In this document: piece by piece, positions 1-64,000 of the stretch
How the letters are laid out: each line of letters starts with the position of its first letter
How positions within the stretch are numbered: position 1 is the stretch's first letter
Source: Bacillus gaemokensis
GTDB taxonomy: Bacteria; Bacillota; Bacilli; Bacillales; Bacillaceae_G
Assembly: GCF_001590835.1 (NCBI RefSeq)
Contig: NZ_LTAQ01000011.1
Coordinates: forward strand, 1-64,000
Length of the DNA stretch: 64,000 nucleotides
Direction of reading: 5' to 3'
Notes under the pieces: generated by a model
What the model saw: only the letters and a program-made list of their open reading frames with translations
Database searches by the model: none
What the model was told of the DNA's origin: nothing
Translations under genes and position numbers: made by a program

Positions 1-1
1 C

Positions 2-103
2 CTGAGACGAATACCGAACCGAAATAAGAATGGATTCTTCGTTTTCATGATCCCGAAGAAGAAAGCTCGCACGACAGTGAAAGCAAAAATTCGCGAACTA
101 TGA
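2..103 (+). pseudogene. C-terminal tail of a truncated protein, possibly a group II intron maturase remnant
   Basis: An open frame enters from the left edge and ends at a TGA at 101-103, giving about 33 residues rich in Arg and Lys. A segment like MIPKKKARTTVKAKIREL loosely resembles the PSKK...KIRE stretch of group II intron reverse transcriptases. In an intact protein more than 100 residues would follow, so this would be a truncated copy. The match is weak and the upstream part is outside the window. Confidence 0.25.
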
Positions 104-352
104 TAATGGCTATTTAGAGGTGAGTTAGCAAAAATGAAATATCAGTTTAAATAATGAGTATGTCCTATTCAATTTAACTTCCATTCGTAATCAAAATAGG
201 ATAGTACCATTTTTTTTTTTTTTCGACAAGTAATTCATTAAATACTTTTTTAAATTTAGGATTCATGTCCAATCAAAAGAAAAAACTCAATAATAATATA
301 TAAGTATTAAATGCTTATCATTTAATATTTACAAGTGGAAGGAGTTAGCTAA

Positions 353-787
353 ATGTATAAGGATAAAGGAAAAGAAGAAAAGGAAAAACGTAAAGCAGAT
401 CAGGAACAAAACCCTGTCCAAATTGCTCTTGGATATGTCGAAAATTCAGCTGTAGCTGTAAAAGACAGTAATGCATCAGATAATCCAAGTAACAGTGCTG
501 TAGCTCAAGATAAGAGTAATGCATCAGATAATCCAAGTAACAGTGCTGTAGCTCAAAATGACAGTAACGCATCAGATAATCCAAGTAATAGTGCTGTTTC
601 TCAAGATGACAGTAACGCATCGGATAATCCAAGTAATAGTGCTGTTTCTCAAGATGACAGTAACGCATCGGATAATCCAAGTAACAGTGCTGTAGCTCAA
701 GATGACAGCAAAGCATCAGATAATCCAAGTAACAGTAGAGTTTCTCAGGATGATATAAAAAAAGGAAAAGGAAAAAGATATAGATAA
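353..787 (+). CDS. Protein with 16-residue tandem repeats (SNASDNPSNSAVAQDD type)
   Basis: A 144-residue hydrophilic protein of unknown function. Residues 1-20 are highly charged (Lys/Glu). A short linker with EQNPVQIALGYVENSAVAV leads into about six copies of a 16-residue (48-bp) repeat of consensus SNASDNPSNSAVAQDD, and a basic tail closes the protein. There is no signal peptide, membrane segment or cysteine. An AAGGAG site lies about 9 bases before the ATG and a terminator follows. The downstream gene at 958 shares the linker and repeats, so the two are paralogues. The perfect 48-base period makes copy number likely to vary between strains. A structural, spore-surface or stress role is possible, but nothing in the sequence proves it. 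Confidence 0.8.
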   Translation: MYKDKGKEEKEKRKADQEQNPVQIALGYVENSAVAVKDSNASDNPSNSAVAQDKSNASDNPSNSAVAQNDSNASDNPSNSAVSQDDSNASDNPSNSAVSQDDSNASDNPSNSAVAQDDSKASDNPSNSRVSQDDIKKGKGKRYR

Positions 788-804
788 CACGAATTAAAAA
801 TAGT

Positions 805-845
805 CAATCCCCACAATAACATAATGTAAAGTGGGGGTTGTTTAT
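805..845 (+). terminator. Rho-independent terminator after the first repeat-protein gene
   Basis: AATCCCCAC (806-814) pairs with GTGGGGGTT (831-839), followed by a short T-rich run. It separates the two repeat-protein genes, so the second probably has its own promoter. Confidence 0.75.
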
Positions 846-957
846 TCTTATAATTACTTTCAATTAATATGTAATTACTAAATAATTTATTTGTTTGTTC
901 AAAAGAACATATATCAATCATATAGCACTACATAATAGTGAAAAGAGGTGAGCATAG

Positions 958-1530
958 ATGGAGAGAAGGATAAATTCAAAACAATTAGAAGTAGATTTAA
1001 AAAAGGAGTTAAGAAAGGAATTAAAGAGTGAATTAAAAAAGGAATTAAAAGAAAAATTAAAAGAAGAATTGAAGCAGGAATTGAAAGAAAAACTAATAAG
1101 GGAATTACAGTATGAATTAAGAAAGGAATTAAAGAGTGAGTTGAAAAAGGAATTAAAAGAGTATCCATTTCAAATGAATCTTACCTTTAATTTACATCAA
1201 GAACAAAACCCTGAACAAACTGCTATTGGGACTGCAGAAAGAGCGGCAATTGCTATAAAAGAAAGTAATGCAGTGGATAATCCAACCAATAGTGCTGTTT
1301 CACAAGAAAAAAGTAATGCAGTGGATAATCCGACTAACAGCGCCGTTTCACAAGAAAAAAGTAGTGCAGTGGATAATCCAAGTAATAGTGCTATTTCACA
1401 ACAAGAAAGTAATGCAGTAGATAATCCAAGTAATAGTGCTGTATCTCAAGAAGAGAGTAGTGCAGTGGATAATTCAAAGCTTTCAATAAGGAGGAATCCT
1501 ACTATTTTTTCTCCAGATTTTCCTAACTAA
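958..1530 (+). CDS. Paralogous repeat protein with a long (KELK)n charged helix and the 16-residue repeats
   Basis: A 190-residue protein of unknown function in two parts. Residues about 10-68 are an almost uninterrupted Lys/Glu/Leu helix with a four-residue period (KELK, SELK), and a 44-bp segment of it occurs twice (about 1009 and 1117). After a linker with EQNPEQTAIGTAERAAIAI come about five 16-residue repeats of consensus SNAVDNPSNSAVSQEE, matching the protein at 353-787. The extreme C-terminus (KLSIRRNPTIFSPDFPN) is unique. GAGGTG lies 7 bases before the ATG. The helix could be a single alpha helix or an oligomerisation rod; that is inference. No signal peptide is seen. Confidence 0.8.
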   Translation: MERRINSKQLEVDLKKELRKELKSELKKELKEKLKEELKQELKEKLIRELQYELRKELKSELKKELKEYPFQMNLTFNLHQEQNPEQTAIGTAERAAIAIKESNAVDNPTNSAVSQEKSNAVDNPTNSAVSQEKSSAVDNPSNSAISQQESNAVDNPSNSAVSQEESSAVDNSKLSIRRNPTIFSPDFPN

Positions 1531-1704
1531 GTACTATGAGAGAGAATAACTAATTTATATAAGAAAAGAACTCCTTTGTTTTTATTCGTAGACGGATACC
1601 CTCCCTAATTTTGGACATATACTCCCCTTAACTTTTGATTTCATAGGATTCCTCATTATTTTATCAGATGAAAGGTCTTTTTCTTGCCTCAAACCTTTAT
1701 TTCT

Positions 1705-1881
1705 TTAATTTTCAACTTGCGCGGCTGCTATTTTTTTACCACTCTTAGTAAATGAATAACCTGGAATTGGTCGTCTCTCACTTATAGATTTCTCTTCTTT
1801 TTTACGTTGATAATAATACGTAGAAGGAGAAATACGTAAAACTTCCAGAATGTTTTGATGGTATATCTTTTCATAATCCAT
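1705..1881 (-). pseudogene. Remnant of an IS3-family transposase (start of OrfB)
   Basis: An open frame of 58 codons reads MDYEKIYHQNILEVLRISPS, then TYYYQRKK and a RRPIPGYSFTKSGKKI segment. These resemble the N-terminal HTH region and linker of IS3-family OrfB transposases found in the Bacillus cereus group. It stops at 1705-1707. The integrase core (DDE) is absent and no terminal inverted repeats are recognisable, so it is a dead fragment. It lies against the 3' end of another decayed gene. Confidence 0.55.
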
Positions 1882-1951
1882 TTGTTCGTTACTTCCAGCG
1901 TTTCGGTAAGTGAGGGTTCTTCTTTTTTTGTATCAGGAAGCAGAGAAAGCT

Positions 1952-2337
1952 CTAGGGGCTTCCAGTTGTAATAAGAGAAATAACGTAGTCTATAAAATGT
2001 TGAAAGAGTTTACTAGGATCCAAAATACTTTCAATTATGAATATAATGCTAAACGCCAGTAAAATGGAAAGTAATATAATCTTCAAAAGTGCCGCATAAG
2101 GATCAAATAGTTCTGGACTAATCAAATATCATTTCGAAATACGATATTTTTCAGCTAAACTGGCTGCCCTAATTCTAGCAGTATTGATTCAATATCATTG
2201 TTAGTAATTTCTTTTCCTTGTATATTCTTCTCAAATTTTTCTTCAATTAAAATTTGAAGTTTTTCGAAAATATCTTTTCACTTGGATCGTGGTAGTTTGC
2301 GTGTAACGGCGTAAATATATCTTTCGATCATTTCCAT
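1952..2337 (-). pseudogene. Decayed HAAS-domain membrane protein (partner of PadR-type regulators)
   Basis: The start is well preserved: AGAGGGATC precedes an ATG at 2335-2337 and gives MEMIERYIYAVTRKLPRSK before an in-frame TGA. Reading on in the right frames gives EELxxLIEEK-like, ILLELGQP and KYRIS segments, then SPELFDPYAALLKIILL and a membrane helix. This order is that of HAAS (DUF1700-like) proteins, small membrane proteins usually encoded next to PadR regulators. At least two stops and two frameshifts are needed to read it through, and further frame-shifted coding-like sequence (YYNWKPLELSLLPD) continues to about 1885. No PadR gene is visible nearby. Confidence 0.55.
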
Positions 2338-2681
2338 TTTTGATCCCTCTTTAGAATCAGATTCCTATGTTTTTTATTTTGGATAAGATATTTGATACAA
2401 TTCTGGTTTTATGTATATTGCTAATACATAACATAAAGATTGAAAGATTCATATATTGAAGTCAGTACGCTCCTGCTAGCTCTTCCTATTTCTATTATAG
2501 GATAGGAGACATGCACTGATGAGTGACATATTAATGAACAATTCAGACGATATGTGGTAATTTATATCTTGAATTGTCCCTTCATTTTACTTAGATTTTA
2601 CTTTCACCGCCTACAATGAAAATAAGAAAACGTAAGTGATAAAAAATTGCACTTGTTTCATAAGGTGAGGAGGTAAAAAGA

Positions 2682-3572
2682 ATGGAATTAATAATTGATC
2701 ACGTAACCAAAAAATACGGTGGAAAAATAGCGCTGAATGATTGTAGTTTACATTTGAAACCAGGGATGTTAGGACTTTTAGGGTCGAATGGTGCAGGGAA
2801 GTCTACACTTATGCGTATATTAGCGACAATTGAACAACCGACGGATGGTAGTGTGATATGGGACGGGGAAAATATTCAAAAGAAGCCAAAGTTGTTACGT
2901 TCAGAGCTCGGATATTTACCGCAAGACTTTGGGGTCTATCCAAATATGAACGCGGTCGAGTTTTTAGAATATATCGCAGCGATGAAAGGTCTATCAATGA
3001 GCTCTTCAAAAAAGCGAATTAATGAGCTGCTTGAAGCGCTGAATTTATCGAATGACCGAAAACGACTATTAGGTGGCTATTCAGGTGGAATGCGGCAAAG
3101 AGTTGGGATTGCGCAGGCGTTATTAAATGATCCGAAATTATTGATTGTAGATGAGCCGACAGTTGGATTAGACCCTGAAGAACGAATTAGATTTAGGAAT
3201 TTATTATCTAGCCTTTCTTCTGATAGAATCGTTATTTTATCGACACATATTGTAACAGATATTGAATCGATTGCAACTGATATTGCTCTATTATCAAAAG
3301 GGAATGTACTAGCCCATATGCGGCCTGAACAACTATTAAAGCATGTAGAGGGGAAAGTATGGGAGTGGGCTATACCAGCTTCTGAGTTACATAATGTTCA
3401 AAAGAAATATATAGTAAGCAGTGCAATTCAACGGAGTGATGGAATTCATGCGCGCATCGTTTCCGATCACGCTCCTAGTGCTAAGGCGCATATGGTAGCA
3501 GCCTCTGTTGAAGATGCTTACTTATATTATGTTTCTTCGAAGGGAGGACATAAAATTGAACAATGTATATAA
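2682..3572 (+). CDS. ABC transporter ATP-binding protein (ABC-2 exporter)
   Basis: The 296-residue ATPase subunit of an ABC-2 type exporter. Walker A is GSNGAGKS (about residues 34-41), the signature is YSGGMRQR (133-140), and Walker B is LLIVDEPT (153-160), followed by the switch His in STHIV. The C-terminal 80 residues form a variable substrate-specific extension. The start has AGGTGAGGAGG upstream. It overlaps the permease gene by 17 bases, so the two are translationally coupled. The substrate is unknown; bacitracin- or lantibiotic-type exporters and Na+ exporters share this architecture. Confidence 0.9.
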   Translation: MELIIDHVTKKYGGKIALNDCSLHLKPGMLGLLGSNGAGKSTLMRILATIEQPTDGSVIWDGENIQKKPKLLRSELGYLPQDFGVYPNMNAVEFLEYIAAMKGLSMSSSKKRINELLEALNLSNDRKRLLGGYSGGMRQRVGIAQALLNDPKLLIVDEPTVGLDPEERIRFRNLLSSLSSDRIVILSTHIVTDIESIATDIALLSKGNVLAHMRPEQLLKHVEGKVWEWAIPASELHNVQKKYIVSSAIQRSDGIHARIVSDHAPSAKAHMVAASVEDAYLYYVSSKGGHKIEQCI

Positions 3573-5133
3573 TTTGTTTTCTTTCATTAAAAATAATTTA
3601 ATTAGACAAATGAGAAGTTATCCATTTTTAATCGTAATCGGATTAACGATTTTTTTAGGGTATGCATGTGTCCCGGCAGCTTCTTCCGGTTATGAAGTGT
3701 TTCAACTCGGCGGTGTGAGAGGAATATATAATTCGAATTGGCTTGGTGGTATGGGTACAATGATTTCATCTTTACTACTATGGTTGTTTGGATTTTATAT
3801 GCTGAGAAGTCAAGTTTCAGATGATCAACGATTAGGAGTAGGGCAATTGATTGCCGCTTCACCTATAAGTAAATTTCAATATATTTTCAGTAAAACAATT
3901 TCTAATTTTGTCGTTTTAGTTGTCATTGAAATAGTGTTTATAATCGCTTTTATTATTATGCAATTTATACGTGGGGAAGATTTTTCGTTTCAATTAGGTG
4001 GTTATGTATATCCACTTCTTTATATTGTATTTCCTTCGTTGGCACTTTTAGCATCATTGACTACTTTTTTTGACGTATTTCCTGGTTTGAAGGGTGTAGT
4101 AGGAAATATTATTTTCTTTTTTTTATGGGTGCTCTTAGGAATTATGGCGATGGAGCAGCCAAATGATTATTGGGATGTCTTTGGTTTAAATGTGATTGGT
4201 TCGGATATGTTTCAAGATGCAGCAAGTAAATTTGAATTTCTAAGTAGGGGTGAAGAAAATCGTAGCTTTGGGTATTATCCAATAGAGGGACAGATGCAAA
4301 CGTTTCAATGGGATGGAGTCGATTGGACCAGCGATATCTTGATAACACGTTTTATCTGGTTTGGAATCACACTGTTGCTTATTTGGCTTACTTCACTTGT
4401 ATTTCACAGATTTGGTACGTCTAGTAGAGGCGAAAAGAAAATAAATGAGCTGAGACAAGATAACGAATTGATCGCCGTGAGTGAGCATAATACTGAACTA
4501 TTTACATTGACTTCGATAACGAGAACAAAGGGCGTTAGTATGCTGCGCTTAGTAAAAGCTGAGCTGTCTATTATGTTAAAAGGTTTTACGATTTGGTGGT
4601 ATGCGATTGCGATTGGACTGATAGCATTTGGATTAATATGTCCGGTAGATATATCAAAAGGATGGCTACCTATCATTATGATTTGGCCAATTGCAATTTG
4701 GTCGCAGATGGCAACTAGAGAACAGTTTTATAGAACAAATCAAATCATTTATTCAAGTTGTTCTCCTTTTTATATGTTTTTTGCAACGTGGATTTCAGGT
4801 ATTATAGTAGGTCTTATCATTTCTAGTGGAATCATCATTCAATTTATATTAATTGAAGATATTTCCTTCTTACTTTCTTGGCTTAGTGGCATAGTATTCA
4901 TTTCAACACTAGCATTGACACTCGGTGTATGGAGTCGGACTCGTAAATTATTTGAAGTGTTATATATGCTGTGGTGGTATTTAGGGCCAGTGAACAGTCT
5001 TTCGTATTTGGACTTTTTAGGGGTATCAACATCATATTTCATTCTTTATGCGGCTATGTCGATTGTATTATTATGTATTGCAATAATTGGACAGCAGCAA
5101 CAAGCAGGGAGATTACGGTTAATATTTAAATGA
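3556..5133 (+). CDS. ABC-2 type transporter permease
   Basis: An integral membrane protein of about 525 residues with roughly a dozen hydrophobic segments in two halves, joined by a charged region around residues 285-330. It is the membrane partner of the ATPase encoded just upstream. I chose the TTG at 3556 because GGGAGG sits 6-8 bases before it; an in-frame longer reading from 3508 has no good ribosome site and would extend deep into the ATPase gene. The downstream lipoprotein gene follows closely, making a three-gene operon. The substrate cannot be told from sequence. Confidence 0.85.
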   Translation: MNNVYNLFSFIKNNLIRQMRSYPFLIVIGLTIFLGYACVPAASSGYEVFQLGGVRGIYNSNWLGGMGTMISSLLLWLFGFYMLRSQVSDDQRLGVGQLIAASPISKFQYIFSKTISNFVVLVVIEIVFIIAFIIMQFIRGEDFSFQLGGYVYPLLYIVFPSLALLASLTTFFDVFPGLKGVVGNIIFFFLWVLLGIMAMEQPNDYWDVFGLNVIGSDMFQDAASKFEFLSRGEENRSFGYYPIEGQMQTFQWDGVDWTSDILITRFIWFGITLLLIWLTSLVFHRFGTSSRGEKKINELRQDNELIAVSEHNTELFTLTSITRTKGVSMLRLVKAELSIMLKGFTIWWYAIAIGLIAFGLICPVDISKGWLPIIMIWPIAIWSQMATREQFYRTNQIIYSSCSPFYMFFATWISGIIVGLIISSGIIIQFILIEDISFLLSWLSGIVFISTLALTLGVWSRTRKLFEVLYMLWWYLGPVNSLSYLDFLGVSTSYFILYAAMSIVLLCIAIIGQQQQAGRLRLIFK

Positions 5134-5153
5134 AAAATCAAGAAGGTGATGGA

Positions 5154-5957
5154 ATGAAAGGTTTAAAAGAGAAAGTGTATTTGTTTTCATTTCTAAGTGT
5201 AATGACTTTGAGTTTAGTAGCTTGTGATGCAAAAGAGGATGAAGAAATAGTCTCCAAAAAGTTCGCTGCGGAAAATATAAATGAGATTTATGTAAAAACA
5301 GCAGGACAAAATATTAAACTTCACTCTACAACAGAAAAAGATATTAAAGTTGATATAGGAGGGGTGAAGGATGCGAAAGTAAAAGAAGATGGAGAGAAAT
5401 TAGAAGTTATTACAGAAAACTCTTCATCCATTGTAAATTTGAAAACAGCTACTGTACATGTATATCTTCCTGAAAAAATATATAAAAAAATAGATGTTAA
5501 AACAGAATCAGGAGAGGTAGTAGGAGAGAATATAGCATCAAAACAGTTGGATTTATACAGTGATTCAAGTGATATGACAATAAAAAATTATAAAGGGGAG
5601 AATATAAAAGGAGTTTCTAAATCAGGAGAGATTACGTTACAGGGAGTAGAAGGGACGTTTGATATTCAAAATAATACGGGAGAGGTAAATGTATCCACTG
5701 TTTCAGAGTTAAGAGGTAAAAGTCAAATAAAAACCGAATCATCTAATATAAATATAAACTTTAAGAAAGAGCCGAGAAATTTAGAAGTTGATTTGTCAAC
5801 ACGTGCGGGTCAAATCAAAAATGATTTTTCGCTTTCGTCTGATAAACAAGGAAATGACCATAGTGTAAAAGGTCGTATAGGAAATGGAAAAGAAAATGAT
5901 ATAAAGTTAACGGTGCAGTCTATGACAGGAAAGATTGAGCTAAAACATGATGAGTAG
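5154..5957 (+). CDS. Lipoprotein with DUF4097-type beta-repeat domain
   Basis: A 267-residue lipoprotein. The signal peptide ends in LSLVAC, a lipobox placing the mature Cys at about residue 24. The rest is rich in beta-strand turns such as DLYSDSSDMTIKNYKGENIKG and alternating Ser/Gly/Val, as in DUF4097 (putative adhesin-like right-handed beta) domains, ending in MTGKIELKHDE. I chose ATG 5154 because AAGGTG lies 7 bases upstream. An ATG at 5130 overlaps the permease stop but has no ribosome site. Position suggests it is an accessory part of the exporter, anchored on the outer face of the membrane. Its function is unknown. Confidence 0.8.
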   Translation: MKGLKEKVYLFSFLSVMTLSLVACDAKEDEEIVSKKFAAENINEIYVKTAGQNIKLHSTTEKDIKVDIGGVKDAKVKEDGEKLEVITENSSSIVNLKTATVHVYLPEKIYKKIDVKTESGEVVGENIASKQLDLYSDSSDMTIKNYKGENIKGVSKSGEITLQGVEGTFDIQNNTGEVNVSTVSELRGKSQIKTESSNININFKKEPRNLEVDLSTRAGQIKNDFSLSSDKQGNDHSVKGRIGNGKENDIKLTVQSMTGKIELKHDE

Positions 5958-5983
5958 TGAGAACATGAAATGGCTTTAAAGAA

Positions 5984-6141
5984 ATAAAGTGAAACTTTAA
6001 TCAGTGGGGGTTTTCTTCATCCCCCACTGATTATTAGCCCTCACCAATCGGGCTTTTACGGGCAGTTTATTTCCCACCTAACTTCTTGGCTCTCGCAGAG
6101 TTTTGAGGTGGGAGTATTACTGCTCGTTAATGCGGGATAAA
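5984..6141 (-). repeat. bcr1-type chromosomal repeat of the B. cereus group, flanked by TTTAT duplications
   Basis: Read on the minus strand, a 158-bp unit begins TTTATCCCGCATTAACGAGC and ends ACTTTAT. A 5-bp TTTAT direct duplication therefore flanks it (6137-6141 and 5984-5988). It contains two strong hairpins: CCCACCTCAAAA...GGTGGG around 6075-6113, and CAGTGGGGG...CCCCCACTG at 6002-6029. Size, duplication sequence and structure match what I know of bcr1, a non-autonomous mobile repeat of this group. The hairpin at 6002-6029 could also terminate the upstream operon. Identification is from memory, not a search. Confidence 0.75.
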
Positions 6142-6152
6142 ATTCGATTATA

Positions 6153-6200
6153 AAAAACACAATCTGAATGGATATTTTTATCTGTTCAGATTGTGTTTTT
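6153..6200. terminator. Bidirectional terminator between bcr1 and the TetR gene
   Basis: AACACAATCTGAA and TTCAGATTGTGTT form a 13-bp stem with A-runs on one side and T-runs on the other, so it can serve both convergent transcripts. Confidence 0.8.
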
Positions 6201-6259
6201 GTTGTATAATTATCTTTTTTAACTTATGTATTTTAAATTGATTTGGATTAGAAGGTTTT

Positions 6260-6874
6260 TTACTCTTCCTGATTGAAGGATAGGAGCATGTTTTGTAGTG
6301 CTTTTTTGTATAAATCAAGAGGGAGATGCTGTTCATTCATGTTATAAAATATGGACATGCCATTTTCTAACGAAAGCATGGTCCATGCTATTTCTTTTGC
6401 GGATAAAGTAGATTTATAATTTTCCTTCAGTAGCAAAATCTCAATTGAGTTGGAAATTTGTTCTACCGTGTCTGTTATCATGTTCGACCATTTGTGACGC
6501 ACCGATTCTTCGCGCATTGCATATAGAAGAAATTCCATGCTAAGCATGCTCCATGTTTTTGTTTTTTGTCTAACTGAATGAGAATACACATCCATCGTTT
6601 CGATAAAATTTGCTAATGATTGTTGCTGTTCGATTACTTGACGGAGGTCTTGTACATATAAATTCATTTGTTGTTCCACTATAGCTAGAAAAAGATCTTC
6701 TTTCGTATGAAAGTGGGCATAAATAGCACCTTTACTAAATCCAGCATGTTCTGCAATTTTATCGACAGAAGCCCCATGGAACCCAAATTTAGCAAAGGTT
6801 TCAAAAGCGGATGCTAAGAGTAACTGTCGAGTTTCTTGCTTCCGTTCTTCCTGCGTTAATCTTCGTCGGTTCAT
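6260..6874 (-). CDS. TetR family transcriptional regulator
   Basis: A 204-residue TetR-type regulator. The N-terminal DNA-binding domain includes the helix-turn-helix VDKIAEHAGFSKGAIYAHF (about residues 34-52), followed by an all-helical ligand-binding domain. I chose ATG 6872-6874 because AGAAGGGGGA lies just upstream; a 30-codon longer frame has no ribosome site and would cross the operator region. It is divergent from the heme O synthase-like gene, so autoregulation and control of that gene are likely. The effector is unknown. Confidence 0.9.
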   Translation of the reverse strand: MNRRRLTQEERKQETRQLLLASAFETFAKFGFHGASVDKIAEHAGFSKGAIYAHFHTKEDLFLAIVEQQMNLYVQDLRQVIEQQQSLANFIETMDVYSHSVRQKTKTWSMLSMEFLLYAMREESVRHKWSNMITDTVEQISNSIEILLLKENYKSTLSAKEIAWTMLSLENGMSIFYNMNEQHLPLDLYKKALQNMLLSFNQEE

Positions 6875-6915
6875 CGTATTCCCCCTTCTCTTGACAAGTA
6901 TATCATATAGTATTA

Positions 6916-6933
6916 ATATACCGAGTAGTATAT
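6916..6933. promoter_or_regulatory. Candidate TetR operator
   Basis: ATATACCGAGTAGTATAT is an imperfect palindrome (ATATAC and GTATAT arms around a 6-base centre) between the divergent tetR-like gene and the prenyltransferase gene, close to a TTGACA at about 6892. Position and symmetry suggest an operator; there is no direct proof. Confidence 0.45.
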
Positions 6934-7044
6934 AAGTTTTTATTGGTATATAAATTGTGAACAATATACAGTGGGAAAATAAATAGTAGTAATGAAATTT
7001 TTAATTGTAGTAAGATAATCTAGTAAAAAGGGGGAAAGGATATC

Positions 7045-7962
7045 GTGCGAAGGAAAAAAGAAGTAACAATTTCGAAACAGAAGTTGTCAGGAATTTTGGC
7101 TCAAACTGTTAAGACCGGCATTATTAAATCGAACTTGATTCCGATGTTTGCTGGATTGACATTGGCTTTATATAAATATCAGGTTAGCCCGAGTGAGAAG
7201 ATTCCAGAAATTATATTTGCTTTCATAGGTTCCATTTTAATAATAGGTGCAGCAGGAGCTTTTAATAATTTGTATGATCGTGATATTGATTCTATTATGG
7301 AGAGAACAAAGAATAGACCAACTGTGACTGGAGAAATCAGTCCTAAGGCTGTATTATGGCTTGGAATACTAATGACGATCTCAGGGTTAGTAGTATTATC
7401 ATTCACTACGTATTTAGCAGCGTTATTAGGGTTTTTAGGCTTATTTTTATATGTTGTACCGTATACAATGTGGAGTAAAAGAAGAACAATTTACAATACA
7501 GAAATAGGTAGTATTTCAGGGGCAATGCCACCGCTCATTGGCTGGGCCGCTATTTATCCGGATATAACGCATCCGGCTATTATCGGTCTTTTTATCATAA
7601 TGGTTATTTGGCAAATGCCTCATTTCTATGCTATAGCTATTCGCAAACATGATGAGTATAAGGCTGCAAAGGTTCCAATGCTTCCGGTAGTCAAAGGTGT
7701 GAAACGAACATATATACAAACGAATATCTATTTAATTATTTTAATTGTAATAAGTGTTCTTTTAGGGTCTTTAAGTATTGGTCTTATGCTTGTAGCGCTT
7801 CTTTTAAGTATTTTATGGCTTCTTTTAAGTATATATGGTTATAAGAAAATGGATTCAGAGAAATGGGCGAAAGCATTGTTTGTTTTTTCTCTTGTTCATA
7901 TGACAGTTCTATTTTCAACGATCATTATCTATTCTCTTATAGGTGTTTTTTTCGGGAAATAA
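7045..7962 (+). CDS. ctaB: Protoheme IX farnesyltransferase-like (heme O synthase, UbiA family)
   Basis: A 305-residue membrane protein of the UbiA prenyltransferase superfamily with about nine hydrophobic helices. The first Asp-rich motif NNLYDRDIDSIMERT (about residues 73-87) and the second-motif region KHDEYKAAKVPM (about 202-213) match heme O synthases, which add farnesyl to heme b at the membrane for cytochrome aa3/caa3 oxidases. The start is GTG with GGGGAAAGG 5-6 bases upstream. It stands alone here, away from any cta oxidase operon and facing a TetR gene, so it may be a second, regulated copy; Bacillus cereus-group genomes often carry two. Another UbiA activity is possible. Confidence 0.8.
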   Translation: MRRKKEVTISKQKLSGILAQTVKTGIIKSNLIPMFAGLTLALYKYQVSPSEKIPEIIFAFIGSILIIGAAGAFNNLYDRDIDSIMERTKNRPTVTGEISPKAVLWLGILMTISGLVVLSFTTYLAALLGFLGLFLYVVPYTMWSKRRTIYNTEIGSISGAMPPLIGWAAIYPDITHPAIIGLFIIMVIWQMPHFYAIAIRKHDEYKAAKVPMLPVVKGVKRTYIQTNIYLIILIVISVLLGSLSIGLMLVALLLSILWLLLSIYGYKKMDSEKWAKALFVFSLVHMTVLFSTIIIYSLIGVFFGK

Positions 7963-8020
7963 AATATAGGATACAGACAATAAATTAAGATTTTTAGAAC
8001 GATTCGATTTGTAAAAAAAT

Positions 8021-8067
8021 AAAAAACCAATTTCTCGCGTATAAAAAAGAGAGATTGGTTTTTTTTC
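8021..8067. terminator. Bidirectional terminator
   Basis: AAAAAACCAATTTCTC and GAGAGATTGGTTTTTTTT form a stem between the convergent prenyltransferase and histidine kinase genes. Confidence 0.85.
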
Positions 8068-8160
8068 GTAGGAATAAATTTTCATGTATATTTGTGCTGT
8101 TAAATTTAGCGACAGTAATCGTTACTTTAATGAAGTGGTAGTTTTTGCAGATGATAAGTA

Positions 8161-9249
8161 CTATAGAATTGGAAGTGTAATATGTATTTTGGTACCTCTC
8201 TCTATTTCGCTATCTACATGAATTGTTCCGCCGTGTGCCGTTATAATTTTATGAGCAATCGCCATTCCTAAGCCAGTTCCTTCACTTGAAACATTTGTGG
8301 TCGTACCTCGGTAGTACTGTTTAAATAAATTTTGTACTGTCATTTCATCCATACCGGCGCCAGTATCTTCTATTATAATATGTACAGTTTCCTTTAATAG
8401 AATGGATGTATGGATCTTTGTTTCTACAGGGTTATGTAAAATGGCGTTCATTAATAAATTTTGTAAAGAACGATGGAATAATTTTGTATCAATAGGAATA
8501 GTAATGTTCGTTTCGTTTGCTTGAAAGCTAAAATGATAGTGTGCAGACCGTGGATCGTTTGTTATATCAGCTATCATTCTTCTTGTAAATTCAACGATAT
8601 TTGTTTCTTCTTTTTTTAATGGAATTTGTGAATCATGAAGGCGAAAAGAGAGGTTTAAGTCTTCAATTAAGTCCTTCATATGATCCCCTTTTTGCTGAAT
8701 CTCTTGCAGAAATTTCTCTTTTTCTTCCTGACTCCACTCATGATCGGGTGATAACATAAGCGTACTGTACCCTGTAATATAAGTCAGTGGCGTTTTTAAA
8801 TCGTGAGAGATTCCCGCCATCCATTCTCGTTTCATTTTCTCTAATTGCTCTCGTTCAGTCTCTATTTCTCGTAATCTATTTGTTAAATGTTCTATATTAT
8901 AAAAGACGTCTTTATATAAGCGGTAAGGCCCTTTTAGTTTCCCAGTTTTTTTATTATACATCTGCTTCGTGTTTTCTGGAGTCACATAAGAACCTTCTGC
9001 TAGATGATGAATCCATGAAATCATCCGAAATAAAGGTTTTCCGATATACCATCCGTATATAATACCACCGAAAATAAGCGTGCATATGAAAAGACCGAAG
9101 ACAATAAGGGCAGCCATATTCGTTTCTTCGTTTACCCTAATAAAAGGTAGTATAATTTCCATTGTAATCGCCATTGCAATTCCCATACAAATAGCACCAA
9201 TAAATAAGCTAAGGATAAAGTGAAGACCTAATCGGAAGCGGGTTATCAT
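8161..9249 (-). CDS. Sensor histidine kinase with two membrane helices and a short external loop
   Basis: A 362-residue kinase. Two membrane helices (about residues 10-36 and 46-68) are joined by a loop of only about ten residues, then a linker, a DHp domain with H-box SHDLKTPL (His149) and a HATPase domain with N-box NLLMNAILHN, G1 DTGAGMD and G2 GTGLGMAI. The very short loop suggests sensing within the membrane or through a partner protein, as in BceS-like kinases. It overlaps the response regulator gene by ATGA, so the pair is co-translated. No ABC transporter lies beside it, so the stimulus is unknown. Confidence 0.9.
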   Translation of the reverse strand: MITRFRLGLHFILSLFIGAICMGIAMAITMEIILPFIRVNEETNMAALIVFGLFICTLIFGGIIYGWYIGKPLFRMISWIHHLAEGSYVTPENTKQMYNKKTGKLKGPYRLYKDVFYNIEHLTNRLREIETEREQLEKMKREWMAGISHDLKTPLTYITGYSTLMLSPDHEWSQEEKEKFLQEIQQKGDHMKDLIEDLNLSFRLHDSQIPLKKEETNIVEFTRRMIADITNDPRSAHYHFSFQANETNITIPIDTKLFHRSLQNLLMNAILHNPVETKIHTSILLKETVHIIIEDTGAGMDEMTVQNLFKQYYRGTTTNVSSEGTGLGMAIAHKIITAHGGTIHVDSEIERGTKIHITLPIL

Positions 9250-9965
9250 TCGAATTTCTCCTTAGCCTGCGGGACAAATTTATAGCCGATTCCTCTTAAA
9301 TTAATAATACATTTAGGTGACTTCGGATCTTCTTCTATTTTCTTACGTAATTTAGAAATATGCATGACTACTGTTTTATCATCACCCATGGAAGATAGTC
9401 CCCATACTTGTTCATATAATTGCTCAGCCGTAAAAATTCGATTTGGATGTGTACATAAGAAGGTGAGTAATTCTAGTTCTTTTGCGGTGCAATGCACAGG
9501 TTCCTCGTTTACAGTTATAAGTCCCTCACTAGGATATATGGAGAAGGATTGGAAATGTAGGTTCGAATTTTCTTCATTGTGATTTTCTTGTATCATATTT
9601 AGTCTACGTAATTGGACATTAATTCGAGCGGCTACCTCTAAAGGATTAAATGGTTTTGTTATGTAATCATCACCACCAATTCCGAGTCCTGTTAATTTGT
9701 CTAAGTCACTGGAACGCGCTGTTACAAAGAGAATAGGGGTATTTGTATAGTTTCGGATTTGTCTACATAATTCGAAACCATCTATATCTGGTAGCATAAC
9801 ATCGAGTAAGATAATATCGAACGAACGGCTTTTAACTAGGTTTAACGTTTCAGTTCCGTTTAGAGCGGTTGTTATATGAATGAAGTTTTCTTTCTTTAAG
9901 GTAAGTACCAACATATCTAATATACCTTGCTCATCATCTATTAAAAGAATATTTTCTGTTCTCAT
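9246..9965 (-). CDS. OmpR-family response regulator
   Basis: A 239-residue regulator: receiver domain with acidic pocket DDE (10-12), phospho-acceptor Asp55 in LLDVMLPD and Lys in ITKPF, then a winged-helix DNA-binding domain ending in LRGIGYKF. I chose ATG 9963-9965, preceded by AAAGGTGG; the longer frame upstream has no such site. It is the first gene of a two-gene operon with the kinase. Targets are unknown. Confidence 0.93.
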   Translation of the reverse strand: MRTENILLIDDEQGILDMLVLTLKKENFIHITTALNGTETLNLVKSRSFDIILLDVMLPDIDGFELCRQIRNYTNTPILFVTARSSDLDKLTGLGIGGDDYITKPFNPLEVAARINVQLRRLNMIQENHNEENSNLHFQSFSIYPSEGLITVNEEPVHCTAKELELLTFLCTHPNRIFTAEQLYEQVWGLSSMGDDKTVVMHISKLRKKIEEDPKSPKCIINLRGIGYKFVPQAKEKFE

Positions 9966-10060
9966 TATGTATCCACCTTTACATGTTTTTTGTATCATTA
10001 GAAATGATTTGGAAAATATTTCACATATAATAGTGTAACATAATTCCATTTTTACTAGAG

Positions 10061-10103
10061 AAAAAAATAACAACAAAGAAGATGCTCTTTGTTGTTATTT
10101 TGA
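10061..10103 (-). terminator. Terminator of lysC
   Basis: AAAATAACAACAAAGA and CTTTGTTGTTATTTT pair around a short loop directly downstream of the aspartokinase stop. Confidence 0.8.
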
Positions 10104-10111
10104 AAATGAAA

Positions 10112-11341
10112 TTAATTCATTTGTACCAGTGGCTCAATTTTTGCCATAAACGATTGATGAAGTGCTTCTACACCATTTACTAAATGTAGACGATCAATAA
10201 CAACAGATACTTTAATTTCAGATGTACTTACCATTTTAATATGAATATTTTCTTCTTTTAATGTAGAGAACATATTAGCAGCAACACCTGGATTGGATAC
10301 CATACCAGATCCTACAATAGATACTTTAGCTAGATGATTTTCATATTCTACAGATTCATAGTGAAGTAATTCTTGATTTTGTTCTAATACTTCTAATGTT
10401 TCTCTTAAATCATTGGAATGAATAGAGAAGGATAGATGTACAGTACCTTCATTTGTAATGCTTTGAATAATAATATCGACATTAATATGAGCAGTAGCTA
10501 ATGTAGAGAAAATAGTTGAAAGAGATCCTTGTTCTAATCCTTTAATTGTTACACGTGTAATATTATCTTCAAATGCAATACCTTTTACGATTGATTGTTG
10601 TTCCATGCTACATTCTCCCCTTACAATTGTTCCGTTTTCTTGTTCCATACTTGAACGAACTTCTAAAACGACGTTATGATTTTTGGCGAATTCAACGGCG
10701 CGTGGATGCAATACACCAGCACCTAGATTTGCGAGCTCTAACATTTCATCATAAGAAATTTCATCTAATTTATAAGCGTCTTTCACAACGCGTGGATCAG
10801 TCGTGTAAACACCTGTTACGTCTGTGTAAATATCACATTTTTTTGCTTGAAGCGCAGCAGCTAATGCAACAGCAGTTGTATCAGAACCACCGCGGCCTAG
10901 CGTTGTAATTTCATTTTCTTCACTTAATCCTTGGAAACCAGCGACAATGACAATAGTTCCTTCTTGTAAATGTGATTGAATACGTGCTGTGTTAATATCA
11001 GTAATCCGTGCACTACTATGTACAGATTCTGTCGTAATACCAGCTTGCCAACCTGTTAGCGAAATGGCATCATATCCTTTTGTTTGCAGTGCCATTGTTA
11101 ATAAAGAAATAGTTACTTGTTCACCCGTTGTTAAAAGCATATCCATTTCACGTTTACTTGGATTGTCTGTAATCGCAGTAGCGAGAGCAACAAGTTCATC
11201 TGTACTTTTTCCCATTGCCGAAACGACAGTGACAACGCTATGTCCTCGTTCATATTCTTCAATAATTAAATCTGCTACATGTTGAATGCGCTGGATACTT
11301 CCGACAGAAGTACCGCCAAATTTTTGAACAATCGTTTCCAT
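10112..11341 (-). CDS. lysC: Lysine-sensitive aspartokinase (alpha subunit, with internal beta start)
   Basis: A 409-residue aspartate kinase, the first step of the lysine/threonine/methionine/diaminopimelate pathway. It has the kinase motif KFGGTSVG at residues 7-14, GRGGSDTTA (149-157), and two ACT domains in the last 150 residues. Length matches Bacillus subtilis LysC (about 408). The lysine riboswitch upstream supports lysC over the other aspartokinase paralogues. An internal ATG at codon 246 has its own AGGGGAG site, as expected for the separately translated beta subunit known in B. subtilis. The enzyme is cytosolic. It is transcribed alone. Confidence 0.93.
   Translation of the reverse strand: METIVQKFGGTSVGSIQRIQHVADLIIEEYERGHSVVTVVSAMGKSTDELVALATAITDNPSKREMDMLLTTGEQVTISLLTMALQTKGYDAISLTGWQAGITTESVHSSARITDINTARIQSHLQEGTIVIVAGFQGLSEENEITTLGRGGSDTTAVALAAALQAKKCDIYTDVTGVYTTDPRVVKDAYKLDEISYDEMLELANLGAGVLHPRAVEFAKNHNVVLEVRSSMEQENGTIVRGECSMEQQSIVKGIAFEDNITRVTIKGLEQGSLSTIFSTLATAHINVDIIIQSITNEGTVHLSFSIHSNDLRETLEVLEQNQELLHYESVEYENHLAKVSIVGSGMVSNPGVAANMFSTLKEENIHIKMVSTSEIKVSVVIDRLHLVNGVEALHQSFMAKIEPLVQMN
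10604..10622 (-). promoter_or_regulatory. Internal ribosome binding site and start for the aspartokinase beta subunit
   Basis: Within lysC, AAGGGGAG lies 8 bases before an in-frame ATG at 10604-10606 (Met246, MEQQSIVKG). This would give a product of about 164 residues consisting of the ACT domains. B. subtilis LysC is known to have such an alpha2/beta2 arrangement from nested starts; here the sequence supports the same. Confidence 0.7.
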
Positions 11342-11455
11342 TGCGAATTCCTTCTTTCATTTATTAATATTCATATTCATAAAGCAGGAAAGATGTAAAA
11401 ACATATAAGAGAGGAATATATAAATCCCTAAGTATTCCTGTAGTTACCAGAAAGA

Positions 11456-11494
11456 AAAACAAAAAACACCATCTCAAATAGGTGAGGATGGTGC
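11456..11494 (-). terminator. Second terminator-like hairpin in the lysC leader
   Basis: On the minus strand CACCATC pairs with GATGGTG around a loop, then TTTTTTGTTTTT follows. It lies between the riboswitch terminator and lysC, so the leader holds two terminator-like hairpins in series. Confidence 0.6.
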
Positions 11495-11533
11495 TGTTAC
11501 AGGAAAAGGGAAACAGAAAAAGGAGCTAATAAA

Positions 11534-11579
11534 AAAACCGCCAAAAAAGGAATATCATATAAAGCATGATATCTCTTTT
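11534..11579 (-). terminator. Riboswitch expression-platform terminator
   Basis: On the minus strand GATATCAT and ATGATATTC pair with A- and T-runs extending the stem, then GGCGGTTTTTTT. It sits directly after the 3' strand of the aptamer P1 helix, as expected for a lysine-dependent terminator. Confidence 0.65.
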
Positions 11580-11582
11580 TTG

Positions 11583-11765
11583 TAGATAGCTCTTCATATG
11601 TACACGTCTGTACATATGACAGTTCTGTTTCTATTCGAAAACAGCCCCAATTAATAAATGCAGAGAAATTTATTAATTTCGGCAACACTTCCTTTTTTCT
11701 AAATTCATCGACATCTCTTTGTCTCCTTTAGAATACTTATAAGCGCTGCAACCTCTATCTCACGT
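11583..11765 (-). promoter_or_regulatory. Lysine riboswitch (L box)
   Basis: On the minus strand the leader carries the L-box signatures in order: GTGAGATAGAGGTTGCAG, an AAGTA element, GGAAGTGTTGCCGAA, TTGGGGCTG and AACTGTCA. The first and last parts close through GATAG/CTATC as P1. The position upstream of an aspartokinase and the downstream terminator fit lysine-dependent premature termination. Confidence 0.88.
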
Positions 11766-11948
11766 TTTGGGCGAGAGTGTTTGGTTTATGAAGTTATTGG
11801 TAACATTTGTTTTATAATAATTAAAATATTTCAGGAAATCAAGTGCTTTATTAATATTTCGAAAATTCATTCTATTTATTTTTGAAAAAAGTAGCTAAAA
11901 CTATATTCTGCATATACATTAATAATATAGAAAATGGGAGGTGTACGG

Positions 11949-12101
11949 GTGAAGAAGCAAAAACCAATTTATGTAGGAATTGAAATGGAAACAGCAGATG
12001 AAATGAATTGTTACCGAATTCAAGTTGTAGTAAGAAATCCATTATTAGGACCGATATTTTCTTATAAGGGGACGTTTGTAGAAAGGGATCAAAATAAATG
12101 A
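11949..12101 (+). CDS. Short ORF, probably the C-terminal remnant of a DUF4166-type protein upstream of yndJ
   Basis: A 50-codon frame from a GTG preceded by GGGAGGTG, ending in FSYKGTFVERDQNK. The phrase VVRNPLLGPIFSYKGTF resembles the end of DUF4166 proteins, which occur beside yndJ in related bacteria. It overlaps the yndJ start by ATGA, so the original operon junction is kept. Most of the expected protein is missing. It may still be translated because the ribosome site is good. Confidence 0.45.
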   Translation: MKKQKPIYVGIEMETADEMNCYRIQVVVRNPLLGPIFSYKGTFVERDQNK

Positions 12102-13707
12102 AAAATATAATTGTTGGACTGATTTGTTATATTATTTTTCTTGTATTTGAATGGTCGCAGTTAAATTTTGTTGAATCGATTATATTATTATCAATTCTTC
12201 TATTCATACCCATGTCATTTTGCATTGTTGATAAGGAGAAAAGAGATGGATCTCAGGTAGCGTTTTATAAACTAGTATCGTTACTTTATCCAGTTGCTGC
12301 AATCAGTGCAATGTTAGCTTTTGTAACAAATTATTTTTTCTTTGCAATTATTTGGTTTATATACACGGGAATTATTGCGTTATTCGGTGTTAGTAGATTA
12401 CTAGAAAGAGGATGGGGGCAATTAGAAGAGAAGGCAATTGATAGTGGGTTTATTTATTTGTTTTTTGGTTCTTTGCATCTATAGCAAACATCCCAATTAT
12501 GCAGTTTAGCTCTGATATCGTTTTACTGACAGCTGCTCGTTTTCACTATTCAGCATTTTTACTCCCTTTATCTGTAGGATTACTTGGGAGAAAGCAACAA
12601 AAGAAAAGTAAATTATATGATGTAATTACGTTTATTATTGTAATCTCGCCAATGACAGTAGCGATTGGTATTACTTATTCAAGGATATTTGAGTTCTTTG
12701 CAGTACTTATTTACCTGGTATCGCTTTATGCTTACGGAATTTACATATGGAAAACAAAATTCACTTCGATAAGTGCAAAAATTCTTCTTATCATTTCGTC
12801 TAGTACACTTATGGTAACCATTTTGTTCTCACTAGTAGACTCATACGGAAACTTTAAGCAAGTTATGACGATTACAATTGCACAAATGGTTTGGATTCAT
12901 GGCGTTGTGAATGGAATTGGTGTGGCATTGCCAGCTTTTATTGGCTGGATGATTGAAAAGAATGCTCCGGCGTATATTCATTATGGAAAGCCGACGAGTC
13001 GTATCAAAGGGAAGATGAAAGTTTCCCTGCAACAGGCTGTAATAGAGAAGAGAGAATATATAGGCCTTGTAGATCAAATGAGTGATTTTCATAGTACGAG
13101 ATTTGATGAAAGGAAAGTATCTCTGCTAATTATTGGTTTTTATGAATGCACAAAGAACTAGGATTTAAAAGCAAGTATTAAATGGTCTCGTTGGTTTTGT
13201 CCCTGTGCCTTTCTCTATGAAAAAGTAAGTAGACATGTACAGCAAATCCATTTAGGAATGGGAAATAGATGGGAGACTATGCGTGGAAATATCGTTGCGA
13301 TTAAAGATGAAAAAGATGGAAGGAAAGATGTGAGAGCATGGATCCGGAAAAACGAGAAGGATGAAACAATCTTTGTAGCTCTTTACTCGCAGCACACTTA
13401 TAACGGAGAAACGTATATGAATATCGCTTTGCCACTACCATATTCAAATATGACTGGTATTTTAAAAATACGTAATGATGAAAATGATCTTATCATTACG
13501 AGTCAGTTAAGAGAGAGCAAAAAAGGAGATGAAGGAATCTACTTACAGACTCGTTTTTTTACAGCTCGATTGCCATTAGCTGAGACGTTTAGGATAAAAG
13601 AGAAGAATGATAGGACTTTGACAGCGCATCATCAAATGTAGATATTTGGCCTGAAGTTTCTAGAGATTGATTATGAGATTGAAAGAGCTGTGAAGGAAAG
13701 GCATTAG
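12098..13707 (+). pseudogene. yndJ: Broken yndJ (YndJ-family membrane protein) with one frameshift and two stop codons
   Basis: Three open pieces together resemble one YndJ-family protein of about 536 residues: a polytopic N-terminal two thirds and a hydrophilic C-terminal domain. Piece one ends at 12484 after a frameshift in TTTTTT (12461-12466); one extra T restores FWFFASIANIPIMQF and joins piece two. Piece two ends at an in-frame TAG (13159-13161), after which reading continues as DLKASIKWSRWFCPCAFLYE into piece three. Piece three stops at TAG 13639-13641, followed in frame by KFLEIDYEIER-like sequence to 13707. The function of YndJ is not established. With three lesions it is very likely inactive. 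Confidence 0.75.
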
Positions 13708-13710
13708 AAC

Positions 13711-13758
13711 ATACATAATATAAAGCTTGGAGAATTTTCCAAGCCTTATATTATGTAT
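13711..13758. other. Long near-perfect inverted repeat at the nudix gene end
   Basis: CATACATAATATAAAGCTTGG pairs with CCAAGCCTTATATTATGTATG around AGAATTTT, a stem of about 20 bp with one mismatch or bulge. It overlaps the nudix stop codon. There is no clear T-run on the minus strand, so it may be a convergent hairpin terminator or an RNA-stabilising structure. Confidence 0.6.
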
Positions 13759-14236
13759 GCGTAATTGTAACGGATACCTGTTCATCTAAATCTTTATCCC
13801 ATACACGCTGAATTTCGAAAGTTCCTGGTACAAGAAACATTTGAAATCTTTCTCTAAACCAATCTTGCATAGGTAAATTTAAGGCTGCATCAATTGGAAC
13901 CCAGAGTAATTCTCCCTCAGGAGGGTTTTCAAAAAGTTCGCCTTCAAATGTATTAGTCCAATAATTAAATACCATATATCGTACATTTTCTTTTGGATTT
14001 ACATATTCATCTAATCCTTTAAATATTAAGTTTGAAGTAAATAAGCCAGTTTCCTCTTTGACCTCTCTAGCTGCTGCTGAAACGATACTTTCTGGGAATT
14101 CTACTTTTCCTCCAGGTGCTAAATACCCAGGAAATCCTAGATGGTCAGGACGTTTTATTAATAACACTGTGTCTCCATTTTGAATCATGCACATTGTGTA
14201 CATACGGTGTTCTATATTTTTCCATTCAGTAGACAT
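13751..14236 (-). CDS. Nudix hydrolase (MutT-like)
   Basis: A 161-residue Nudix protein. A complete Nudix box runs GKVEFPE...REVKEETGL (about residues 43-65), with the Glu residues that bind Mg2+. This family cleaves nucleoside diphosphates linked to another group, for example 8-oxo-dGTP. The C-terminal WFRERFQMFLVPGTFEIQ region resembles MutT/8-oxo-dGTPase-like Bacillus proteins. The substrate cannot be fixed from sequence. It is monocistronic. Confidence 0.85.
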   Translation of the reverse strand: MSTEWKNIEHRMYTMCMIQNGDTVLLIKRPDHLGFPGYLAPGGKVEFPESIVSAAAREVKEETGLFTSNLIFKGLDEYVNPKENVRYMVFNYWTNTFEGELFENPPEGELLWVPIDAALNLPMQDWFRERFQMFLVPGTFEIQRVWDKDLDEQVSVTITHT

Positions 14237-14547
14237 AGTAGTACAATCTCCTCTCTTAACAGTAAAGCTTTGTATATTATAATGTGTTTTTCTAATGTTT
14301 GGAAATTTATAGGTTTACCTATAGGGATTTTATATAAATTAGGATGTATTAGTTTGCATTCAAATTCTGAAACTATAAATTCTATTAGAAATGAACTAAT
14401 GACGAGGAGTAAAAGCTCTTTCCTTTTTTTGATAACCATATAATAGAGTACATTGGTTTTTGTCAAAAAAAATGTGATCTCAAAATCATAGTAAATTCAA
14501 GTGTAATTTCAGAACCAATGAACAAATAACTAAAAAGGTTGGACGTC
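14237..14547. other. Intergenic region without a recognised gene
   Basis: AT-rich promoter region of the minus-strand nudix gene and the plus-strand small ORF. Short frames on both strands lack ribosome sites and homology that I recognise. Confidence 0.5.
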
Positions 14548-14679
14548 ATGTATAAAAAGAAATTAAAAGATTGTCAATTCCAAGATGTAGACTGTTGTCG
14601 CGATTATAAGAAACATAATGACTCTTGTTATAGTCATAAGAAATATGATTCTTTTATATACTCCTACATTTTAAGTTAA
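14548..14679 (+). CDS. Small Cys/Tyr/Lys-rich protein, 43 residues
   Basis: MYKKKLKDCQFQDVDCCRDY begins a 43-residue basic protein with four cysteines and seven tyrosines. A weak GGTTGG precedes the ATG and a plus-strand terminator follows at 14707-14749, which supports a real transcript. I do not recognise a family; Cys/Tyr-rich small proteins of this type are common among spore coat components, but that is only suggestive. Confidence 0.4.
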   Translation: MYKKKLKDCQFQDVDCCRDYKKHNDSCYSHKKYDSFIYSYILS

Positions 14680-14706
14680 AATAATGTCCTATTATTAGGA
14701 GAAAGG

Positions 14707-14749
14707 CAAAAGCGAAACCATTGTTGTATCAATGAGTTTCGCTTTTTCT
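14707..14749 (+). terminator. Rho-independent terminator
   Basis: AAAGCGAAAC (14708-14717) pairs with GTTTCGCTTTTT (14736-14747), with the T-run on the plus strand. Confidence 0.75.
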
Positions 14750-14773
14750 CTTTAAATATTCCTATACACTTTT

Positions 14774-15241
14774 TTATTGCTCGTTAAATACAAATGTTTG
14801 CGTTAGCTTTTTTCCTTCACTTTCAGGATGTCCATTATAACTAAACTCTTTCTCTTCCCAAGTGATGACGACTTCAAATGTATTGGTGTTAACGTATAGA
14901 GGGAAAATCATATGCTCAAAACTTGAGTGGCTTTTTGAACTGCTCATATTTGATTTACTAGAAGGTTTGAAAGCAGCTTCTGATGTTGGATTATTGTGGT
15001 GTACTTCAACAGATACATTATCTACGTCTTTACCAATGTTTTTTACAAATAAACTATAGGTATCAAAGACGCCTTGTTTTGGCTGTAAAGTATTTGGATT
15101 GGTGCTATGGGATTTATCAATTTCGATATACCACTGTTTAGACTTTGAAGCAACAGGTAGATCTTGAAATGTGTAAGCACTTGCTTGGAGGGGAAGTGCA
15201 AAACAAATAAAGGCTAATAAGAATGTTATTTTTCGTTTCAT
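14774..15241 (-). CDS. Secreted protein of unknown function
   Basis: A 155-residue protein with a classical signal peptide (MKRKITFLLAFICFALPLQASA, cleavage after ASA). The mature part has beta-rich segments around VFDTYSLFVKNIGKDVDNVS and a Ser/Lys-rich stretch (SSKSNMSSSKSHSS, about residues 94-107). The phrases about an extended strand, then a conserved His-Asn pair (VEVHHNNP) suggest an Ig-like fold, but I do not recognise a family. There is no membrane anchor and no Cys, so it is probably exported free. Confidence 0.75.
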   Translation of the reverse strand: MKRKITFLLAFICFALPLQASAYTFQDLPVASKSKQWYIEIDKSHSTNPNTLQPKQGVFDTYSLFVKNIGKDVDNVSVEVHHNNPTSEAAFKPSSKSNMSSSKSHSSFEHMIFPLYVNTNTFEVVITWEEKEFSYNGHPESEGKKLTQTFVFNEQ

Positions 15242-15440
15242 ATTTAGGTCTCCAATTCATTGAAAATAGTAGTTTGTAGTTAGTGTGTGTGGTTTTTAAA
15301 AAAATATGCGCTTGTTGTTTATTTTTCAATCTTTTACACATGTATTTAATTTTTTCTTATATATGTAAAATGAGAGGATTTACATATAAATGAAAAATGA
15401 ATCTATAGTTAGTTGAATACATGAAAAAGGAGGAAAGGCT

Positions 15441-16970
15441 ATGGCATCAAATCACCCTTCATTGTTAACAGCTTATTTATTTGTTTCAAGGAAAAATTCG
15501 TGGGATGGATTGCAAGAAATGATAACAAACTTAGAAGAAAGTGGCATAACAGTAGAGGTGTATGGGCCACAGGATATGTTATTGGATATAAATCCTAAGC
15601 ATCCTCGTATTTATGTTTCGTTGGGATTGGAGTGGGAAGAATTTCAAACGTTAAATGCATTACCACTTCACGAAAGAAAACGTTGGTTACATTTCGATTC
15701 TCCAGTACAGGTTCAACCATTCAAATTGTTTTATGGATGGCTCAACTTTACGGATCCTCTTCCTGAAAATCGAAAGATTCTTTCCACTCAATTTTCTTCA
15801 GATACGCCTTTAGTATCTGTATTTACTGCTAGTTATAGGTCTAAAGAAAAAATTCAGCGACCTTATCGTTCCCTATTGAATCAGACGTATCCACATTGGG
15901 AATGGGTAATTGTAGATGATTCAGGTGATGAGGATGAGACATATAACAAATGCTTACTCTCCCTAAATGATTCGCGTATAAGACGGTATCGACAAGATTC
16001 TTGCACAGGTTACATAGGGGCAGTCAAACGTTATGCAGCAGGTCTATGTACAGGGGAGATTTTGGTTGAAGTAGATCATGATGATGAGCTAACTCCTGAC
16101 TGTTTGGAGAAAATCGTTCGTGCCTTTCAACAACATCCTGAGTGTGGTTTTGCGTATGGAGATGGTGCGGAAGTATATGTAGGAAGCAATAATGCTCATT
16201 GGTATGGTTGGGATTGTGGATATGGATATAGTATGTATTATCGGGTTTGGGTACATGAAATGAACAGGTGGCAAAATGTTTACAAACAAACAGCAATCAA
16301 TGGGAATACTATTGGTCATTTAGTCGGTTTACCGAATCATCCTCGCGCGTGGACGAGGGATTGCTATCATCAGATTGGGGGGCACCGAGAAGAATTATTG
16401 GTTGCAGACGATTATGATATGTTAGTTCGGACATTCCTTTGTACGAAATATGTAGCTATTCCCGATTTACTCTATATTCAATATCGGAATGAAGGTGGAG
16501 ATAATTCTACTTTTCTTAGAAATGAGCAGATTCAGATTCTCTGTAGGGAATTAGAGAATTATTATCATGAAAGAATGTATAAGAGAGTAAAAGAATTAAA
16601 TTTACCGGATTCTGTCCCGTATAGTCGTGTATGGGAAACGGCTACAGATGATATTACGCGGAAAACGGCTCATATCGTTCATGAAGATCGTTCTAGGGTT
16701 TCAATCTTGTTTCCTATCCCGTATTCCTATCCAGAAACAGAGCATACGGAATTGTTTAGGACCCTTCAACAGGGAATAGATAATAATTTCAAGGAGATTG
16801 AAGTAGTGATTGTAGGATGTATTCCTCCAGAAATCGAATCCTTCGCATCAAAAGCGCCGATGGGAGCTATCAGATGGTGGCCGATGGAGTTTGATGATTC
16901 ATTAGAAACGTGCATTCGATATGCTGAACTTTGTGCTTCATGTACAGAGAAAGTGATTATATTACCTTGA
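15441..16970 (+). CDS. Family 2 glycosyltransferase with an N-terminal extension and a partial second domain
   Basis: A 509-residue cytosolic protein. Residues 1-120 are an unassigned N-terminal domain. Residues about 123-390 are a GT-A fold of family 2: VSVFTASYRS, nucleotide-binding VIVDDSGDEDE (157-166) and metal-binding VEVDHDDE (209-216). Residues about 400-509 start like another family 2 domain (RVSILFPIP... EIEVVIVG... TEKVIILP) but end before its DxD motif. Several Trp-rich segments occur. It is not in a polysaccharide cluster, and acceptor and donor are unknown. AAGGAGGAAAGG precedes the start. Confidence 0.8.
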   Translation: MASNHPSLLTAYLFVSRKNSWDGLQEMITNLEESGITVEVYGPQDMLLDINPKHPRIYVSLGLEWEEFQTLNALPLHERKRWLHFDSPVQVQPFKLFYGWLNFTDPLPENRKILSTQFSSDTPLVSVFTASYRSKEKIQRPYRSLLNQTYPHWEWVIVDDSGDEDETYNKCLLSLNDSRIRRYRQDSCTGYIGAVKRYAAGLCTGEILVEVDHDDELTPDCLEKIVRAFQQHPECGFAYGDGAEVYVGSNNAHWYGWDCGYGYSMYYRVWVHEMNRWQNVYKQTAINGNTIGHLVGLPNHPRAWTRDCYHQIGGHREELLVADDYDMLVRTFLCTKYVAIPDLLYIQYRNEGGDNSTFLRNEQIQILCRELENYYHERMYKRVKELNLPDSVPYSRVWETATDDITRKTAHIVHEDRSRVSILFPIPYSYPETEHTELFRTLQQGIDNNFKEIEVVIVGCIPPEIESFASKAPMGAIRWWPMEFDDSLETCIRYAELCASCTEKVIILP

Positions 16971-17008
16971 ACTGCTCTATTTAAAGATTAGTATATTTAC
17001 GATAACCG

Positions 17009-17046
17009 TAAGAAAAACGCTTTGGTTTTACCAAGCGTTTTTCTTA
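17009..17046. terminator. Terminator
   Basis: AAGAAAAACGCTTTGG and CCAAGCGTTTTTCTT form a strong stem between the convergent glycosyltransferase and MFS genes. Confidence 0.85.
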
Positions 17047-17128
17047 TGATTACTTCAATACAAAAGTTTATACAAGGGGGAGTATCTCGTCAACTGCAAT
17101 AACAGCTAAATAATACTCATCTTGTTAC

Positions 17129-18307
17129 TTATATTTTTGGATCCCACTTTTTACTAATTTGAGTTAGAAGTAATCCTATAAGAACCAGTAAACTTCCTAC
17201 CCATGTTATATTTACGATTGAGCTATGTTTGATGATTATACTACCGATATAGGAACCAGTGGCAATCCCAATGTTGAATGAGGCAATGTTAATGGCTGAA
17301 GCGACATGAGTTGTTTTAGGTGAAATACGTTCAGCCAAAACTAATGTATACAATTGAAGTCCTGGAACATTCATGAAAGCGAATAGTCCCATTAGCATTA
17401 CAGTTATTAAACCTAAAACCTTAAAAGAAACTGTGAAATACAATAATAATAGTACAAGTGCATGAAAGATAAAGATATTTGATAAGGAATGAAGAGGGTG
17501 GGTGTTCGTTACTTTACCACCAATGAGATTTCCTACCGCAATCATGATTCCATAAAGAAAGAGAATGATTGTTACAGTATTGAGAGAATACTTTGTGACA
17601 TTCTGTAACAGTGGAGAAAGATAAGTGAATACGGTAAACGTTCCACTGGAAACGAAAGCAGTTATAATGAACACGAATAATAGTCTTGTATTTGTAAACA
17701 GCTCTTTAAAGTCTTTGAGTGTTGAAGGCTCGCCTTTTTCTTCAGATTTGGGTACAAGTAGAAGAGTTGAAAAATATGCTATGACTCCAATTATAGTAAT
17801 AAATAAGAAGGCCATTCTCCACCCAAATTGTATACCAATGAACGTACCAATTGGAACACCAGTAATAGTGGCGATTGTAAGACCGGAAAACATAATGGAA
17901 ATCGCTTGTGCTCGTTTATTCTCTGAAACTAATGATGCTGCCATTAATGAACCAATCGACATAAAAACGCCATGTGTAAAAGAAGTTATGGTTCTTCCTA
18001 TTAGTAATATATATAGATTTGGGACAAGGACGGATAAACCATTCCCAATTATAAAGACAAGCATCACCAATAATAATAACTTTTTTCTTGGGATTCCTGC
18101 TGTAAGAGAGGTGAGGATAGGTGCGCCTATCGTTACACCTAAAGCATATATTGTAACGGTTAATCCTGCCATGCTAACGGAAACATCTAAGTCATTAGAA
18201 ATTAAGGGGAGTAGACAAACACTGATAAACTCTGTGACACCGATGGTAAAAGCTGAAATAGCCAAAGTTAATAAAGCTAACGTACTGTTGTTTCGTGTAT
18301 TCATCAT
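17129..18307 (-). CDS. MFS transporter (AraJ/PbuE-like DHA1 family)
   Basis: A 392-residue, 12-helix major facilitator permease. The first helices carry the FTIGVTEFISVCLLPLI pattern and the loop LTAGIPRKKLL seen in sugar- or purine-efflux DHA1 members such as AraJ and PbuE. I chose ATG 18305-18307 because TGGAGGTAAT precedes it. The gene is divergent from an ArsR-type repressor with three shared operators between them, so the repressor almost certainly controls it. The substrate is unknown. Confidence 0.87.
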   Translation of the reverse strand: MMNTRNNSTLALLTLAISAFTIGVTEFISVCLLPLISNDLDVSVSMAGLTVTIYALGVTIGAPILTSLTAGIPRKKLLLLVMLVFIIGNGLSVLVPNLYILLIGRTITSFTHGVFMSIGSLMAASLVSENKRAQAISIMFSGLTIATITGVPIGTFIGIQFGWRMAFLFITIIGVIAYFSTLLLVPKSEEKGEPSTLKDFKELFTNTRLLFVFIITAFVSSGTFTVFTYLSPLLQNVTKYSLNTVTIILFLYGIMIAVGNLIGGKVTNTHPLHSLSNIFIFHALVLLLLYFTVSFKVLGLITVMLMGLFAFMNVPGLQLYTLVLAERISPKTTHVASAINIASFNIGIATGSYIGSIIIKHSSIVNITWVGSLLVLIGLLLTQISKKWDPKI

Positions 18308-18336
18308 ATTACCTCCATGTCTGTGAAATTCGGCAT

Positions 18337-18352
18337 ATCGGGAATTGCCGAT
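18337..18352. promoter_or_regulatory. ArsR-type operator 1
   Basis: ATCGGGAATTGCCGAT, with half-sites ATCGG/CCGAT. It is the copy nearest the MFS gene, in its 5' leader. Confidence 0.7.
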
Positions 18353-18377
18353 TATTTTTTCCTTGTTAACTATGTTA

Positions 18378-18393
18378 ATCGGTTTATACCGAT
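18378..18393. promoter_or_regulatory. ArsR-type operator 2
   Basis: ATCGGTTTATACCGAT has perfect ATCGGT/ACCGAT arms. It is the best of the three sites and is placed to cover the MFS promoter. Confidence 0.75.
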
Positions 18394-18432
18394 ATATCAA
18401 AATTTAAAATCCTAAACATGGAATGAGATGAA

Positions 18433-18461
18433 TTGACATATCGTAAATAGCCGATTAATCT
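18433..18461 (+). promoter_or_regulatory. Promoter of the ArsR gene with operator 3 in its spacer
   Basis: TTGACA (18433-18438), a 17-base spacer and TAATCT (18456-18461). The third operator, ATCGTAAATAGCCGAT at 18440-18455, fills the spacer, so repressor binding would block RNA polymerase. The predicted transcript start falls at about 18468, on the start codon. Confidence 0.75.
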
Positions 18462-18467
18462 GGGGAT

Positions 18468-18782
18468 ATGAATAGAATAGAAATTTTTAAAGCACTTTCT
18501 AATGATACTCGTTTAAATATTTTGGAATGGTTGAAAGAACCAGAGAAACACTTTGATAAACCATCAGCTCATTTATCAAAGAACATTAACGAAAAAGGCG
18601 GTGTATGTGTAGGGGATATTCAAGAAAAAGCAAATCTTTCTCAATCAACCATTTCACAATATCTTTCTATGATGCAAAAAGCCGGATTATTAGAATCTAC
18701 AAGACACGGCCAGTGGACATATTATCGGAGAAATGAAGAAACAATTCGAAACATTACAGAGTTTTTAAAACACAATTTATAA
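18468..18782 (+). CDS. ArsR-family transcriptional repressor
   Basis: A 104-residue winged-helix protein: KALSNDTRLNILEWLKEPEK at the N-terminus, recognition helix LSQSTISQYLSMMQKAGLLE (about residues 62-81) and wing RHGQWTYYR. A stretch between helices 2 and 3 (HFDKPSAHLSKNINEKGGVCVGD) is longer than in short ArsR members. There is no CxC metal motif, so it probably senses a small organic ligand. The start must be near 18468 because family homology begins at once, yet only TGGGGA sits 2 bases upstream; the mRNA may be leaderless. Confidence 0.88.
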   Translation: MNRIEIFKALSNDTRLNILEWLKEPEKHFDKPSAHLSKNINEKGGVCVGDIQEKANLSQSTISQYLSMMQKAGLLESTRHGQWTYYRRNEETIRNITEFLKHNL

Positions 18783-18866
18783 TTATGATTTATCACATTA
18801 AGTTTAGATAGTTACGGTTTCTCTAAAGATGTGAATCAAGTTTCAGGTATCAGATTCGATAAGGAA

Positions 18867-18914
18867 TAAAAAAGCAAGCGCCGTTTGAAATATGAAACGA
18901 TGCTTGCTTTTTTA
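18867..18914 (+). terminator. Terminator of the ArsR gene
   Basis: AAAAAAGCAAGC and GCTTGCTTTTTT form the outer stem, with GTTT/AAAC pairing inside. Confidence 0.85.
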
Positions 18915-18957
18915 GTATTGTATTTTGTAGAGAGGAAGGTCTATTATTTGCCTTGTC

Positions 18958-18989
18958 CGTAATTGCATCAACAATGTGATGCAATTACG
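18958..18989. repeat. Perfect 13-bp inverted repeat within a decayed region
   Basis: CGTAATTGCATCA and TGATGCAATTACG flank the 6-base loop ACAATG. No T-run follows. From about 18975 to 19146 a frame reads CDAITHRPIKQKRKNIHVIG, one stop, then PRYDRTNSQPTFPEIEELNL and CQNTAGSEWGRDRM. This looks like a former coding region that I cannot identify. Confidence 0.5.
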
Positions 18990-19148
18990 CATCGACCAAT
19001 CAAACAAAAACGTAAAAATATACATGTAATCGGACTGTAGCCGCGATATGACCGTACTAATTCGCAACCAACCTTTCCCGAAATAGAGGAATTGAACTTA
19101 CTTTGTCAAAATACTGCCGGAAGTGAGTGGGGAAGGGATAGGATGTAG

Positions 19149-19751
19149 TTGAATAGGATCGAGTATATGCTAGTGATTGTGATAGCTTTTGTTAGTCTGT
19201 ATATGTATGTACTAGCCAATGTTCATGCTTGTGATTGTGTGCCACAACAGACCGAGGGATCATTTAAGAAAGATGATACGGTATTTGAAGGGACAGTACT
19301 CGAAATTCAAGAGTGAAAGGAAAAGAATGAGACAGGACAAGTTATATTGTTTGAAGTGAAGAAAAACTGGAAAGGCGCAGATTCTTCTCAAATTATTATT
19401 TATACGACTGGTGGCTCCTGTATGTTTCCTTTTGCGAAAGGAGGAGAATATCTTGTGTTTTCTTCTCAGAGAGGGACAGAAGATCAGTTATATACTTCTA
19501 GTTGTAGTGGGACGAAACCATTAGCAAGGGCTGAAACGGATATATCCGTTTTAAGTCATATTACAAAGGGAAATGTTCCGACAAAACAAGTGAATCTTGA
19601 AGGAGATATGCCAAATCATTCTAAAATAAGCAATACTGCTATTGTTGCTGTAGTAGCATTGTTTGCCATCATTATAGGCGTGTTTGTAATAAGACGTATG
19701 CGCAAAAAAATGATGAATGGGATAGAAAAATATCAATTTTCTTTATGGTAG
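19149..19751 (+). pseudogene. NTR/TIMP-like secreted membrane-anchored protein interrupted by one TGA
   Basis: A frame from TTG 19149 gives a signal peptide ending at NVHA, then CDCVPQQ, the Cys-x-Cys start typical of TIMP/netrin-like (NTR) domains. After 55 codons an in-frame TGA (19314-19316) interrupts it. Reading continues without shift as KEKNETGQVILFEVKKNWKG and later Cys residues (GGSCMF, SSCSG) that would form the disulfides, then a membrane helix (about 19640-19690) and basic tail RRMRKK. Only one base change (TGG to TGA would do) separates it from an intact gene of about 200 residues. It may be a recent pseudogene, a read-through gene or an error. Confidence 0.65.
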
Positions 19752-19802
19752 TAAGTGGAGTTTAGGCTTGTGAAAGCTACATAGTTATGCTAAGATTTAT
19801 GT

Positions 19803-19998
19803 AACTTTTAATGAACGGAGGGGTCTCCTTTGATCTTAATCAGATTACGTCTCAATACTTTGTGCCGATAATTGAATAGCGCTCAAAGGCTCTGTCTGTG
19901 TACAGAGTGAACGGGATTGGTCTGCCTATTTTAAAGGAACCCTTTATTGAACTTATATGTGAAAAGAGGGAGGGACGAATACGCCCTCTTTTTGTTTT
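19803..19998 (+). ncRNA. Candidate structured small RNA of about 195 nt upstream of hflX
   Basis: A promoter-like pair TTGTGA (19768-19773), 17-base spacer and TAAGAT (19791-19796) predicts a start near 19803. GGGGTCTCCTTT near the 5' end pairs with AAAGGAACCC near 19935-19950, enclosing a hairpin CTCTGT-CTGTGT-ACAGAG. A strong terminator (GAGGG...CCCTCTTTTT, 19961-19998) ends it. There is no good ORF. I cannot assign it to a known RNA class; size and closing helix recall 6S RNA only in a general way. Confidence 0.4.
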
Positions 19999-20127
19999 GC
20001 CTTTAAAAATAGAATGATGTGATATAGGTGTGCATTTCTTTGGATACGTATATCATTTGGGACTTTTTGACCATTTAACAAGTTGAAAGTCATGCTTTCT
20101 TTTGTTTATTTGGTATACCGTTTTACG

Positions 20128-20160
20128 AAAAACACAGGCAGTGACCTGTGTTTTTTATTT
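20128..20160 (+). terminator. Terminator/attenuator in the hflX leader
   Basis: AAAAACACAGG pairs with CCTGTGTTTTTT 30 bases before the hflX start. A strong terminator placed inside a leader and directly before a ribosome-rescue GTPase gene suggests attenuation, as known for antibiotic-responsive leaders in other Firmicutes. It could instead end a transcript from upstream. Confidence 0.65.
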
Positions 20161-20188
20161 TATGTAATCGAAATGGAGGAATGAATAT

Positions 20189-21448
20189 ATGGAAGAGATA
20201 GTACAAAAAGCAATATTAGTTGGTGTGAATTTAAATAATGAAAGTGATTTTGAATATTCAATGGAGGAATTAGCAAATCTTGCGGAAGCATGTGATGTGG
20301 AAGTGTTAGGTCAAGTTACGCAAAATTTACATCGTGTAAATCCATCACATTACCTTGGAAAAGGTAAGATTGAAGAAGTATCGGTTTTTGTAAAGGAAGC
20401 AGATGCGAATATGGTCATTTTTAATGATGAGTTATCGCCTTCACAAATTCGCAATTTAGAAGAAGATTTGGATTGTAAAGTAATTGATCGGACCATTTTA
20501 ATTTTAGATATTTTTGCGCAGCGTGCTAAGACGAAAGAAGCACAATTGCAAGTAGAAGTAGCACATTTGCAATATATGATGCCTCGTTTAATCGGTCTTC
20601 GTGAATCGTTAGGAAGACAGAGCGGCGGCGTTGGTACGAAAAACAAAGGTGTCGGTGAGAAGAAATTAGAGCTAGACCGTCGTAAGATTGAAGAACAAAT
20701 TGCAGCGTTAAATAAAGAATTAGAAGCGCTTGTTGCCCAGCGTCAAACGCAGCGTAAACAGCGTAAGAAAAAAGAAGTCCCTGTTGTTTCGTTGGTAGGA
20801 TATACAAATGCAGGGAAATCAACGACGATGAATGCGATGCTTGAAATTTTTAACGGTTCTATCGAGAAACAAGTATTTGAAAAGGATATGTTGTTCGCGA
20901 CGTTAGAAACATCTGTACGAAATATCGGACTTCCGGATAATAAATCTTTCTTATTAACAGATACAGTTGGATTTGTAAGTAAATTACCACATCATCTTGT
21001 AAAAGCATTCCGTTCGACGTTAGAAGAAGTAGCGGAAGCAGATTTACTTATTCATGTGGTGGATTATGCAAATCCAAATTATGAACAATTAATTGAGATT
21101 ACAAATCAAACACTAAAGAAAATGGGAGTTGAAAATATCCCAACGATTTATGCTTATAATAAGTCGGATATGATGGATGTTGAGATTCCGCAAGTACAGG
21201 AGAATCGTGTATATTTATCTGCAAAACAAAAAGTGGGCATTCAGGAACTCGTTGAAATGATTCGGTCACACATTTATAAAGAATATACAAAGTGCGAAAT
21301 GATGATTCCTTATGATCAAGGGCAAGTTGTTTCCTACTTCAATGAACATGCCCATGTTTTATCTACAAGTTATGAAAATGAAGGCACAAAGATTTCACTC
21401 GAATGTAAGACGAGTGATTTTGAGAAGTATAAGCGTTTTGTAATGTAA
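20189..21448 (+). CDS. hflX: GTPase HflX
   Basis: A 419-residue ribosome-associated GTPase of the Obg-HflX superfamily. The N-terminal HflX domain includes the phrase HYLGKGKIEEV; a Gly-rich/coiled linker (about 140-190) precedes the G domain with G1 GYTNAGKST (about 203-211), G3 DTVGFV and G4 NKSD. In bacteria HflX splits or rescues stalled 70S ribosomes under heat or antibiotic stress. It stands alone with its own leader and terminators on both sides. Confidence 0.95.
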   Translation: MEEIVQKAILVGVNLNNESDFEYSMEELANLAEACDVEVLGQVTQNLHRVNPSHYLGKGKIEEVSVFVKEADANMVIFNDELSPSQIRNLEEDLDCKVIDRTILILDIFAQRAKTKEAQLQVEVAHLQYMMPRLIGLRESLGRQSGGVGTKNKGVGEKKLELDRRKIEEQIAALNKELEALVAQRQTQRKQRKKKEVPVVSLVGYTNAGKSTTMNAMLEIFNGSIEKQVFEKDMLFATLETSVRNIGLPDNKSFLLTDTVGFVSKLPHHLVKAFRSTLEEVAEADLLIHVVDYANPNYEQLIEITNQTLKKMGVENIPTIYAYNKSDMMDVEIPQVQENRVYLSAKQKVGIQELVEMIRSHIYKEYTKCEMMIPYDQGQVVSYFNEHAHVLSTSYENEGTKISLECKTSDFEKYKRFVM

Positions 21449-21450
21449 AG

Positions 21451-21489
21451 AAAAAAGGCGATCCTATTTTTGGTAGGATCGCTTTTTTT
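21451..21489. terminator. Bidirectional terminator
   Basis: AAAAAAGGCGATCCTA and TAGGATCGCTTTTTTT between convergent hflX and the oligopeptide-binding protein gene. Confidence 0.9.
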
Positions 21490-21491
21490 CT

Positions 21492-23132
21492 TTACTCCGT
21501 CATGTAAGCCCATTTGTAAGAGTAAATTCCCGCGAATGGACGAACGACAACATCTTTTACAGTTGGACGTTCTAAATAAACAAGTCCTGACTGGAAGATT
21601 GGAGCGATTGCTGCATCGTCTTCCACTAAAATCTTTTCAGCATCTTGGAACGCCTTCCAACGTGCTGATAAATCATTTAGTAGGGAAGAGCCGGCATTTT
21701 GAATGAATTCATCATATTTTTTGTTAGAGTAGTTCATTCTATTGAAGGAACCGTCTGTTACAAACATATCTAAAAATGTCATTGGATCTGGATAGTCGGC
21801 TCCCCATGAAGAAAGTGAAATTTCAAAGTCACCGTTTCCTTCATGATCTAAGAACGCTTTTACCGGAAGTGGACTTAATGTAATCTTTAACCCAGGTAAG
21901 TTTTTCTCTAATTCACCTTTTAAGTATTCACTAATCTTTTTATCATTTGATTCGTCAGTTGTTAAAATGGAAAGAGAAACGTTTTGCATATTTGTTTCTT
22001 TTTTTGCAGTTTCCCATAATTTTTTTGCTTCTTTTATATTTGTTTCTACATTTAGATTACTTGTACTACGAAAATCTTTATTGTCAGGTCCCTTTACAAA
22101 TCCTTTTGGAATAAGGGCATTGGCAGGAGTAGAGCCGTTGTTTAAAATTGTGTTTGCTACGCCTTTTTTATCAAATGCAAGAGAAATAGCTTTTCGTGCA
22201 TTTTTATTTGCAAGTAATGGATTCTTTTGATTGAACCGGAAGAAACTCACAGAAGGGCGCGATTTTTTCTTTAAACTTGAGTCTTTTTGATATTTATCAA
22301 CGAATTCCGAATTAATGATGATACGGTCTACTTGTTTTCCCTCAAATAAGTTAACTGCTGTAGAAGTATCTTTCACGATATTTACATTAATTTCATTTAG
22401 TTTTACGTTTTTATTATCCCAATAGTTTGGGTTCTTTTTCATTTTATAGCTTGCATCATGTTTCCATTCACTTAATACAAATGGCCCGTTATAAACTACA
22501 TTTGCAGCTTCAAGTCCATAATTTTTCCCTTGAGCTTCTACCACTTTTTGATTTTGAGGATAGAATGTTGCGAATCCCATTAAACCTAAAAAGTAGGGAA
22601 CAGGATGTTCAAGTTGTATTTCAAGTGTTTTATCATCGAGAGCTTTTACACCAAATGAATCGATTGGTAATTCTTTTTTGTTAATTTTTTCGGCATTTTT
22701 AATATCAAACATAATGTGTGCATATTCAGAGGCAGTCTCTGGACTTACAGCACGTTTCCATGCGTACTCGAAATCATGTGCAGTTACAGGGTCACCATTT
22801 GACCATTTTGAATCGTGAAGTTTAAATGTGTATGTTTTTCCATCTCCACTTAATTTGTAAGATTCAGCAGCAGCTGGAACTGGTTTGTCATCTGGTCCAG
22901 GCATATAGAGTCCTTCCATAACATTATTTAATGCTCCGTAAGAAAAACCATCAGATGCAATGGATGAATCAAGTGTAGAAATTTCCCCAGATTCTACAAT
23001 GTTTAGCACTTGTTTTGAAGCTGTTTTTTTCTTTTCTGAGCTAGAGGTTGTCTCTTGTTTTTGACCACATGCAGATAAAAATACTGATAGTGTGAGTGAG
23101 AGTGCAACCATCCCTTTTATCTTTTTCTTCAT
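21492..23132 (-). CDS. Oligopeptide-binding lipoprotein (OppA-like, SBP family 5)
   Basis: A lipoprotein of about 546 residues. The signal peptide ends SVFLSAC (lipobox), followed by a Ser/Lys linker and a peptide-binding domain with WSNGDPVTAHDFEYAWKRA, YNGPFVL and YPDPMTFLDMF. It captures peptides outside the cell for an Opp-type ABC importer, but no permease or ATPase genes lie here, so it is an orphan receptor. ATG 23130-23132 sits 9 bases after AAAGG; an ATG three codons upstream is an alternative. A paralogue lies at 58862-60490. Confidence 0.9.
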   Translation of the reverse strand: MKKKIKGMVALSLTLSVFLSACGQKQETTSSSEKKKTASKQVLNIVESGEISTLDSSIASDGFSYGALNNVMEGLYMPGPDDKPVPAAAESYKLSGDGKTYTFKLHDSKWSNGDPVTAHDFEYAWKRAVSPETASEYAHIMFDIKNAEKINKKELPIDSFGVKALDDKTLEIQLEHPVPYFLGLMGFATFYPQNQKVVEAQGKNYGLEAANVVYNGPFVLSEWKHDASYKMKKNPNYWDNKNVKLNEINVNIVKDTSTAVNLFEGKQVDRIIINSEFVDKYQKDSSLKKKSRPSVSFFRFNQKNPLLANKNARKAISLAFDKKGVANTILNNGSTPANALIPKGFVKGPDNKDFRSTSNLNVETNIKEAKKLWETAKKETNMQNVSLSILTTDESNDKKISEYLKGELEKNLPGLKITLSPLPVKAFLDHEGNGDFEISLSSWGADYPDPMTFLDMFVTDGSFNRMNYSNKKYDEFIQNAGSSLLNDLSARWKAFQDAEKILVEDDAAIAPIFQSGLVYLERPTVKDVVVRPFAGIYSYKWAYMTE

Positions 23133-23383
23133 AGCTGTCATCCTTTCCCTTCATCTCTTGCCTAAGTATAAAAGAAGATAAAGAAAATTTCTATAATTAA
23201 ATCTGATAAATCCTATACAAAAACAATAAATTAAGAGGTTTATATAAACTCGAAGTTGTGTGGCTGGAAAAAGAAGCAAAACCAGTATAGAATAGAAAAT
23301 ATTTCAAAAATCAGAAATTATTACAGTAGGTGTAATACTAATTAGTTACATTTTCTGTTTTTTGAGGAAGGAGAGAGTGAAAT

Positions 23384-24592
23384 ATGCAGGCAGTTTCGAA
23401 AGAGAATACAGTGGCCACGCCAACGATTTATCGCATTTTATTTGCGATTAGTTTTGGACATTTTTTAAATGATTCGATGCAGGCAGTTGTACCAGCACTG
23501 TTTCCTATTTTGGAAAAATCGATGAATTTATCCTATATGCAGGTGGGGTGGATTGCCTTTGCGTTAAATATGACGTCATCGATTATGCAACCGGTGTTTG
23601 GGATGTACTCTGATAAGAAGCCATCGCCATTTTTATTACCACTCGGTATGTTTTCAAGTATGCTTGGGATGATTGGACTTGCGTTTGCACCAAACTTTAT
23701 TATCGTTATTATTTCTGTTTTATTTATTGGATTAGGATCAGCAGTCTTTCATCCTGAAGGAGCACGTGTTGCTTATATGGCAGCTGGTGCAAAGCGTGGT
23801 TTGGCGCAGTCGATTTATCAAGTAGGGGGAAATACAGGGAATTCTCTTGCTCCAATTTTTACAGCGTTAATTTTCGTTCCGCTTGGTCAAATCGGGGCAC
23901 TTGGCTTTACAGGCTTTGCGGTGGTCGGTATTGTATTATTAATTTTCGTTTCAAGTTGGTACAAAAATGAGTTAATAAATGGTGCCGTACGAAGAAAGAA
24001 ACGTGCTGCACTTGAGGCTGAGAATGCAATTGTTAGTACACATATAAAATTTGTAATTGTTCTTCTGGTCTTCTTAACCTTTGTTCGTTCTTGGTATGGA
24101 GCTGGTATTGGGAATTTCTATCAGTTTTATTTAATTGAGCATTACGGTTTGTCTATTCAAAATGCGCAGTACTTTGTATTTGCTTTTATGATTGCTGGTG
24201 TTCTCGGTACATTCTTTGGTGGACCGTTAGCAGATCGGTTTGGGAAGAAAAATATTATCGTATTTTCGATGCTAGGTTCTGCACCACTGGCGCTTTTATT
24301 ACCACATGTTTCTCTTGCGTGGGTTGTGCCACTATTTATCTGTATTGGTTTCATTAGTTCTAGTAGTTTTAGTGTTATCGTTGTGTACGCACAAGAGCTT
24401 GTTCCAGGAAAAGTGGGAATGGTGTCAGGGTTAATTGTTGGCCTTGCATTTGGTCTTGGAGCGTTAGGAGCTGTTGTTCTTGGGAAATTAGCAGATGTGT
24501 ATAGCTTGCAACTTATTATGGTATTATGTAGTTGTTTACCATTAATTGGACTTACATCATGGCTACTGCCAAGCGACCGAAAATTAGTATAG
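23384..24592 (+). CDS. MFS transporter, fosmidomycin-resistance (Fsr) type
   Basis: A 402-residue, 12-helix MFS permease. The N-terminal phrase FGHFLNDSMQAVVPALFPIL and AVFHPEGARVAY are characteristic of the Fsr family, which exports fosmidomycin and related compounds. AAGGAGAGAG precedes the ATG. The cysteine synthase-like gene follows 15 bases later, so the two are co-transcribed, which hints at a sulfur- or amino-acid-linked substrate (inference). Confidence 0.87.
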   Translation: MQAVSKENTVATPTIYRILFAISFGHFLNDSMQAVVPALFPILEKSMNLSYMQVGWIAFALNMTSSIMQPVFGMYSDKKPSPFLLPLGMFSSMLGMIGLAFAPNFIIVIISVLFIGLGSAVFHPEGARVAYMAAGAKRGLAQSIYQVGGNTGNSLAPIFTALIFVPLGQIGALGFTGFAVVGIVLLIFVSSWYKNELINGAVRRKKRAALEAENAIVSTHIKFVIVLLVFLTFVRSWYGAGIGNFYQFYLIEHYGLSIQNAQYFVFAFMIAGVLGTFFGGPLADRFGKKNIIVFSMLGSAPLALLLPHVSLAWVVPLFICIGFISSSSFSVIVVYAQELVPGKVGMVSGLIVGLAFGLGALGAVVLGKLADVYSLQLIMVLCSCLPLIGLTSWLLPSDRKLV

Positions 24593-24607
24593 AATAGGGG
24601 ATACGCT

Positions 24608-25525
24608 ATGAAACGATGTCACAACGTTACAGAATTAATTGGAGATACACCTGTCGTACGTTTATCTCGCTTCGTTCCAGAAGATGCAGCGGATGTATAT
24701 GTGAAATTAGAAATGTTTAATCCATCTCGAAGCGTGAAGGACCGTGCTGCCTATAATTTAATTCATATGGCGGAAGAGAATGGCCATATTCAGCCTGGCG
24801 ATACGATTATTGAACCAACAAGTGGAAATACAGGGATTGGTTTAGCGATGAATGCAGCTGCTAAAGGGTATAAAGCGATTTTAATTATGCCAGATAATAT
24901 GTCAAAAGAACGGATTAATTTATTGAAGGCATATGGAGCAGAGGTAGTATTAACGCCCGCGGAACAAAGAATGCCGGGAGCAATTGCGAAGGCAGTAGAA
25001 TTACAAAAACAAATACCAAATAGTTTTATTCCGCAGCAGTTTGAAAATCCAGCAAATCCGAATATTCATCGTTATACAACAGCTCTTGAAATTTATGAGC
25101 AAATGGATGGAGAGTTAGATGCTTTTGTAGCAACCGCTGGAACTGGTGGAACTATCACAGGAACAGGGGAAACGTTAAAAGAGAAATTACCGGACTTATA
25201 TATTGCGGTAGTAGAACCAAAAGGATCTCCTGTTTTATCTGGTGGTGTTCCAGGGCCTCATAAACTAGTTGGAACAAGTCCCGGATTCGTTCCGAAAAAC
25301 TTAAATACAGAAGTATACAATGAAATCATTCAAATTGGAGATGAAGAGGCGCTTACTACCATGAGGAATCTAGCGAAGCAAGAGGGGATATTAGTAGGTC
25401 CATCTTCAGGTGCGTCGGTTTATGCCGCAATCATGATAGCGAAACGGTTAGGTGCTGGAAAGAAAGTATTATGTATTGCGCCTGATACGGGAGAACGCTA
25501 TTTAAGTATGGGATTGTTTGAATAA
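24608..25525 (+). CDS. cysK: Cysteine synthase family protein (PLP-dependent)
   Basis: A 305-residue fold-type II PLP enzyme making cysteine from O-acetylserine and sulfide. The PLP Lys is in SRSVKDRAA (about Lys44), the substrate/PLP loop is PTSGNTGIGLA (about 74-84), and the phosphate-binding loop is TAGTGGTITGTG (about 176-187). It is likely the second gene of an operon with the MFS exporter. Bacillus cereus-group genomes carry several CysK/CysM paralogues, so the exact substrate may differ. Confidence 0.88.
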   Translation: MKRCHNVTELIGDTPVVRLSRFVPEDAADVYVKLEMFNPSRSVKDRAAYNLIHMAEENGHIQPGDTIIEPTSGNTGIGLAMNAAAKGYKAILIMPDNMSKERINLLKAYGAEVVLTPAEQRMPGAIAKAVELQKQIPNSFIPQQFENPANPNIHRYTTALEIYEQMDGELDAFVATAGTGGTITGTGETLKEKLPDLYIAVVEPKGSPVLSGGVPGPHKLVGTSPGFVPKNLNTEVYNEIIQIGDEEALTTMRNLAKQEGILVGPSSGASVYAAIMIAKRLGAGKKVLCIAPDTGERYLSMGLFE

Positions 25526-25546
25526 TGGTTTCTTTTGAAAAGAATA

Positions 25547-25584
25547 GAAAAAGGTGTAGCTATTTTTAGGCTACACCTTTTTTA
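25547..25584. terminator. Bidirectional terminator
   Basis: AAAAAGGTGTAGC and GCTACACCTTTTTT between convergent cysK-like and murJ-like genes. Confidence 0.9.
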
Positions 25585-25586
25585 CG

Positions 25587-27221
25587 TTAGTTCACGAACC
25601 TTTTCAGTAGAGGTAAACGCCCGATGCGATCACCGAGAATATGTGATGCAAGTCCACTCGTTAATACGAAAGAAAGATAGACGAATCCACCAACTGTACT
25701 ACATATGATAACGATTAGTAATGATTCGATATAAGGTTCTCCAGGAATTAACCATCCTAGGATGGATTTTAGTCCCATTACGACAGCGGACATCGCTGCG
25801 GAGTAAATTGTAATAAGAAAAGCTGCTTTAGCTGTTTCTACAATATCAAATTTCGCAAATTTAACGATGCAATATAGCATAATGATATCAGAAACGAGAT
25901 ATCCGAGAATTGTTCCAAGAACGGCACCATGCCCACCTAATAAGTAGAGAAGAGGCGTGTTTACTAAGATTTTTACAACAATACCAACAGAAAAGGCAAT
26001 CATTGTTTTTCGTTGATAATCAATCCCTTGTAAAATTGCTGCTGAAACAGTGAAAATGGCACTCAATATTGCTGATGGCGCATAAGAAATTAAGTATTGT
26101 GATCCGCCCAAGGCTGTTTCAGGACTCATGTATACCATACGAAATGCATCATATGCGATGCTAGCTAGTCCGAATGCAGCAGGGATGGTAAAGAATAATA
26201 ATACTTGAAAAATCTTTGTGATTTGTCCCTGTAATTCTTCTAGTTTTCCGCTTGTAAATGATTTTGTTATCGCGGGAATGATCGTAAGTGAAAATCCTGT
26301 TGCGAGTGAAGCGGGAATCATAATTAATTTTTGTGCATAGTTCGTTATATAAGCGAAAATAGCATTTGCTGTTTCGAGTGGTGTTCCAACTGCTCTTAGT
26401 GCATCTGCAACTGTATATTGATCCACTAATGTGTACAGCGGAATAGCTATACCTACAAATACAATTGGAATCGCATAACGAAGTAATTCCATATAGATAC
26501 TTTTTAATGGAATGTTAGATGATCTTGTTTTAAGCTCACCTTCTGGCGGTTTTAAGTTATTGTACTTTCTCCAGTACATCACTAAAATTGAAACGCTAGC
26601 AATGGCTCCGATTACTGCTCCAAATGTAGCAACGGCAACGGAAGAAGCGACAGACCCACCTAACAATTTTGAAACGATAAAACTACCAACTAAAATGAAA
26701 ACGACACGTGCGATTTGTTCGACAACTTGAGAAACAGCACTTGGTTTCATATGTTGGAAACCTTGGAAATAACCACGTGTGACACTCATTGCTGGTACGA
26801 TAATAAGAGCAAAGCTTAGCGCACGCATGGTAAGCGTTACGTCAGCTATAAATCCTGGATCTGGGGTTTTCGAACGAATAATAAATTGTGATACGTAAGG
26901 AGCTCCAATAAATAAAATTAAAAATCCAGCAAAGCCCATAAACATCATTAGTTTTACGCTGGAATTATACAGCTTTTTACTTGTGCTATAGTCACCTAGT
27001 GCGTTATATTTCGCGACAAATTTGGATACGGCAATTGGAATACCCGCCGTTGAAAAGCTAAGCAAGATGCCATACCAAGAATAGGCATATGCATATAAAG
27101 CAACCCCTTGTTCACCAACTAATAATTGAAAAGGGAAGAAGTATATAAAGCCTAAAATACGAGAAATCATTGTGGCACCACTTAGTAAAGCAGTTCCTTT
27201 TAAAACTTTTGAAGTAGACAA
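25587..27221 (-). CDS. murJ: MurJ/SpoVB-type lipid flippase (YtgP-like)
   Basis: A 544-residue membrane protein with about 14 helices of the MOP superfamily. The start MSTSKVLKGTALLSGATMIS, the SRILGFIYFFPF phrase and TRGYFQGFQHMKPSAVSQV match the SpoVB/YtgP branch, and the length equals that of Bacillus subtilis YtgP (MurJ). It would flip lipid II across the membrane for peptidoglycan synthesis. A SpoVB-like sporulation role is the alternative. AGGAGGAAA precedes the start. Confidence 0.85.
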   Translation of the reverse strand: MSTSKVLKGTALLSGATMISRILGFIYFFPFQLLVGEQGVALYAYAYSWYGILLSFSTAGIPIAVSKFVAKYNALGDYSTSKKLYNSSVKLMMFMGFAGFLILFIGAPYVSQFIIRSKTPDPGFIADVTLTMRALSFALIIVPAMSVTRGYFQGFQHMKPSAVSQVVEQIARVVFILVGSFIVSKLLGGSVASSVAVATFGAVIGAIASVSILVMYWRKYNNLKPPEGELKTRSSNIPLKSIYMELLRYAIPIVFVGIAIPLYTLVDQYTVADALRAVGTPLETANAIFAYITNYAQKLIMIPASLATGFSLTIIPAITKSFTSGKLEELQGQITKIFQVLLFFTIPAAFGLASIAYDAFRMVYMSPETALGGSQYLISYAPSAILSAIFTVSAAILQGIDYQRKTMIAFSVGIVVKILVNTPLLYLLGGHGAVLGTILGYLVSDIIMLYCIVKFAKFDIVETAKAAFLITIYSAAMSAVVMGLKSILGWLIPGEPYIESLLIVIICSTVGGFVYLSFVLTSGLASHILGDRIGRLPLLKRFVN

Positions 27222-27394
27222 AACATTTCCTCCTACTCTTGCTCTAATGCAATCATCCTATACTACTATAAACTCGTCACTGTATTTAATAAAGTATAAA
27301 CCATAAGTGGTACAATAGTATTCATCGAAAAGTCATATTTTGAATTTTTATAGGGGAAAATAGCGAAATAATACATGAAAATTCGAAAAATAAG

Positions 27395-27423
27395 TTGACA
27401 CTATTTTTATTGTGTGATAAAAA
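27395..27423 (+). promoter_or_regulatory. Promoter of the T-box transcript
   Basis: TTGACA (27395-27400), a 17-base spacer and TAAAAA (27418-27423). The T-box leader starts a short distance downstream. Confidence 0.65.
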
Positions 27424-27451
27424 TGATAGTAATCAATTCGGAAAACATATA

Positions 27452-27871
27452 GTTGGGCAATGAAAGGGTAAAGTAGTGAGAATCTCCCTATATCAGAGAG
27501 CTGGTGGTTGGTGCGAATCAGTATATAGATTATTCATGAAGTTCGTCCTGGAGCATCTTTCATAAATCTCATTGTGAGGAAATGAAAGACGGTAGTGTAT
27601 ACCGTTATCAAATAAAGTGGTGAAGAATTTTTTCATAACTAGGGTGGTACCGCGATATATATCGTCCCTACGTTTTTACGTAGGGGCGTTTTTTATTTAG
27701 GGATTAGCCTTGTTGTATCTTCATAACTAGGGTGGTACCGCGATATTTTATCGTCCCTACGTTTTTACGTAGGGACGTTTTTTATTTAGGTGGTTTCTTA
27801 GTATTCTTCACAACTAGGGTGGTACCGCGATGTTTTAATCGTCCCTACGTCTTCGTAGGGGCGGTTTTTTA
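27452..27871 (+). promoter_or_regulatory. T-box riboswitch, Phe specifier, with three antiterminator/terminator modules
   Basis: Stem I shows AGAGAGCTGGTGGTTGGTGC and the specifier side TGAAG-TTC-GTCCTGGAGCATC. Aligned with the Ile leaders in this window (TGAAG-ATC-ACCTCGGAGCATC), the specifier is TTC at 27542-27544, a Phe codon. The T-box AGGGTGGTACCGCGA then occurs three times, each followed by its own terminator, before the symporter gene. Uncharged tRNA-Phe should stabilise the antiterminators and switch on the transporter. Confidence 0.88.
27629..27871 (+). repeat. Three tandem copies (about 87-88 bp) of the T-box antiterminator/terminator module
   Basis: T-box cores lie at 27641-27655, 27729-27743 and 27816-27830, and terminators CGTCCCTACG...CGTAGGG(G/A)CGTTTTTT at 27663-27697, 27752-27787 and 27840-27871. 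The flanking CATAACTAGGG or CACAACTAGGG is also repeated. The unit repeats at 88 and 87 bases, so it arose by duplication of the 3' half of the leader without Stem I. Confidence 0.92.
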
Positions 27872-27972
27872 TTTCTGAAAGGAAGTGGTTGTATTAGAAA
27901 GGAAAGCGGATAGAACAATATGAGTAAGGTTGAAATGAAAAGAAAAAATAGAAGAAGAGAGGAGATAGAAAG

Positions 27973-29310
27973 ATGAATTCACAGCAATGGACATCGAAAT
28001 TAGGTTTCGTTTTAGCAGCAGCAGGATCAGCTATTGGCCTTGGGGCGATTTGGAAGTTCCCATACATGGCTGGTGTTGGAGGGGGAGGGGCTTTCTTCCT
28101 GATTTTCATCGGTTTCACATTATTAATTGGTTTGCCTTTATTATTAGCTGAATTTGTAATTGGAAGAAGTACACAAAAAGAAGCTGTTGATGCATATAGA
28201 GAAATCGCTCCTAACACATTGTGGCCGTGGGTTGGGAAATTAGGAATTGTAACATGTTTCATATTACTTTCTTTCTACAGCGTTATCGGTGGTTGGATTT
28301 TATTATATTTATGGAATGCAATTACAGGTAGACTATGGGAAGGGAATGGTGCATATGAAGCAACATTTGGTGAAATTATTTCTAATCCATATTTAGCAGT
28401 TGGATCACAGTTATTATTTATTCTTATTACTATTTTTATTGTAAGTAAAGGAGTACAAAACGGTGTTGAAAAAGTAAATAAATATTTTATGCCAGCACTA
28501 TTTGTTCTATTCTTTGTATTAATTGTTCGTGCGCTCACATTAGATGGAGCAGGAGAAGGGGTTCGTTTCTTCCTACAACCTAATTTTTCAGCTGTAAAGT
28601 CTACGGATATTCTATATGCGATGGGACAATCGTTCTTCTCATTATCTGTCGGTGTAGCAGTAATGGCAACATACAGCTCATACTTACCAAAAGAAGAAAG
28701 TTTACCACGTTCGGCATTTTCTATTGTTGGTTTAACACTTGTTATTACATTGCTTGCTGGACTTGCAATTTTCCCAGTTGTATTCGCATTTGGGATGAAA
28801 CCAGATCAAGGACCAGGATTACTATTTGTCGTATTACCGGCGGTCTTCAGTAAAATGGCATTTGGAAAACTATTTTTCGTTATTTTCTTATTACTATTCT
28901 TCTTTGCCACTGTAACATCAGCAATTTCTATGTTAGAAATTAGCGTTGCTTCTTTAACGAAGAACGGTACAAAGAAACGTGAAAAAATGGCTTTAATTAT
29001 TGGTTTGTTAATCTTTGTTGTTGGGATTCCGTCAGCATTGTCATATGGTGTGTTAAGCGATATGAAACTATTTGGAAAAACAGTTTTTGATCTAGCAGAC
29101 TTCGCAGTAAGTAACGTTCTTATGCCGCTTGGCGTATTATTAGTTGCGATCTTCGTTCCATTAAAAATGAAGAAAGATGTATTAATGAAAGAACTTGGAG
29201 TAAGTAAAAACAAAGGCTATAAATTATTTGTATTATGGCTATTCTTGCTTCGCTATATAGCACCGATTGCAATTATTATCGTGTTTTTAAATGTAATTGG
29301 AATTATTTAA
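27973..29310 (+). CDS. Sodium:neurotransmitter symporter (SNF) family transporter
   Basis: A 445-residue LeuT-fold permease with 11-12 helices. Helix 1 carries the SNF hallmark [20 protein letters not shown] (residues about 10-29) with the Na+/substrate unwound segment, followed by the Gly-rich [13 protein letters not shown] proteins import amino acids with Na+. The Phe-specific T-box leader suggests phenylalanine or a related aromatic amino acid as substrate (inference). GAGGAG precedes the ATG. Confidence 0.9.
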
Positions 29311-29356
29311 AAAGAACGCTAGCTTATCGTTATAATGATAGGCTAGCGTTCTTTTT
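29311..29356. terminator. Bidirectional terminator
   Basis: AAAGAACGCTAGC and GCTAGCGTTCTTTTTG between the convergent symporter and deacetylase genes. Confidence 0.9.
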
Positions 29357-29360
29357 GTTT

Positions 29361-30053
29361 TTAAATTGCTCTTTTTTGTAACTCATTTACTGTGACGAAC
29401 TGATAACCTTGCTTAGATAACGAATCTAAAATCCCTTCAATGGTTTGTGAGTTACTATTAGAACTGTCATACATAGCGTGTAATAAAATGATAGAACCTG
29501 GCTTTACATTTTGATTCACATAGTTGATTTTGTCAGTTGCAGAACTGTAAAAAGTATCAGGTTCAATGTCCCATGTAATGGTTTCGATGTTATGTTCGTT
29601 TAAATAATAAGGTAGACCGATTAATTTCTTTCCGTTAGGTGGCCTGAAATCGATTTTGTCTGTATAGCCTGTTTTACGAATTAATGTATTAGTCTTTTCA
29701 ATCTCATCTTTAATAAAAGAGGGTGTTTTGAAAACCATTCTGTTATGAGAATACGTATGATTTCCAAGTTGATGCCCAGACTCTGCAATAGCTTGTCCTA
29801 ACTGTAAGTTTTTCTCTAATTCGTTTCCGATAACAAAGAAAGTAGCTTTCGCGTTGTATTTATTTAAAAGCGATAATATTTGTTCAACGTTTTTTGTAGG
29901 ACCATCATCAAAAGTTAGGGCAACAACCTTTTGATTTGTTTCTACACGATGTGTTAATTCACCAAATAATTGAAAGCTTCTTGCATTCATTAATTTGTAA
30001 GTCCCAAATAATAATAGGGAAAGGATAAAGATTATAATGATTCTTTTTTTCAT
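29361..30053 (-). CDS. Polysaccharide deacetylase (NodB domain)
   Basis: A 230-residue membrane-anchored or secreted protein: N-terminal hydrophobic segment (about residues 4-21), then a NodB domain with motif 1 TFDDGP (47-52, catalytic Asp and metal Asp), motif 2 HTYSH (metal His pair), motif 3 RPPNG and a late LLHAMYD (His motif). The family removes N-acetyl groups from peptidoglycan or chitin-like sugars. It lies alone. The precise substrate is unknown; B. cereus-group genomes encode about ten such enzymes. Confidence 0.88.
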   Translation of the reverse strand: MKKRIIIIFILSLLLFGTYKLMNARSFQLFGELTHRVETNQKVVALTFDDGPTKNVEQILSLLNKYNAKATFFVIGNELEKNLQLGQAIAESGHQLGNHTYSHNRMVFKTPSFIKDEIEKTNTLIRKTGYTDKIDFRPPNGKKLIGLPYYLNEHNIETITWDIEPDTFYSSATDKINYVNQNVKPGSIILLHAMYDSSNSNSQTIEGILDSLSKQGYQFVTVNELQKRAI

Positions 30054-30205
30054 AACGTAACCTCACCTCACAATATCTTTTGACTCAATCAAAATGTATT
30101 ATATCAAAATAAGTCATTTGTTTCTTCTAAAAGTATGAAGATGCAAGTATGGGGAATTTATCATATAATAAAATGGAATCAAAAGGTATATTAGGAGGTG
30201 TTTAT

Positions 30206-30289
30206 ATGGCGATTACGATACAATTGCCAGACACTGCAGCGTCTCATGCAAAGCCAAGTATGGAAATGGCGATACTTTGCGTGAGGTAG
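30206..30289 (+). CDS. Possible 27-residue peptide or gene remnant
   Basis: TTAGGAGGTGTTTAT precedes an ATG opening MAITIQLPDTAASHAKPSME, ending at TAG 30287-30289. The ribosome site is excellent. GCAAAGCCAA inside it recurs inverted as TTGGCTTTGC at about 30338, so the region may be a decayed gene or a regulatory hairpin. I recognise no family. Confidence 0.3.
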   Translation: MAITIQLPDTAASHAKPSMEMAILCVR

Positions 30290-30390
30290 ATAAGTAATAT
30301 ATAATCGCCAAAATGAGCTCGTATCATTTCTTTTCTATTTGGCTTTGCACCTTATTGAAATGAACCATAAAAAATAAGGGGCGAGCAGAA

Positions 30391-30654
30391 ATGAAATACG
30401 TAAAAGCAGCGACTGTTTTACCAGAAAACTTAATTATAGAAATTCAAAAGTATGTGCAAGGCGAAACAATCTATATTCCAAAACAGGAACATGCACATCA
30501 TAAATGGGGTACACGATCTGGAGGAAGAAAGCAAATTGACGCGCGAAATAGAGGAATTAAACATGCTTTTAAAAGCGGAACTTCAATTCATCAATTAGCT
30601 GAAGAATACTTTCTTTCTGTGGAAACGATAAAAAAAATCGTATATTCAAAATAA
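30391..30654 (+). CDS. CD3324-type small helix-turn-helix protein
   Basis: An 87-residue protein. The start KYVKAATVLPENLIIEIQKYVQG, a central WGTRSGGRKQIDARNRGIK and C-terminal HTH SIHQLAEEYFLSVETIKKIVY (about residues 65-85) match the CD3324 family, distantly related to Mor-type activators. It probably binds DNA. Targets are unknown. GGGGCGAGC precedes the ATG and a terminator follows. Confidence 0.8.
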   Translation: MKYVKAATVLPENLIIEIQKYVQGETIYIPKQEHAHHKWGTRSGGRKQIDARNRGIKHAFKSGTSIHQLAEEYFLSVETIKKIVYSK

Positions 30655-30659
30655 CAATG

Positions 30660-30701
30660 AAAAGCACTGATTATTCGATAAGAAATAATCAGTGCTTTTT
30701 G
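30660..30701 (+). terminator. Terminator
   Basis: AAAAGCACTGATTA and TAATCAGTGCTTTTTG stem. Confidence 0.85.
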
Positions 30702-30797
30702 TGTATACTTTATTTATCAATTGTTTTCGACATTTTATAAAATACGTGTATCGTATACAATAAAAAGAGATCAACAATTTGGTATGGAGTGATAAAA

Positions 30798-31436
30798 ATG
30801 GAAGCTTTTATTAGAAGTGATCAATATAATTTTATAAAATCACAAGCTCATATTCTAGCGAATGGACATGTGACAGCAAACGATAGAGGCGTTATTGCTG
30901 CCCTGAAGTCTCTTGCGATAGAAAAAGTATTACACTTATTTGAAAATCTTACTGATGAACAAAAAGAATTAATGGATACGATTTTGACAGTTGAAAATAG
31001 AGAGGACGCGGAAGCGTTTGTATTGAAGTTACATCCGTATGTAATTCCGTTTCAGGAAGTTACGCCGCAAACGTTAAAAAAATTATTCCCAAAGGCTAAA
31101 AAACTGAAGCTTCCTGAAATGGGAGAAATAAATATGAAAGCAATGTCTTATCTAGGTTGGATTGATAAAGGAACGAGCAGGAAGTTTATTATAGCAAGGA
31201 ATAAAAATAAGTTTGTTGGTTTACAAGGTACATTCCAAAGTATAAACAAAAAAGGAATTTGTGCATTGTGCCATGGACATGAAGAAGTAGGTATGTTTCT
31301 TGTTGAAATAAAAGGGGATGTGCCAGGTACTTTTATTAAAAGAGGAAACTATATTTGTCAAGACAGTGTAGCTTGTAATCATAATATGAAGTCACTTGAT
31401 AAATTACATGATTTTATTGAGAGGTTGAGGAAATAA
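30798..31436 (+). CDS. FusB/FusC-family EF-G-binding protein
   Basis: A 212-residue protein with an N-terminal four-helix bundle (about 1-75) and a C-terminal domain holding a Cys4-type zinc site (CALCHGH ... YICQDSVACNHNM). This is the organisation of FusB/FusC proteins, which bind elongation factor G and release it from the ribosome, giving fusidic acid resistance. I chose ATG 30798 because GGAG lies 8 bases upstream; a GTG three codons earlier overlaps that site. It is probably a housekeeping chromosomal member. Confidence 0.87.
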   Translation: MEAFIRSDQYNFIKSQAHILANGHVTANDRGVIAALKSLAIEKVLHLFENLTDEQKELMDTILTVENREDAEAFVLKLHPYVIPFQEVTPQTLKKLFPKAKKLKLPEMGEINMKAMSYLGWIDKGTSRKFIIARNKNKFVGLQGTFQSINKKGICALCHGHEEVGMFLVEIKGDVPGTFIKRGNYICQDSVACNHNMKSLDKLHDFIERLRK

Positions 31437-31480
31437 TGTATAGTAGATAAAAGCGAATAAGAAGTGCTCTTTATTACTCT

Positions 31481-31512
31481 AAAAAACCTCCAAGAATGAA
31501 TTGGAGGTTTTT
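31481..31512 (+). terminator. Terminator
   Basis: AAAAAACCTCCAA and TTGGAGGTTTTT stem after the EF-G-binding protein gene. Confidence 0.85.
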
Positions 31513-31524
31513 ACATTTGAACAT

Positions 31525-31644
31525 TTAACTTTTTAAAAGAGCGAGAGTATATACGTCGTGCCATGTTTTCGTGTCGTCATGCCACAAATGTTGTTTTAAT
31601 AGACTTTCTATTCCAAATCCTAATTTCTTAATATTAGAAAGTCA
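31525..31644 (-). pseudogene. C-terminal remnant of a GNAT acetyltransferase
   Basis: A frame reads NIKKLGFGIESLLKQHLWHD, then TKTWHDVYTLALLKS and stop. The KLGF ... DVYTLALLK pattern is that of the last two strands of RimJ-like GNAT enzymes. Nothing upstream on the minus strand continues it, so only about 38 codons survive. Confidence 0.6.
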
Positions 31645-32009
31645 ATAGTGAGAGAAGCATGGGAAATAGATTGAAAAAAGTTTAGTCGTTTTTCCGTAAT
31701 ATGATATAATTTACAAAAAAAGTATATAAAATAGGTGGAGTAAGTGTTAAAAAAGTTTGTATACTCTTTGCAAAATTACATACTTATATTCATCGTTTTG
31801 TATATAACTTATACTGCCTCTCTCAGTTTTGGGTATAAGATGTTATGAGCATTAGCCATTGGGCAATTGGTGTCTTAGCTACTAACATTTTTTAGATACT
31901 TTTACTTTCATTAAGTGCTCGATAAAACGAAGTACTTCATGATTGGATTTAGATTCCAATCGGTATAAGGTGAATATGAAAAAATGGAATGTGAACTGGG
32001 GGAAATGAA

Positions 32010-32108
32010 ATGTCTAATAAGAATCAAGAAAGAGTGAAAAATGAAATAAAACTATGGAGTTTAACGGCGGTTGTTCTTATTATTGTGTGGTATTTCTTCC
32101 AAAGGTAG
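32010..32108 (+). CDS. Small single-helix membrane protein, 32 residues
   Basis: MSNKNQERVKNEIKLWSLTA opens a short basic stretch followed by the hydrophobic AVVLIIVWYFF. GGGGGAAATGAA gives a good ribosome site. It lies 41 bases before the CPBP gene and may share its transcript. An even shorter frame (MKKWNVNWGK) ends just before it at 32008. Both could be remnants. I recognise no family. Confidence 0.35.
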   Translation: MSNKNQERVKNEIKLWSLTAVVLIIVWYFFQR

Positions 32109-32149
32109 TATGTTCATAGAGAAACTAGATGAATAGAGGAGAGATAACA

Positions 32150-32829
32150 ATGCATATCGATCTTGCACAGGAAGAGGCGCAAACTGCTAGAAGTTTGTAT
32201 ATGTTAGAAATTATAGGTATGGTTATTGCATTTTTTATATCTTTATTTAGTATACGTTATGTAAGCGATGCATTTAAGATAAACTTGGCGAATGAATACA
32301 CTTCAACTATGGTTTCGTGTAGTATTTTCTATGTAATCGTATTTGTTTATCCGCCGGCAAGACGATATTGTATCCAAATATTTTCTTTTATGACATTTAG
32401 GGAGAAGAAACATTATTTTATTATAATAACCTCTGTAATTGGTTTAATTGTATATTTAGCTATATTACAGACGACTTTACAGGGAACACAGGATAGTACT
32501 AACTCTGCAGTAACGTATGTATATCCTGAGAAAGTAGAGTTCATTTTCTATGTGATTGGATCCATTTTGTTTGCCCTGCTATGGGAAGAGCTATTCTTCC
32601 GAGGAATTTTATTAATGAAGCTGGGAGAGTTTTTTCAAAGTGGATAAGTATAATAATATGTTCAGTAGTGTTTACCTTTGGTCATCCTATTTCAATAGGC
32701 GCTACATTGTATATTTTTATGCTCGGAATCGTACTGGCAATTATATATTGGAAAACTAATAATTTTTTAGTACCGTATGGTGTACATTTGTTAAATAATT
32801 CATTTGCAATGGCAATACATGCAGGATAA
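32150..32829 (+). pseudogene. CPBP-family intramembrane metalloprotease with a frameshift
   Basis: The reading frame from ATG 32150 (GAGGAGAG upstream) has several membrane helices and the CPBP motif 1 EELFFRG (about residues 144-150). It stops at 32645-32647. Sequence after TTTTTT (32630-32635) shifts by one base; adding one T gives EFFSKWISIIICSVVF and joins to FTFGHP (motif with His) and HLLNNSFAMA (motif 3). The joined protein is about 226 residues, a normal size. The family (Abi/CAAX protease-like) processes membrane proteins or bacteriocin-related targets. Either a real inactivation or a homopolymer error. Confidence 0.75.
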
Positions 32830-32830
32830 T

Positions 32831-32877
32831 AAAACCCTCACTACTTGTTTCATTCAATGACAGCAGTGAGGGTTTTC
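32831..32877. terminator. Bidirectional terminator
   Basis: AAAACCCTCACTAC and GCAGTGAGGGTTTT between the CPBP gene and msrA. Confidence 0.85.
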
Positions 32878-32880
32878 TAA

Positions 32881-33414
32881 TTATTTTTTCCAATTTTCTT
32901 TAATGAAATTTTCACGACCAGACTCTTTACGTTCCTGTGCGTATTTCTCAGGATTTTTTTTATAGAAATGTTGATGGTATTCTTCTGCTTCATAAAAAGG
33001 AGCAGAAGGGCGAATTTCTGTTACGATTGGGTCTTTAAACATGCCGCTTTCTGCTAGAGCTTGCTTGGATTTTTCAGCTAGCTCTTTTTGCGTTTCATTA
33101 TGATAAAAAATTGCTGTACGATAGGAAGGACCACGGTCAAAAAATTGTCCGCCATCATCAGTTGGATCAATTTGTGGCCAATATAAATCTAATAATTTTT
33201 CATAAGGAAAAATAGAAGGATCGAATGTAATTTGAACGACTTCTAAATGTCCAGATGTTCCGGATTTTACTTGTTCGTATGTTGGATTTGGGGTATGACC
33301 ACCAGCATAGCCCGAAACAACTTTTTGAATACCTGGAAGTTCATCAAATGGTTTGACCATGCACCAAAAGCAGCCTCCTGCAAAGGTTGCGAGTTCGTAT
33401 GTTTTCTCTGTCAT
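32881..33414 (-). CDS. msrA: Peptide-methionine (S)-S-oxide reductase
   Basis: A 177-residue MsrA. The catalytic motif GGCFWCM (Cys15) and the [14 protein letters not shown] and [15 protein letters not shown] segments are all present. It repairs oxidised methionine in proteins in the cytosol. I chose ATG 33412-33414 because TTTAGGAGGAT precedes it; a 40-codon longer frame has no family sequence. No MsrB domain or gene is next to it. Confidence 0.95.
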
Positions 33415-33505
33415 TGTTGTAATCCTCCTAAATATATATGTTTTATCTAGTATTATATAAATTGTTTTATTGCGCAATAAAATAGATTTGCAAATATATG
33501 TTTTT

Positions 33506-34264
33506 TTATAAACATGATCCGCCGCTAACATCAATTAATTGGCCAGTAATCCAGCGGCTGTCGGGGGAAGCGAGAAATGCAGCAGTATCTGCGATATCTT
33601 CTACTTCGCCTAAACGGTTAAAAGCGGATATCTCAGTAGCATACTGTTTCATCATTGGATCACTTAATAGTTCAGCATTCATATCTGTTTTGATAAAACC
33701 TGGGAGTATTGCGTTTACTGTTATTCCTCGTGAGCCAAGCTGTTTTGCTAGAGTAAAAGTCATTGTATTGATTGCGCCTTTTGTCATACTGTATGCAACG
33801 AAATCTGGTAAAGAAATACGCGTTGCAGCAGATGAAATGTTAATAATGCGGCTATTATCACGTAAACGTGGCAATGCTTGTTGTGTGATGAAGAATGGTG
33901 CTTTTGCATTTACGGAAACCATTCTATCAAAAAAATCTTCAGTTGTTTCCTCGATAAAGGCCCCGGGACCAATTGCGGCATTATTTACTAAAATATCAAA
34001 CTGATTCCCGCCAGTACGTTTTTCTAATTCGGAATCTAAAGATGCGTAAAGAGCTTCTACACCATGTAATGATTCAAGATTTCCTTCTATAGAAAAGGCT
34101 GATCCGCCATTAGATTGGATTTCACTTACTGTCTCTTCTGCATCGCTTTTTCGATTTCCATAATGAACAGCAACTAATGCACCATCGTTTGCTAAGCGTT
34201 TTGCGATAGCACGTCCAATTCCGCGGCTTGCTCCTGTAACTAATGCAACTTTTCCTTTTAACAT
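33506..34264 (-). CDS. Short-chain dehydrogenase/reductase
   Basis: A 252-residue classical SDR: cofactor motif [10 protein letters not shown] (about residues 10-19), NNAAIG, catalytic Ser in NISSAA and YSMTK (Tyr and Lys), C-terminal DVSGGSCL. A loop ([14 protein letters not shown], about residues 73-86) is longer than average. The RNRKS region after beta 2 suggests NADPH. I chose ATG 34262-34264. The substrate is unknown; FabG-like activity cannot be excluded. Confidence 0.85.
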
Positions 34265-34501
34265 ATACTGACCCACTCCTTATAATTTAAAATATGTATT
34301 TAAGTCTGTTTGTCTTTATTGATATGGGTAAAGACAAGCAGACTTAAGTACTATATGAGTGCTTGTGTTACATTCATTCCTTTTTTGTTGGATAAATATT
34401 TGGTTGTTATTATCAAGGTATGTAGTAGAGAGTATGTATCTTTATTAATCTAAGAAAAAAGAAAAGAATTTTATTTTAAATATAAATTTTCAAAAAACTT
34501 A

Positions 34502-34531
34502 TTGACAATGAAAAGAGTGAAGTCCTATAAT
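34502..34531 (+). promoter_or_regulatory. Promoter of the ilv operon leader
   Basis: TTGACA (34502-34507), an 18-base spacer and TATAAT (34526-34531): both elements match the sigma-A consensus perfectly. It is the main start for the tandem T-box transcript. Confidence 0.85.
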
Positions 34532-34589
34532 ACGTGTAACAACTAAAAGTTAATTAAGAATTTTCTAACTTTAATATTTTTTATATGCA

Positions 34590-34876
34590 AAGAAGAGGAA
34601 AGTAGATGATTAGGAAAGTTTCAGAGAGCTGCCCCGTGGCTGTGAGGGTGGTAACAATCGAATCATTGAAGATCACCTCGGAGCATCGCTTGCGAACGGG
34701 AAACCAAGTAGAGAGCGGCGGAATCGTCTCCGGTAAAAAGACGGGGGTCTGATAGGACCTATAGAGCTTATATTTCGTGAGAAGTATAAGGAAGCTGAGT
34801 GGTACCGCGAAACTCTCGCCTCAGCAATCAAAGCTACAATGGTGTAGTGATTGATTGCTGAGGCGAGAGTTTTTAT
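34590..34876 (+). promoter_or_regulatory. T-box riboswitch 1, Ile (ATC specifier)
   Basis: Signatures in order: AAAGTAGATGA, AGAGAGCTGCCCCGTGGCTG, GGTGGTAACA, specifier TGAAG-ATC-ACCTCGGAGC (ATC at 34672-34674), and T-box GAGTGGTACCGCGA ending at 34810. A terminator follows, CTCTCGCCTCAGCAATC ... TTGCTGAGGCGAGAGTTTTT at 34811-34876. Uncharged tRNA-Ile should allow read-through. Confidence 0.92.
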
Positions 34877-34901
34877 TTTAGAAAATAGAATAGAAGAAAG
34901 C

Positions 34902-35194
34902 AAAGAAGAGGAAAGTAGACGATACAAATTGTTTCAGAGAGCTACCCCGTGGCTGTGAGGGTGGTAACAATTATATCGATTGAAGATCACCTCAGAGTAC
35001 TACTCACGAAAGGAAACAAGTAGGGGGTAGCGGAGTTGTTCCCGGTAGAAGAACAAAAGTCTAATTCGGACTTACAGAGCTTATATTTCGCGAGAAGTAT
35101 AAGGAAGCTGAGTGGTACCACGATTCCCTCGTCTCAGCAATGGATTGCTACAAGTTTGTAGAAAATCGATTGTTGAGACGGGTATGTTTTTAAG
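34902..35194 (+). promoter_or_regulatory. T-box riboswitch 2, Ile (ATC specifier), in tandem with the first
   Basis: A second full leader with AGAGAGCTACCCCGTGGCTG, specifier TGAAG-ATC-ACCTCAGAG (ATC at 34986-34988) and T-box GAGTGGTACCACGA near 35110-35123. Its terminator, CGTCTCAGCAATGGATTG ... AATCGATTGTTGAGACGGG at about 35126-35194, is less perfect and its T-run is short. Two complete Ile T-boxes in series should tighten control of the ilv operon. Confidence 0.9.
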
Positions 35195-35292
35195 TTAAAT
35201 ATACAGAATGTTCTGACTAAATGTATTCTTCTCAGCAATCGATATAGAGATGGATTGCGTAAAAAGAGATAAAACAAGAGGAGCGATGTAAG

Positions 35293-36192
35293 ATGGGAAA
35301 CCAGTATATCTATATGAATGGGGAATTAGTGGAGAAAGAAAAGGCGGTCGTTTCAGTATATGATCATGGATTTCTATATGGGGACGGTGTATTTGAAGGG
35401 ATTCGTAGTTACGGTGGAAATGTATTTTGTTTGAAAGAGCACTTAAAGCGTTTATATGAATCTGCTAAATCAATTTTACTAACGATTCCAATGACGGTGG
35501 AAGAGATGGAAAAAGCAGTTTTACAGACATTGCAAAAAAATGAATATGCAGATGCTTATATTAGATTAATTGTTTCAAGAGGGAAAGGGGACTTAGGGCT
35601 TGATCCGAGAAGTTGTGCAAATCCAAGTGTCATCATTATTGCGGAACAGTTAAAGTTATTCCCGCAAGAATTTTATGATAACGGTCTTAGTGTTGTATCA
35701 GTTGCCTCAAGGCGTAATATGCCAGATGCGCTTGATCCACGTATTAAATCAATGAACTATTTGAACAATGTATTGGTAAAAATTGAAGCAGCACAGGCAG
35801 GTGTGCTAGAAGCACTTATGTTAAACCAGCAAGGTTATGTTTGTGAAGGATCAGGAGATAATGTATTCGTTGTGAAAGACGGGAAAGTAGTAACACCTCC
35901 TGCCTATTTAGGGGCATTAGAAGGAATTACACGAAATAGCGTTATTGAACTTTGTGAGCGATTAGGTATTTCATGCGAAGAAAGACCATTTACTCGCCAC
36001 GACGTATATGTGGCAGATGAAGTTTTCTTAACGGGTACAGCAGCTGAATTAATTCCAGTAGTAAAAGTAGATTCGAGGGAGATTGGGACTGGAAAGCCAG
36101 GAGAAGTAACCAAACAGTTAACAGAGGAGTTCAAAAAATTAACTAGAGAGCGAGGGGTACGTGTTCCAGGATTAGCAGAAAGCTTAGCTTAA
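35293..36192 (+). CDS. ilvE: Branched-chain amino acid aminotransferase
   Basis: A 299-residue fold-type IV PLP aminotransferase; last step of Ile, Leu and Val synthesis. VYDHGFLYGDGVFEGIR (about residues 23-39), PLP Lys in RIKSMNYLNNVL (about Lys155) and GSGDNVFVV are typical. The start MGNQYIYMNGELV fits the family. First gene of the ilvE-B-N-C-D-A operon, 98 bases after the second T-box leader. GAGGAGCGATG precedes the start. Confidence 0.95.
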   Translation: MGNQYIYMNGELVEKEKAVVSVYDHGFLYGDGVFEGIRSYGGNVFCLKEHLKRLYESAKSILLTIPMTVEEMEKAVLQTLQKNEYADAYIRLIVSRGKGDLGLDPRSCANPSVIIIAEQLKLFPQEFYDNGLSVVSVASRRNMPDALDPRIKSMNYLNNVLVKIEAAQAGVLEALMLNQQGYVCEGSGDNVFVVKDGKVVTPPAYLGALEGITRNSVIELCERLGISCEERPFTRHDVYVADEVFLTGTAAELIPVVKVDSREIGTGKPGEVTKQLTEEFKKLTRERGVRVPGLAESLA

Positions 36193-36216
36193 GGAGCGAA
36201 GGAAGGGGTTAACAAA

Positions 36217-37941
36217 ATGGAGGAACAACATGCAGTTTGTGAAGAAACACATCATGAAGAAGCGAAACGAGTAACAGGCGCCGGTCATGTTATTCAATGT
36301 TTGAAGACATTAGGTGTAACAACAGTTTTCGGATATCCAGGCGGAGCGATTTTACCGGTTTATGACGCGCTATACGGGAGTGGTTTGAAACATATTTTAA
36401 CGCGCCATGAACAAGCAGCAATTCATGGTGCAGAAGGATATGCAAGAGCCTCTGGAGAGGTCGGGGTAGTGTTCGCTACTTCCGGCCCAGGGGCTACAAA
36501 CTTAGTGACTGGTTTAGCAGATGCATATATGGATTCGATTCCTTTAGTTGTCATTACTGGTCAAGTAGCAACACCACTCATTGGAAAGGATGGATTTCAA
36601 GAAGCAGATGTTGTGGGAATTACAGTGCCAGTAACAAAACATAATTATCAAGTCCGAGATGTGAATAGCTTGTCACGTATCTTGCATGAGGCATATTATA
36701 TCGCCAAAAGTGGGCGGCCAGGACCAGTGTTAATTGATATTCCAAAGGATATTCAAAATTCTATTGTAACAAAATTTTTTGAAGGAGAAGTTGAAATCAG
36801 GGGATATAAACCGCAGCTTGAACCAGACGTGCAGCAGATGGAAACGGTAGCAGAAGCGGTATCAAATTCAAAACGACCGCTCCTTTATATCGGAGGGGGG
36901 ATCATTCACGCAGATGCATCTGAAGAGCTAGTAACATTTGCAAGGAAGAATCAAATTCCAGTCGTTTCAACTTTAATGGGGCTTGGTGCTTATCCACCGG
37001 AAGATTCGCTATTTTTAGGAATGCTCGGTATGCATGGGACGTATGCTGCAAATATGGCAGTAACCGAATGTGATTTGCTTCTTGCCTTTGGTGTTCGTTT
37101 TGATGATCGTGTAACTGGAAAGCTAGAGTTATTTTCTCCTTATTCGAAAAAAGTACATATTGATATTGACCCAGCTGAACTTCATAAAAATGTTGTAGTA
37201 GAATATCCGGTTGTTGGGGATGTGAAGCGAGCGCTGCAAATGTTAGTAGATATGCCAGTGTACTGTCAAACGGATTCATGGGTAGAGAAAGTAAGAGTGT
37301 GGCAAGAAGAGTACCCACTGTCATACGAGAAACAGAAGGAAAAACTAAAACCACAGCATGTAATTGATTTAGTAAGCGAATTAACAAATGGTGAAGCAAT
37401 TGTGACTACAGAAGTCGGACAACATCAAATGTGGGCAGCACATTTCTATAAAGCAAAAAGTCCGCGGACCTTTCTTACATCTGGTGGATTAGGAACGATG
37501 GGGTTTGGATTCCCAGCAGCAATTGGTGCTCAGCTTGCCTTTGAGAGTAGGCTTGTTGTCTGTATCGCAGGTGATGCTTCCTTTCAAATGAACATTCAAG
37601 AGTTGCAAACAATTGCTGAAAATAATATTCCTGTCAAAGTCTTTATTATTAACAATAAGTTTTTAGGTATGGTAAGGCAATGGCAAGAGATGTTCTATGA
37701 AAATCGCTTATCAGAATCGCAAATTGGTTCACCTGATTTTCTGAAGGTAGCAGAAGCGTATGGAGTAAAAGGATTGCGTGCTACAAATCCAATGGAAGCG
37801 AAACAAGTTATGTTAGAAGCATTTTGTCATGAAGGACCAGTCGTAGTGGATTTTTGCGTAGAAGAGGGAGAAAACGTATTTCCGATGGTTCCTCCTAATA
37901 AAGGAAATCATGAAATGATTATGAAGAGGTGGGAAGAATGA
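36217..37941 (+). CDS. ilvB: Acetolactate synthase large subunit
   Basis: A 574-residue ThDP enzyme joining pyruvate units, or pyruvate and 2-oxobutyrate. The catalytic Glu lies in RHEQAAIHGAEGYAR (about residues 67-81), FAD-region motifs lie centrally, and the ThDP/Mg motif GDASFQMNIQELQTIAENN is at about 451-469. Length is normal. A non-standard N-terminal stretch (about 20 residues with EEQHAVCEETHHEEAKR) precedes the family start. It overlaps ilvN by ATGA. Confidence 0.95.
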   Translation: MEEQHAVCEETHHEEAKRVTGAGHVIQCLKTLGVTTVFGYPGGAILPVYDALYGSGLKHILTRHEQAAIHGAEGYARASGEVGVVFATSGPGATNLVTGLADAYMDSIPLVVITGQVATPLIGKDGFQEADVVGITVPVTKHNYQVRDVNSLSRILHEAYYIAKSGRPGPVLIDIPKDIQNSIVTKFFEGEVEIRGYKPQLEPDVQQMETVAEAVSNSKRPLLYIGGGIIHADASEELVTFARKNQIPVVSTLMGLGAYPPEDSLFLGMLGMHGTYAANMAVTECDLLLAFGVRFDDRVTGKLELFSPYSKKVHIDIDPAELHKNVVVEYPVVGDVKRALQMLVDMPVYCQTDSWVEKVRVWQEEYPLSYEKQKEKLKPQHVIDLVSELTNGEAIVTTEVGQHQMWAAHFYKAKSPRTFLTSGGLGTMGFGFPAAIGAQLAFESRLVVCIAGDASFQMNIQELQTIAENNIPVKVFIINNKFLGMVRQWQEMFYENRLSESQIGSPDFLKVAEAYGVKGLRATNPMEAKQVMLEAFCHEGPVVVDFCVEEGENVFPMVPPNKGNHEMIMKRWEE

Positions 37942-38168
37942 GTCATACTTTTTCACTTGTAGTTAATAATGATCCGAGCGTTTTATTACGGGTAAGTGGT
38001 ATTTTTGCTCGGCGTGGTTATAATATTTCTTCTTTAAATTTAAATGAAGGAGATACAAAAGATGTTTCTAAAATGAAACTTACAGCAGCCTGTAACGAAA
38101 ATGAAGCGACACTACTCGTTAATCAGTTGGAAAAATTAATTGATGTTCTGCAAGTAAACAAATTATAA
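37938..38168 (+). CDS. ilvN: Acetolactate synthase small (regulatory) subunit, short form
   Basis: A 76-residue ACT-domain protein: SHTFSLVVNNDPSVLLRVSG and RRGYNISSLNLNEG carry the valine-binding ACT pattern. Typical IlvH/IlvN proteins of Firmicutes are 160-175 residues, so this has the ACT domain only and lacks the C-terminal domain. It starts inside the ilvB stop (ATGA), which ensures coupled translation. It may give weak or altered feedback by valine; a long IlvH may exist elsewhere. Confidence 0.88.
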   Translation: MSHTFSLVVNNDPSVLLRVSGIFARRGYNISSLNLNEGDTKDVSKMKLTAACNENEATLLVNQLEKLIDVLQVNKL

Positions 38169-38183
38169 GGAGTGTATGGGAAG

Positions 38184-39197
38184 ATGAAAACATATTATGA
38201 ACAAGATGCAAATTTAGAGGTATTAGCAGGAAAAACAGTGGCGGTAGTTGGATATGGGTCACAAGGTCATGCACAAGCGCAAAATTTACGAGATTCTGGT
38301 GTTCGAGTTGTAGTTGGAGTTCGCCCGGGAAAATCTTTTGAGGTAGCAAAAAAGGATGGTTTCGAAGTAATGTCCGTTTCGAAAGCGGTACGAACCGCGG
38401 ATGTTGTACAAATGTTACTACCGGATGAACAGCAGGCACATGTTTATCGAAATGAAGTAGAAGAGAATCTTCGTGAAGGACAAATGTTACTTTTTTCACA
38501 TGGATTTAATATTCACTTTGGACAAATTCAGCCCCCAAGCTACGTAGATGTTGCAATGGTCGCACCGAAAAGTCCAGGTCATCTCGTTCGTCGTGTTTTC
38601 CAAGAAGGAAATGGGGTTCCAGCTTTAGTTGCTGTTCATCAAGATGCGAGTAGAAAAGCGTTTGATATTGCTCTTGCTTATGCAAAAGGAGTTGGCTGTA
38701 CACGCGCGGGTGTAATCGAAACATCATTTCAAGAAGAAACAGAGACGGATTTATTTGGAGAACAAGCTGTACTTTGTGGTGGGGTAACTGCTCTTGTGAA
38801 AGCGGGTTTTGAAACGTTAACGGAAGGTGGATATCGACCAGAAATTGCGTACTTTGAGTGTTTACATGAATTGAAGTTAATCGTTGATTTAATGTACGAA
38901 GGTGGATTAACGAATATGCGTCATTCGATTTCAGATACCGCTGAATTTGGTGACTATGTAACAGGATCAAGAATTGTTACAGATGAAACGAAAAAAGAAA
39001 TGAAACGAGTTCTTTCGGAAATTCAGCAAGGAGAATTTGCAAAGAAATGGATTTTAGAAAATCAGGCGGGACGTAAGGCGTATAATGCGATGAAAAAGGC
39101 CGAACAAAACCATCAACTTGAAAAAGTAGGGGCAGAATTGCGTGAAATGATGACTTGGATTCAGCGACCAGAAGGAAGAGATTTAGTAAAGAAATAG
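38184..39197 (+). CDS. ilvC: Ketol-acid reductoisomerase
   Basis: A 337-residue NADPH enzyme, second step of Val/Ile synthesis. Cofactor motif [17 protein letters not shown] (about residues 26-42), SHGFNIHFG, and catalytic-domain motifs [10 protein letters not shown] and [17 protein letters not shown] chose ATG 38184 ([10 protein letters not shown]), the family start; the GTG at 38172 is an alternative closer to AAGGAG. It follows ilvN by 15 bases. Confidence 0.95.
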
Positions 39198-39242
39198 AAT
39201 ACCGTTAGATAAACAAAATGTGCAAGGAAGGGACTTGAAAAG

Positions 39243-40916
39243 ATGAGAAGTGACATGATTAAAAAGGGCTTTGACAAAGCACCACATCGTAGTTTATTAA
39301 AAGCAACAGGTTTAACAGATGAGGATTTTGATAAGCCATTTGTAGCAATCTGTAATTCTTTTATTGAAATTATTCCAGGACATAAACATTTAAATGAATT
39401 TGGTCGTCTTGTAAAAGAAGCGGTGCGTGCAGTCGGAATGGTTCCGTTTGAGTTTAATACAATTGGAGTGGATGATGGAATTGCAATGGGACATATTGGT
39501 ATGCGTTATTCGCTTCCGAGCCGCGAGATTATTGCGGATTCAGTTGAAACAGTAGTAAATGCGCATTGGTTTGACGGTATGATTTGTATTCCAAACTGTG
39601 ACAAAATTACACCGGGTATGATGATGGCAGCACTGCGTGTTAACATTCCGACTGTATTTGTTTCTGGTGGTCCAATGGCAGCTGGAAAAACATCAAAAGG
39701 TGATGTAGTAGATTTAAGCTCTGTTTTTGAAGGAGTAGGAGCCTATCAATCTGGGAAAATTTCAGAAGAAGAATTAAAGGATATTGAAGATCATGGTTGC
39801 CCATCTTGTGGTTCCTGTTCTGGTATGTTTACAGCGAATTCTATGAATTGCTTATGTGAAGTATTAGGGCTTGCACTTCCTGGGAATGGTAGTATTTTAG
39901 CGACGGATCCAAGGCGTGAAGAATTGATCAAGCAAGCAGCAGAGAAATTAAAAGTATTAATTGAACGAGATATTAAACCACGTGATATCGTGACGGAAGA
40001 TGCAATTGACGATGCATTTGCATTAGACATGGCGATGGGAGGATCAACCAATACGGTACTACATACGCTCGCAATTGCACAAGAAGCAGGACTCGATTAT
40101 GATATGAAACGAATTGATTCTGTTTCAAGGCGTGTTCCCCATCTTTGCAAAGTAAGTCCAGCTTCAAATTGGCATATGGAAGATATTGATCGTGCTGGTG
40201 GCATCAGTGCTATTTTAAAAGAATTAAGTAGAAAAGAGGGCGTACTCCATCTAGATCGTATTACTGCTACTGGTCAGACACTACGTGAAAACATTGCTCA
40301 TGCAGAGATTCAAGATAAAGAAGTGATTCATTCTCTTGAAAATCCTCATAGTGAAGAAGGTGGCCTGCGTATATTAAAAGGAAACCTTGCAAGAGATGGT
40401 GCTGTTATTAAAAGCGGCGCAACAGAAGTAAAACGATTTGAAGGACCATGTGTTATTTTTGGTTCTCAGGACGAAGCACTTGCGGGGATTATGCTCGGTA
40501 AAGTAAAAAAAGGAGATGTGGTTGTTATTCGTTATGAAGGACCAAGAGGTGGACCGGGCATGCCAGAAATGTTAGCTCCAACATCAGCGATTGCTGGTAT
40601 GGGATTAGGTGCAGATGTTGCATTGTTAACAGATGGCCGTTTCTCAGGGGCATCACGCGGCATTTCTGTAGGACACGTTTCACCTGAAGCCGCTGCGGGC
40701 GGAGAAATTGCGCTTCTTGAGCAAGGTGATATTGTATGTATCGATGTAGAAGAACGGTTGCTTGAAGTGAGAGTAAGTGATGAAGAATTAGAAAAACGCC
40801 GGAAAGAATGGAAAAGACCTGAGTTAAAGGTAAAAACAGGATGGCTTGGACGCTACGCGCAAATGGTGACATCAGCAAATACAGGAGCTGTACTAAAAAT
40901 ACAGAGCTTAGATTGA
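39243..40916 (+). CDS. ilvD: Dihydroxy-acid dehydratase
   Basis: A 557-residue Fe-S dehydratase, third step of Val/Ile synthesis. Cluster cysteines lie in [22 protein letters not shown] and [20 protein letters not shown]. The C-terminal [23 protein letters not shown] motif is present. Length is normal. It is the fifth gene of the operon. Confidence 0.96.
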
Positions 40917-40949
40917 TCCTATATAAAAAGAGATAAGGAATGATACGAG

Positions 40950-42212
40950 ATGGTGCAAAATGTAAAGGAGAGAGTGAAAATCGAAGATATCCTTGTGGCT
41001 CATAATCATATGAAGGATATCATCAATACAACACCGCTTCAGCGAGACTCAGTTTTATCTGAGAAGTATGAATGTGATGTATATGTGAAAAGAGAAGATT
41101 TGCAAGTCATTCGGTCATTTAAAATCCGTGGTGCTTACAATTTAATTCAAAGCTTATCGAAAGAACAATTGCAAAACGGTGTTGTGTGCGCGAGTGCTGG
41201 TAATCATGCGCAAGGGGTTGCATATACGTGTAATTTATTGAAGATTCAATCTAAAATTTTTATGCCAACAACAACACCTAAACAAAAAGTATCACAAGTA
41301 CAATTTTTTGGTGGTGCTTATGCAGAAATTGTGTTAGTTGGGGATACATTTGATAGTTCTTTCCAAGAAGCGCAGTACTATTGTGAAGAAAATCGTATGA
41401 TGTTTGTTCATCCATTTGATGATCCATATGTAATTGCCGGGCAAGGTACTGTAGCTGTTGAAATTTTGCATGATATGGAGAAACCAGTTGATTATGTTTT
41501 TACCGCAATCGGTGGCGGTGGTTTAGCATCGGGCATTGGTACATACGTAAAAGGTGTGAGCCCTGCTACAAAAGTAATCGGTGTGGAACCAAAGGGAGCA
41601 GCATCGATGAAGGAAGCTTTTTTACGAAATGAAAATGTAGCCCTAGAAAGCATCGATAGTTTTGTTGATGGAGCGGCTGTCAAAAAGGCAGGGAAATTAA
41701 CCTTTGAAACTTGTAAAGACGTACTAGATGATATTGTATTAGTTTCAGAGGGGAAAATTTGTACAACAATTTTAGAATTGTACAAGAAAAATGCCATCGT
41801 TGCTGAGCCAGCTGGTGCTCTTTCCATTGCAGCGCTCGATTTTTATAAAGATGAAATTAAAGGGAAAACCGTTGTTTGCATATTAAGTGGTGGAAATAAT
41901 GATATTGATAGAATGCAAGAAATGAAAGAACGCTCTCTCATTTACGAAGGATTAAAACATTATTTTATTATTGAATTTCCCCAGCGTTCAGGAGCGTTAC
42001 GAGAATTTCTTGATAAAGGATTAGGCGCAGAAGATGATATTACAAGGTTTGAGTATATTAAGAAACATAATAAAGAAAATGGTCCTGCCCTCGTTGGTGT
42101 GGAGTTAAAGCATAAAGAAGATTATGAGGCGTTAATTACTCGTTTTCAAGAAAATAATATTCAATTTATGGAACTGAATAAAAATCCTGTTTTGTTTGAT
42201 TTGTTAATTTAA
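40950..42212 (+). CDS. ilvA: Threonine dehydratase (biosynthetic, short form)
   Basis: A 420-residue PLP enzyme making 2-oxobutyrate from threonine, feeding Ile synthesis. The PLP Lys is in SFKIRGAYN (about Lys54), the phosphate loop is IGGGGLASG (about 188-196), and one C-terminal ACT-like domain (about 330-420) senses isoleucine, as in the Bacillus IlvA (about 420) rather than the two-domain E. coli form (514). Last gene of the operon, followed by a terminator. Confidence 0.95.
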   Translation: MVQNVKERVKIEDILVAHNHMKDIINTTPLQRDSVLSEKYECDVYVKREDLQVIRSFKIRGAYNLIQSLSKEQLQNGVVCASAGNHAQGVAYTCNLLKIQSKIFMPTTTPKQKVSQVQFFGGAYAEIVLVGDTFDSSFQEAQYYCEENRMMFVHPFDDPYVIAGQGTVAVEILHDMEKPVDYVFTAIGGGGLASGIGTYVKGVSPATKVIGVEPKGAASMKEAFLRNENVALESIDSFVDGAAVKKAGKLTFETCKDVLDDIVLVSEGKICTTILELYKKNAIVAEPAGALSIAALDFYKDEIKGKTVVCILSGGNNDIDRMQEMKERSLIYEGLKHYFIIEFPQRSGALREFLDKGLGAEDDITRFEYIKKHNKENGPALVGVELKHKEDYEALITRFQENNIQFMELNKNPVLFDLLI

Positions 42213-42226
42213 AGTGTAAAAAAAAG

Positions 42227-42263
42227 AAAGGGGGCCTTTTCACTGAAAAGCTCCCCTTTTTTT
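42227..42263. terminator. Terminator of the ilv operon
   Basis: AAAGGGGGCCTTTT and AAAAGCTCCCCTTTTTTT form a stem with one mismatch and a long T-run. Confidence 0.85.
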
Positions 42264-43359
42264 ACTTACGTTTATCTATAACCTTTCCGTTTTCGTCAAT
42301 TTCGATATTGGTTGAAACAGTTTGTAAATATTGCAGTGTTTTTTTCTTTTCCTCCGGAGTAACAGGGGAAATTTGATCGTTACGGATCATATAAGGGTTG
42401 AATGACATTTGGATATTATCCCCTTTTAGCGTAAGAGTCAGTATACCAGTCTCGGCACTTTTTCCTTTTACATAGTTTGGGAATAGGAAGTTTCCTAATG
42501 AATATGCGACAGGGACTTTGTTGTAGTACTCAAATCCTTGCAGCCAGTGTGGATGACTTCCCACAATCGCATTAGCACCAGCTTCAACCATTTTTGGAAC
42601 ATATTGTTTTTGGTAGTCTACAGGTCTATTGGATTTTTCAACACCCCAATGCATATAGACAATTAAATAATCGGCATCCTTCTTTTGTTCTTGAATTGTT
42701 TTTGTTACTAGATTTATATCATATCCATTTGCAACACCTGGTTTGTCTTTTCCGGCTACCCAGGTGAAGTCAGGCATAAAGCGTACAAAAGAAAGAAATT
42801 TGATTTTTTTTCCTTTTACTGTGATTTCTCGTGCTGTATACGCATCATCTGCATTTTTTCCTGCACCAATATAAGGAAGTTTTAGTTTTTCTACATGAGA
42901 TATCGTATCCATAAGTCCATCTCGTCCATAGTCAAGTGTATGATTGTTACCGATATTAACAATATCATATCCTGTATTTTTAATGGCTTGTAAAGTGGAA
43001 GGATCGCTTTTAATCCAGAATTGCTGACCAGGGATTTTTTTCTCGCGTGTTGTAAATGCAGATTCTAAGTTTATAAAGGAAATATCAGCTTTTGTTATTT
43101 CATCTTTCACATGCTGAAACGGATAATCAGCACCATTCTTTTGAATGGCAGGACGTAATTGCCAATCAAACATTGTATCACCAGAAAAAGTAAGGGTAAT
43201 TTCAGGATCCTTTGTTTTCTTTGTATCCGCTGGTTTTTCGGTTTTACTTGCGACTTCAGCTTTGTTTTTTGCTTTTGAGGTGAAGGAGTGGTTTACAAAT
43301 AAAACAATGGGTGTAATAAGAATGGCTATTAAAATAAAACGTTTGAATAAGGTTGTCAT
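42262..43359 (-). CDS. CapA-family (PGA_cap) metallophosphatase-like protein
   Basis: A 365-residue protein with an N-terminal hydrophobic anchor (about residues 8-28), a Lys/Thr/Glu-rich linker, and a PGA_cap domain: TFSGDTMFDW (about 56-65), NLESAFT, GNNHTLDYG and GSHPHWLQGFEYY. The family includes CapA/PgsA of poly-gamma-glutamate synthesis. No capBC genes are near, so a cell-surface role outside capsule synthesis is more likely. It acts on the outer face of the membrane. Confidence 0.85.
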   Translation of the reverse strand: MTTLFKRFILIAILITPIVLFVNHSFTSKAKNKAEVASKTEKPADTKKTKDPEITLTFSGDTMFDWQLRPAIQKNGADYPFQHVKDEITKADISFINLESAFTTREKKIPGQQFWIKSDPSTLQAIKNTGYDIVNIGNNHTLDYGRDGLMDTISHVEKLKLPYIGAGKNADDAYTAREITVKGKKIKFLSFVRFMPDFTWVAGKDKPGVANGYDINLVTKTIQEQKKDADYLIVYMHWGVEKSNRPVDYQKQYVPKMVEAGANAIVGSHPHWLQGFEYYNKVPVAYSLGNFLFPNYVKGKSAETGILTLTLKGDNIQMSFNPYMIRNDQISPVTPEEKKKTLQYLQTVSTNIEIDENGKVIDKRK

Positions 43360-43694
43360 GTTTATCTTTCCTTTTTTCGTTTTTATATAATGACGTACTT
43401 CTAGAAAATCTGTTAGTACGAGTTTCGTATAATATGTACAAAAAACAAGTAGATGCTTCTTAATCTATGTATGCTAGAATTTGTAGCATGAACAATGCAT
43501 GTGGTAAATTATGAGAATGGATTGAGACTTCATCTCGTAATCTTTGCAATATTACGGTAACACGAAACAAGGAGAGAATACAATACATAAGTCGATTTTA
43601 ATATTTTTGTTTTGAAAATTCTGTCGAAAATGAGGGTATTTTGTTGTATGGTGGAGATAACAGTTGAAAGCTTGAAGGGGGTGAAGGATGTTTA
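43360..43694. other. Intergenic region without a recognised gene
   Basis: Divergent promoters of the CapA and DUF554 genes. There is a weak inverted repeat around GAGACTTCATCTC (43528-43540) and an isolated CAAGGAGAGAATAC not followed by a useful frame. No further feature is seen. Confidence 0.5.
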
Positions 43695-44408
43695 ATGGTT
43701 ATATTAGGGGCAGTAGTAAATGGGATTTGTATTATAATAGGTACTTTATTAGGTAAATTATTGAGTAGTATCCCAGAAAGTATGAAGGGAACAGTTATGC
43801 ATACAATCGGTTTGGCTGTGACGGTACTTGGACTTCAAATGGGATTGAAAAGCGAAAACTTTCTTGTTGTTATTCTCAGTCTAGTAATTGGAGCAGTGAT
43901 TGGGGAATGGCTGCAATTAGAAGAGAAATTAAAGAGCTTAGGAGATTGGTTAGAAACTAAAGTTGGTTCAAAAGGGGAAGGAAGTATATCTGTAGGATTT
44001 GTGACAGCTACGTTAATCTTTGCAATTGGAGCAATGGGGATACTTGGAGCATTAGATAGTGGCATTCGCGGAAATCATGACGTGCTATTTACGAAAGCAA
44101 TTATTGATGGATTCATTTCTCTTATTTTAACGACAACACTTGGCATTGGCGTGCTATTTTCAGCAGTTCCAGTTATTTTATATGAAGGAGCAATTGCTAT
44201 ATTTGCAACGCAAATTGATAGTTTTGTATCAGAGAAATTGATGAGTCAATTTATAACCGAAATGACTGCAACTGGTGGGATTATGATTTTTGCAATTGGA
44301 TTAAACTTACTTGGCTTTATTAAAATTAAAGTGGCGAATTTATTGCCGGGGCTACTTGTTGTTGGAATAATTGTTTCTATTATATATGGATATAATTTGT
44401 ATGTTTAA
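43695..44408 (+). CDS. DUF554 family membrane protein
   Basis: A 237-residue integral membrane protein with about seven helices. The start MVILGAVVNGICIIIGTLLG, the SVGFVTATLIFAIGAMGILGA region and SGIRGNHDVLFTKAIIDGF match DUF554 (B. subtilis YdfK-like). Function is unknown, possibly transport. GGGGGTGAAGGA precedes the ATG. Confidence 0.88.
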   Translation: MVILGAVVNGICIIIGTLLGKLLSSIPESMKGTVMHTIGLAVTVLGLQMGLKSENFLVVILSLVIGAVIGEWLQLEEKLKSLGDWLETKVGSKGEGSISVGFVTATLIFAIGAMGILGALDSGIRGNHDVLFTKAIIDGFISLILTTTLGIGVLFSAVPVILYEGAIAIFATQIDSFVSEKLMSQFITEMTATGGIMIFAIGLNLLGFIKIKVANLLPGLLVVGIIVSIIYGYNLYV

Positions 44409-44413
44409 GTTTG

Positions 44414-44449
44414 ATAGCCCAGAACTCTTTTGAAACAGTTCTGGGCTAT
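44414..44449. terminator. Bidirectional terminator
   Basis: ATAGCCCAGAACT and AGTTCTGGGCTAT between the convergent DUF554 and ABC permease genes. Confidence 0.85.
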
Positions 44450-44466
44450 TTGTATGTAAAGAAGGA

Positions 44467-45195
44467 TTAATATGCTTTTTTGATAAAATGAACAAAACCG
44501 CCTATAAATAAAATAACAAAGCTACCAATTATGACAAATACTAGTGTTTGAAAAGAGATATAAAATAGTTGTGAGTCTTCTTTAGGAAGCATAGCGAGAA
44601 AAGGTTGAGACCATGGATAGAAAGGTCCAAACCTTGCAGAATTTGCAATTATTACAGCGGGTATGGTTGCTATAACATTTAAAGCAATCGGTGCTGCAAA
44701 GCTGGACCAAATGCTTGAAACCCAAAGTTGTAAGGCAATTAAAGGGAGTATAGCAATCCAGCCGCCTACTACACTTTTTACTATAGTAGCTAGAGGGAAT
44801 GGACCAGATATATGCAAAAGTTGTCCAATGCTAATATAGCCCATAATGAAGAAGACTTGCATCGCACCTATAAATAAGAGAACAAAGAGAAATTTTATAA
44901 TATAGACGTGATATCGTGATATAGGTTGTACTAAAAGTTGTTTCCAACCACCATTTGAATGTTCATAGCGGCAAATAAATGCGGTGAAAATACCTGTTAA
45001 TAATGGTAGAAGCAACATGCCATGTATCGTTAACATGATATTATAAATTAACTCCCAATGTTTATAATCAGGGTAGTCTGAGGCGTTTGCATAAGCTATT
45101 ATCCCAGATAAGACAGGGCTTAACAATAGTAGTATCCATATTTTTGTTTTTTTAATTTTATAAAATTCAGCTTGCATTGTTTTAAGCCAAACCAT
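44467..45195 (-). CDS. ABC transporter permease 2 (lantibiotic-protection-like)
   Basis: A 242-residue protein with six membrane helices of the ABC-2/MutG-EpiE type. QAEFYKIKKTKIWILLLLSP at the start and RYEHSNGGWKQLLVQPISR after helix 2 are hallmarks of lantibiotic-immunity permeases. Its ATG overlaps the previous gene's stop, so it is the third gene of an ATPase-permease-permease operon. It would pump lantibiotics or similar peptides from the membrane to the outside; no biosynthetic genes are near. Confidence 0.87.
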   Translation of the reverse strand: MVWLKTMQAEFYKIKKTKIWILLLLSPVLSGIIAYANASDYPDYKHWELIYNIMLTIHGMLLLPLLTGIFTAFICRYEHSNGGWKQLLVQPISRYHVYIIKFLFVLLFIGAMQVFFIMGYISIGQLLHISGPFPLATIVKSVVGGWIAILPLIALQLWVSSIWSSFAAPIALNVIATIPAVIIANSARFGPFYPWSQPFLAMLPKEDSQLFYISFQTLVFVIIGSFVILFIGGFVHFIKKAY

Positions 45196-45911
45196 TATTT
45201 GTGCACATCCTTTCTAGCAAAGATTTCTGTCTCGAAAAATAGCATACATATACTAACGACTAGACCTATTGTTACACATAAAAGTGGAGGCCCCCAGTCA
45301 ATACGTAAACTTGGCCATCGCCATATAAACCAATTCGGAAGAGCTGTTGAAAACATTGTAAAAATAGTTCCTAGCAGTCCAATCGTAAATGCAATACTTT
45401 GGTTATGGAATATAACAGCAATCCATAGTTGTAAAGCTACAATTGGTAGTGCCGACCAATAAGGATAGAAACTCATTTTAAATATAGAAAACCATGGAAT
45501 CACAGCATCGAATTGTAATGCTAAACCTAATCCAATGGTCCCAACTAATAATAAAGAACAAGATATAGTAAGCAAGAAAAACACCAGTATAAATTTCACT
45601 AAAAAAATATGTCTTTTCTTAATAGGTAATGATAGTAGATGTTTCCATGAACTAGAATGGTGCTCTAGGTGAGCAATTAAAGAAGTAATAATTGTAGTAC
45701 CTAATATAAGGGTTACTAGAGCGAGAGGTTGAACTTCAAAGATTAGTCCTCCCCATAAGTCTTTCGCATATTTAGTTGTCAACCAATCATATCGAAGAAA
45801 AAAGTTACATGCTTGAAGCGAAATGACACCTATCGGTCCTAAAAAGATTAAAAACCAAATCCATTTTCTTTTTATTTTTAAAAGCTCAGATTGAAAGAGG
45901 CGTTTGTACAT
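45195..45911 (-). CDS. ABC transporter permease 1 (lantibiotic-protection-like)
   Basis: A 238-residue, six-helix permease paralogous to the next one: FQSELLKIKRKWIWFLIFLG at the start and HLEHHSSSWKHLLSLPIKKR after helix 2. It overlaps the ATPase gene by 26 bases. Together with its neighbour it forms the membrane heterodimer of a LanFEG-like exporter. Confidence 0.87.
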   Translation of the reverse strand: MYKRLFQSELLKIKRKWIWFLIFLGPIGVISLQACNFFLRYDWLTTKYAKDLWGGLIFEVQPLALVTLILGTTIITSLIAHLEHHSSSWKHLLSLPIKKRHIFLVKFILVFFLLTISCSLLLVGTIGLGLALQFDAVIPWFSIFKMSFYPYWSALPIVALQLWIAVIFHNQSIAFTIGLLGTIFTMFSTALPNWFIWRWPSLRIDWGPPLLCVTIGLVVSICMLFFETEIFARKDVHK

Positions 45912-46818
45912 GGGTTTCTCCCTCCTTTACAAGCTGTAAGAATATCTCTTCAAGTGATTTTTTATTTTCTTCAATTCGAAATACAGAAATATTATGTGTT
46001 ACAAGTGTTTTTACAATCCCTCCAACAGTTTCATTTGATACATTTGATAGAATAATTCGCTTCTCTTCTTGCATAGAAGGGATCCCTTTTGCGAGAATGA
46101 CTTTCCAAGCTGAATCTGGTTTGTCTGTCATAAGTGAAATAGAGTGCTGAGCATGGCGGCGCAATGTTTCTATTTTGTCTTGAAAAATAAGCTTTCCTTT
46201 TGCAATGATACCAACATAAGTTGCCATTTGATCAATTTCACTTAATAAGTGACTAGATATAAGGATGGTAATTCCTCTTTCTTTTGCTAATTGCTTAATT
46301 AACGTACGAATCTCATGAATCCCCTCTGGATCAAGTCCGTTTGTCGGTTCATCTAAAATTAATAGCTGTGGATCACCAAGTAAGGCAATTGCAATTCCTA
46401 ACCGTTGTTTCATTCCTAATGAGTATTCTTTTACTTTCTGTTTTGCAGCATGTTGTAAACCAACGATTTGTAAAACCTCTTCAACTTTTTCTTTTGGAAC
46501 ATTACGTAATATACGATAGACTTCTAAATTTTCAATAGCATTTAAATGTGCGTAATAAGATGGATTTTCAACAAGAGCTCCAATTTTAGATAGTATCGAT
46601 AAACGTTCTTTCATTAAATCCTGTTGAAAGATTGTAACATTACCTTGCGTTGGTTTAATAAGACCTAAAAGCATACGAATACTAGTTGTTTTGCCAGCCC
46701 CGTTCGGGCCAAGAAAACCGTAGATTTCACCTTTTGGGATTTTTAAGTCTACGTTATGTACAACGTAATCATTTCGATATTTTTTTGTTAATCCTGTCGT
46801 TTCTACAATATAATTCAT
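45886..46818 (-). CDS. ABC transporter ATP-binding protein (lantibiotic-protection-like)
   Basis: A 310-residue ATPase: Walker A GPNGAGKTTS (about 37-46), signature YSLGMKQRLG, Walker B LLILDEPTNGLDPEG and switch His in ISSHLLSEID. The C-terminal 80 residues resemble LanF/BcrA subunits. First gene of the operon, divergent from a two-component system 178 bases away that may control it. Confidence 0.9.
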   Translation of the reverse strand: MNYIVETTGLTKKYRNDYVVHNVDLKIPKGEIYGFLGPNGAGKTTSIRMLLGLIKPTQGNVTIFQQDLMKERLSILSKIGALVENPSYYAHLNAIENLEVYRILRNVPKEKVEEVLQIVGLQHAAKQKVKEYSLGMKQRLGIAIALLGDPQLLILDEPTNGLDPEGIHEIRTLIKQLAKERGITILISSHLLSEIDQMATYVGIIAKGKLIFQDKIETLRRHAQHSISLMTDKPDSAWKVILAKGIPSMQEEKRIILSNVSNETVGGIVKTLVTHNISVFRIEENKKSLEEIFLQLVKEGETHVQTPLSI

Positions 46819-46995
46819 TTTCCTATCACCTCAAATCAAGTATAGGAAATAAAGGTTAATGATAATGTTAGGAGAGTTTAAGTTTTGTTTAAATTTAGAC
46901 ATTATCCCCTAATTTTAGAGTATTCTAGTTTTCAAATAGTGTCGTATTCCTTATGATGGAAGAGAAAGGTTAAATTTGTATATGAAGGTGAAGAA

Positions 46996-47667
46996 ATGAT
47001 ACGCATTTTATATGTTGAGGATGATCTTGAGATTGGGGAATGGGTGAAAAGGGAACTGGAGAAACAAGAGTATGAAGTTTCATGGTTTACTTCAGAGAAA
47101 GGAACTACAGCAGCGAGTGAAGCAGCGGATGTAATTGTTTTAGATGTTATGTTACCAGGGCTGGATGGTTTTACATTAGGCCAACGTTTTAAAAGTGAAT
47201 ATCCAGATACCCCGATCATTATGTTGACAGCAAGGACCACATTAGAAGATAAAATATATGGATTAACATTTGCGGATGATTATATAACGAAGCCATTCCA
47301 TCCAAAAGAATTAATAGCACGTATTGAAGTTTTAATAAGACGTTATAACAAGGATGAGGCAGTAGAACGACATGTGCAACATTTAAAAGTGTATACGAAA
47401 GATTACCGAATTGTTAACAAAGAAACAAATGAAGAAATTGTTCTATCGGGAAAGCAACATCAAATCTTTTTTTATTTGATGAAGAATATGAATCGTACAT
47501 TAACGAAAGAGCAAATTTTTGAAGCTGTATGGAATGAGTATTACATAGAAGGTGATAAATCTTTAATGGTTCATATCCGTCATTTGCGTGAAAAAATAGA
47601 AAAAAAACCAAGTAGTCCAACAATAATACAGACAATCCGTGGAATTGGTTATCGGTGTAAGGCATGA
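46996..47667 (+). CDS. OmpR-family response regulator with a shortened alpha-4 region
   Basis: A 223-residue regulator with Asp50 in VIVLDVMLPG, Lys in ITKPFHP and a C-terminal winged helix ending QTIRGIGYRC. The phrase KIYGLTFADDYI lacks one residue compared with the usual GL-x-x-GADDYI. It overlaps the kinase gene by four bases. It is likely to control the divergent ABC operon in response to a cell-envelope peptide. Confidence 0.9.
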   Translation: MIRILYVEDDLEIGEWVKRELEKQEYEVSWFTSEKGTTAASEAADVIVLDVMLPGLDGFTLGQRFKSEYPDTPIIMLTARTTLEDKIYGLTFADDYITKPFHPKELIARIEVLIRRYNKDEAVERHVQHLKVYTKDYRIVNKETNEEIVLSGKQHQIFFYLMKNMNRTLTKEQIFEAVWNEYYIEGDKSLMVHIRHLREKIEKKPSSPTIIQTIRGIGYRCKA

Positions 47668-49013
47668 TAAAAAGTACGTCGTTACTCAGAAGATATCTTC
47701 TTATTATATTTGCAGCACTGTTATTATTACCCTTTGTGGTTCCGCTTAGCTCATTTGTTTTTATAAAGTATATCGAGTGGATGGGTGATTTTGAGGTTTC
47801 GTATTCCAGTATCGAAATAGAAGAGGAATGGAGAAATAGAGCGAAGACTTTACAAGAAAAAAATGCTGAGGAAATTGAGAGGAACTTTCAAGTGATCCGA
47901 GAAAAATATCCAGAAAGTTCAATGTTTTGGGTAGATAGTCAAGGGAAAACAAGTTTTCAAATTCCGGAAAAACAAAATATTCCAGAGCGGTGGAGTGTGA
48001 GCGACGCAGTAACGTTTATGAAAAGAAGTTTTGAAGGGGATCCATTTACTGTTGTATCTTATATCGGAACAGAGAAACAAGGTGCATTTATAGTATTTCA
48101 AATTCCAAGGAAATATTTGAATGCACCAATTGTTCAAATACGTGAGAGGTACGAGATTGTCTTCGAATTCGTAATAATTAGTTGCTTTGTAATATTTATT
48201 GTTTGCTCTATCTTATTTTTTCTTAAAATTAGAAAACGATTATTAAAGTTACAAAAGGCAATGGAACTACCACAGGATCAGACTCTCCCATCTCAAATTC
48301 AAATCTCAAAACAAGATGAGATTGGTTTGTTAGAAGAGTCCTTTAATCGGATGGTAGGAGCTCTAAAGCAAAGCCGGAAGAAGGAGGAAGAAGAGGAGCA
48401 ATTTCGTAGAAAACTAATTGCCGATCTTTCTCATGATTTGCGAACGCCATTAACAACAATGCGTGCACAAATTGATTCTTTAAAAGAAGAAGTTATCTCA
48501 GTCAAAGGACAGAAAACAATCGTACGAATGGATGGAAAAATTAATTACTTAGCGGAGTTAATAGAGAACTTATTATCGTATTCATTAATAACAGCAAAAA
48601 AATATCCGTACCATCCAGAAAAAACGGATATGACACGTTTAACGAGAAAACTTGTTGCATCATGGTATGACATATTAGATGAACAAGGATTCAAAGTGGA
48701 TATTGTGATTCCAGAAAAGCCGCTTTTTTGGACTGTTGATGCGAATTGGTTTCAAAGAATCATAGATAATGTAATTCAAAATGTAGTTAGGCATGCGAGT
48801 GATGGGAAATTTATAGGAGTATATATGAACCATGAGGAAGGAACGATTGCAGTTGTTGATCATGGATCAGGTTTTCAAAATGATCATTCGTCAAATAAGG
48901 GAGCGGGAATTGGATTATCTATTATTGCTGTTATGGCGAAAGAGATGAGTATCGACTGGAGTATAGAATCTGATGATACAGGAGCGAAGTTTATATTTAA
49001 AAAGTTACCTTAG
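47664..49013 (+). CDS. Sensor histidine kinase
   Basis: A 449-residue kinase with two membrane helices (about 10-35 and 165-187) flanking an external domain of about 130 residues, a HAMP-like linker, DHp with LSHDLRTPL (His257) and a HATPase domain (NVIQNVVRHAS, DHGSGFQND, GAGIGLSII). The G1 box is DHGSG. The larger external domain differs from the loop-only kinase at 8161. Co-translated with the regulator. Confidence 0.9.
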   Translation: MIKSTSLLRRYLLIIFAALLLLPFVVPLSSFVFIKYIEWMGDFEVSYSSIEIEEEWRNRAKTLQEKNAEEIERNFQVIREKYPESSMFWVDSQGKTSFQIPEKQNIPERWSVSDAVTFMKRSFEGDPFTVVSYIGTEKQGAFIVFQIPRKYLNAPIVQIRERYEIVFEFVIISCFVIFIVCSILFFLKIRKRLLKLQKAMELPQDQTLPSQIQISKQDEIGLLEESFNRMVGALKQSRKKEEEEEQFRRKLIADLSHDLRTPLTTMRAQIDSLKEEVISVKGQKTIVRMDGKINYLAELIENLLSYSLITAKKYPYHPEKTDMTRLTRKLVASWYDILDEQGFKVDIVIPEKPLFWTVDANWFQRIIDNVIQNVVRHASDGKFIGVYMNHEEGTIAVVDHGSGFQNDHSSNKGAGIGLSIIAVMAKEMSIDWSIESDDTGAKFIFKKLP

Positions 49014-49028
49014 CAAGGGGGAGTATGT

Positions 49029-49892
49029 ATGGAAGAATTTCAGTTCACAAAGCGTGTAAATAGAATCTTTCAACTTGCAAGTCAAGAAGCTGAATGTAAC
49101 GAGGATATCATCCGACCGCTAAACTTATTTATAGGAGCTTGCAAAGAAGCAACAGGGGTTTGTAGTGAATTACATATGTATTTGTTTCGTTATGAGGGTA
49201 TAGATTTTTTAGCTAGGTTATCGCATTTACAACATGTATATTTTGAAAATAAAAGATATATGGAGATAGCAGGGTATAAAGTCTCTTATAAAACAATAGA
49301 GATATTACAGTTAGCCAGACAGAAGATGGAACGGTTCCATCAAGTGTATATCAATGAAGGACATATTTTGAATGTAATTCTTCAGAAGGATAAAGTAATT
49401 CGCAGTTTTCTAGATGAAGATGTACGACAAGGAATTTTACAAATTGTTTCAGTACCAAGAGATATGACTGTGAATTTGAAAAGCTATGAAATACTAACAA
49501 GTATGAATCATTCAATTTGTAATGTTAGACGAGCAACTCAATCTGATTTAGAAGAACTTCTCCAGTTCGTTATCTATGAATTTGGTGAAAGATGGATTGA
49601 AGCGGTGAATAATGGTTTTCAGGGAAATACAGAAATATCAATTTATATTGCAGTAGAGGACGAAAAGATTATTGGTTTTGCTTGTTATGATGTTGTAAGA
49701 GGAAAGAAGGGGCTGTTTGGGCCAATGGGAACAGCTAAAAATAGCCGTGTGAAAGGTGTGGGTAGAGAACTACTACACCGATGTTTGTCTGATATGAAGA
49801 AAATTGGTTATGAATATGCGATTATTGGTCAAGCGGGTCCGATTGAGTTTTATGAAAAAGCATGTGGAGGTCGATTAATACCTAATAATTGA
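49029..49892 (+). CDS. Clp N-domain fused to a GNAT acetyltransferase
   Basis: A 287-residue two-part protein. Residues about 1-150 resemble the Clp repeat N-domain (FTKRVNRIFQLASQEAECNE, INEGHILNVILQKDKVI), which in ClpC/ClpA binds adaptors and substrates. Residues about 165-285 are a GNAT domain: VRRATQSDLEELLQFV, IYIAVEDEKIIGFACYD, then GVGRELLHR for acetyl-CoA binding and FYEKACGGRL. It starts 15 bases after the kinase stop and may share its transcript. Its target is unknown. Confidence 0.78.
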   Translation: MEEFQFTKRVNRIFQLASQEAECNEDIIRPLNLFIGACKEATGVCSELHMYLFRYEGIDFLARLSHLQHVYFENKRYMEIAGYKVSYKTIEILQLARQKMERFHQVYINEGHILNVILQKDKVIRSFLDEDVRQGILQIVSVPRDMTVNLKSYEILTSMNHSICNVRRATQSDLEELLQFVIYEFGERWIEAVNNGFQGNTEISIYIAVEDEKIIGFACYDVVRGKKGLFGPMGTAKNSRVKGVGRELLHRCLSDMKKIGYEYAIIGQAGPIEFYEKACGGRLIPNN

Positions 49893-50018
49893 AAGGATGG
49901 ATAAACAATAGGAATGATATTGCTTATTGTTTGTCCATTGTATTGCTTTTGGAATCATATTGCTAAACTATTTAAAGGAAAGGGTGTAGAATGGGTATCT
50001 AAGAAAGAAGGTGTGAAA

Positions 50019-51233
50019 ATGGCCAGCTGGAAACGAAATTTAATGATTTGTTGGCTTGGTTGTTTTACCACTGCAGCAGGTATGAGTTTAGTGATACCGT
50101 TCTTATCCTTTTATATTGAGGATCTGGGAGTGACAGGTACTTCTAATATTGCACAGTGGTCAGGAATTGCATTCGGTGCAACATTTCTAATGGGTGCGAT
50201 CGTGTCACCTTTATGGGGGAAACTTGGTGATATACATGGACGGAAATTGATGCTTATTCGTGCTAGTCTTGGTATGGCGGTTATTATGACGCTTATGGGA
50301 TTTGTCACAAATGTGTATCAACTAGTCGCACTTCGTTTTTTAATGGGAGCGGTGTCGGGTTTCCTTTCCACTGCGATGACGTTTATTGCAGCAGAAACAC
50401 CAAAAGAGCATTCTGGATGGGCAATTTCTACTATATCAACTGGAGGTGTAAGTGGTTCCTTACTTGGTCCGATGCTCGGGGGATATTTGTCTGAGTTAAT
50501 TGGAATGCGCCATGTATTTTTAATTACAGGGGCTTTTTTATTTCTGTCATTTATAATCGTCTTTTTCTTCTTACATGAATCGAATCAGTCTGTTCAAGCA
50601 AAAAAAGTGCAGCCGAAGAAAGTATGGACGATGGTACCAGCGAAACATTTTATTATAAGCCTATTTGTAGCAACTTTTATGATTCAGCTTGCAAATATGT
50701 CAATTCAGCCTATTATTACGTTGTACGTAAAGCATTTAGCAGGGGCACATACAGCTCATATTGAAACAATTGCAGGTGCAGTAATGTCTGCAACAGGATT
50801 AGCGGTCATTTTGGCGGCTCCTAGATTAGGACGTTTATCAGATCATATTGGTCCTCAAAAAACTTTAGTTGTAGCGTTGTTCTTTGCAGGAATTATCTTT
50901 ATCCCACAAGCATTTGTGACCTCCGCTTGGCAGTTATTAATTCTTCGTTTTTTATTAGGAATTGCACAAGCTGGATTATTACCTTCCGTACAAACTCTAC
51001 TAAAACAACATACACCAAATCATGTAACTGGACGTATTTTCGGGTATAATCAATCCTTTCAATTTTTAGGAAATATGATTGGTCCGGTACTCGGTGGACA
51101 AATCGCTGCACAAGCTGGATTTCAATATGTATTCTTCTCTACATCATCGCTTTTGTTTATAGCGTGTATATGGGTGAATTTTAATAGTAAACACGCACAA
51201 GTGGCTGAAAAACAGCATTTGGAAGTTAGTTAA
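50019..51233 (+). CDS. MFS multidrug-efflux-type transporter
   Basis: A 404-residue, 12-helix MFS permease of the MdtG/NorA-like DHA1 group: GMSLVIPFLSFYIEDLG in helix 1, motif A GKLGDIHGRKLML and motif C GPMLGGYLSE-like. I chose ATG 50019 because GAAGGTG lies 5-7 bases upstream; the longer frame from 49914 has a stray hydrophobic leader. The substrate is unknown. Confidence 0.87.
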   Translation: MASWKRNLMICWLGCFTTAAGMSLVIPFLSFYIEDLGVTGTSNIAQWSGIAFGATFLMGAIVSPLWGKLGDIHGRKLMLIRASLGMAVIMTLMGFVTNVYQLVALRFLMGAVSGFLSTAMTFIAAETPKEHSGWAISTISTGGVSGSLLGPMLGGYLSELIGMRHVFLITGAFLFLSFIIVFFFLHESNQSVQAKKVQPKKVWTMVPAKHFIISLFVATFMIQLANMSIQPIITLYVKHLAGAHTAHIETIAGAVMSATGLAVILAAPRLGRLSDHIGPQKTLVVALFFAGIIFIPQAFVTSAWQLLILRFLLGIAQAGLLPSVQTLLKQHTPNHVTGRIFGYNQSFQFLGNMIGPVLGGQIAAQAGFQYVFFSTSSLLFIACIWVNFNSKHAQVAEKQHLEVS

Positions 51234-51280
51234 TAAGATGAATTATATAGTAGAACCGCTAAATAATAATGTATGAAAAC

Positions 51281-51315
51281 AAAAAGGATGAAGCGTTGTG
51301 CTTCATCCTTTCTTT
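51281..51315. terminator. Bidirectional terminator
   Basis: AAAAAGGATGAAGC and GCTTCATCCTTTCTTT between the convergent MFS and dioxygenase genes. Confidence 0.85.
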
Positions 51316-51320
51316 ATGAA

Positions 51321-52082
51321 TTAAAACTGAAAGCAAAGATAGCTTAATGTTCCAAGCTCATAGCTACGATGAATGACTTTTCCTTCAGCAGTACCACTTC
51401 CCATAGCGATGAAAAGGGGGACAAAATGCTCTGCTCTTGGAACAGCTAAGCGTGCATGAGGAGCGGTAGCTTCCCAGTTAAATAATGAATCTTTATCGTT
51501 ATTTTGCATATGATTTATAATCCATTCGTCAAATTCTACAGCCCATTCTTCAGGTGTTGTTTGATCCCATTTTAGTGCGCGTAAATTATGCACGGTAACA
51601 CCGCTACCGATTACTAAAATATCTTCTTGTCCAAGCCCTTGAATTGCTTGTCCAATTTCAAATTGCTCTTTTGCAGGAAGGAAGGGATTTACTGAAATTT
51701 GAACGACAGGTATATCAGCTTTTGGATACATACGATGCAATAGTGTCCATGAACCATGATCTAATCCTCTAGTTGTATCTTTGCGAACAGGAATCCCTTT
51801 ATTCTTAAATTTTGCTTCTAGCATTGTTGCAACGGCTGAAGAACCTTTTGCTTTATATTTTATTTCATATAATTCGGGAGGGAATCCGCCGAAATCATAA
51901 ATTGTTTCATATTCATTATCGGAAGATGAGATCGTTAGTACCTCACTTTCCCAATGTGCTGTAAAAATAACAATTGCTTTTGGTTTATATGTTTCACCAA
52001 GTGTTTTTAAAAAGCGTGTATAATCTGTATCTTGAACGGCAAGCATTGGTGAGCCGTGTGCTAAAAATAATGATGGTATCAT
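51321..52082 (-). CDS. DODA-type extradiol ring-cleavage dioxygenase family protein
   Basis: A 253-residue protein of the class III extradiol dioxygenase (LigB/YgiD) type. Probable metal ligands are in LAHGSP (His9), FTAHWES, GLDHGSW and RAEHFVP. The family cleaves catechol or DOPA rings or has related activity. It is monocistronic. The substrate is unknown. Confidence 0.87.
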   Translation of the reverse strand: MIPSLFLAHGSPMLAVQDTDYTRFLKTLGETYKPKAIVIFTAHWESEVLTISSSDNEYETIYDFGGFPPELYEIKYKAKGSSAVATMLEAKFKNKGIPVRKDTTRGLDHGSWTLLHRMYPKADIPVVQISVNPFLPAKEQFEIGQAIQGLGQEDILVIGSGVTVHNLRALKWDQTTPEEWAVEFDEWIINHMQNNDKDSLFNWEATAPHARLAVPRAEHFVPLFIAMGSGTAEGKVIHRSYELGTLSYLCFQF

Positions 52083-52284
52083 AAGTGTTACCTCCTAAAA
52101 TTTATATTAATTACTTTATGTAAGTAACTATATAATTTTATTTTATATTCGTCAAGGGAATCGTTTAATAAATAGAACATACAGTGTTTGTCATAATGAA
52201 AACAATTGCATATAATACATAGTAAGAATAATGAATACTCATTCATTTTATGAGGATATACATAATGGATTTGGAGGCTGCAAA

Positions 52285-53208
52285 ATGAACCTACAAGAAA
52301 GCTTCGTTACGGTATTGGATGGATCGGAAATTTATTTGCGTAAGTGGCTGCCGGGAAGTGAGCCTCGAGGAATTGTGCAGATTGCACACGGTATGACAGA
52401 ACATGCTGGTGTTTATACAGAATGTATTCATGCCTTATTACAAGCTGGATATGGCGTCTATGCTCATGATCATAGGGGACATGGGAAAACCGTAAAGCAG
52501 GAAGAGGACTATGGTCATTTTGAACCCAATGTTGGCTGGAATCATGCTGTTTCTGACGTGATTTTTGTATCGGAATATATTCGAAAGCAGCATACTAGCC
52601 CGCTTTTTTTATTAGGACATAGTATGGGCTCTTTCTTATCAAGACGTGCTGTACAACTTCGTGGTGAGTTGTATGATGGGTTTCTTATTTCAGGAACAGG
52701 TGGTAACCCAGGGATTTTAGGGGCTATTGGTCATAAAGTAGCAACAATTGAGATGAAGGTTCGCGGAAAAAAAACGAAAAGCCCAATGTTAAACTTTTTA
52801 TCATTCGGGAATTTTAACTCGCATTTTAAACCGAATCGTACGAAGTTTGATTGGCTTTCTTCAGATACAAATCAAGTTGATAGATATATAGAAGATCCGT
52901 TATGTGGTTTTATTTGTTCAACAAGCTTTTATCGTGAATTATTTAACGGTGTACTTGAAGTGAATAAACTAGAGGAATATAAGAAAACGCCAAAAGACCT
53001 TCCAATACATATTTTTTCTGGAGACCATGATCCAGTCGGAAACATGGGGAAAGGCGTAAAAGAAGTATACGAAATGTATAAAAAATGTGGTGTAAAAGAT
53101 GTAACAATACGCTTATATGAAAATGGGAGACATGAAATGTTTCATGAAGTAAATAGACATGAAGTATTTCAAGACTTAATTGATTGGCTAAATGAACATA
53201 TTGTATAA
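52285..53208 (+). CDS. Alpha/beta hydrolase, lysophospholipase/monoacylglycerol lipase type
   Basis: A 307-residue serine hydrolase: oxyanion region AHGMTEHAG, HDHRGHGKT, nucleophile GHSMGS, Asp in SGDHDPVGN and His in ENGRHEMFHE. This is the PldB/MGL-type order. I chose ATG 52285 after GGAGG; the ATG at 52231 is in frame but has no site. It is cytosolic. Confidence 0.88.
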   Translation: MNLQESFVTVLDGSEIYLRKWLPGSEPRGIVQIAHGMTEHAGVYTECIHALLQAGYGVYAHDHRGHGKTVKQEEDYGHFEPNVGWNHAVSDVIFVSEYIRKQHTSPLFLLGHSMGSFLSRRAVQLRGELYDGFLISGTGGNPGILGAIGHKVATIEMKVRGKKTKSPMLNFLSFGNFNSHFKPNRTKFDWLSSDTNQVDRYIEDPLCGFICSTSFYRELFNGVLEVNKLEEYKKTPKDLPIHIFSGDHDPVGNMGKGVKEVYEMYKKCGVKDVTIRLYENGRHEMFHEVNRHEVFQDLIDWLNEHIV

Positions 53209-53209
53209 A

Positions 53210-53247
53210 GAGAAAACTCACTTTTGGTGGAAGTGGGTTTTCTTTTT
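53210..53247 (+). terminator. Terminator
   Basis: AGAAAACTCACTT and AAGTGGGTTTTCTTTTT after the hydrolase gene. Confidence 0.8.
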
Positions 53248-53267
53248 AAAACATTGGAGGAGTAAGC

Positions 53268-53873
53268 GTGAGTGAATTTGTAGATAAAGAGTATGTAGAA
53301 ATAGATTTTCGATATATTGCTATAAAAGAAGAGGAATTAAAAAACTGTACATTCATTAAATGCCGTTTCAGGGATGTAGATGCATCAGAAGTTTTCACGA
53401 AAAATTGTAATTTTATAGAATGTGATTTTACTGGTACTCTTTTTAATGCGTGTATTCATCAAGGAACTACGTTTGCCAATTGTAACTTTTCTGGAGCAAA
53501 TTTATTTGTTTCTAAATTTGAAGAATGTAAAATGACTGGTTCTGATTTTGAAGAGACGAATGTAGATGGGATAACAATTGTAGCTGGTGATTGGTCATAT
53601 ACAAATTTAAGATTCGTTAATTTAAGTAAACAAAAGTTAAAAGGTATTCGCTTAGTTGAAGCTGACTTGTATGAATGTAATTTAGAAAAAGCAGATTTAC
53701 GTGATGCTGATTTGACAGGTGCGCAGTTAGGGAAAGCGAAGCTAGTAGGTGCAGATTTAAGAGGAGCAATAGTTGATCGAATTGACTTTAGAGCATTTGA
53801 TTTGAAAAATGTAAGGTTGGATATTGAGCAGGCCGTTGCTGTAGCGAGGTGTTATGGAGCGAAGGTAAATTAA
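53268..53873 (+). CDS. Pentapeptide repeat protein
   Basis: A 201-residue protein made of A(D/N)LXX-type pentapeptides, such as LVEADLYECNLEKADLRDAD and GADLRGAIVD, folding as a right-handed quadrilateral beta helix. Qnr and MfpA proteins of this fold mimic DNA and protect gyrase from quinolones, and this member has their approximate length. No direct proof of such activity. GTG start with GGAGGAG. Confidence 0.85.
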   Translation: MSEFVDKEYVEIDFRYIAIKEEELKNCTFIKCRFRDVDASEVFTKNCNFIECDFTGTLFNACIHQGTTFANCNFSGANLFVSKFEECKMTGSDFEETNVDGITIVAGDWSYTNLRFVNLSKQKLKGIRLVEADLYECNLEKADLRDADLTGAQLGKAKLVGADLRGAIVDRIDFRAFDLKNVRLDIEQAVAVARCYGAKVN

Positions 53874-53876
53874 ATT

Positions 53877-53915
53877 ATTTTTAACACCGTTCAAATTTTT
53901 GAACGGTGTTAAAAA
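53877..53915. terminator. Bidirectional terminator
   Basis: TTTTTAACACCGTTCAAA and TTTGAACGGTGTTAAAAA form a perfect palindrome between convergent genes. Confidence 0.9.
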
Positions 53916-53946
53916 TAGTAAATCTATCGGAAAGCAACATACATTA

Positions 53947-54927
53947 TCAATAATTAGTCTCTGTATAAGAAGCTATTTCATTAGCAAGAGTTGATGTTAA
54001 TATTGTCGATACATTGCTTAAAATAATGATTGTTACATCCTTTTCAATCAATCTTAAATAAGATGATGTAAAACCATTAATGCCGCCATGATGGAATACA
54101 AGTTTATTATTTTGTGTTGTCATAGAAATATTCCACCCGTAACCATATTCATAACTACCTGCAGTAAACATACGAGAAGTTATGTCACTAGATAACAAAC
54201 GATTCTCTTTTATTGCAAGATCAAGTAAATGTAAATCTTCGACTGTTGAAAATAATCCACCAGCTGAATATGAGTTAGACATGTTAATAAATGATGCAGG
54301 CTGCAAGTGATTAGTAGGATGTAGTTCATAACCATTTGCCTTATATTTTTGAATCGTACTGTTAGAATCAAGTCCTGTATTCATCATAGATAAAGGCTGT
54401 AAAATCTTCAACTTAAGAAATTCTTCATAAGAAATACCACTTATAACTTCAATAATCTTTCCTAATACAATATATCCTGAATTAGAATAATTAAATGTTT
54501 CTCCCGGATTAGATTCAAATGGACAGGTAATAATCCAGTTTATTAACTCATCTGGTGTCCGAGACTCACAAGACTTTAATAAAAAGTCTTGTTGAGAGGT
54601 AATATTACCAACCCCAGATGTATGAGTGAGTAGGTGATCAATCGTGATTAGGTTACCTTTTGGAAAAACTGGAATGAATCTATTTATAGTATCATCAAAT
54701 TGTAACTTGTTTTCCTCAATTAACATTAAAATAGCAACCGCGGTAAAGATTTTAGTTACAGATCCAATACGGAACTTAGTTGTAGATGTATTTGGAATAT
54801 CCCAATCATAATTAGCTTTTCCAAATGACTTCTTATATGTGGTCTTTCTTTGGTGAGTTACAAGGATCGTTCCATTAAACGTTTCGTTGTTTGTATATAA
54901 AAATGAATTAATATATGAGTTTAGCAA
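53947..54927 (-). CDS. Serine hydrolase of the beta-lactamase/penicillin-binding (class C) family
   Basis: A 326-residue protein with SxxK in IGSVTKIFTA (about Ser54), YxN in YSNSGYIVLG and HHGGINGF as the KTG-equivalent. There is no signal peptide, so it is probably cytosolic, and esterase or D-aminopeptidase activity is more likely than beta-lactamase. It starts with TTG at 54925-54927 behind AAAGGAG. Confidence 0.85.
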   Translation of the reverse strand: MLNSYINSFLYTNNETFNGTILVTHQRKTTYKKSFGKANYDWDIPNTSTTKFRIGSVTKIFTAVAILMLIEENKLQFDDTINRFIPVFPKGNLITIDHLLTHTSGVGNITSQQDFLLKSCESRTPDELINWIITCPFESNPGETFNYSNSGYIVLGKIIEVISGISYEEFLKLKILQPLSMMNTGLDSNSTIQKYKANGYELHPTNHLQPASFINMSNSYSAGGLFSTVEDLHLLDLAIKENRLLSSDITSRMFTAGSYEYGYGWNISMTTQNNKLVFHHGGINGFTSSYLRLIEKDVTIIILSNVSTILTSTLANEIASYTETNY

Positions 54928-55332
54928 ATTTCAGGCACTCCTTTAAATTTTGGAATATTAGTTACCTGAAATGTTGTCCAACGGCATAAGCAACTCCCCC
55001 TAAAGGATGGTTTGTTTTGGAATACTTTTCTATTTTATAGTGCTAGTAAGGAAAGAATCAAGGGGAATATGAAAGAGCTATGATAAGTTCTATATTTTTA
55101 AAGAGATTACACAATAAACGATTGTAAAGTAAGGTTTAGGTATAGTTCGTTATTGAAGACCACGCAAGATGATTGAGATGAAATACAGGGGTGATAGCTC
55201 TATGGATTATATAAATAGAATATTAATTATTACAAAAGTGTAAGGTTTGTGTAATGTAAATAGATAATTCAGTTTTAGTACCTGTGATAGTATACGAAAT
55301 ATCAAAACTGAAAGAAGATTAAAGGTGGAAAA
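54928..55332. other. Intergenic region containing a duplicated 3'-gene remnant
   Basis: Holds the promoter of the minus-strand hydrolase, repeat copy 1 (55047-55103), and the leader of the YxeA-type gene. No other frame is supported. Confidence 0.5.
55047..55103 (+). repeat. 57-bp direct repeat, copy 1
   Basis: TAAGGAAAGAATCAAGGGGA opens a unit that matches 56297-56353 in 54 of 57 positions. It encodes RKESRGI followed by stop, the end of a membrane protein whose body is missing here. Confidence 0.8.
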
Positions 55333-55725
55333 ATGAAAAAACTAATAGGAATCGTAGTAATATTTTTTGTTGGAATTATTGCATGGGGTATTGCTGATAA
55401 AGAAGATTCATTTGGTATTAAGAGTTGGATGACATCGGAGTATTATGTTCAAATTAATGGAGATGGTAAAGAAGCAACGGCTGTAGCTGATGATGGTACA
55501 AAAGATAAATTCAATTGGTATACATTAAAAGCGTATAATGCATATGGGGATGAAAAAACGATTTATTTTCATGGAATGAAAAAATTAAGAGTGAATGCAT
55601 ATCTCCGTGTTGAAATAGGTGGAAAATACAACGGTGAATCTTATTATGGAATTCATAGATATGAAGAAGTAAGACCTGAAGATATGCCTAAAAAAGCAAA
55701 AGAAAAGTTGGATAAAAAACAGTAA
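55333..55725 (+). CDS. YxeA-family (DUF1093) protein
   Basis: A 130-residue protein with an N-terminal hydrophobic segment (about 4-20) as signal or anchor. The domain carries YYVQINGDGKEA, WYTLKAYNAYGDEKTI and a Lys-rich tail, as in YxeA. It is exported or membrane-bound; function unknown. The start follows AGGTGGAAA. Confidence 0.8.
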   Translation: MKKLIGIVVIFFVGIIAWGIADKEDSFGIKSWMTSEYYVQINGDGKEATAVADDGTKDKFNWYTLKAYNAYGDEKTIYFHGMKKLRVNAYLRVEIGGKYNGESYYGIHRYEEVRPEDMPKKAKEKLDKKQ

Positions 55726-55846
55726 TTACATAGTTAGAAATGAACAGTGCACTTTTTGTTTCACCTTTTGAGACGAACAAGCATATATTGGAGTATAGGA
55801 CAAGCTAACCGCCGCTTATATCCTATTCATTACTCCTTATCGCGTT

Positions 55847-55883
55847 GAAGAGCATCTAATAGGGCAGATGCTCTCTTTTTATT
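55847..55883 (+). terminator. Terminator
   Basis: GAAGAGCATCT and AGATGCTCTCTTTTT. Confidence 0.8.
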
Positions 55884-55992
55884 GATCAAAATGGACATTT
55901 GAATGAGTAATACGTTACATCTACATAAAGGAGAATGGGCTTTGTATCTCTAATATATTTTAGGTGAAATATAATTAGAAAGGAGACATTAT

Positions 55993-56245
55993 ATGTCGAA
56001 TGAAAATGTGCAATCACAAGGATATCAATTCCAAATTCCAAACCCTAATCTGAATCAATTGGAGCGTTTAGTTAGTATTTGGAAGGTTAGTGGAGGCGCT
56101 GAAGGTACCGTCACTTAAGAGTGGATGGAAGGGCTCACCTGCTTACTTTAAAGGAGTATTCAGCCAAGACGGCAACGTGAATATCGGTGCGTGGGTCTAT
56201 CCTAATGGCGGTGGCTATGAATCAATCATGACAAGGATAAAATAG
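55993..56245 (+). pseudogene. DUF1579-like protein gene with a stop and an internal deletion
   Basis: A frame from ATG 55993 (AAAGGAGACA upstream) reads LNQLERLVSIWKVSGGAEGT then stops at TAA 56116-56118, followed by EWMEG. The plus-one frame resumes as SGWKGSPAYFKGVFSQDGNV and GAWVYPNGGGYESIMTRIK to TAG 56245. Both ends match the start and end of a DUF1579-like protein, while about 60 middle residues are missing. The gene is dead. Confidence 0.6.
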
Positions 56246-56296
56246 TTTTTGTAATCTTAGGCGCTGTCGTGATCGGTATAGCGTCTTATTTGTTGT

Positions 56297-56353
56297 TAAG
56301 GAAAGAATCGAGAGGAATATGAAAGAGTTATGATAAGTTCTATATTTTTAAAG
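56297..56353 (+). repeat. 57-bp direct repeat, copy 2
   Basis: Second copy of the unit at 55047-55103. Here the preceding frame is longer: KIVFVILGAVVIGIASYLLL, then RKESRGI and stop, a membrane helix with a short basic tail. The gene body is absent, so this too is a 3' remnant. Confidence 0.8.
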
Positions 56354-56430
56354 GACTTATTGGATTTTTTAAGAAGTAATTCTAATTTGGTAAGTTAAAT
56401 ATCAATATAAGATGAAGAGAGGGACTAGGG

Positions 56431-56877
56431 ATGAAAACGAGAGAGGCCGTACTAAGCGAAGCAAATGAACTCAGTGAACTAGCACTAAACTCAAAAGCAA
56501 CTTGGGATTACAGCGAAGAATTTATACTGGCATGTAAGGAAGATTTAACGATTACGGAAAAGTATATTAAAAATCACTACGTATATATTTTAGAAAATGA
56601 AGGAGTGAAAATTGGTTTTTTCTCATTCCAACGAAAAGAAGAAGATGTTCTCGATTTTTTATATTTATATCCAAATTATAAGGGGAAAGGCTATGGGGAA
56701 ATTCTATGGCGGAGTGTCGTAGAAAAAGCAGCGGAATTAGGAATTAAGAGTTTCATGATTGATAGTGATCCAAATGCGAAAGGCTATTACATGAAGATGG
56801 GAGCAAAGTTAATTGGGGAGACACCTTCAACAGTATTTAAAGATCGTGTTCTGCCACTTTTACAATACGACGTATAA
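56431..56877 (+). CDS. GNAT family acetyltransferase
   Basis: A 148-residue N-acetyltransferase. The phrase FLYLYPNYKGKGYGEILWRS (about residues 76-95) contains the acetyl-CoA loop, and GYYMKMGAKLIGETPS is the C-terminal strand region. It is 27 bases upstream of the YunG-type gene and likely co-transcribed. The substrate is unknown. Confidence 0.88.
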   Translation: MKTREAVLSEANELSELALNSKATWDYSEEFILACKEDLTITEKYIKNHYVYILENEGVKIGFFSFQRKEEDVLDFLYLYPNYKGKGYGEILWRSVVEKAAELGIKSFMIDSDPNAKGYYMKMGAKLIGETPSTVFKDRVLPLLQYDV

Positions 56878-56904
56878 ACTTTGGTATACATAGGAGATGC
56901 TGAA

Positions 56905-57249
56905 ATGAGAGATTTAGAAATTGCACAGGTACACAAGGTTTTAATGAAATCTTTGTCACTTGAAACAAGCTCAAAGTGGACGAAAGGAAATCCAGCAAAA
57001 GGACAATGTGGTGTAACAGCACTTGTTATACATGATTTGTTTGGAGGAGAAATAAAGAAGACGCAAGCTGGCGAGGCTTGGCACTTTTACAACGTTATAA
57101 ATGGCAAGCAATATGATTTTACAGTAACACAATTTTTGGAAGAGATAGCCTATATGGATATTACTTCTAATAGAGAAGAAGCATTTGCAGATACGAATGA
57201 AAGACAATATTACGCTTTAAAACAGAAGGTGCATATCTTTATACAATAG
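56905..57249 (+). CDS. YunG-family protein
   Basis: A 114-residue protein with WTKGNPAKGQCGVTALVIHD (about residues 26-45), including a Cys, and GEAWHFYNVINGKQYDFT (His), the Cys/His pattern of YunG-like proteins, suggestive of a papain-like fold. Function unknown. I chose ATG 56905, preceded by AGGAGATGC. Confidence 0.78.
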   Translation: MRDLEIAQVHKVLMKSLSLETSSKWTKGNPAKGQCGVTALVIHDLFGGEIKKTQAGEAWHFYNVINGKQYDFTVTQFLEEIAYMDITSNREEAFADTNERQYYALKQKVHIFIQ

Positions 57250-57359
57250 AATTTGTTTGAAGTGAAATATCTTTTGACTCTTAATGTTTAATGAGTTACT
57301 ATAATGGTGGTAACTTATTAAAGGGAATATACTTCATAGAGTTGAGAGGGGAAATACTT

Positions 57360-58667
57360 TTGAAAACAGCTTATGTAAGCGCTGCGATTGCAACTTTAAA
57401 TGAACGGAATGAAGTGTTTAAAAACGGATATATCATTGTAGAAGATGGTAAGATTATAGAAGTGCAGAATGGTGAATTTTCTAATGAAAATCAAATAGAT
57501 GAAGTAATTGATTTGAATGGTAAGTGGGTATTGCCAGGTCTTGTGAATACACACACGCATGTCGTGATGAGTCTTTTACGCGGAATTGGCGATGATATGT
57601 TATTACAGCCGTGGCTTGAAACGAGAATTTGGCCACTGGAAAGTCAATTTACTCCAGAACTTGCAGTTGCTAGTACAGAACTTGGTTTATTAGAAATGGT
57701 GAAAAGCGGGACGACAACATTTTCTGATATGTTTAATCCCATTGGTGTAGATCAAGATTCGATTATGGAGACGGTTCGTAATAGCGGAATGCGTGCGGCA
57801 GTTTCAAGAACTTTATTTAGCTTTGGAACGAAAGAGGACGAGAAGAAAGCAATTCAAGAGGCAGAGAAATATGTAAAACGATATTATAGTGAGAGTGGCC
57901 TGTTAACAACGATGGTTGCTCCTCATAGTCCATATACATGCTCTACAGAAATGTTAGAAGAGTGCGCCCGAATTGCAGTGGAAAATCATACAATGGTTCA
58001 CATTCACCTTTCAGAAACAGAGCGTGAAGTACGAGATATTGCAGCACAATATGGAAGACGTCCAGTAGCGTATGCAGCAAGTTGTGGTTTATTTAAAAGA
58101 CCAACAGTGATTGCACATGGTGTTGTGTTAAATGAAAATGAGCGCGCTTTCTTAGCAGAACACGATGTTCGGGTAGCTCATAATCCAAATAGTAATTTGA
58201 AATTAGGATCTGGTATAGCAGATGTGAAGTCGATGCTAGAAGCGGGAATCAAAGTAGGGATTGCAACGGATAGCGTTGCATCTAACAATAACTTAGACAT
58301 GTTTGAAGAACTTCGCGTTGCAACGTTATTACAAAAAGGCATTCATAAGGATGCAACGGCATTACCTGTTGAAACAGCTCTTTCCTTAGCGACAAGAGGA
58401 GCAGCAGAAGTAATTGGAATGAAACAAACAGGTTCAATCGCGGTAGGAAAATGCGCTGATTTTATTACAATTGATCCATCCAATAAGCCGCATTTACAAC
58501 CAGCTGAGGAAGTATTATCGCACCTTGTTTATGCAGCAAGTGGAAAAGATGTATCTGATGTTATTATTAATGGAGAGCGTGTTGTGTGGCGTGGTGAATG
58601 TAAAACATTAGATGAAGAGCGAATTATTTTTGAAGCGGGTCGTTTTAAACGAGGATTAAAGATGTAG
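57360..58667 (+). CDS. mtaD: 5-methylthioadenosine/S-adenosylhomocysteine deaminase
   Basis: A 435-residue amidohydrolase, the length expected for MtaD. Metal ligands are HTHVVM (about residues 61-66), MVHIHLSETE, AHGVVL and ATDSVASNN. It deaminates S-methyl-5'-thioadenosine and S-adenosylhomocysteine (methionine salvage). I chose the TTG at 57360, preceded by AGGGGAAA and opening MKTAYVSAAI; the ATG at 57291 adds a tail without homology. Confidence 0.92.
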   Translation: MKTAYVSAAIATLNERNEVFKNGYIIVEDGKIIEVQNGEFSNENQIDEVIDLNGKWVLPGLVNTHTHVVMSLLRGIGDDMLLQPWLETRIWPLESQFTPELAVASTELGLLEMVKSGTTTFSDMFNPIGVDQDSIMETVRNSGMRAAVSRTLFSFGTKEDEKKAIQEAEKYVKRYYSESGLLTTMVAPHSPYTCSTEMLEECARIAVENHTMVHIHLSETEREVRDIAAQYGRRPVAYAASCGLFKRPTVIAHGVVLNENERAFLAEHDVRVAHNPNSNLKLGSGIADVKSMLEAGIKVGIATDSVASNNNLDMFEELRVATLLQKGIHKDATALPVETALSLATRGAAEVIGMKQTGSIAVGKCADFITIDPSNKPHLQPAEEVLSHLVYAASGKDVSDVIINGERVVWRGECKTLDEERIIFEAGRFKRGLKM

Positions 58668-58705
58668 TTGTAAGGTGAAAATCACTGATGAAATAGAGAA
58701 AATTG

Positions 58706-58758
58706 ATAAAAAACACTATCCCTTTTAGTAAATAGAAGAAGAATAGTGTTTTTTATTT
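58706..58758 (+). terminator. Terminator
   Basis: ATAAAAAACACTAT and ATAGTGTTTTTTATTT around a 22-base loop. Confidence 0.75.
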
Positions 58759-58861
58759 TATAATGAATAAATATTCGTTAAAATGTAAGGGATTTACAGT
58801 GATATTTCTGTTATAATATATAACGTTTTATAATATTATTTGAATTTAAGGAGAAAGATTC

Positions 58862-60490
58862 ATGAAGCAACATGATAAGCGATTAATAGTATTTATACTT
58901 ACAGCAGTTTTACTTTTAACAGCTTGTAGTAGCAAAACTGTTAAAACAAATGAAGTAGCACAAAAACAGGTGTTAAACGTAACAATATCAGAAGAAATTC
59001 CCTCCCTTGATACAGCGAAAGCGATGGACGGTACATCATCACATGTAATGCAAAATATATTTGAAGGGTTATATGTACTGGATCATCAAGATAAGCCTAT
59101 TCCTGGTGTGGCGAAGTCATTTGAGAGAAGTGAGGATGGGAAAAGATATACATTCCATTTGCGTAAAGATGCAAAATGGTCAAATGGGGAATCGGTAACA
59201 GCATATGATTTTACTTTTGCGTGGAAACGGGCGTTGAGTCCTGAAACAGCAGCTCAATATGCATACTTGCTATTTGATATAAAAAATGCGAGAGAAATAA
59301 ATAAAGGTATATTGGATGCTGATCAACTAGGAGTAAAGGTATTAGATAATTATACGCTAGAAGTACAATTAGAACAGCCTGTCCCATATTTACTACAATT
59401 ATTAGCATTACCTATTTATTTACCACAGCATGAATCGTTTGTGAAAGAACAAGGAAATAGATATGGATTAGAGCCAAATAATCTTATATACAATGGGGCG
59501 TTTGTGTTAGAAAAGTGGAAGCATGAACAAGAATTTCAATTGAAGAAAAACAATACATATTGGGATAAGAAGCAAGTGAAGCTAGAGGTAATAAATTTTC
59601 ATATTGTAAAAGATACAATGACGGCTGTAAATTTATATGAATCTGGTAGTATGGATCGTGCTCCTGTTAGTGCAACATTTGTAGATCAATACAAGGGCAA
59701 AAAGGAATTGCATATGAAAAAAGACTCTGCGATAGCCATGTTACGTTTTAATGAAAAGAATGCTACGTTAGCAAATAAAAAAATCAGGCAGTCTATTTCT
59801 TTAGCACTGAATAAAGAGGAATTTGTAAATCACTTTATCAATAATGGTGCAACACCTGCAGAAGGTCTTATACCGATAGGATATAAGAATGAAACAAATG
59901 GAAGAGATTTTCGACAGGAAAATGGTGATCTTGCTGTGTATGATTTGCAAAAGGCTAAACGAATTTGGGAAGATGCAAAAAAAGAACTTCGTACAGAAAG
60001 TGTCACACTTGAATTCTTAACATTTGAACAAGACAACGCAAAACGTATAGCAGAATATATAAAAGGAGAGCTTGAAAAGCACTTGCAAGGCTTAAAGATA
60101 CAGATTAAGCAACAACCATCTAAACAAAAATTACAGCTTGAACAAACAGGGCAGTATGATATATCTATGGTAGTGTGGGGGCCAGATTACAAAGATCCTA
60201 TAAATTACTTAGAGTTATTTACGACAGATAATCCGAATAATAAAATGAAGTATTCAAATTCGTATTATGACGATCTTATAAATAAAGCTAAATATGATAT
60301 TGTATTAGATCGACAGAAAAGATGGGAATCTTTACAAGAAGCAGAGAGAGTATTGTTAGAAGATGTTGCTGTTGCTCCGCTTTATCATACTGGTTCAGCA
60401 TATATACAAAAGGAGTATGTAAAAGGGATTGAAAAGCATCAATTTGGTGGTGTGTATACATATAAAAATGCTTTTATAACTCAAAAGTAG
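58862..60490 (+). CDS. Oligopeptide-binding lipoprotein (OppA-like, SBP family 5)
   Basis: A 542-residue lipoprotein with lipobox LLLTAC (mature Cys at about residue 22). WSNGESVTAYDFTFAWKRAL, YNGAFVLEKW and the C-terminal domain match the paralogue at 21492-23132 throughout. There are no transport partner genes nearby. It supplies peptides to an Opp importer encoded elsewhere. AAGGAGAAAG precedes the start. Confidence 0.9.
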   Translation: MKQHDKRLIVFILTAVLLLTACSSKTVKTNEVAQKQVLNVTISEEIPSLDTAKAMDGTSSHVMQNIFEGLYVLDHQDKPIPGVAKSFERSEDGKRYTFHLRKDAKWSNGESVTAYDFTFAWKRALSPETAAQYAYLLFDIKNAREINKGILDADQLGVKVLDNYTLEVQLEQPVPYLLQLLALPIYLPQHESFVKEQGNRYGLEPNNLIYNGAFVLEKWKHEQEFQLKKNNTYWDKKQVKLEVINFHIVKDTMTAVNLYESGSMDRAPVSATFVDQYKGKKELHMKKDSAIAMLRFNEKNATLANKKIRQSISLALNKEEFVNHFINNGATPAEGLIPIGYKNETNGRDFRQENGDLAVYDLQKAKRIWEDAKKELRTESVTLEFLTFEQDNAKRIAEYIKGELEKHLQGLKIQIKQQPSKQKLQLEQTGQYDISMVVWGPDYKDPINYLELFTTDNPNNKMKYSNSYYDDLINKAKYDIVLDRQKRWESLQEAERVLLEDVAVAPLYHTGSAYIQKEYVKGIEKHQFGGVYTYKNAFITQK

Positions 60491-60504
60491 GCATGCTGAG
60501 AGAA

Positions 60505-60546
60505 AAAAGGGCTAAGTGCTATACAGAAGCACTTAGCCCTTTTTAT
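60505..60546 (+). terminator. Terminator
   Basis: AAAAGGGCTAAGTGCT and AGCACTTAGCCCTTTTT, a strong stem. Confidence 0.9.
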
Positions 60547-60595
60547 GTTTCTTAAATCATTTTAAAACAAATCTAGAAAAAAGTTTTTTGAAAGC

Positions 60596-60724
60596 ATGTT
60601 TCTTTCAGAAGGATTACCATTATATTTTCGAGATATTGAGGGGCCAACTATGCCAAAAGGTGGGATTCGTATAGAGAGTGGAAATGAGGTGCCGATAGGT
60701 GATATCATTTCACCTTTGACCTAA
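60596..60724 (+). pseudogene. Orphan C-terminal coding remnant of unknown protein
   Basis: A 42-residue frame from an ATG without ribosome site reads MFLSEGLPLYFRDIEGPTMP, then ...ESGNEVPIGDIISPLT and stop, followed by a good terminator. The sequence looks like genuine protein but has no start of its own, and the frame is open for a few residues upstream. I do not recognise the parent family. Confidence 0.45.
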
Positions 60725-60767
60725 AATAAATCCCCTCTCCTTAAGAAGAGGGGATTTATTTTATTTT
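60723..60767. terminator. Bidirectional terminator
   Basis: AAAATAAATCCCCTCT and AGAGGGGATTTATTTT, overlapping the stop of the remnant. Confidence 0.85.
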
Positions 60768-60850
60768 GTTGATTATGTAACTGAATTCTCGGATTAAATA
60801 TGATGAAGACGAATAATGAAATGGGGATATTTGTAACGTTACTATTGAAA

Positions 60851-60888
60851 TAAAAAAGATACCATCCGAGTTCGAATGATATCTTTCC
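60851..60888 (-). terminator. Terminator of mntH
   Basis: On the minus strand AAAGATATCATTCGA and TCGGATGGTATCTTTTTTATTTC pair, with the T-run on the minus strand. Confidence 0.8.
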
Positions 60889-60893
60889 TCTTA

Positions 60894-62189
60894 TTATCCA
60901 GTAAATGTTTGGTACAGTAAGAAAATATTTAAAGCGATAACGAGTGCAGCAATTAACCAAGCGATTGCACTTGTAAGGCGATGATTAACTAGCACACCCA
61001 TAATCTTCTTGCTACTTGTAAACATAATGAGCGGTACTAATGCAAATGCAATACCAAACGATAAAACGACCTGACTCATAACAAGAGCATAAGTTGGATT
61101 CACACCTAAAGCGATAATAACAAGGGGTGGAATCATTGTAACAAATCGTCGTAAATATAAAGGGATGTGCATACGGATAAACCCTTGCATAATAATATCA
61201 CCAGACATTGTACCGACAGAAGAACTAGATAAGCCAGCGGCTAATAATCCGATTCCGAAGAGGCTGGCAGATACAGGGCCAACTAAATTCCCAAACTCCC
61301 TAAAAGCAACATCTAAGTCTTCAACATGTAATCCGTTTTTAAAGAATAAGGCAGCCGCTACAATTAACATACTTGCATTAATCGCTCCAGCGATCACCAT
61401 TGCAATAATGATATCAATGAATTCAAAGCGGAAGATCTTTTTGCGTTGTTCATCTGTTGTTCCGACTACGCGGCGCTGCGTTAACGCAGAATGCAGATAA
61501 ATCGCATGTGGCATTACTGTTGCACCTAAAATTCCAGCTGCGAGTAAAATACTATCTACACCTTGAAATTTAGGGATAAATAGCCCTGAAAGAAGAGGAC
61601 TTAACTCAGGTTTTGCATAAAATACTTGTACGCCAAATGCAACAACAACGATAAAGACCATCCCTGTAATGATAGCTTCTAATGGACGGAAGCCTCTGCG
61701 CTGAAATTCAAGAATAATGAATGAGCCAACGGCAGTGATTAAAGCTGCGGGTAACATTGGAATGCCAAATAGTAAATATAGACCTAAGGCAGCTCCGATA
61801 AACTCGGCTAAGTCAGTAGCCATAATAACGAGTTCACCTTGTATCCATAAACCAATTGAAACCGGTTTTGGGAAGTGCTCACGTGCAACTTCAGGAAGGT
61901 TTTTTCCAGTAGCAATTCCTAATTTAGCTGATAAAGACTGAATTAAAACAGCCATTAAATTAGAAACAAGGATTACCCAAAGTAATAAATAACCATATTG
62001 TGATCCTGCGGCAATATTTGTAGCGAAGTTCCCTGGATCAATATAAGCAACGGATGCGATAAAAGCAGGTCCTAAAAAAGGTAATAATCTTTTAACTCCT
62101 TTTGTTTCACCGCTTAAAACTAAGTGAGCGGATTGAACCGTTGTACTTTGAGAAGGGACATCTTCATCTTTTGTTATATCTTTATTCAT
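60894..62189 (-). CDS. mntH: Nramp-type divalent metal (Mn2+) transporter
   Basis: A 431-residue, 11-helix Nramp protein. The metal-binding DPGNFATN (about residues 51-58) and the helix-6 motif VMPHAIYLHSAL (Met-Pro-His) are intact. It imports Mn2+ (or Fe2+) with protons. I chose ATG 62187-62189, preceded by AAAGGGGAA; a 12-codon longer frame has no site. I cannot recognise a clear MntR box upstream. It is monocistronic. Confidence 0.92.
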   Translation of the reverse strand: MNKDITKDEDVPSQSTTVQSAHLVLSGETKGVKRLLPFLGPAFIASVAYIDPGNFATNIAAGSQYGYLLLWVILVSNLMAVLIQSLSAKLGIATGKNLPEVAREHFPKPVSIGLWIQGELVIMATDLAEFIGAALGLYLLFGIPMLPAALITAVGSFIILEFQRRGFRPLEAIITGMVFIVVVAFGVQVFYAKPELSPLLSGLFIPKFQGVDSILLAAGILGATVMPHAIYLHSALTQRRVVGTTDEQRKKIFRFEFIDIIIAMVIAGAINASMLIVAAALFFKNGLHVEDLDVAFREFGNLVGPVSASLFGIGLLAAGLSSSSVGTMSGDIIMQGFIRMHIPLYLRRFVTMIPPLVIIALGVNPTYALVMSQVVLSFGIAFALVPLIMFTSSKKIMGVLVNHRLTSAIAWLIAALVIALNIFLLYQTFTG

Positions 62190-62763
62190 AGTAGTGTTCC
62201 CCTTTAATTTCTTAGCTTGATGCAATTTATTGTATTTATTTTTACTATTTATTTCAATACATTTAGATATTCTAGTTGATGTTTTTATTTGAACATAAAT
62301 GTTTCCTTAATGCAAATTATATGATCTCACGCAATAAAAGGTGTGTCAGGACGGAGAAATAGACAACAATTTGGCAAAAAGAATTGAAAAGTTAAATATA
62401 TGTAGTCGTAACTTTTTTACTCTGAGATGAATGAGAAGATTCAATGGTTTTGCATCATGTAATATGGTATAAGAAAGAATATTTTCTAATCTTTACATCG
62501 AGATAAAATAGAGATTTCAGCATAATAATTGCTGGAAATTGATTTGTATGTTATATAATATATTGGGGTTACTATGACATCCATATTGGATTGTTATGTA
62601 ATCTTGTTTTCATTTGCGTTAACTTACGGAAAAAACATTATAAATAGGAGAAAATTACCTAAACAATAATTGGCATATCTTTTCTTTTTATTATATGTTC
62701 CGATATGATCGTTAACTTATACATTATTTTAAAATATTGACTTAGATAGGTGGTAGAAACAAC
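62190..62763. other. Long AT-rich intergenic region, little recognised
   Basis: Promoters of mntH (minus) and trhO (plus) should lie here. TTATAAAT near 62638 is a possible -10 element. A 31-codon frame at 62574-62669 (MTSILDCYVILFSFALTYGK...) has a weak GGGGTT site and could be a small hydrophobic peptide. Nothing else is supported. Confidence 0.4.
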
Positions 62764-63738
62764 ATGTCAAATACGAAACCATATAGAGTGTTACTGTACT
62801 ACATGTACACTACAATTGAGAATCCAGAAGAATTTGCAGCTCAGCATTTAGAATTTTGTAATTCACTTGAGTTAAAAGGAAGAATTCTTGTAGCGGAAGA
62901 AGGAATTAATGGAACTGCTTCAGGAACTGTCGAACAAACAGAGAAATATATGGAAGCGATGAATAATGATCCACGTTTTGCTGGAATCGTTTTTAAAGTG
63001 GATGAAGCAGAAGAGCATGCTTTCAAGAAAATGCATGTTCGTCCTCGCGGAGAGCTTGTTACACTTCGATTACATGACGATATTAATCCGAAAGAAACAA
63101 CAGGGAAATATTTAGAGCCAAAAGAGTTTTATGAAGCAATGCAACAAGAAGATACTGTTATCATTGATGCAAGAAATGATTATGAATTTGATTTAGGTCA
63201 TTTTAGAGGAGCAATTAAGCCGGATATTAAATCGTTCCGTGAACTGCCAGACTGGATCGATGAAAATAAAGAAATTCTTGAAGGTAAAAAAATCTTAACG
63301 TATTGTACGGGTGGTATCCGTTGTGAGAAGTTTTCAGGTTGGTTAGTTAGAGAAGGTTTTGAAGATGTAAGCCAGCTTCATGGTGGAATTGTAACTTATG
63401 GAAAAGACCCTGAAGTACAAGGCGAACTTTGGGACGGACAATGTTACGTATTCGATGAGCGAATTGGTGTTCCTGTGAATCAAAAAGAACATGTGATTGT
63501 TGGTAAAGACCACTTTACAAAAGAGCCTTGTGAACGTTATGTAAATTGTGCAAATCCAGATTGTAATAAACAAATTTTATGCTCAGAAGAAAATGAACAA
63601 AAATATTTACGTGCATGTTCACACGAATGCCGCGTACATCCGCGCAATCGTTATGTGAAAGAACATGAATTAACGGAAGAACAAGTTGCAACTGCATTAG
63701 AAAAAATTGAAGAAGAAAATCAAGTGAAACAGGGATAA
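62764..63738 (+). CDS. trhO: tRNA uridine(34) hydroxylase (rhodanese-domain protein)
   Basis: A 324-residue protein of the YceA/TrhO family. Residues about 1-95 are an acylphosphatase-like N-domain ([12 protein letters not shown]), then a rhodanese domain (about 125-220) with active-site Cys in [12 protein letters not shown], and a C-terminal Cys-rich segment ([26 protein letters not shown]). The enzyme makes 5-hydroxyuridine at the tRNA wobble position with oxygen. AGGTGGTAG precedes the start. Confidence 0.92.
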
Positions 63739-63757
63739 TACCCTAACTTGATATGAG

Positions 63758-63796
63758 AAACCGGATTATATCACGAAAGATATAATCCGGTTTTTG
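63758..63796. terminator. Bidirectional terminator
   Basis: AAACCGGATTATATC and GATATAATCCGGTTTTT. Confidence 0.9.
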
Positions 63797-63844
63797 GTTT
63801 TAGGTATAGTAATGGTATTGATTTAGAAATGAAATAATGCATAG

Positions 63845-64000
63845 CTAGACAATACAAAAAATGATACCTTGTTTATTTGTAACTGCTTGCTCATACAATT
63901 TCTTAATTTCTGAAAAATAACTATAAATATACTCGAATATTTCATCTGCTGTATCATCTTCAACGAGTGGGTAAAGCTGCTCGTCCATTAATTCTTGAAA
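63845..64000 (-). CDS. C-terminal part of a protein running off the right edge
   Basis: The last 51 codons of a minus-strand gene: FQELMDEQLYPLVEDDTADE, then helical EIFEYIYSYFSEIKKLYEQA and stop at 63845-63847. It is acidic and helical. I do not recognise the family; the start lies outside the window. Confidence 0.55.
   Translation of the reverse strand, partial: FQELMDEQLYPLVEDDTADEIFEYIYSYFSEIKKLYEQAVTNKQGIIFCIV

What the first reader, a model, noticed from the sequence alone, without database searches (positions are those of the whole stretch)
27452..27871. Phe T-box with one Stem I followed by three complete antiterminator/terminator modules
Seen: one specifier stem (TTC at 27542-27544), then T-box cores at 27641, 27729 and 27816, each with its own near-identical terminator, at a period of 87-88 bases. 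Known: a T-box normally has one such module, and tandem whole leaders are the usual way to multiply it. Inference: three terminators in series behind one tRNA-reading stem would either need three tRNA acceptor-end contacts or give very tight shut-off with graded read-through. The three modules are nearly identical, so duplication is recent or kept by conversion.
Basis: partly seen in the sequence, partly recalled or inferred. Interest (0 to 1): 0.82.

Follow-up and report, generated by a model that had tools for sequence, protein, structure and literature searches.

The report
One tRNA sensor, three terminator switches
A bacterial RNA switch that senses phenylalanine shortage through one tRNA-reading stem is followed by three stop/go modules instead of one; this partial-repeat design is a known but mechanistically unexplained kind of T-box, and related leaders carry two to five copies of the module.

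Summary
One complete T-box (27451-27672, specifier TTC 27542-27544) is followed by three antiterminator/terminator modules with cores at 27641, 27729 and 27816 (period 88, 87). The linkers are too short for another Stem I. The gene behind it is a sodium-dependent transporter.

The kind is known: a review names 'partially tandem T-boxes' of unknown mode of action, and I recall a 2008 paper on T-boxes with duplicated terminator-antiterminator elements (not held).

Added here: (1) this leader is a module array of varying copy number in 11 related leaders: 2, 3 or 4 intact copies, in three leaders plus one decayed last copy. (2) In diverged two-module leaders the second antiterminator helix covaries and its core stays intact, so extra modules look selected as switches. 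(3) In this array, folding predicts that once module 1 opens, its freed terminator arm can capture the next terminator's 5' arm (10 of 10 leaders tested). Order-swapped controls do the same, and 61 other leaders show no directional selection for it.

Best reading: serial tRNA-dependent checkpoints behind one sensor, giving a tight OFF state. Which tRNA end contacts modules 2 and 3 is untested.

The parts
27395..27424 (+). promoter-like site (TTGACA, 18 nt, AAAAAT), possible start of the leader
   Evidence: one site found where shuffles give 2.5, so no better than chance; position is plausible
27451..27672 (+). complete T-box leader (Stem I through antiterminator 1)
   Evidence: RF00230, 153.5 bits, model 1-219
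27495..27516 (+). Stem I apical tRNA-elbow motifs AGAGA (27495-27499) and TGCGA (27512-27516, fits UGxRA)
   Evidence: read; motif definitions from PMC7583486 passages
27542..27544 (+). specifier codon TTC (Phe)
   Evidence: and alignment; TTC follows CATGAAG or CATGAAT in all 11 related leaders
27620..27636 (+). Stem III hairpin; its 3' side begins the repeated unit
   Evidence: repeat unit starts at 27632
27641..27669 (+). antiterminator 1 (core 27641-27654, bulge TGGT 27645-27648)
27663..27688 (+). terminator 1, followed by T run 27689-27694
   Evidence: hairpin -18.5 kcal/mol
27729..27758 (+). antiterminator 2 (core 27729-27742)
27752..27777 (+). terminator 2, followed by T run 27778-27783
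   Evidence: -19.1 kcal/mol
27816..27846 (+). antiterminator 3 (core 27816-27829)
27837..27866 (+). terminator 3, with T run
   Evidence: -20.3 kcal/mol
27632..27874 (+). tandem array of modules, period 87
27973..29310 (+). regulated gene: sodium-dependent (NSS family) amino-acid transporter, 445 aa
   Evidence: NF037979 124.9 bits; best solved relative 4us3, E 1e-109 (I recall this entry as MhsT)

Best explanation
This is a phenylalanine T-box with a partially tandem architecture: one tRNA-reading Stem I serves three antiterminator/terminator switches in series. In Phe sufficiency the charged tRNA cannot stabilise the antiterminators, and three strong terminators in a row give a very low OFF level. 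In Phe starvation the uncharged tRNA-Phe anchored on Stem I pairs its ACCA end with the UGGU bulge of module 1 and RNA polymerase passes terminator 1. Modules 2 and 3 then act as further checkpoints that need their own antiterminator to form. The likeliest route (inferred) is that the same anchored tRNA moves on, since terminator 1 may close behind the polymerase without effect and bring module 2 near the tRNA end. The result is a serial AND of identical tests: sharper and tighter control of a Phe transporter. Shown here: anatomy, copy-number variation, covariation of the second antiterminator in other two-module leaders. Inferred: tRNA hand-over, kinetics, physiological purpose.
For: Single Stem I and three intact modules. 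11 related leaders hold 39 modules: 36 have a perfect core and a strong terminator; the 3 decayed ones are each the last copy and all 3 lost the strong terminator, 2 of 3 also mutated the core; none keeps a strong terminator behind a broken core. In 65 leaders (this family counted once) module 2 pairs its A2 positions in 59 and 47 of 65 against shuffle means 36.2 and 32.5 (0 of 2000 shuffles reach them); the next position inward, a control, shows none (19 of 65, mean 22.3); A-C at the R-Y pair is 0 of 65; A1 variants AGAG/CTCT and TGGG/CCCA occur as pairs. Collapsed to 20 clusters it holds (18 of 20 at each; 0 and 34 of 5000 shuffles). The acceptor-pairing base agrees between modules 1 and 2 in 63 of 65 and 19 of 20 clusters. 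Of 100 T-box matches taken from seven genomes chosen for carrying the pattern, 20 have a second core with 0-1 mismatch and none has 2.
Against: No experiment. In the looser list, 10 of 58 leaders differ at the acceptor-pairing base between modules 1 and 2 (several Lactobacillales), which does not fit both modules reading one tRNA end. Cores were selected by pattern. In one search, 3-mismatch seconds were 6 against 2 in the control stretch, and 4 of the 20 doubles lacked a strong hairpin at one terminator by my detection. Shuffles do not remove relatedness. With antiterminator 1 locked, the model does not form antiterminator 2 in this leader; the terminator-1 3' arm takes its strand instead.
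Confidence: 0.5

Rival explanations
1. Relay: only module 1 senses tRNA. When antiterminator 1 forms, the 3' arm of terminator 1 is free and pairs with the 5' arm of terminator 2 as it emerges, blocking terminator 2; the 3' arm of terminator 2 then blocks terminator 3. One tRNA decision opens all three terminators, so the OFF state is multiplied without multiplying the ON cost.
For: With antiterminator 1 locked and RNA ending in the terminator-2 loop, C27755 pairs G27685 of the terminator-1 arm with probability 1.0. Capture is predicted in 10 of 10 leaders of this family tested. Arms are near-identical across modules.
Against: Order-swapped modules do it as well (10 of 10 here; 38 of 61 swapped against 35 of 61 real in diverged leaders; 37% of 400 chimeras), and forward and reverse arm pairing are equally strong (22 against 23 of 61), so no directional selection. 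Once terminator 2 is complete its hairpin holds only part (0.37), but with RNA through terminator 3 it is back at 0.99, so the relay would have to be kinetic. It does not explain the selected second antiterminators.
Confidence: 0.25
2. Extra terminators only: modules 2 and 3 are leaky back-up terminators that lower basal transcription and respond weakly or not at all to tRNA.
For: Strong terminators at all three modules; simple and physically safe.
Against: Would not require intact antiterminator cores and covarying A2 helices in second modules; in this family no strong terminator stands behind a broken core (only 3 decayed modules).
Confidence: 0.12
3. Neutral repeat dynamics: the module grows and shrinks by slippage or unequal recombination and copies are tolerated because each carries its own off-switch for the terminator; number has no function.
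For: Copy number 2 to 5 in 11 related leaders, last copies decaying, linkers more alike within than between leaders (0.895 against 0.831), identical neighbours in G757; a large insertion is tolerated in G403 (core spacing 222 instead of about 89).
Against: In this window linkers have diverged to 78% while cores and arms stay intact; two-module leaders keep intact second cores in distant groups.
Confidence: 0.13

Closest known systems
Partially tandem T-boxes (T-boxes with duplicated terminator-antiterminator elements)
   Same: One Stem I followed by more than one antiterminator/terminator module. [quoted passage not shown] I recall the abstract of Vitreschak et al. 2008 (not held) describing this structural class.
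   Different: Three modules here, up to five in relatives, with copy number varying between related leaders. Whether three or more copies are in print I could not establish: searches showed no such report, but most papers are not held.
Fully tandem T-boxes (for example the pair at 34581-35139 of this window)
   Same: Several T-box decisions in series on one leader; two uncharged tRNAs are thought to be needed for contiguous T-boxes (PMC12452182, passages).
   Different: There each unit has its own Stem I; here Stem I is single.
Phe T-box of the B. cereus group NSS transporter (Wels et al. 2008, PMC2494555)
   Same: A Phe T-box before an NSS transporter in B. anthracis Ames is listed and derived from the tyrS Tyr T-box (section 19 read); this window very likely shows that leader or a close orthologue (inference).
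   Different: The section read and the passages do not mention repeated modules.
Pseudo-cooperative tandem riboswitches (PMC9481103)
   Same: Serial expression platforms make the response steeper (passages only).
   Different: In the passages seen, tandem arrangements repeat the aptamer; one sensor with several platforms was not among them.

Membership tests
T-box leader (RF00230) | Whole-model match above the gathering score | tested here: met
   153.5 bits against 93, model 1-219
T-box leader (RF00230) | Specifier codon matching the regulated amino acid | tested here: met
   TTC at 27542-27544 in the aligned position; gene is an NSS transporter; substrate Phe not tested
T-box leader (RF00230) | UGGN bulge matching the tRNA discriminator base | tested here: inconclusive
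   TGGT in all three modules, which suits A73; that tRNA-Phe has A73 is recalled, not tested
T-box leader (RF00230) | Response to uncharged tRNA | not testable with these tools
   needs transcription assays
Partially tandem T-box | One Stem I and two or more antiterminator/terminator modules | tested here: met
Partially tandem T-box | Extra modules conserved as switches | tested here: met
   second-module A2 covariation and intact cores in other leaders; for the third module only presence in the relatives of this leader and in L039
Fully tandem T-box | A Stem I before each module | tested here: not met
   about 35-40 nt between a terminator and the next core; Rfam finds no second Stem I

The most novel reading that the evidence does not exclude
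The array is an expandable, single-input attenuator: one tRNA-binding event at module 1 is passed down a chain of terminators by strand capture (or the anchored tRNA steps from module to module as a proofreading ratchet). The OFF state scales with copy number, and evolution tunes dynamic range by adding or losing 87-nt modules.
Probability: 0.25. Interest if true: 0.75.

Novelty: new member of a known kind. Interest (0 to 1): 0.45.

Why it matters
A review names the mode of action of partially tandem T-boxes as open. A family of related leaders with 2, 3, 4 and decayed fifth modules behind one sensor is a natural copy-number series, so serial tRNA checkpoints, strand-capture relay and plain back-up termination can be told apart directly by counting stops at each terminator. 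If copy number sets dynamic range, it is a simple evolutionary and engineering knob for RNA switches.

Tried and rejected
A Stem I before each core: rejected. Chance repeats: rejected. Relay as the general mechanism of multi-module T-boxes: not supported, since forward and reverse pairing are equal and swapped controls do as well; kept as a rival for this array. A plasmid home for the leader: no match. A search of the window's own genome was impossible (none held). No genome near-identical to the window turned up in the groups searched, so conservation inside the B. cereus group was not tested. The pattern scan stopped at 120 stretches and holds many chance hits in high-GC genomes: 55 clusters in 53 of the 120 stretches had a T run after each core, and at least one of them (L083, Winogradskyella) looks false. 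Tallies are pattern matches not checked one by one and include the seed genome; one search used a narrower pattern (T only at the acceptor-pairing base). Rows dropped before counts: 43 of 103 clusters without T runs, then 2 duplicates (58 left), 9 of 10 leaders of this family (65 of 74 used), and leaders with other A1 sequences were not matched at all; weakest of 104 matches in seven genomes, and the 28 of G728 were not fetched. A notebook line says 38 modules with 35 intact; recounted it is 39 with 36 intact.

Full report
WHAT IS THERE. The leader at 27451-27672 is a complete T-box (RF00230, 153.5 bits) with a TTC specifier at 27542-27544, the apical motifs AGAGA and TGCGA, and Stem III at 27620-27636. 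Three cores follow at 27641, 27729 and 27816, each with an antiterminator that can form and a strong terminator with a T run. The repeated unit starts in the 3' side of Stem III and ends before the next core (27632-27874, period 87). Only about 35-40 nt separate a terminator from the next core, so there is no room for another Stem I, and Rfam sees none. The next gene, 27973-29310, is a sodium-dependent transporter of the NSS family (best solved relative 4us3, which I recall as MhsT).

RELATIVES. Ten related leaders before an orthologous transporter were found: P. alvei, P. albiflavus, a Lysinibacillus sp. (G403), five further genomes of the Lysinibacillus family, one more of the P. alvei family, and G277. 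Leader identity to the window is 85-91% (P. albiflavus came from the pattern scan and has no such figure). With the window, intact module counts are 2 (P. albiflavus), 3 (window, P. alvei, G545, G277), 4 (G728, G745, G757), 3 plus a decayed fourth (G750, G747) and 4 plus a decayed fifth (G403, which also has core spacing 222 between copies 3 and 4). The distribution is patchy: 2 of 295 genomes in the family of P. alvei and 6 of 261 in that of Lysinibacillus, seeds included, which suggests transfer of leader plus gene (inference). Transporter homologues at 64-67% identity in G277 and three other genomes of its family have single-core leaders, 4 of 4. A Tyr-specifier, single-module leader in G378, before what looks like tyrS (recalled N-terminus), is a more distant match, in line with the published view that this Phe T-box came from the tyrS T-box (PMC2494555 section 19).

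HOW COMMON. Pattern matches for two close cores were found in 3 of 397 genomes of the order around B. infantis (narrower pattern), 18 of 41 in an Alicyclobacillus family and 10 of 61 in the order of L039. The reversed control pattern gave none in these searches. A scan of the genome collection stopped at 120 stretches, of which 53 carry clusters with T runs after each core.

ARE EXTRA MODULES REAL SWITCHES? Among 100 T-box matches from seven genomes that carry the pattern, 20 have a second core with 0-1 mismatch 62-128 nt downstream and none has 2; the 3-mismatch class is 6 against 2 in a control stretch, the 4-mismatch class 12 against 14. The control stretch also holds 6 perfect cores, which I take to be neighbouring T-boxes. 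Both terminators are strong in 16 of the 20 by my detection. In 65 leaders, module 2 pairs its variable A2 positions in 59 and 47 of 65 (shuffle means 36.2 and 32.5, none of 2000 reaching), while the next position inward does not exceed shuffles; module 1 behaves alike (53 and 43 of 65). Within leaders, modules 1 and 2 differ by changes on both sides of an A2 pair in 21 of 130 comparisons. After collapse to 20 clusters the signal stays (18 of 20 at both positions; 34 and 0 of 5000 shuffles). Because the 5' side of A2 is not part of the terminator, this is selection on the antiterminator itself. Against a simple same-tRNA reading: 10 of 58 leaders in the looser list differ between modules at the acceptor-pairing base, although 63 of 65 agree under the stricter filter.

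HOW IT WORKS. Best reading: serial tRNA-dependent checkpoints (0.5). In this family 36 of 39 modules are intact; the 3 decayed ones are the last copies, and all 3 lost the strong terminator, as expected if a terminator without a working antiterminator is harmful; three cases are few. The main rival is a strand-capture relay. With antiterminator 1 locked and RNA ending in the terminator-2 loop, the terminator-1 3' arm holds the terminator-2 5' arm with probability 1.0; after terminator 2 is complete the three-way balance is 0.18 capture, 0.37 terminator 2 and 0.39 another pairing; with RNA through terminator 3 the terminator-2 hairpin is back at 0.99. Capture is predicted in 10 of 10 family leaders tested, but also in 10 of 10 with modules swapped, and in 35 of 61 diverged leaders against 38 of 61 swapped and 37% of 400 chimeras; arm energies show no direction (22 against 23 of 61). 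So the relay is possible here, if kinetic, and not a selected general feature.

DUPLICATION. Linkers are more alike within a leader (0.895) than at the same position in other leaders (0.831), while module bodies are alike everywhere (0.920 against 0.931): turnover by slippage or recombination plus selection on the body. In this window linkers are down to 0.78, so its copies are not especially recent.

KNOWN OR NEW. Partially tandem T-boxes are known and their mode of action is stated to be unknown (PMC7583486 section 18). I recall the abstract of Vitreschak et al. 2008 naming a class with duplicated terminator-antiterminator elements (paper not held). No held paper surfaced that reports three or more modules behind one Stem I (searches; listings, plus passages of eight papers). 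I therefore file it as a new member of a known kind, with copy-number variation as the added feature.

Noticed in passing
34581-34826 and 34894-35139: Two complete T-boxes in tandem (99.4 and 94.9 bits) before branched-chain amino-acid genes (my reading of the ORFs at 35293 and 36217): the whole-leader way of multiplying a T-box, 7 kb from the partial way.
   Followed up: partly
11579-11765, minus strand: Lysine riboswitch (132.6 bits) before an aspartokinase-like ORF at 10112-11341.
   Followed up: partly
L154 (G403), between modules 3 and 4: Core spacing 222 instead of about 89: an insertion with palindromic stretches inside the linker, module 4 still intact behind it.
   Followed up: no
L001, L005, L029, L076, L094 (Clostridium): Two-module leaders whose first terminator is weak or odd by my detection (-2.0 to -6.9 kcal/mol); the first module may work by another hairpin.
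   Followed up: no
L003, L010, L045, L055, L092, L096, L098, L101, L108, L111: Two-module leaders whose acceptor-pairing base differs between module 1 and module 2; unexplained if both read the same tRNA end.
   Followed up: no
L039: A three-module T-box in a Veillonellaceae genome before a gene that looks like an ABC amino-acid binding protein; unrelated in sequence to the window leader.
   Followed up: no
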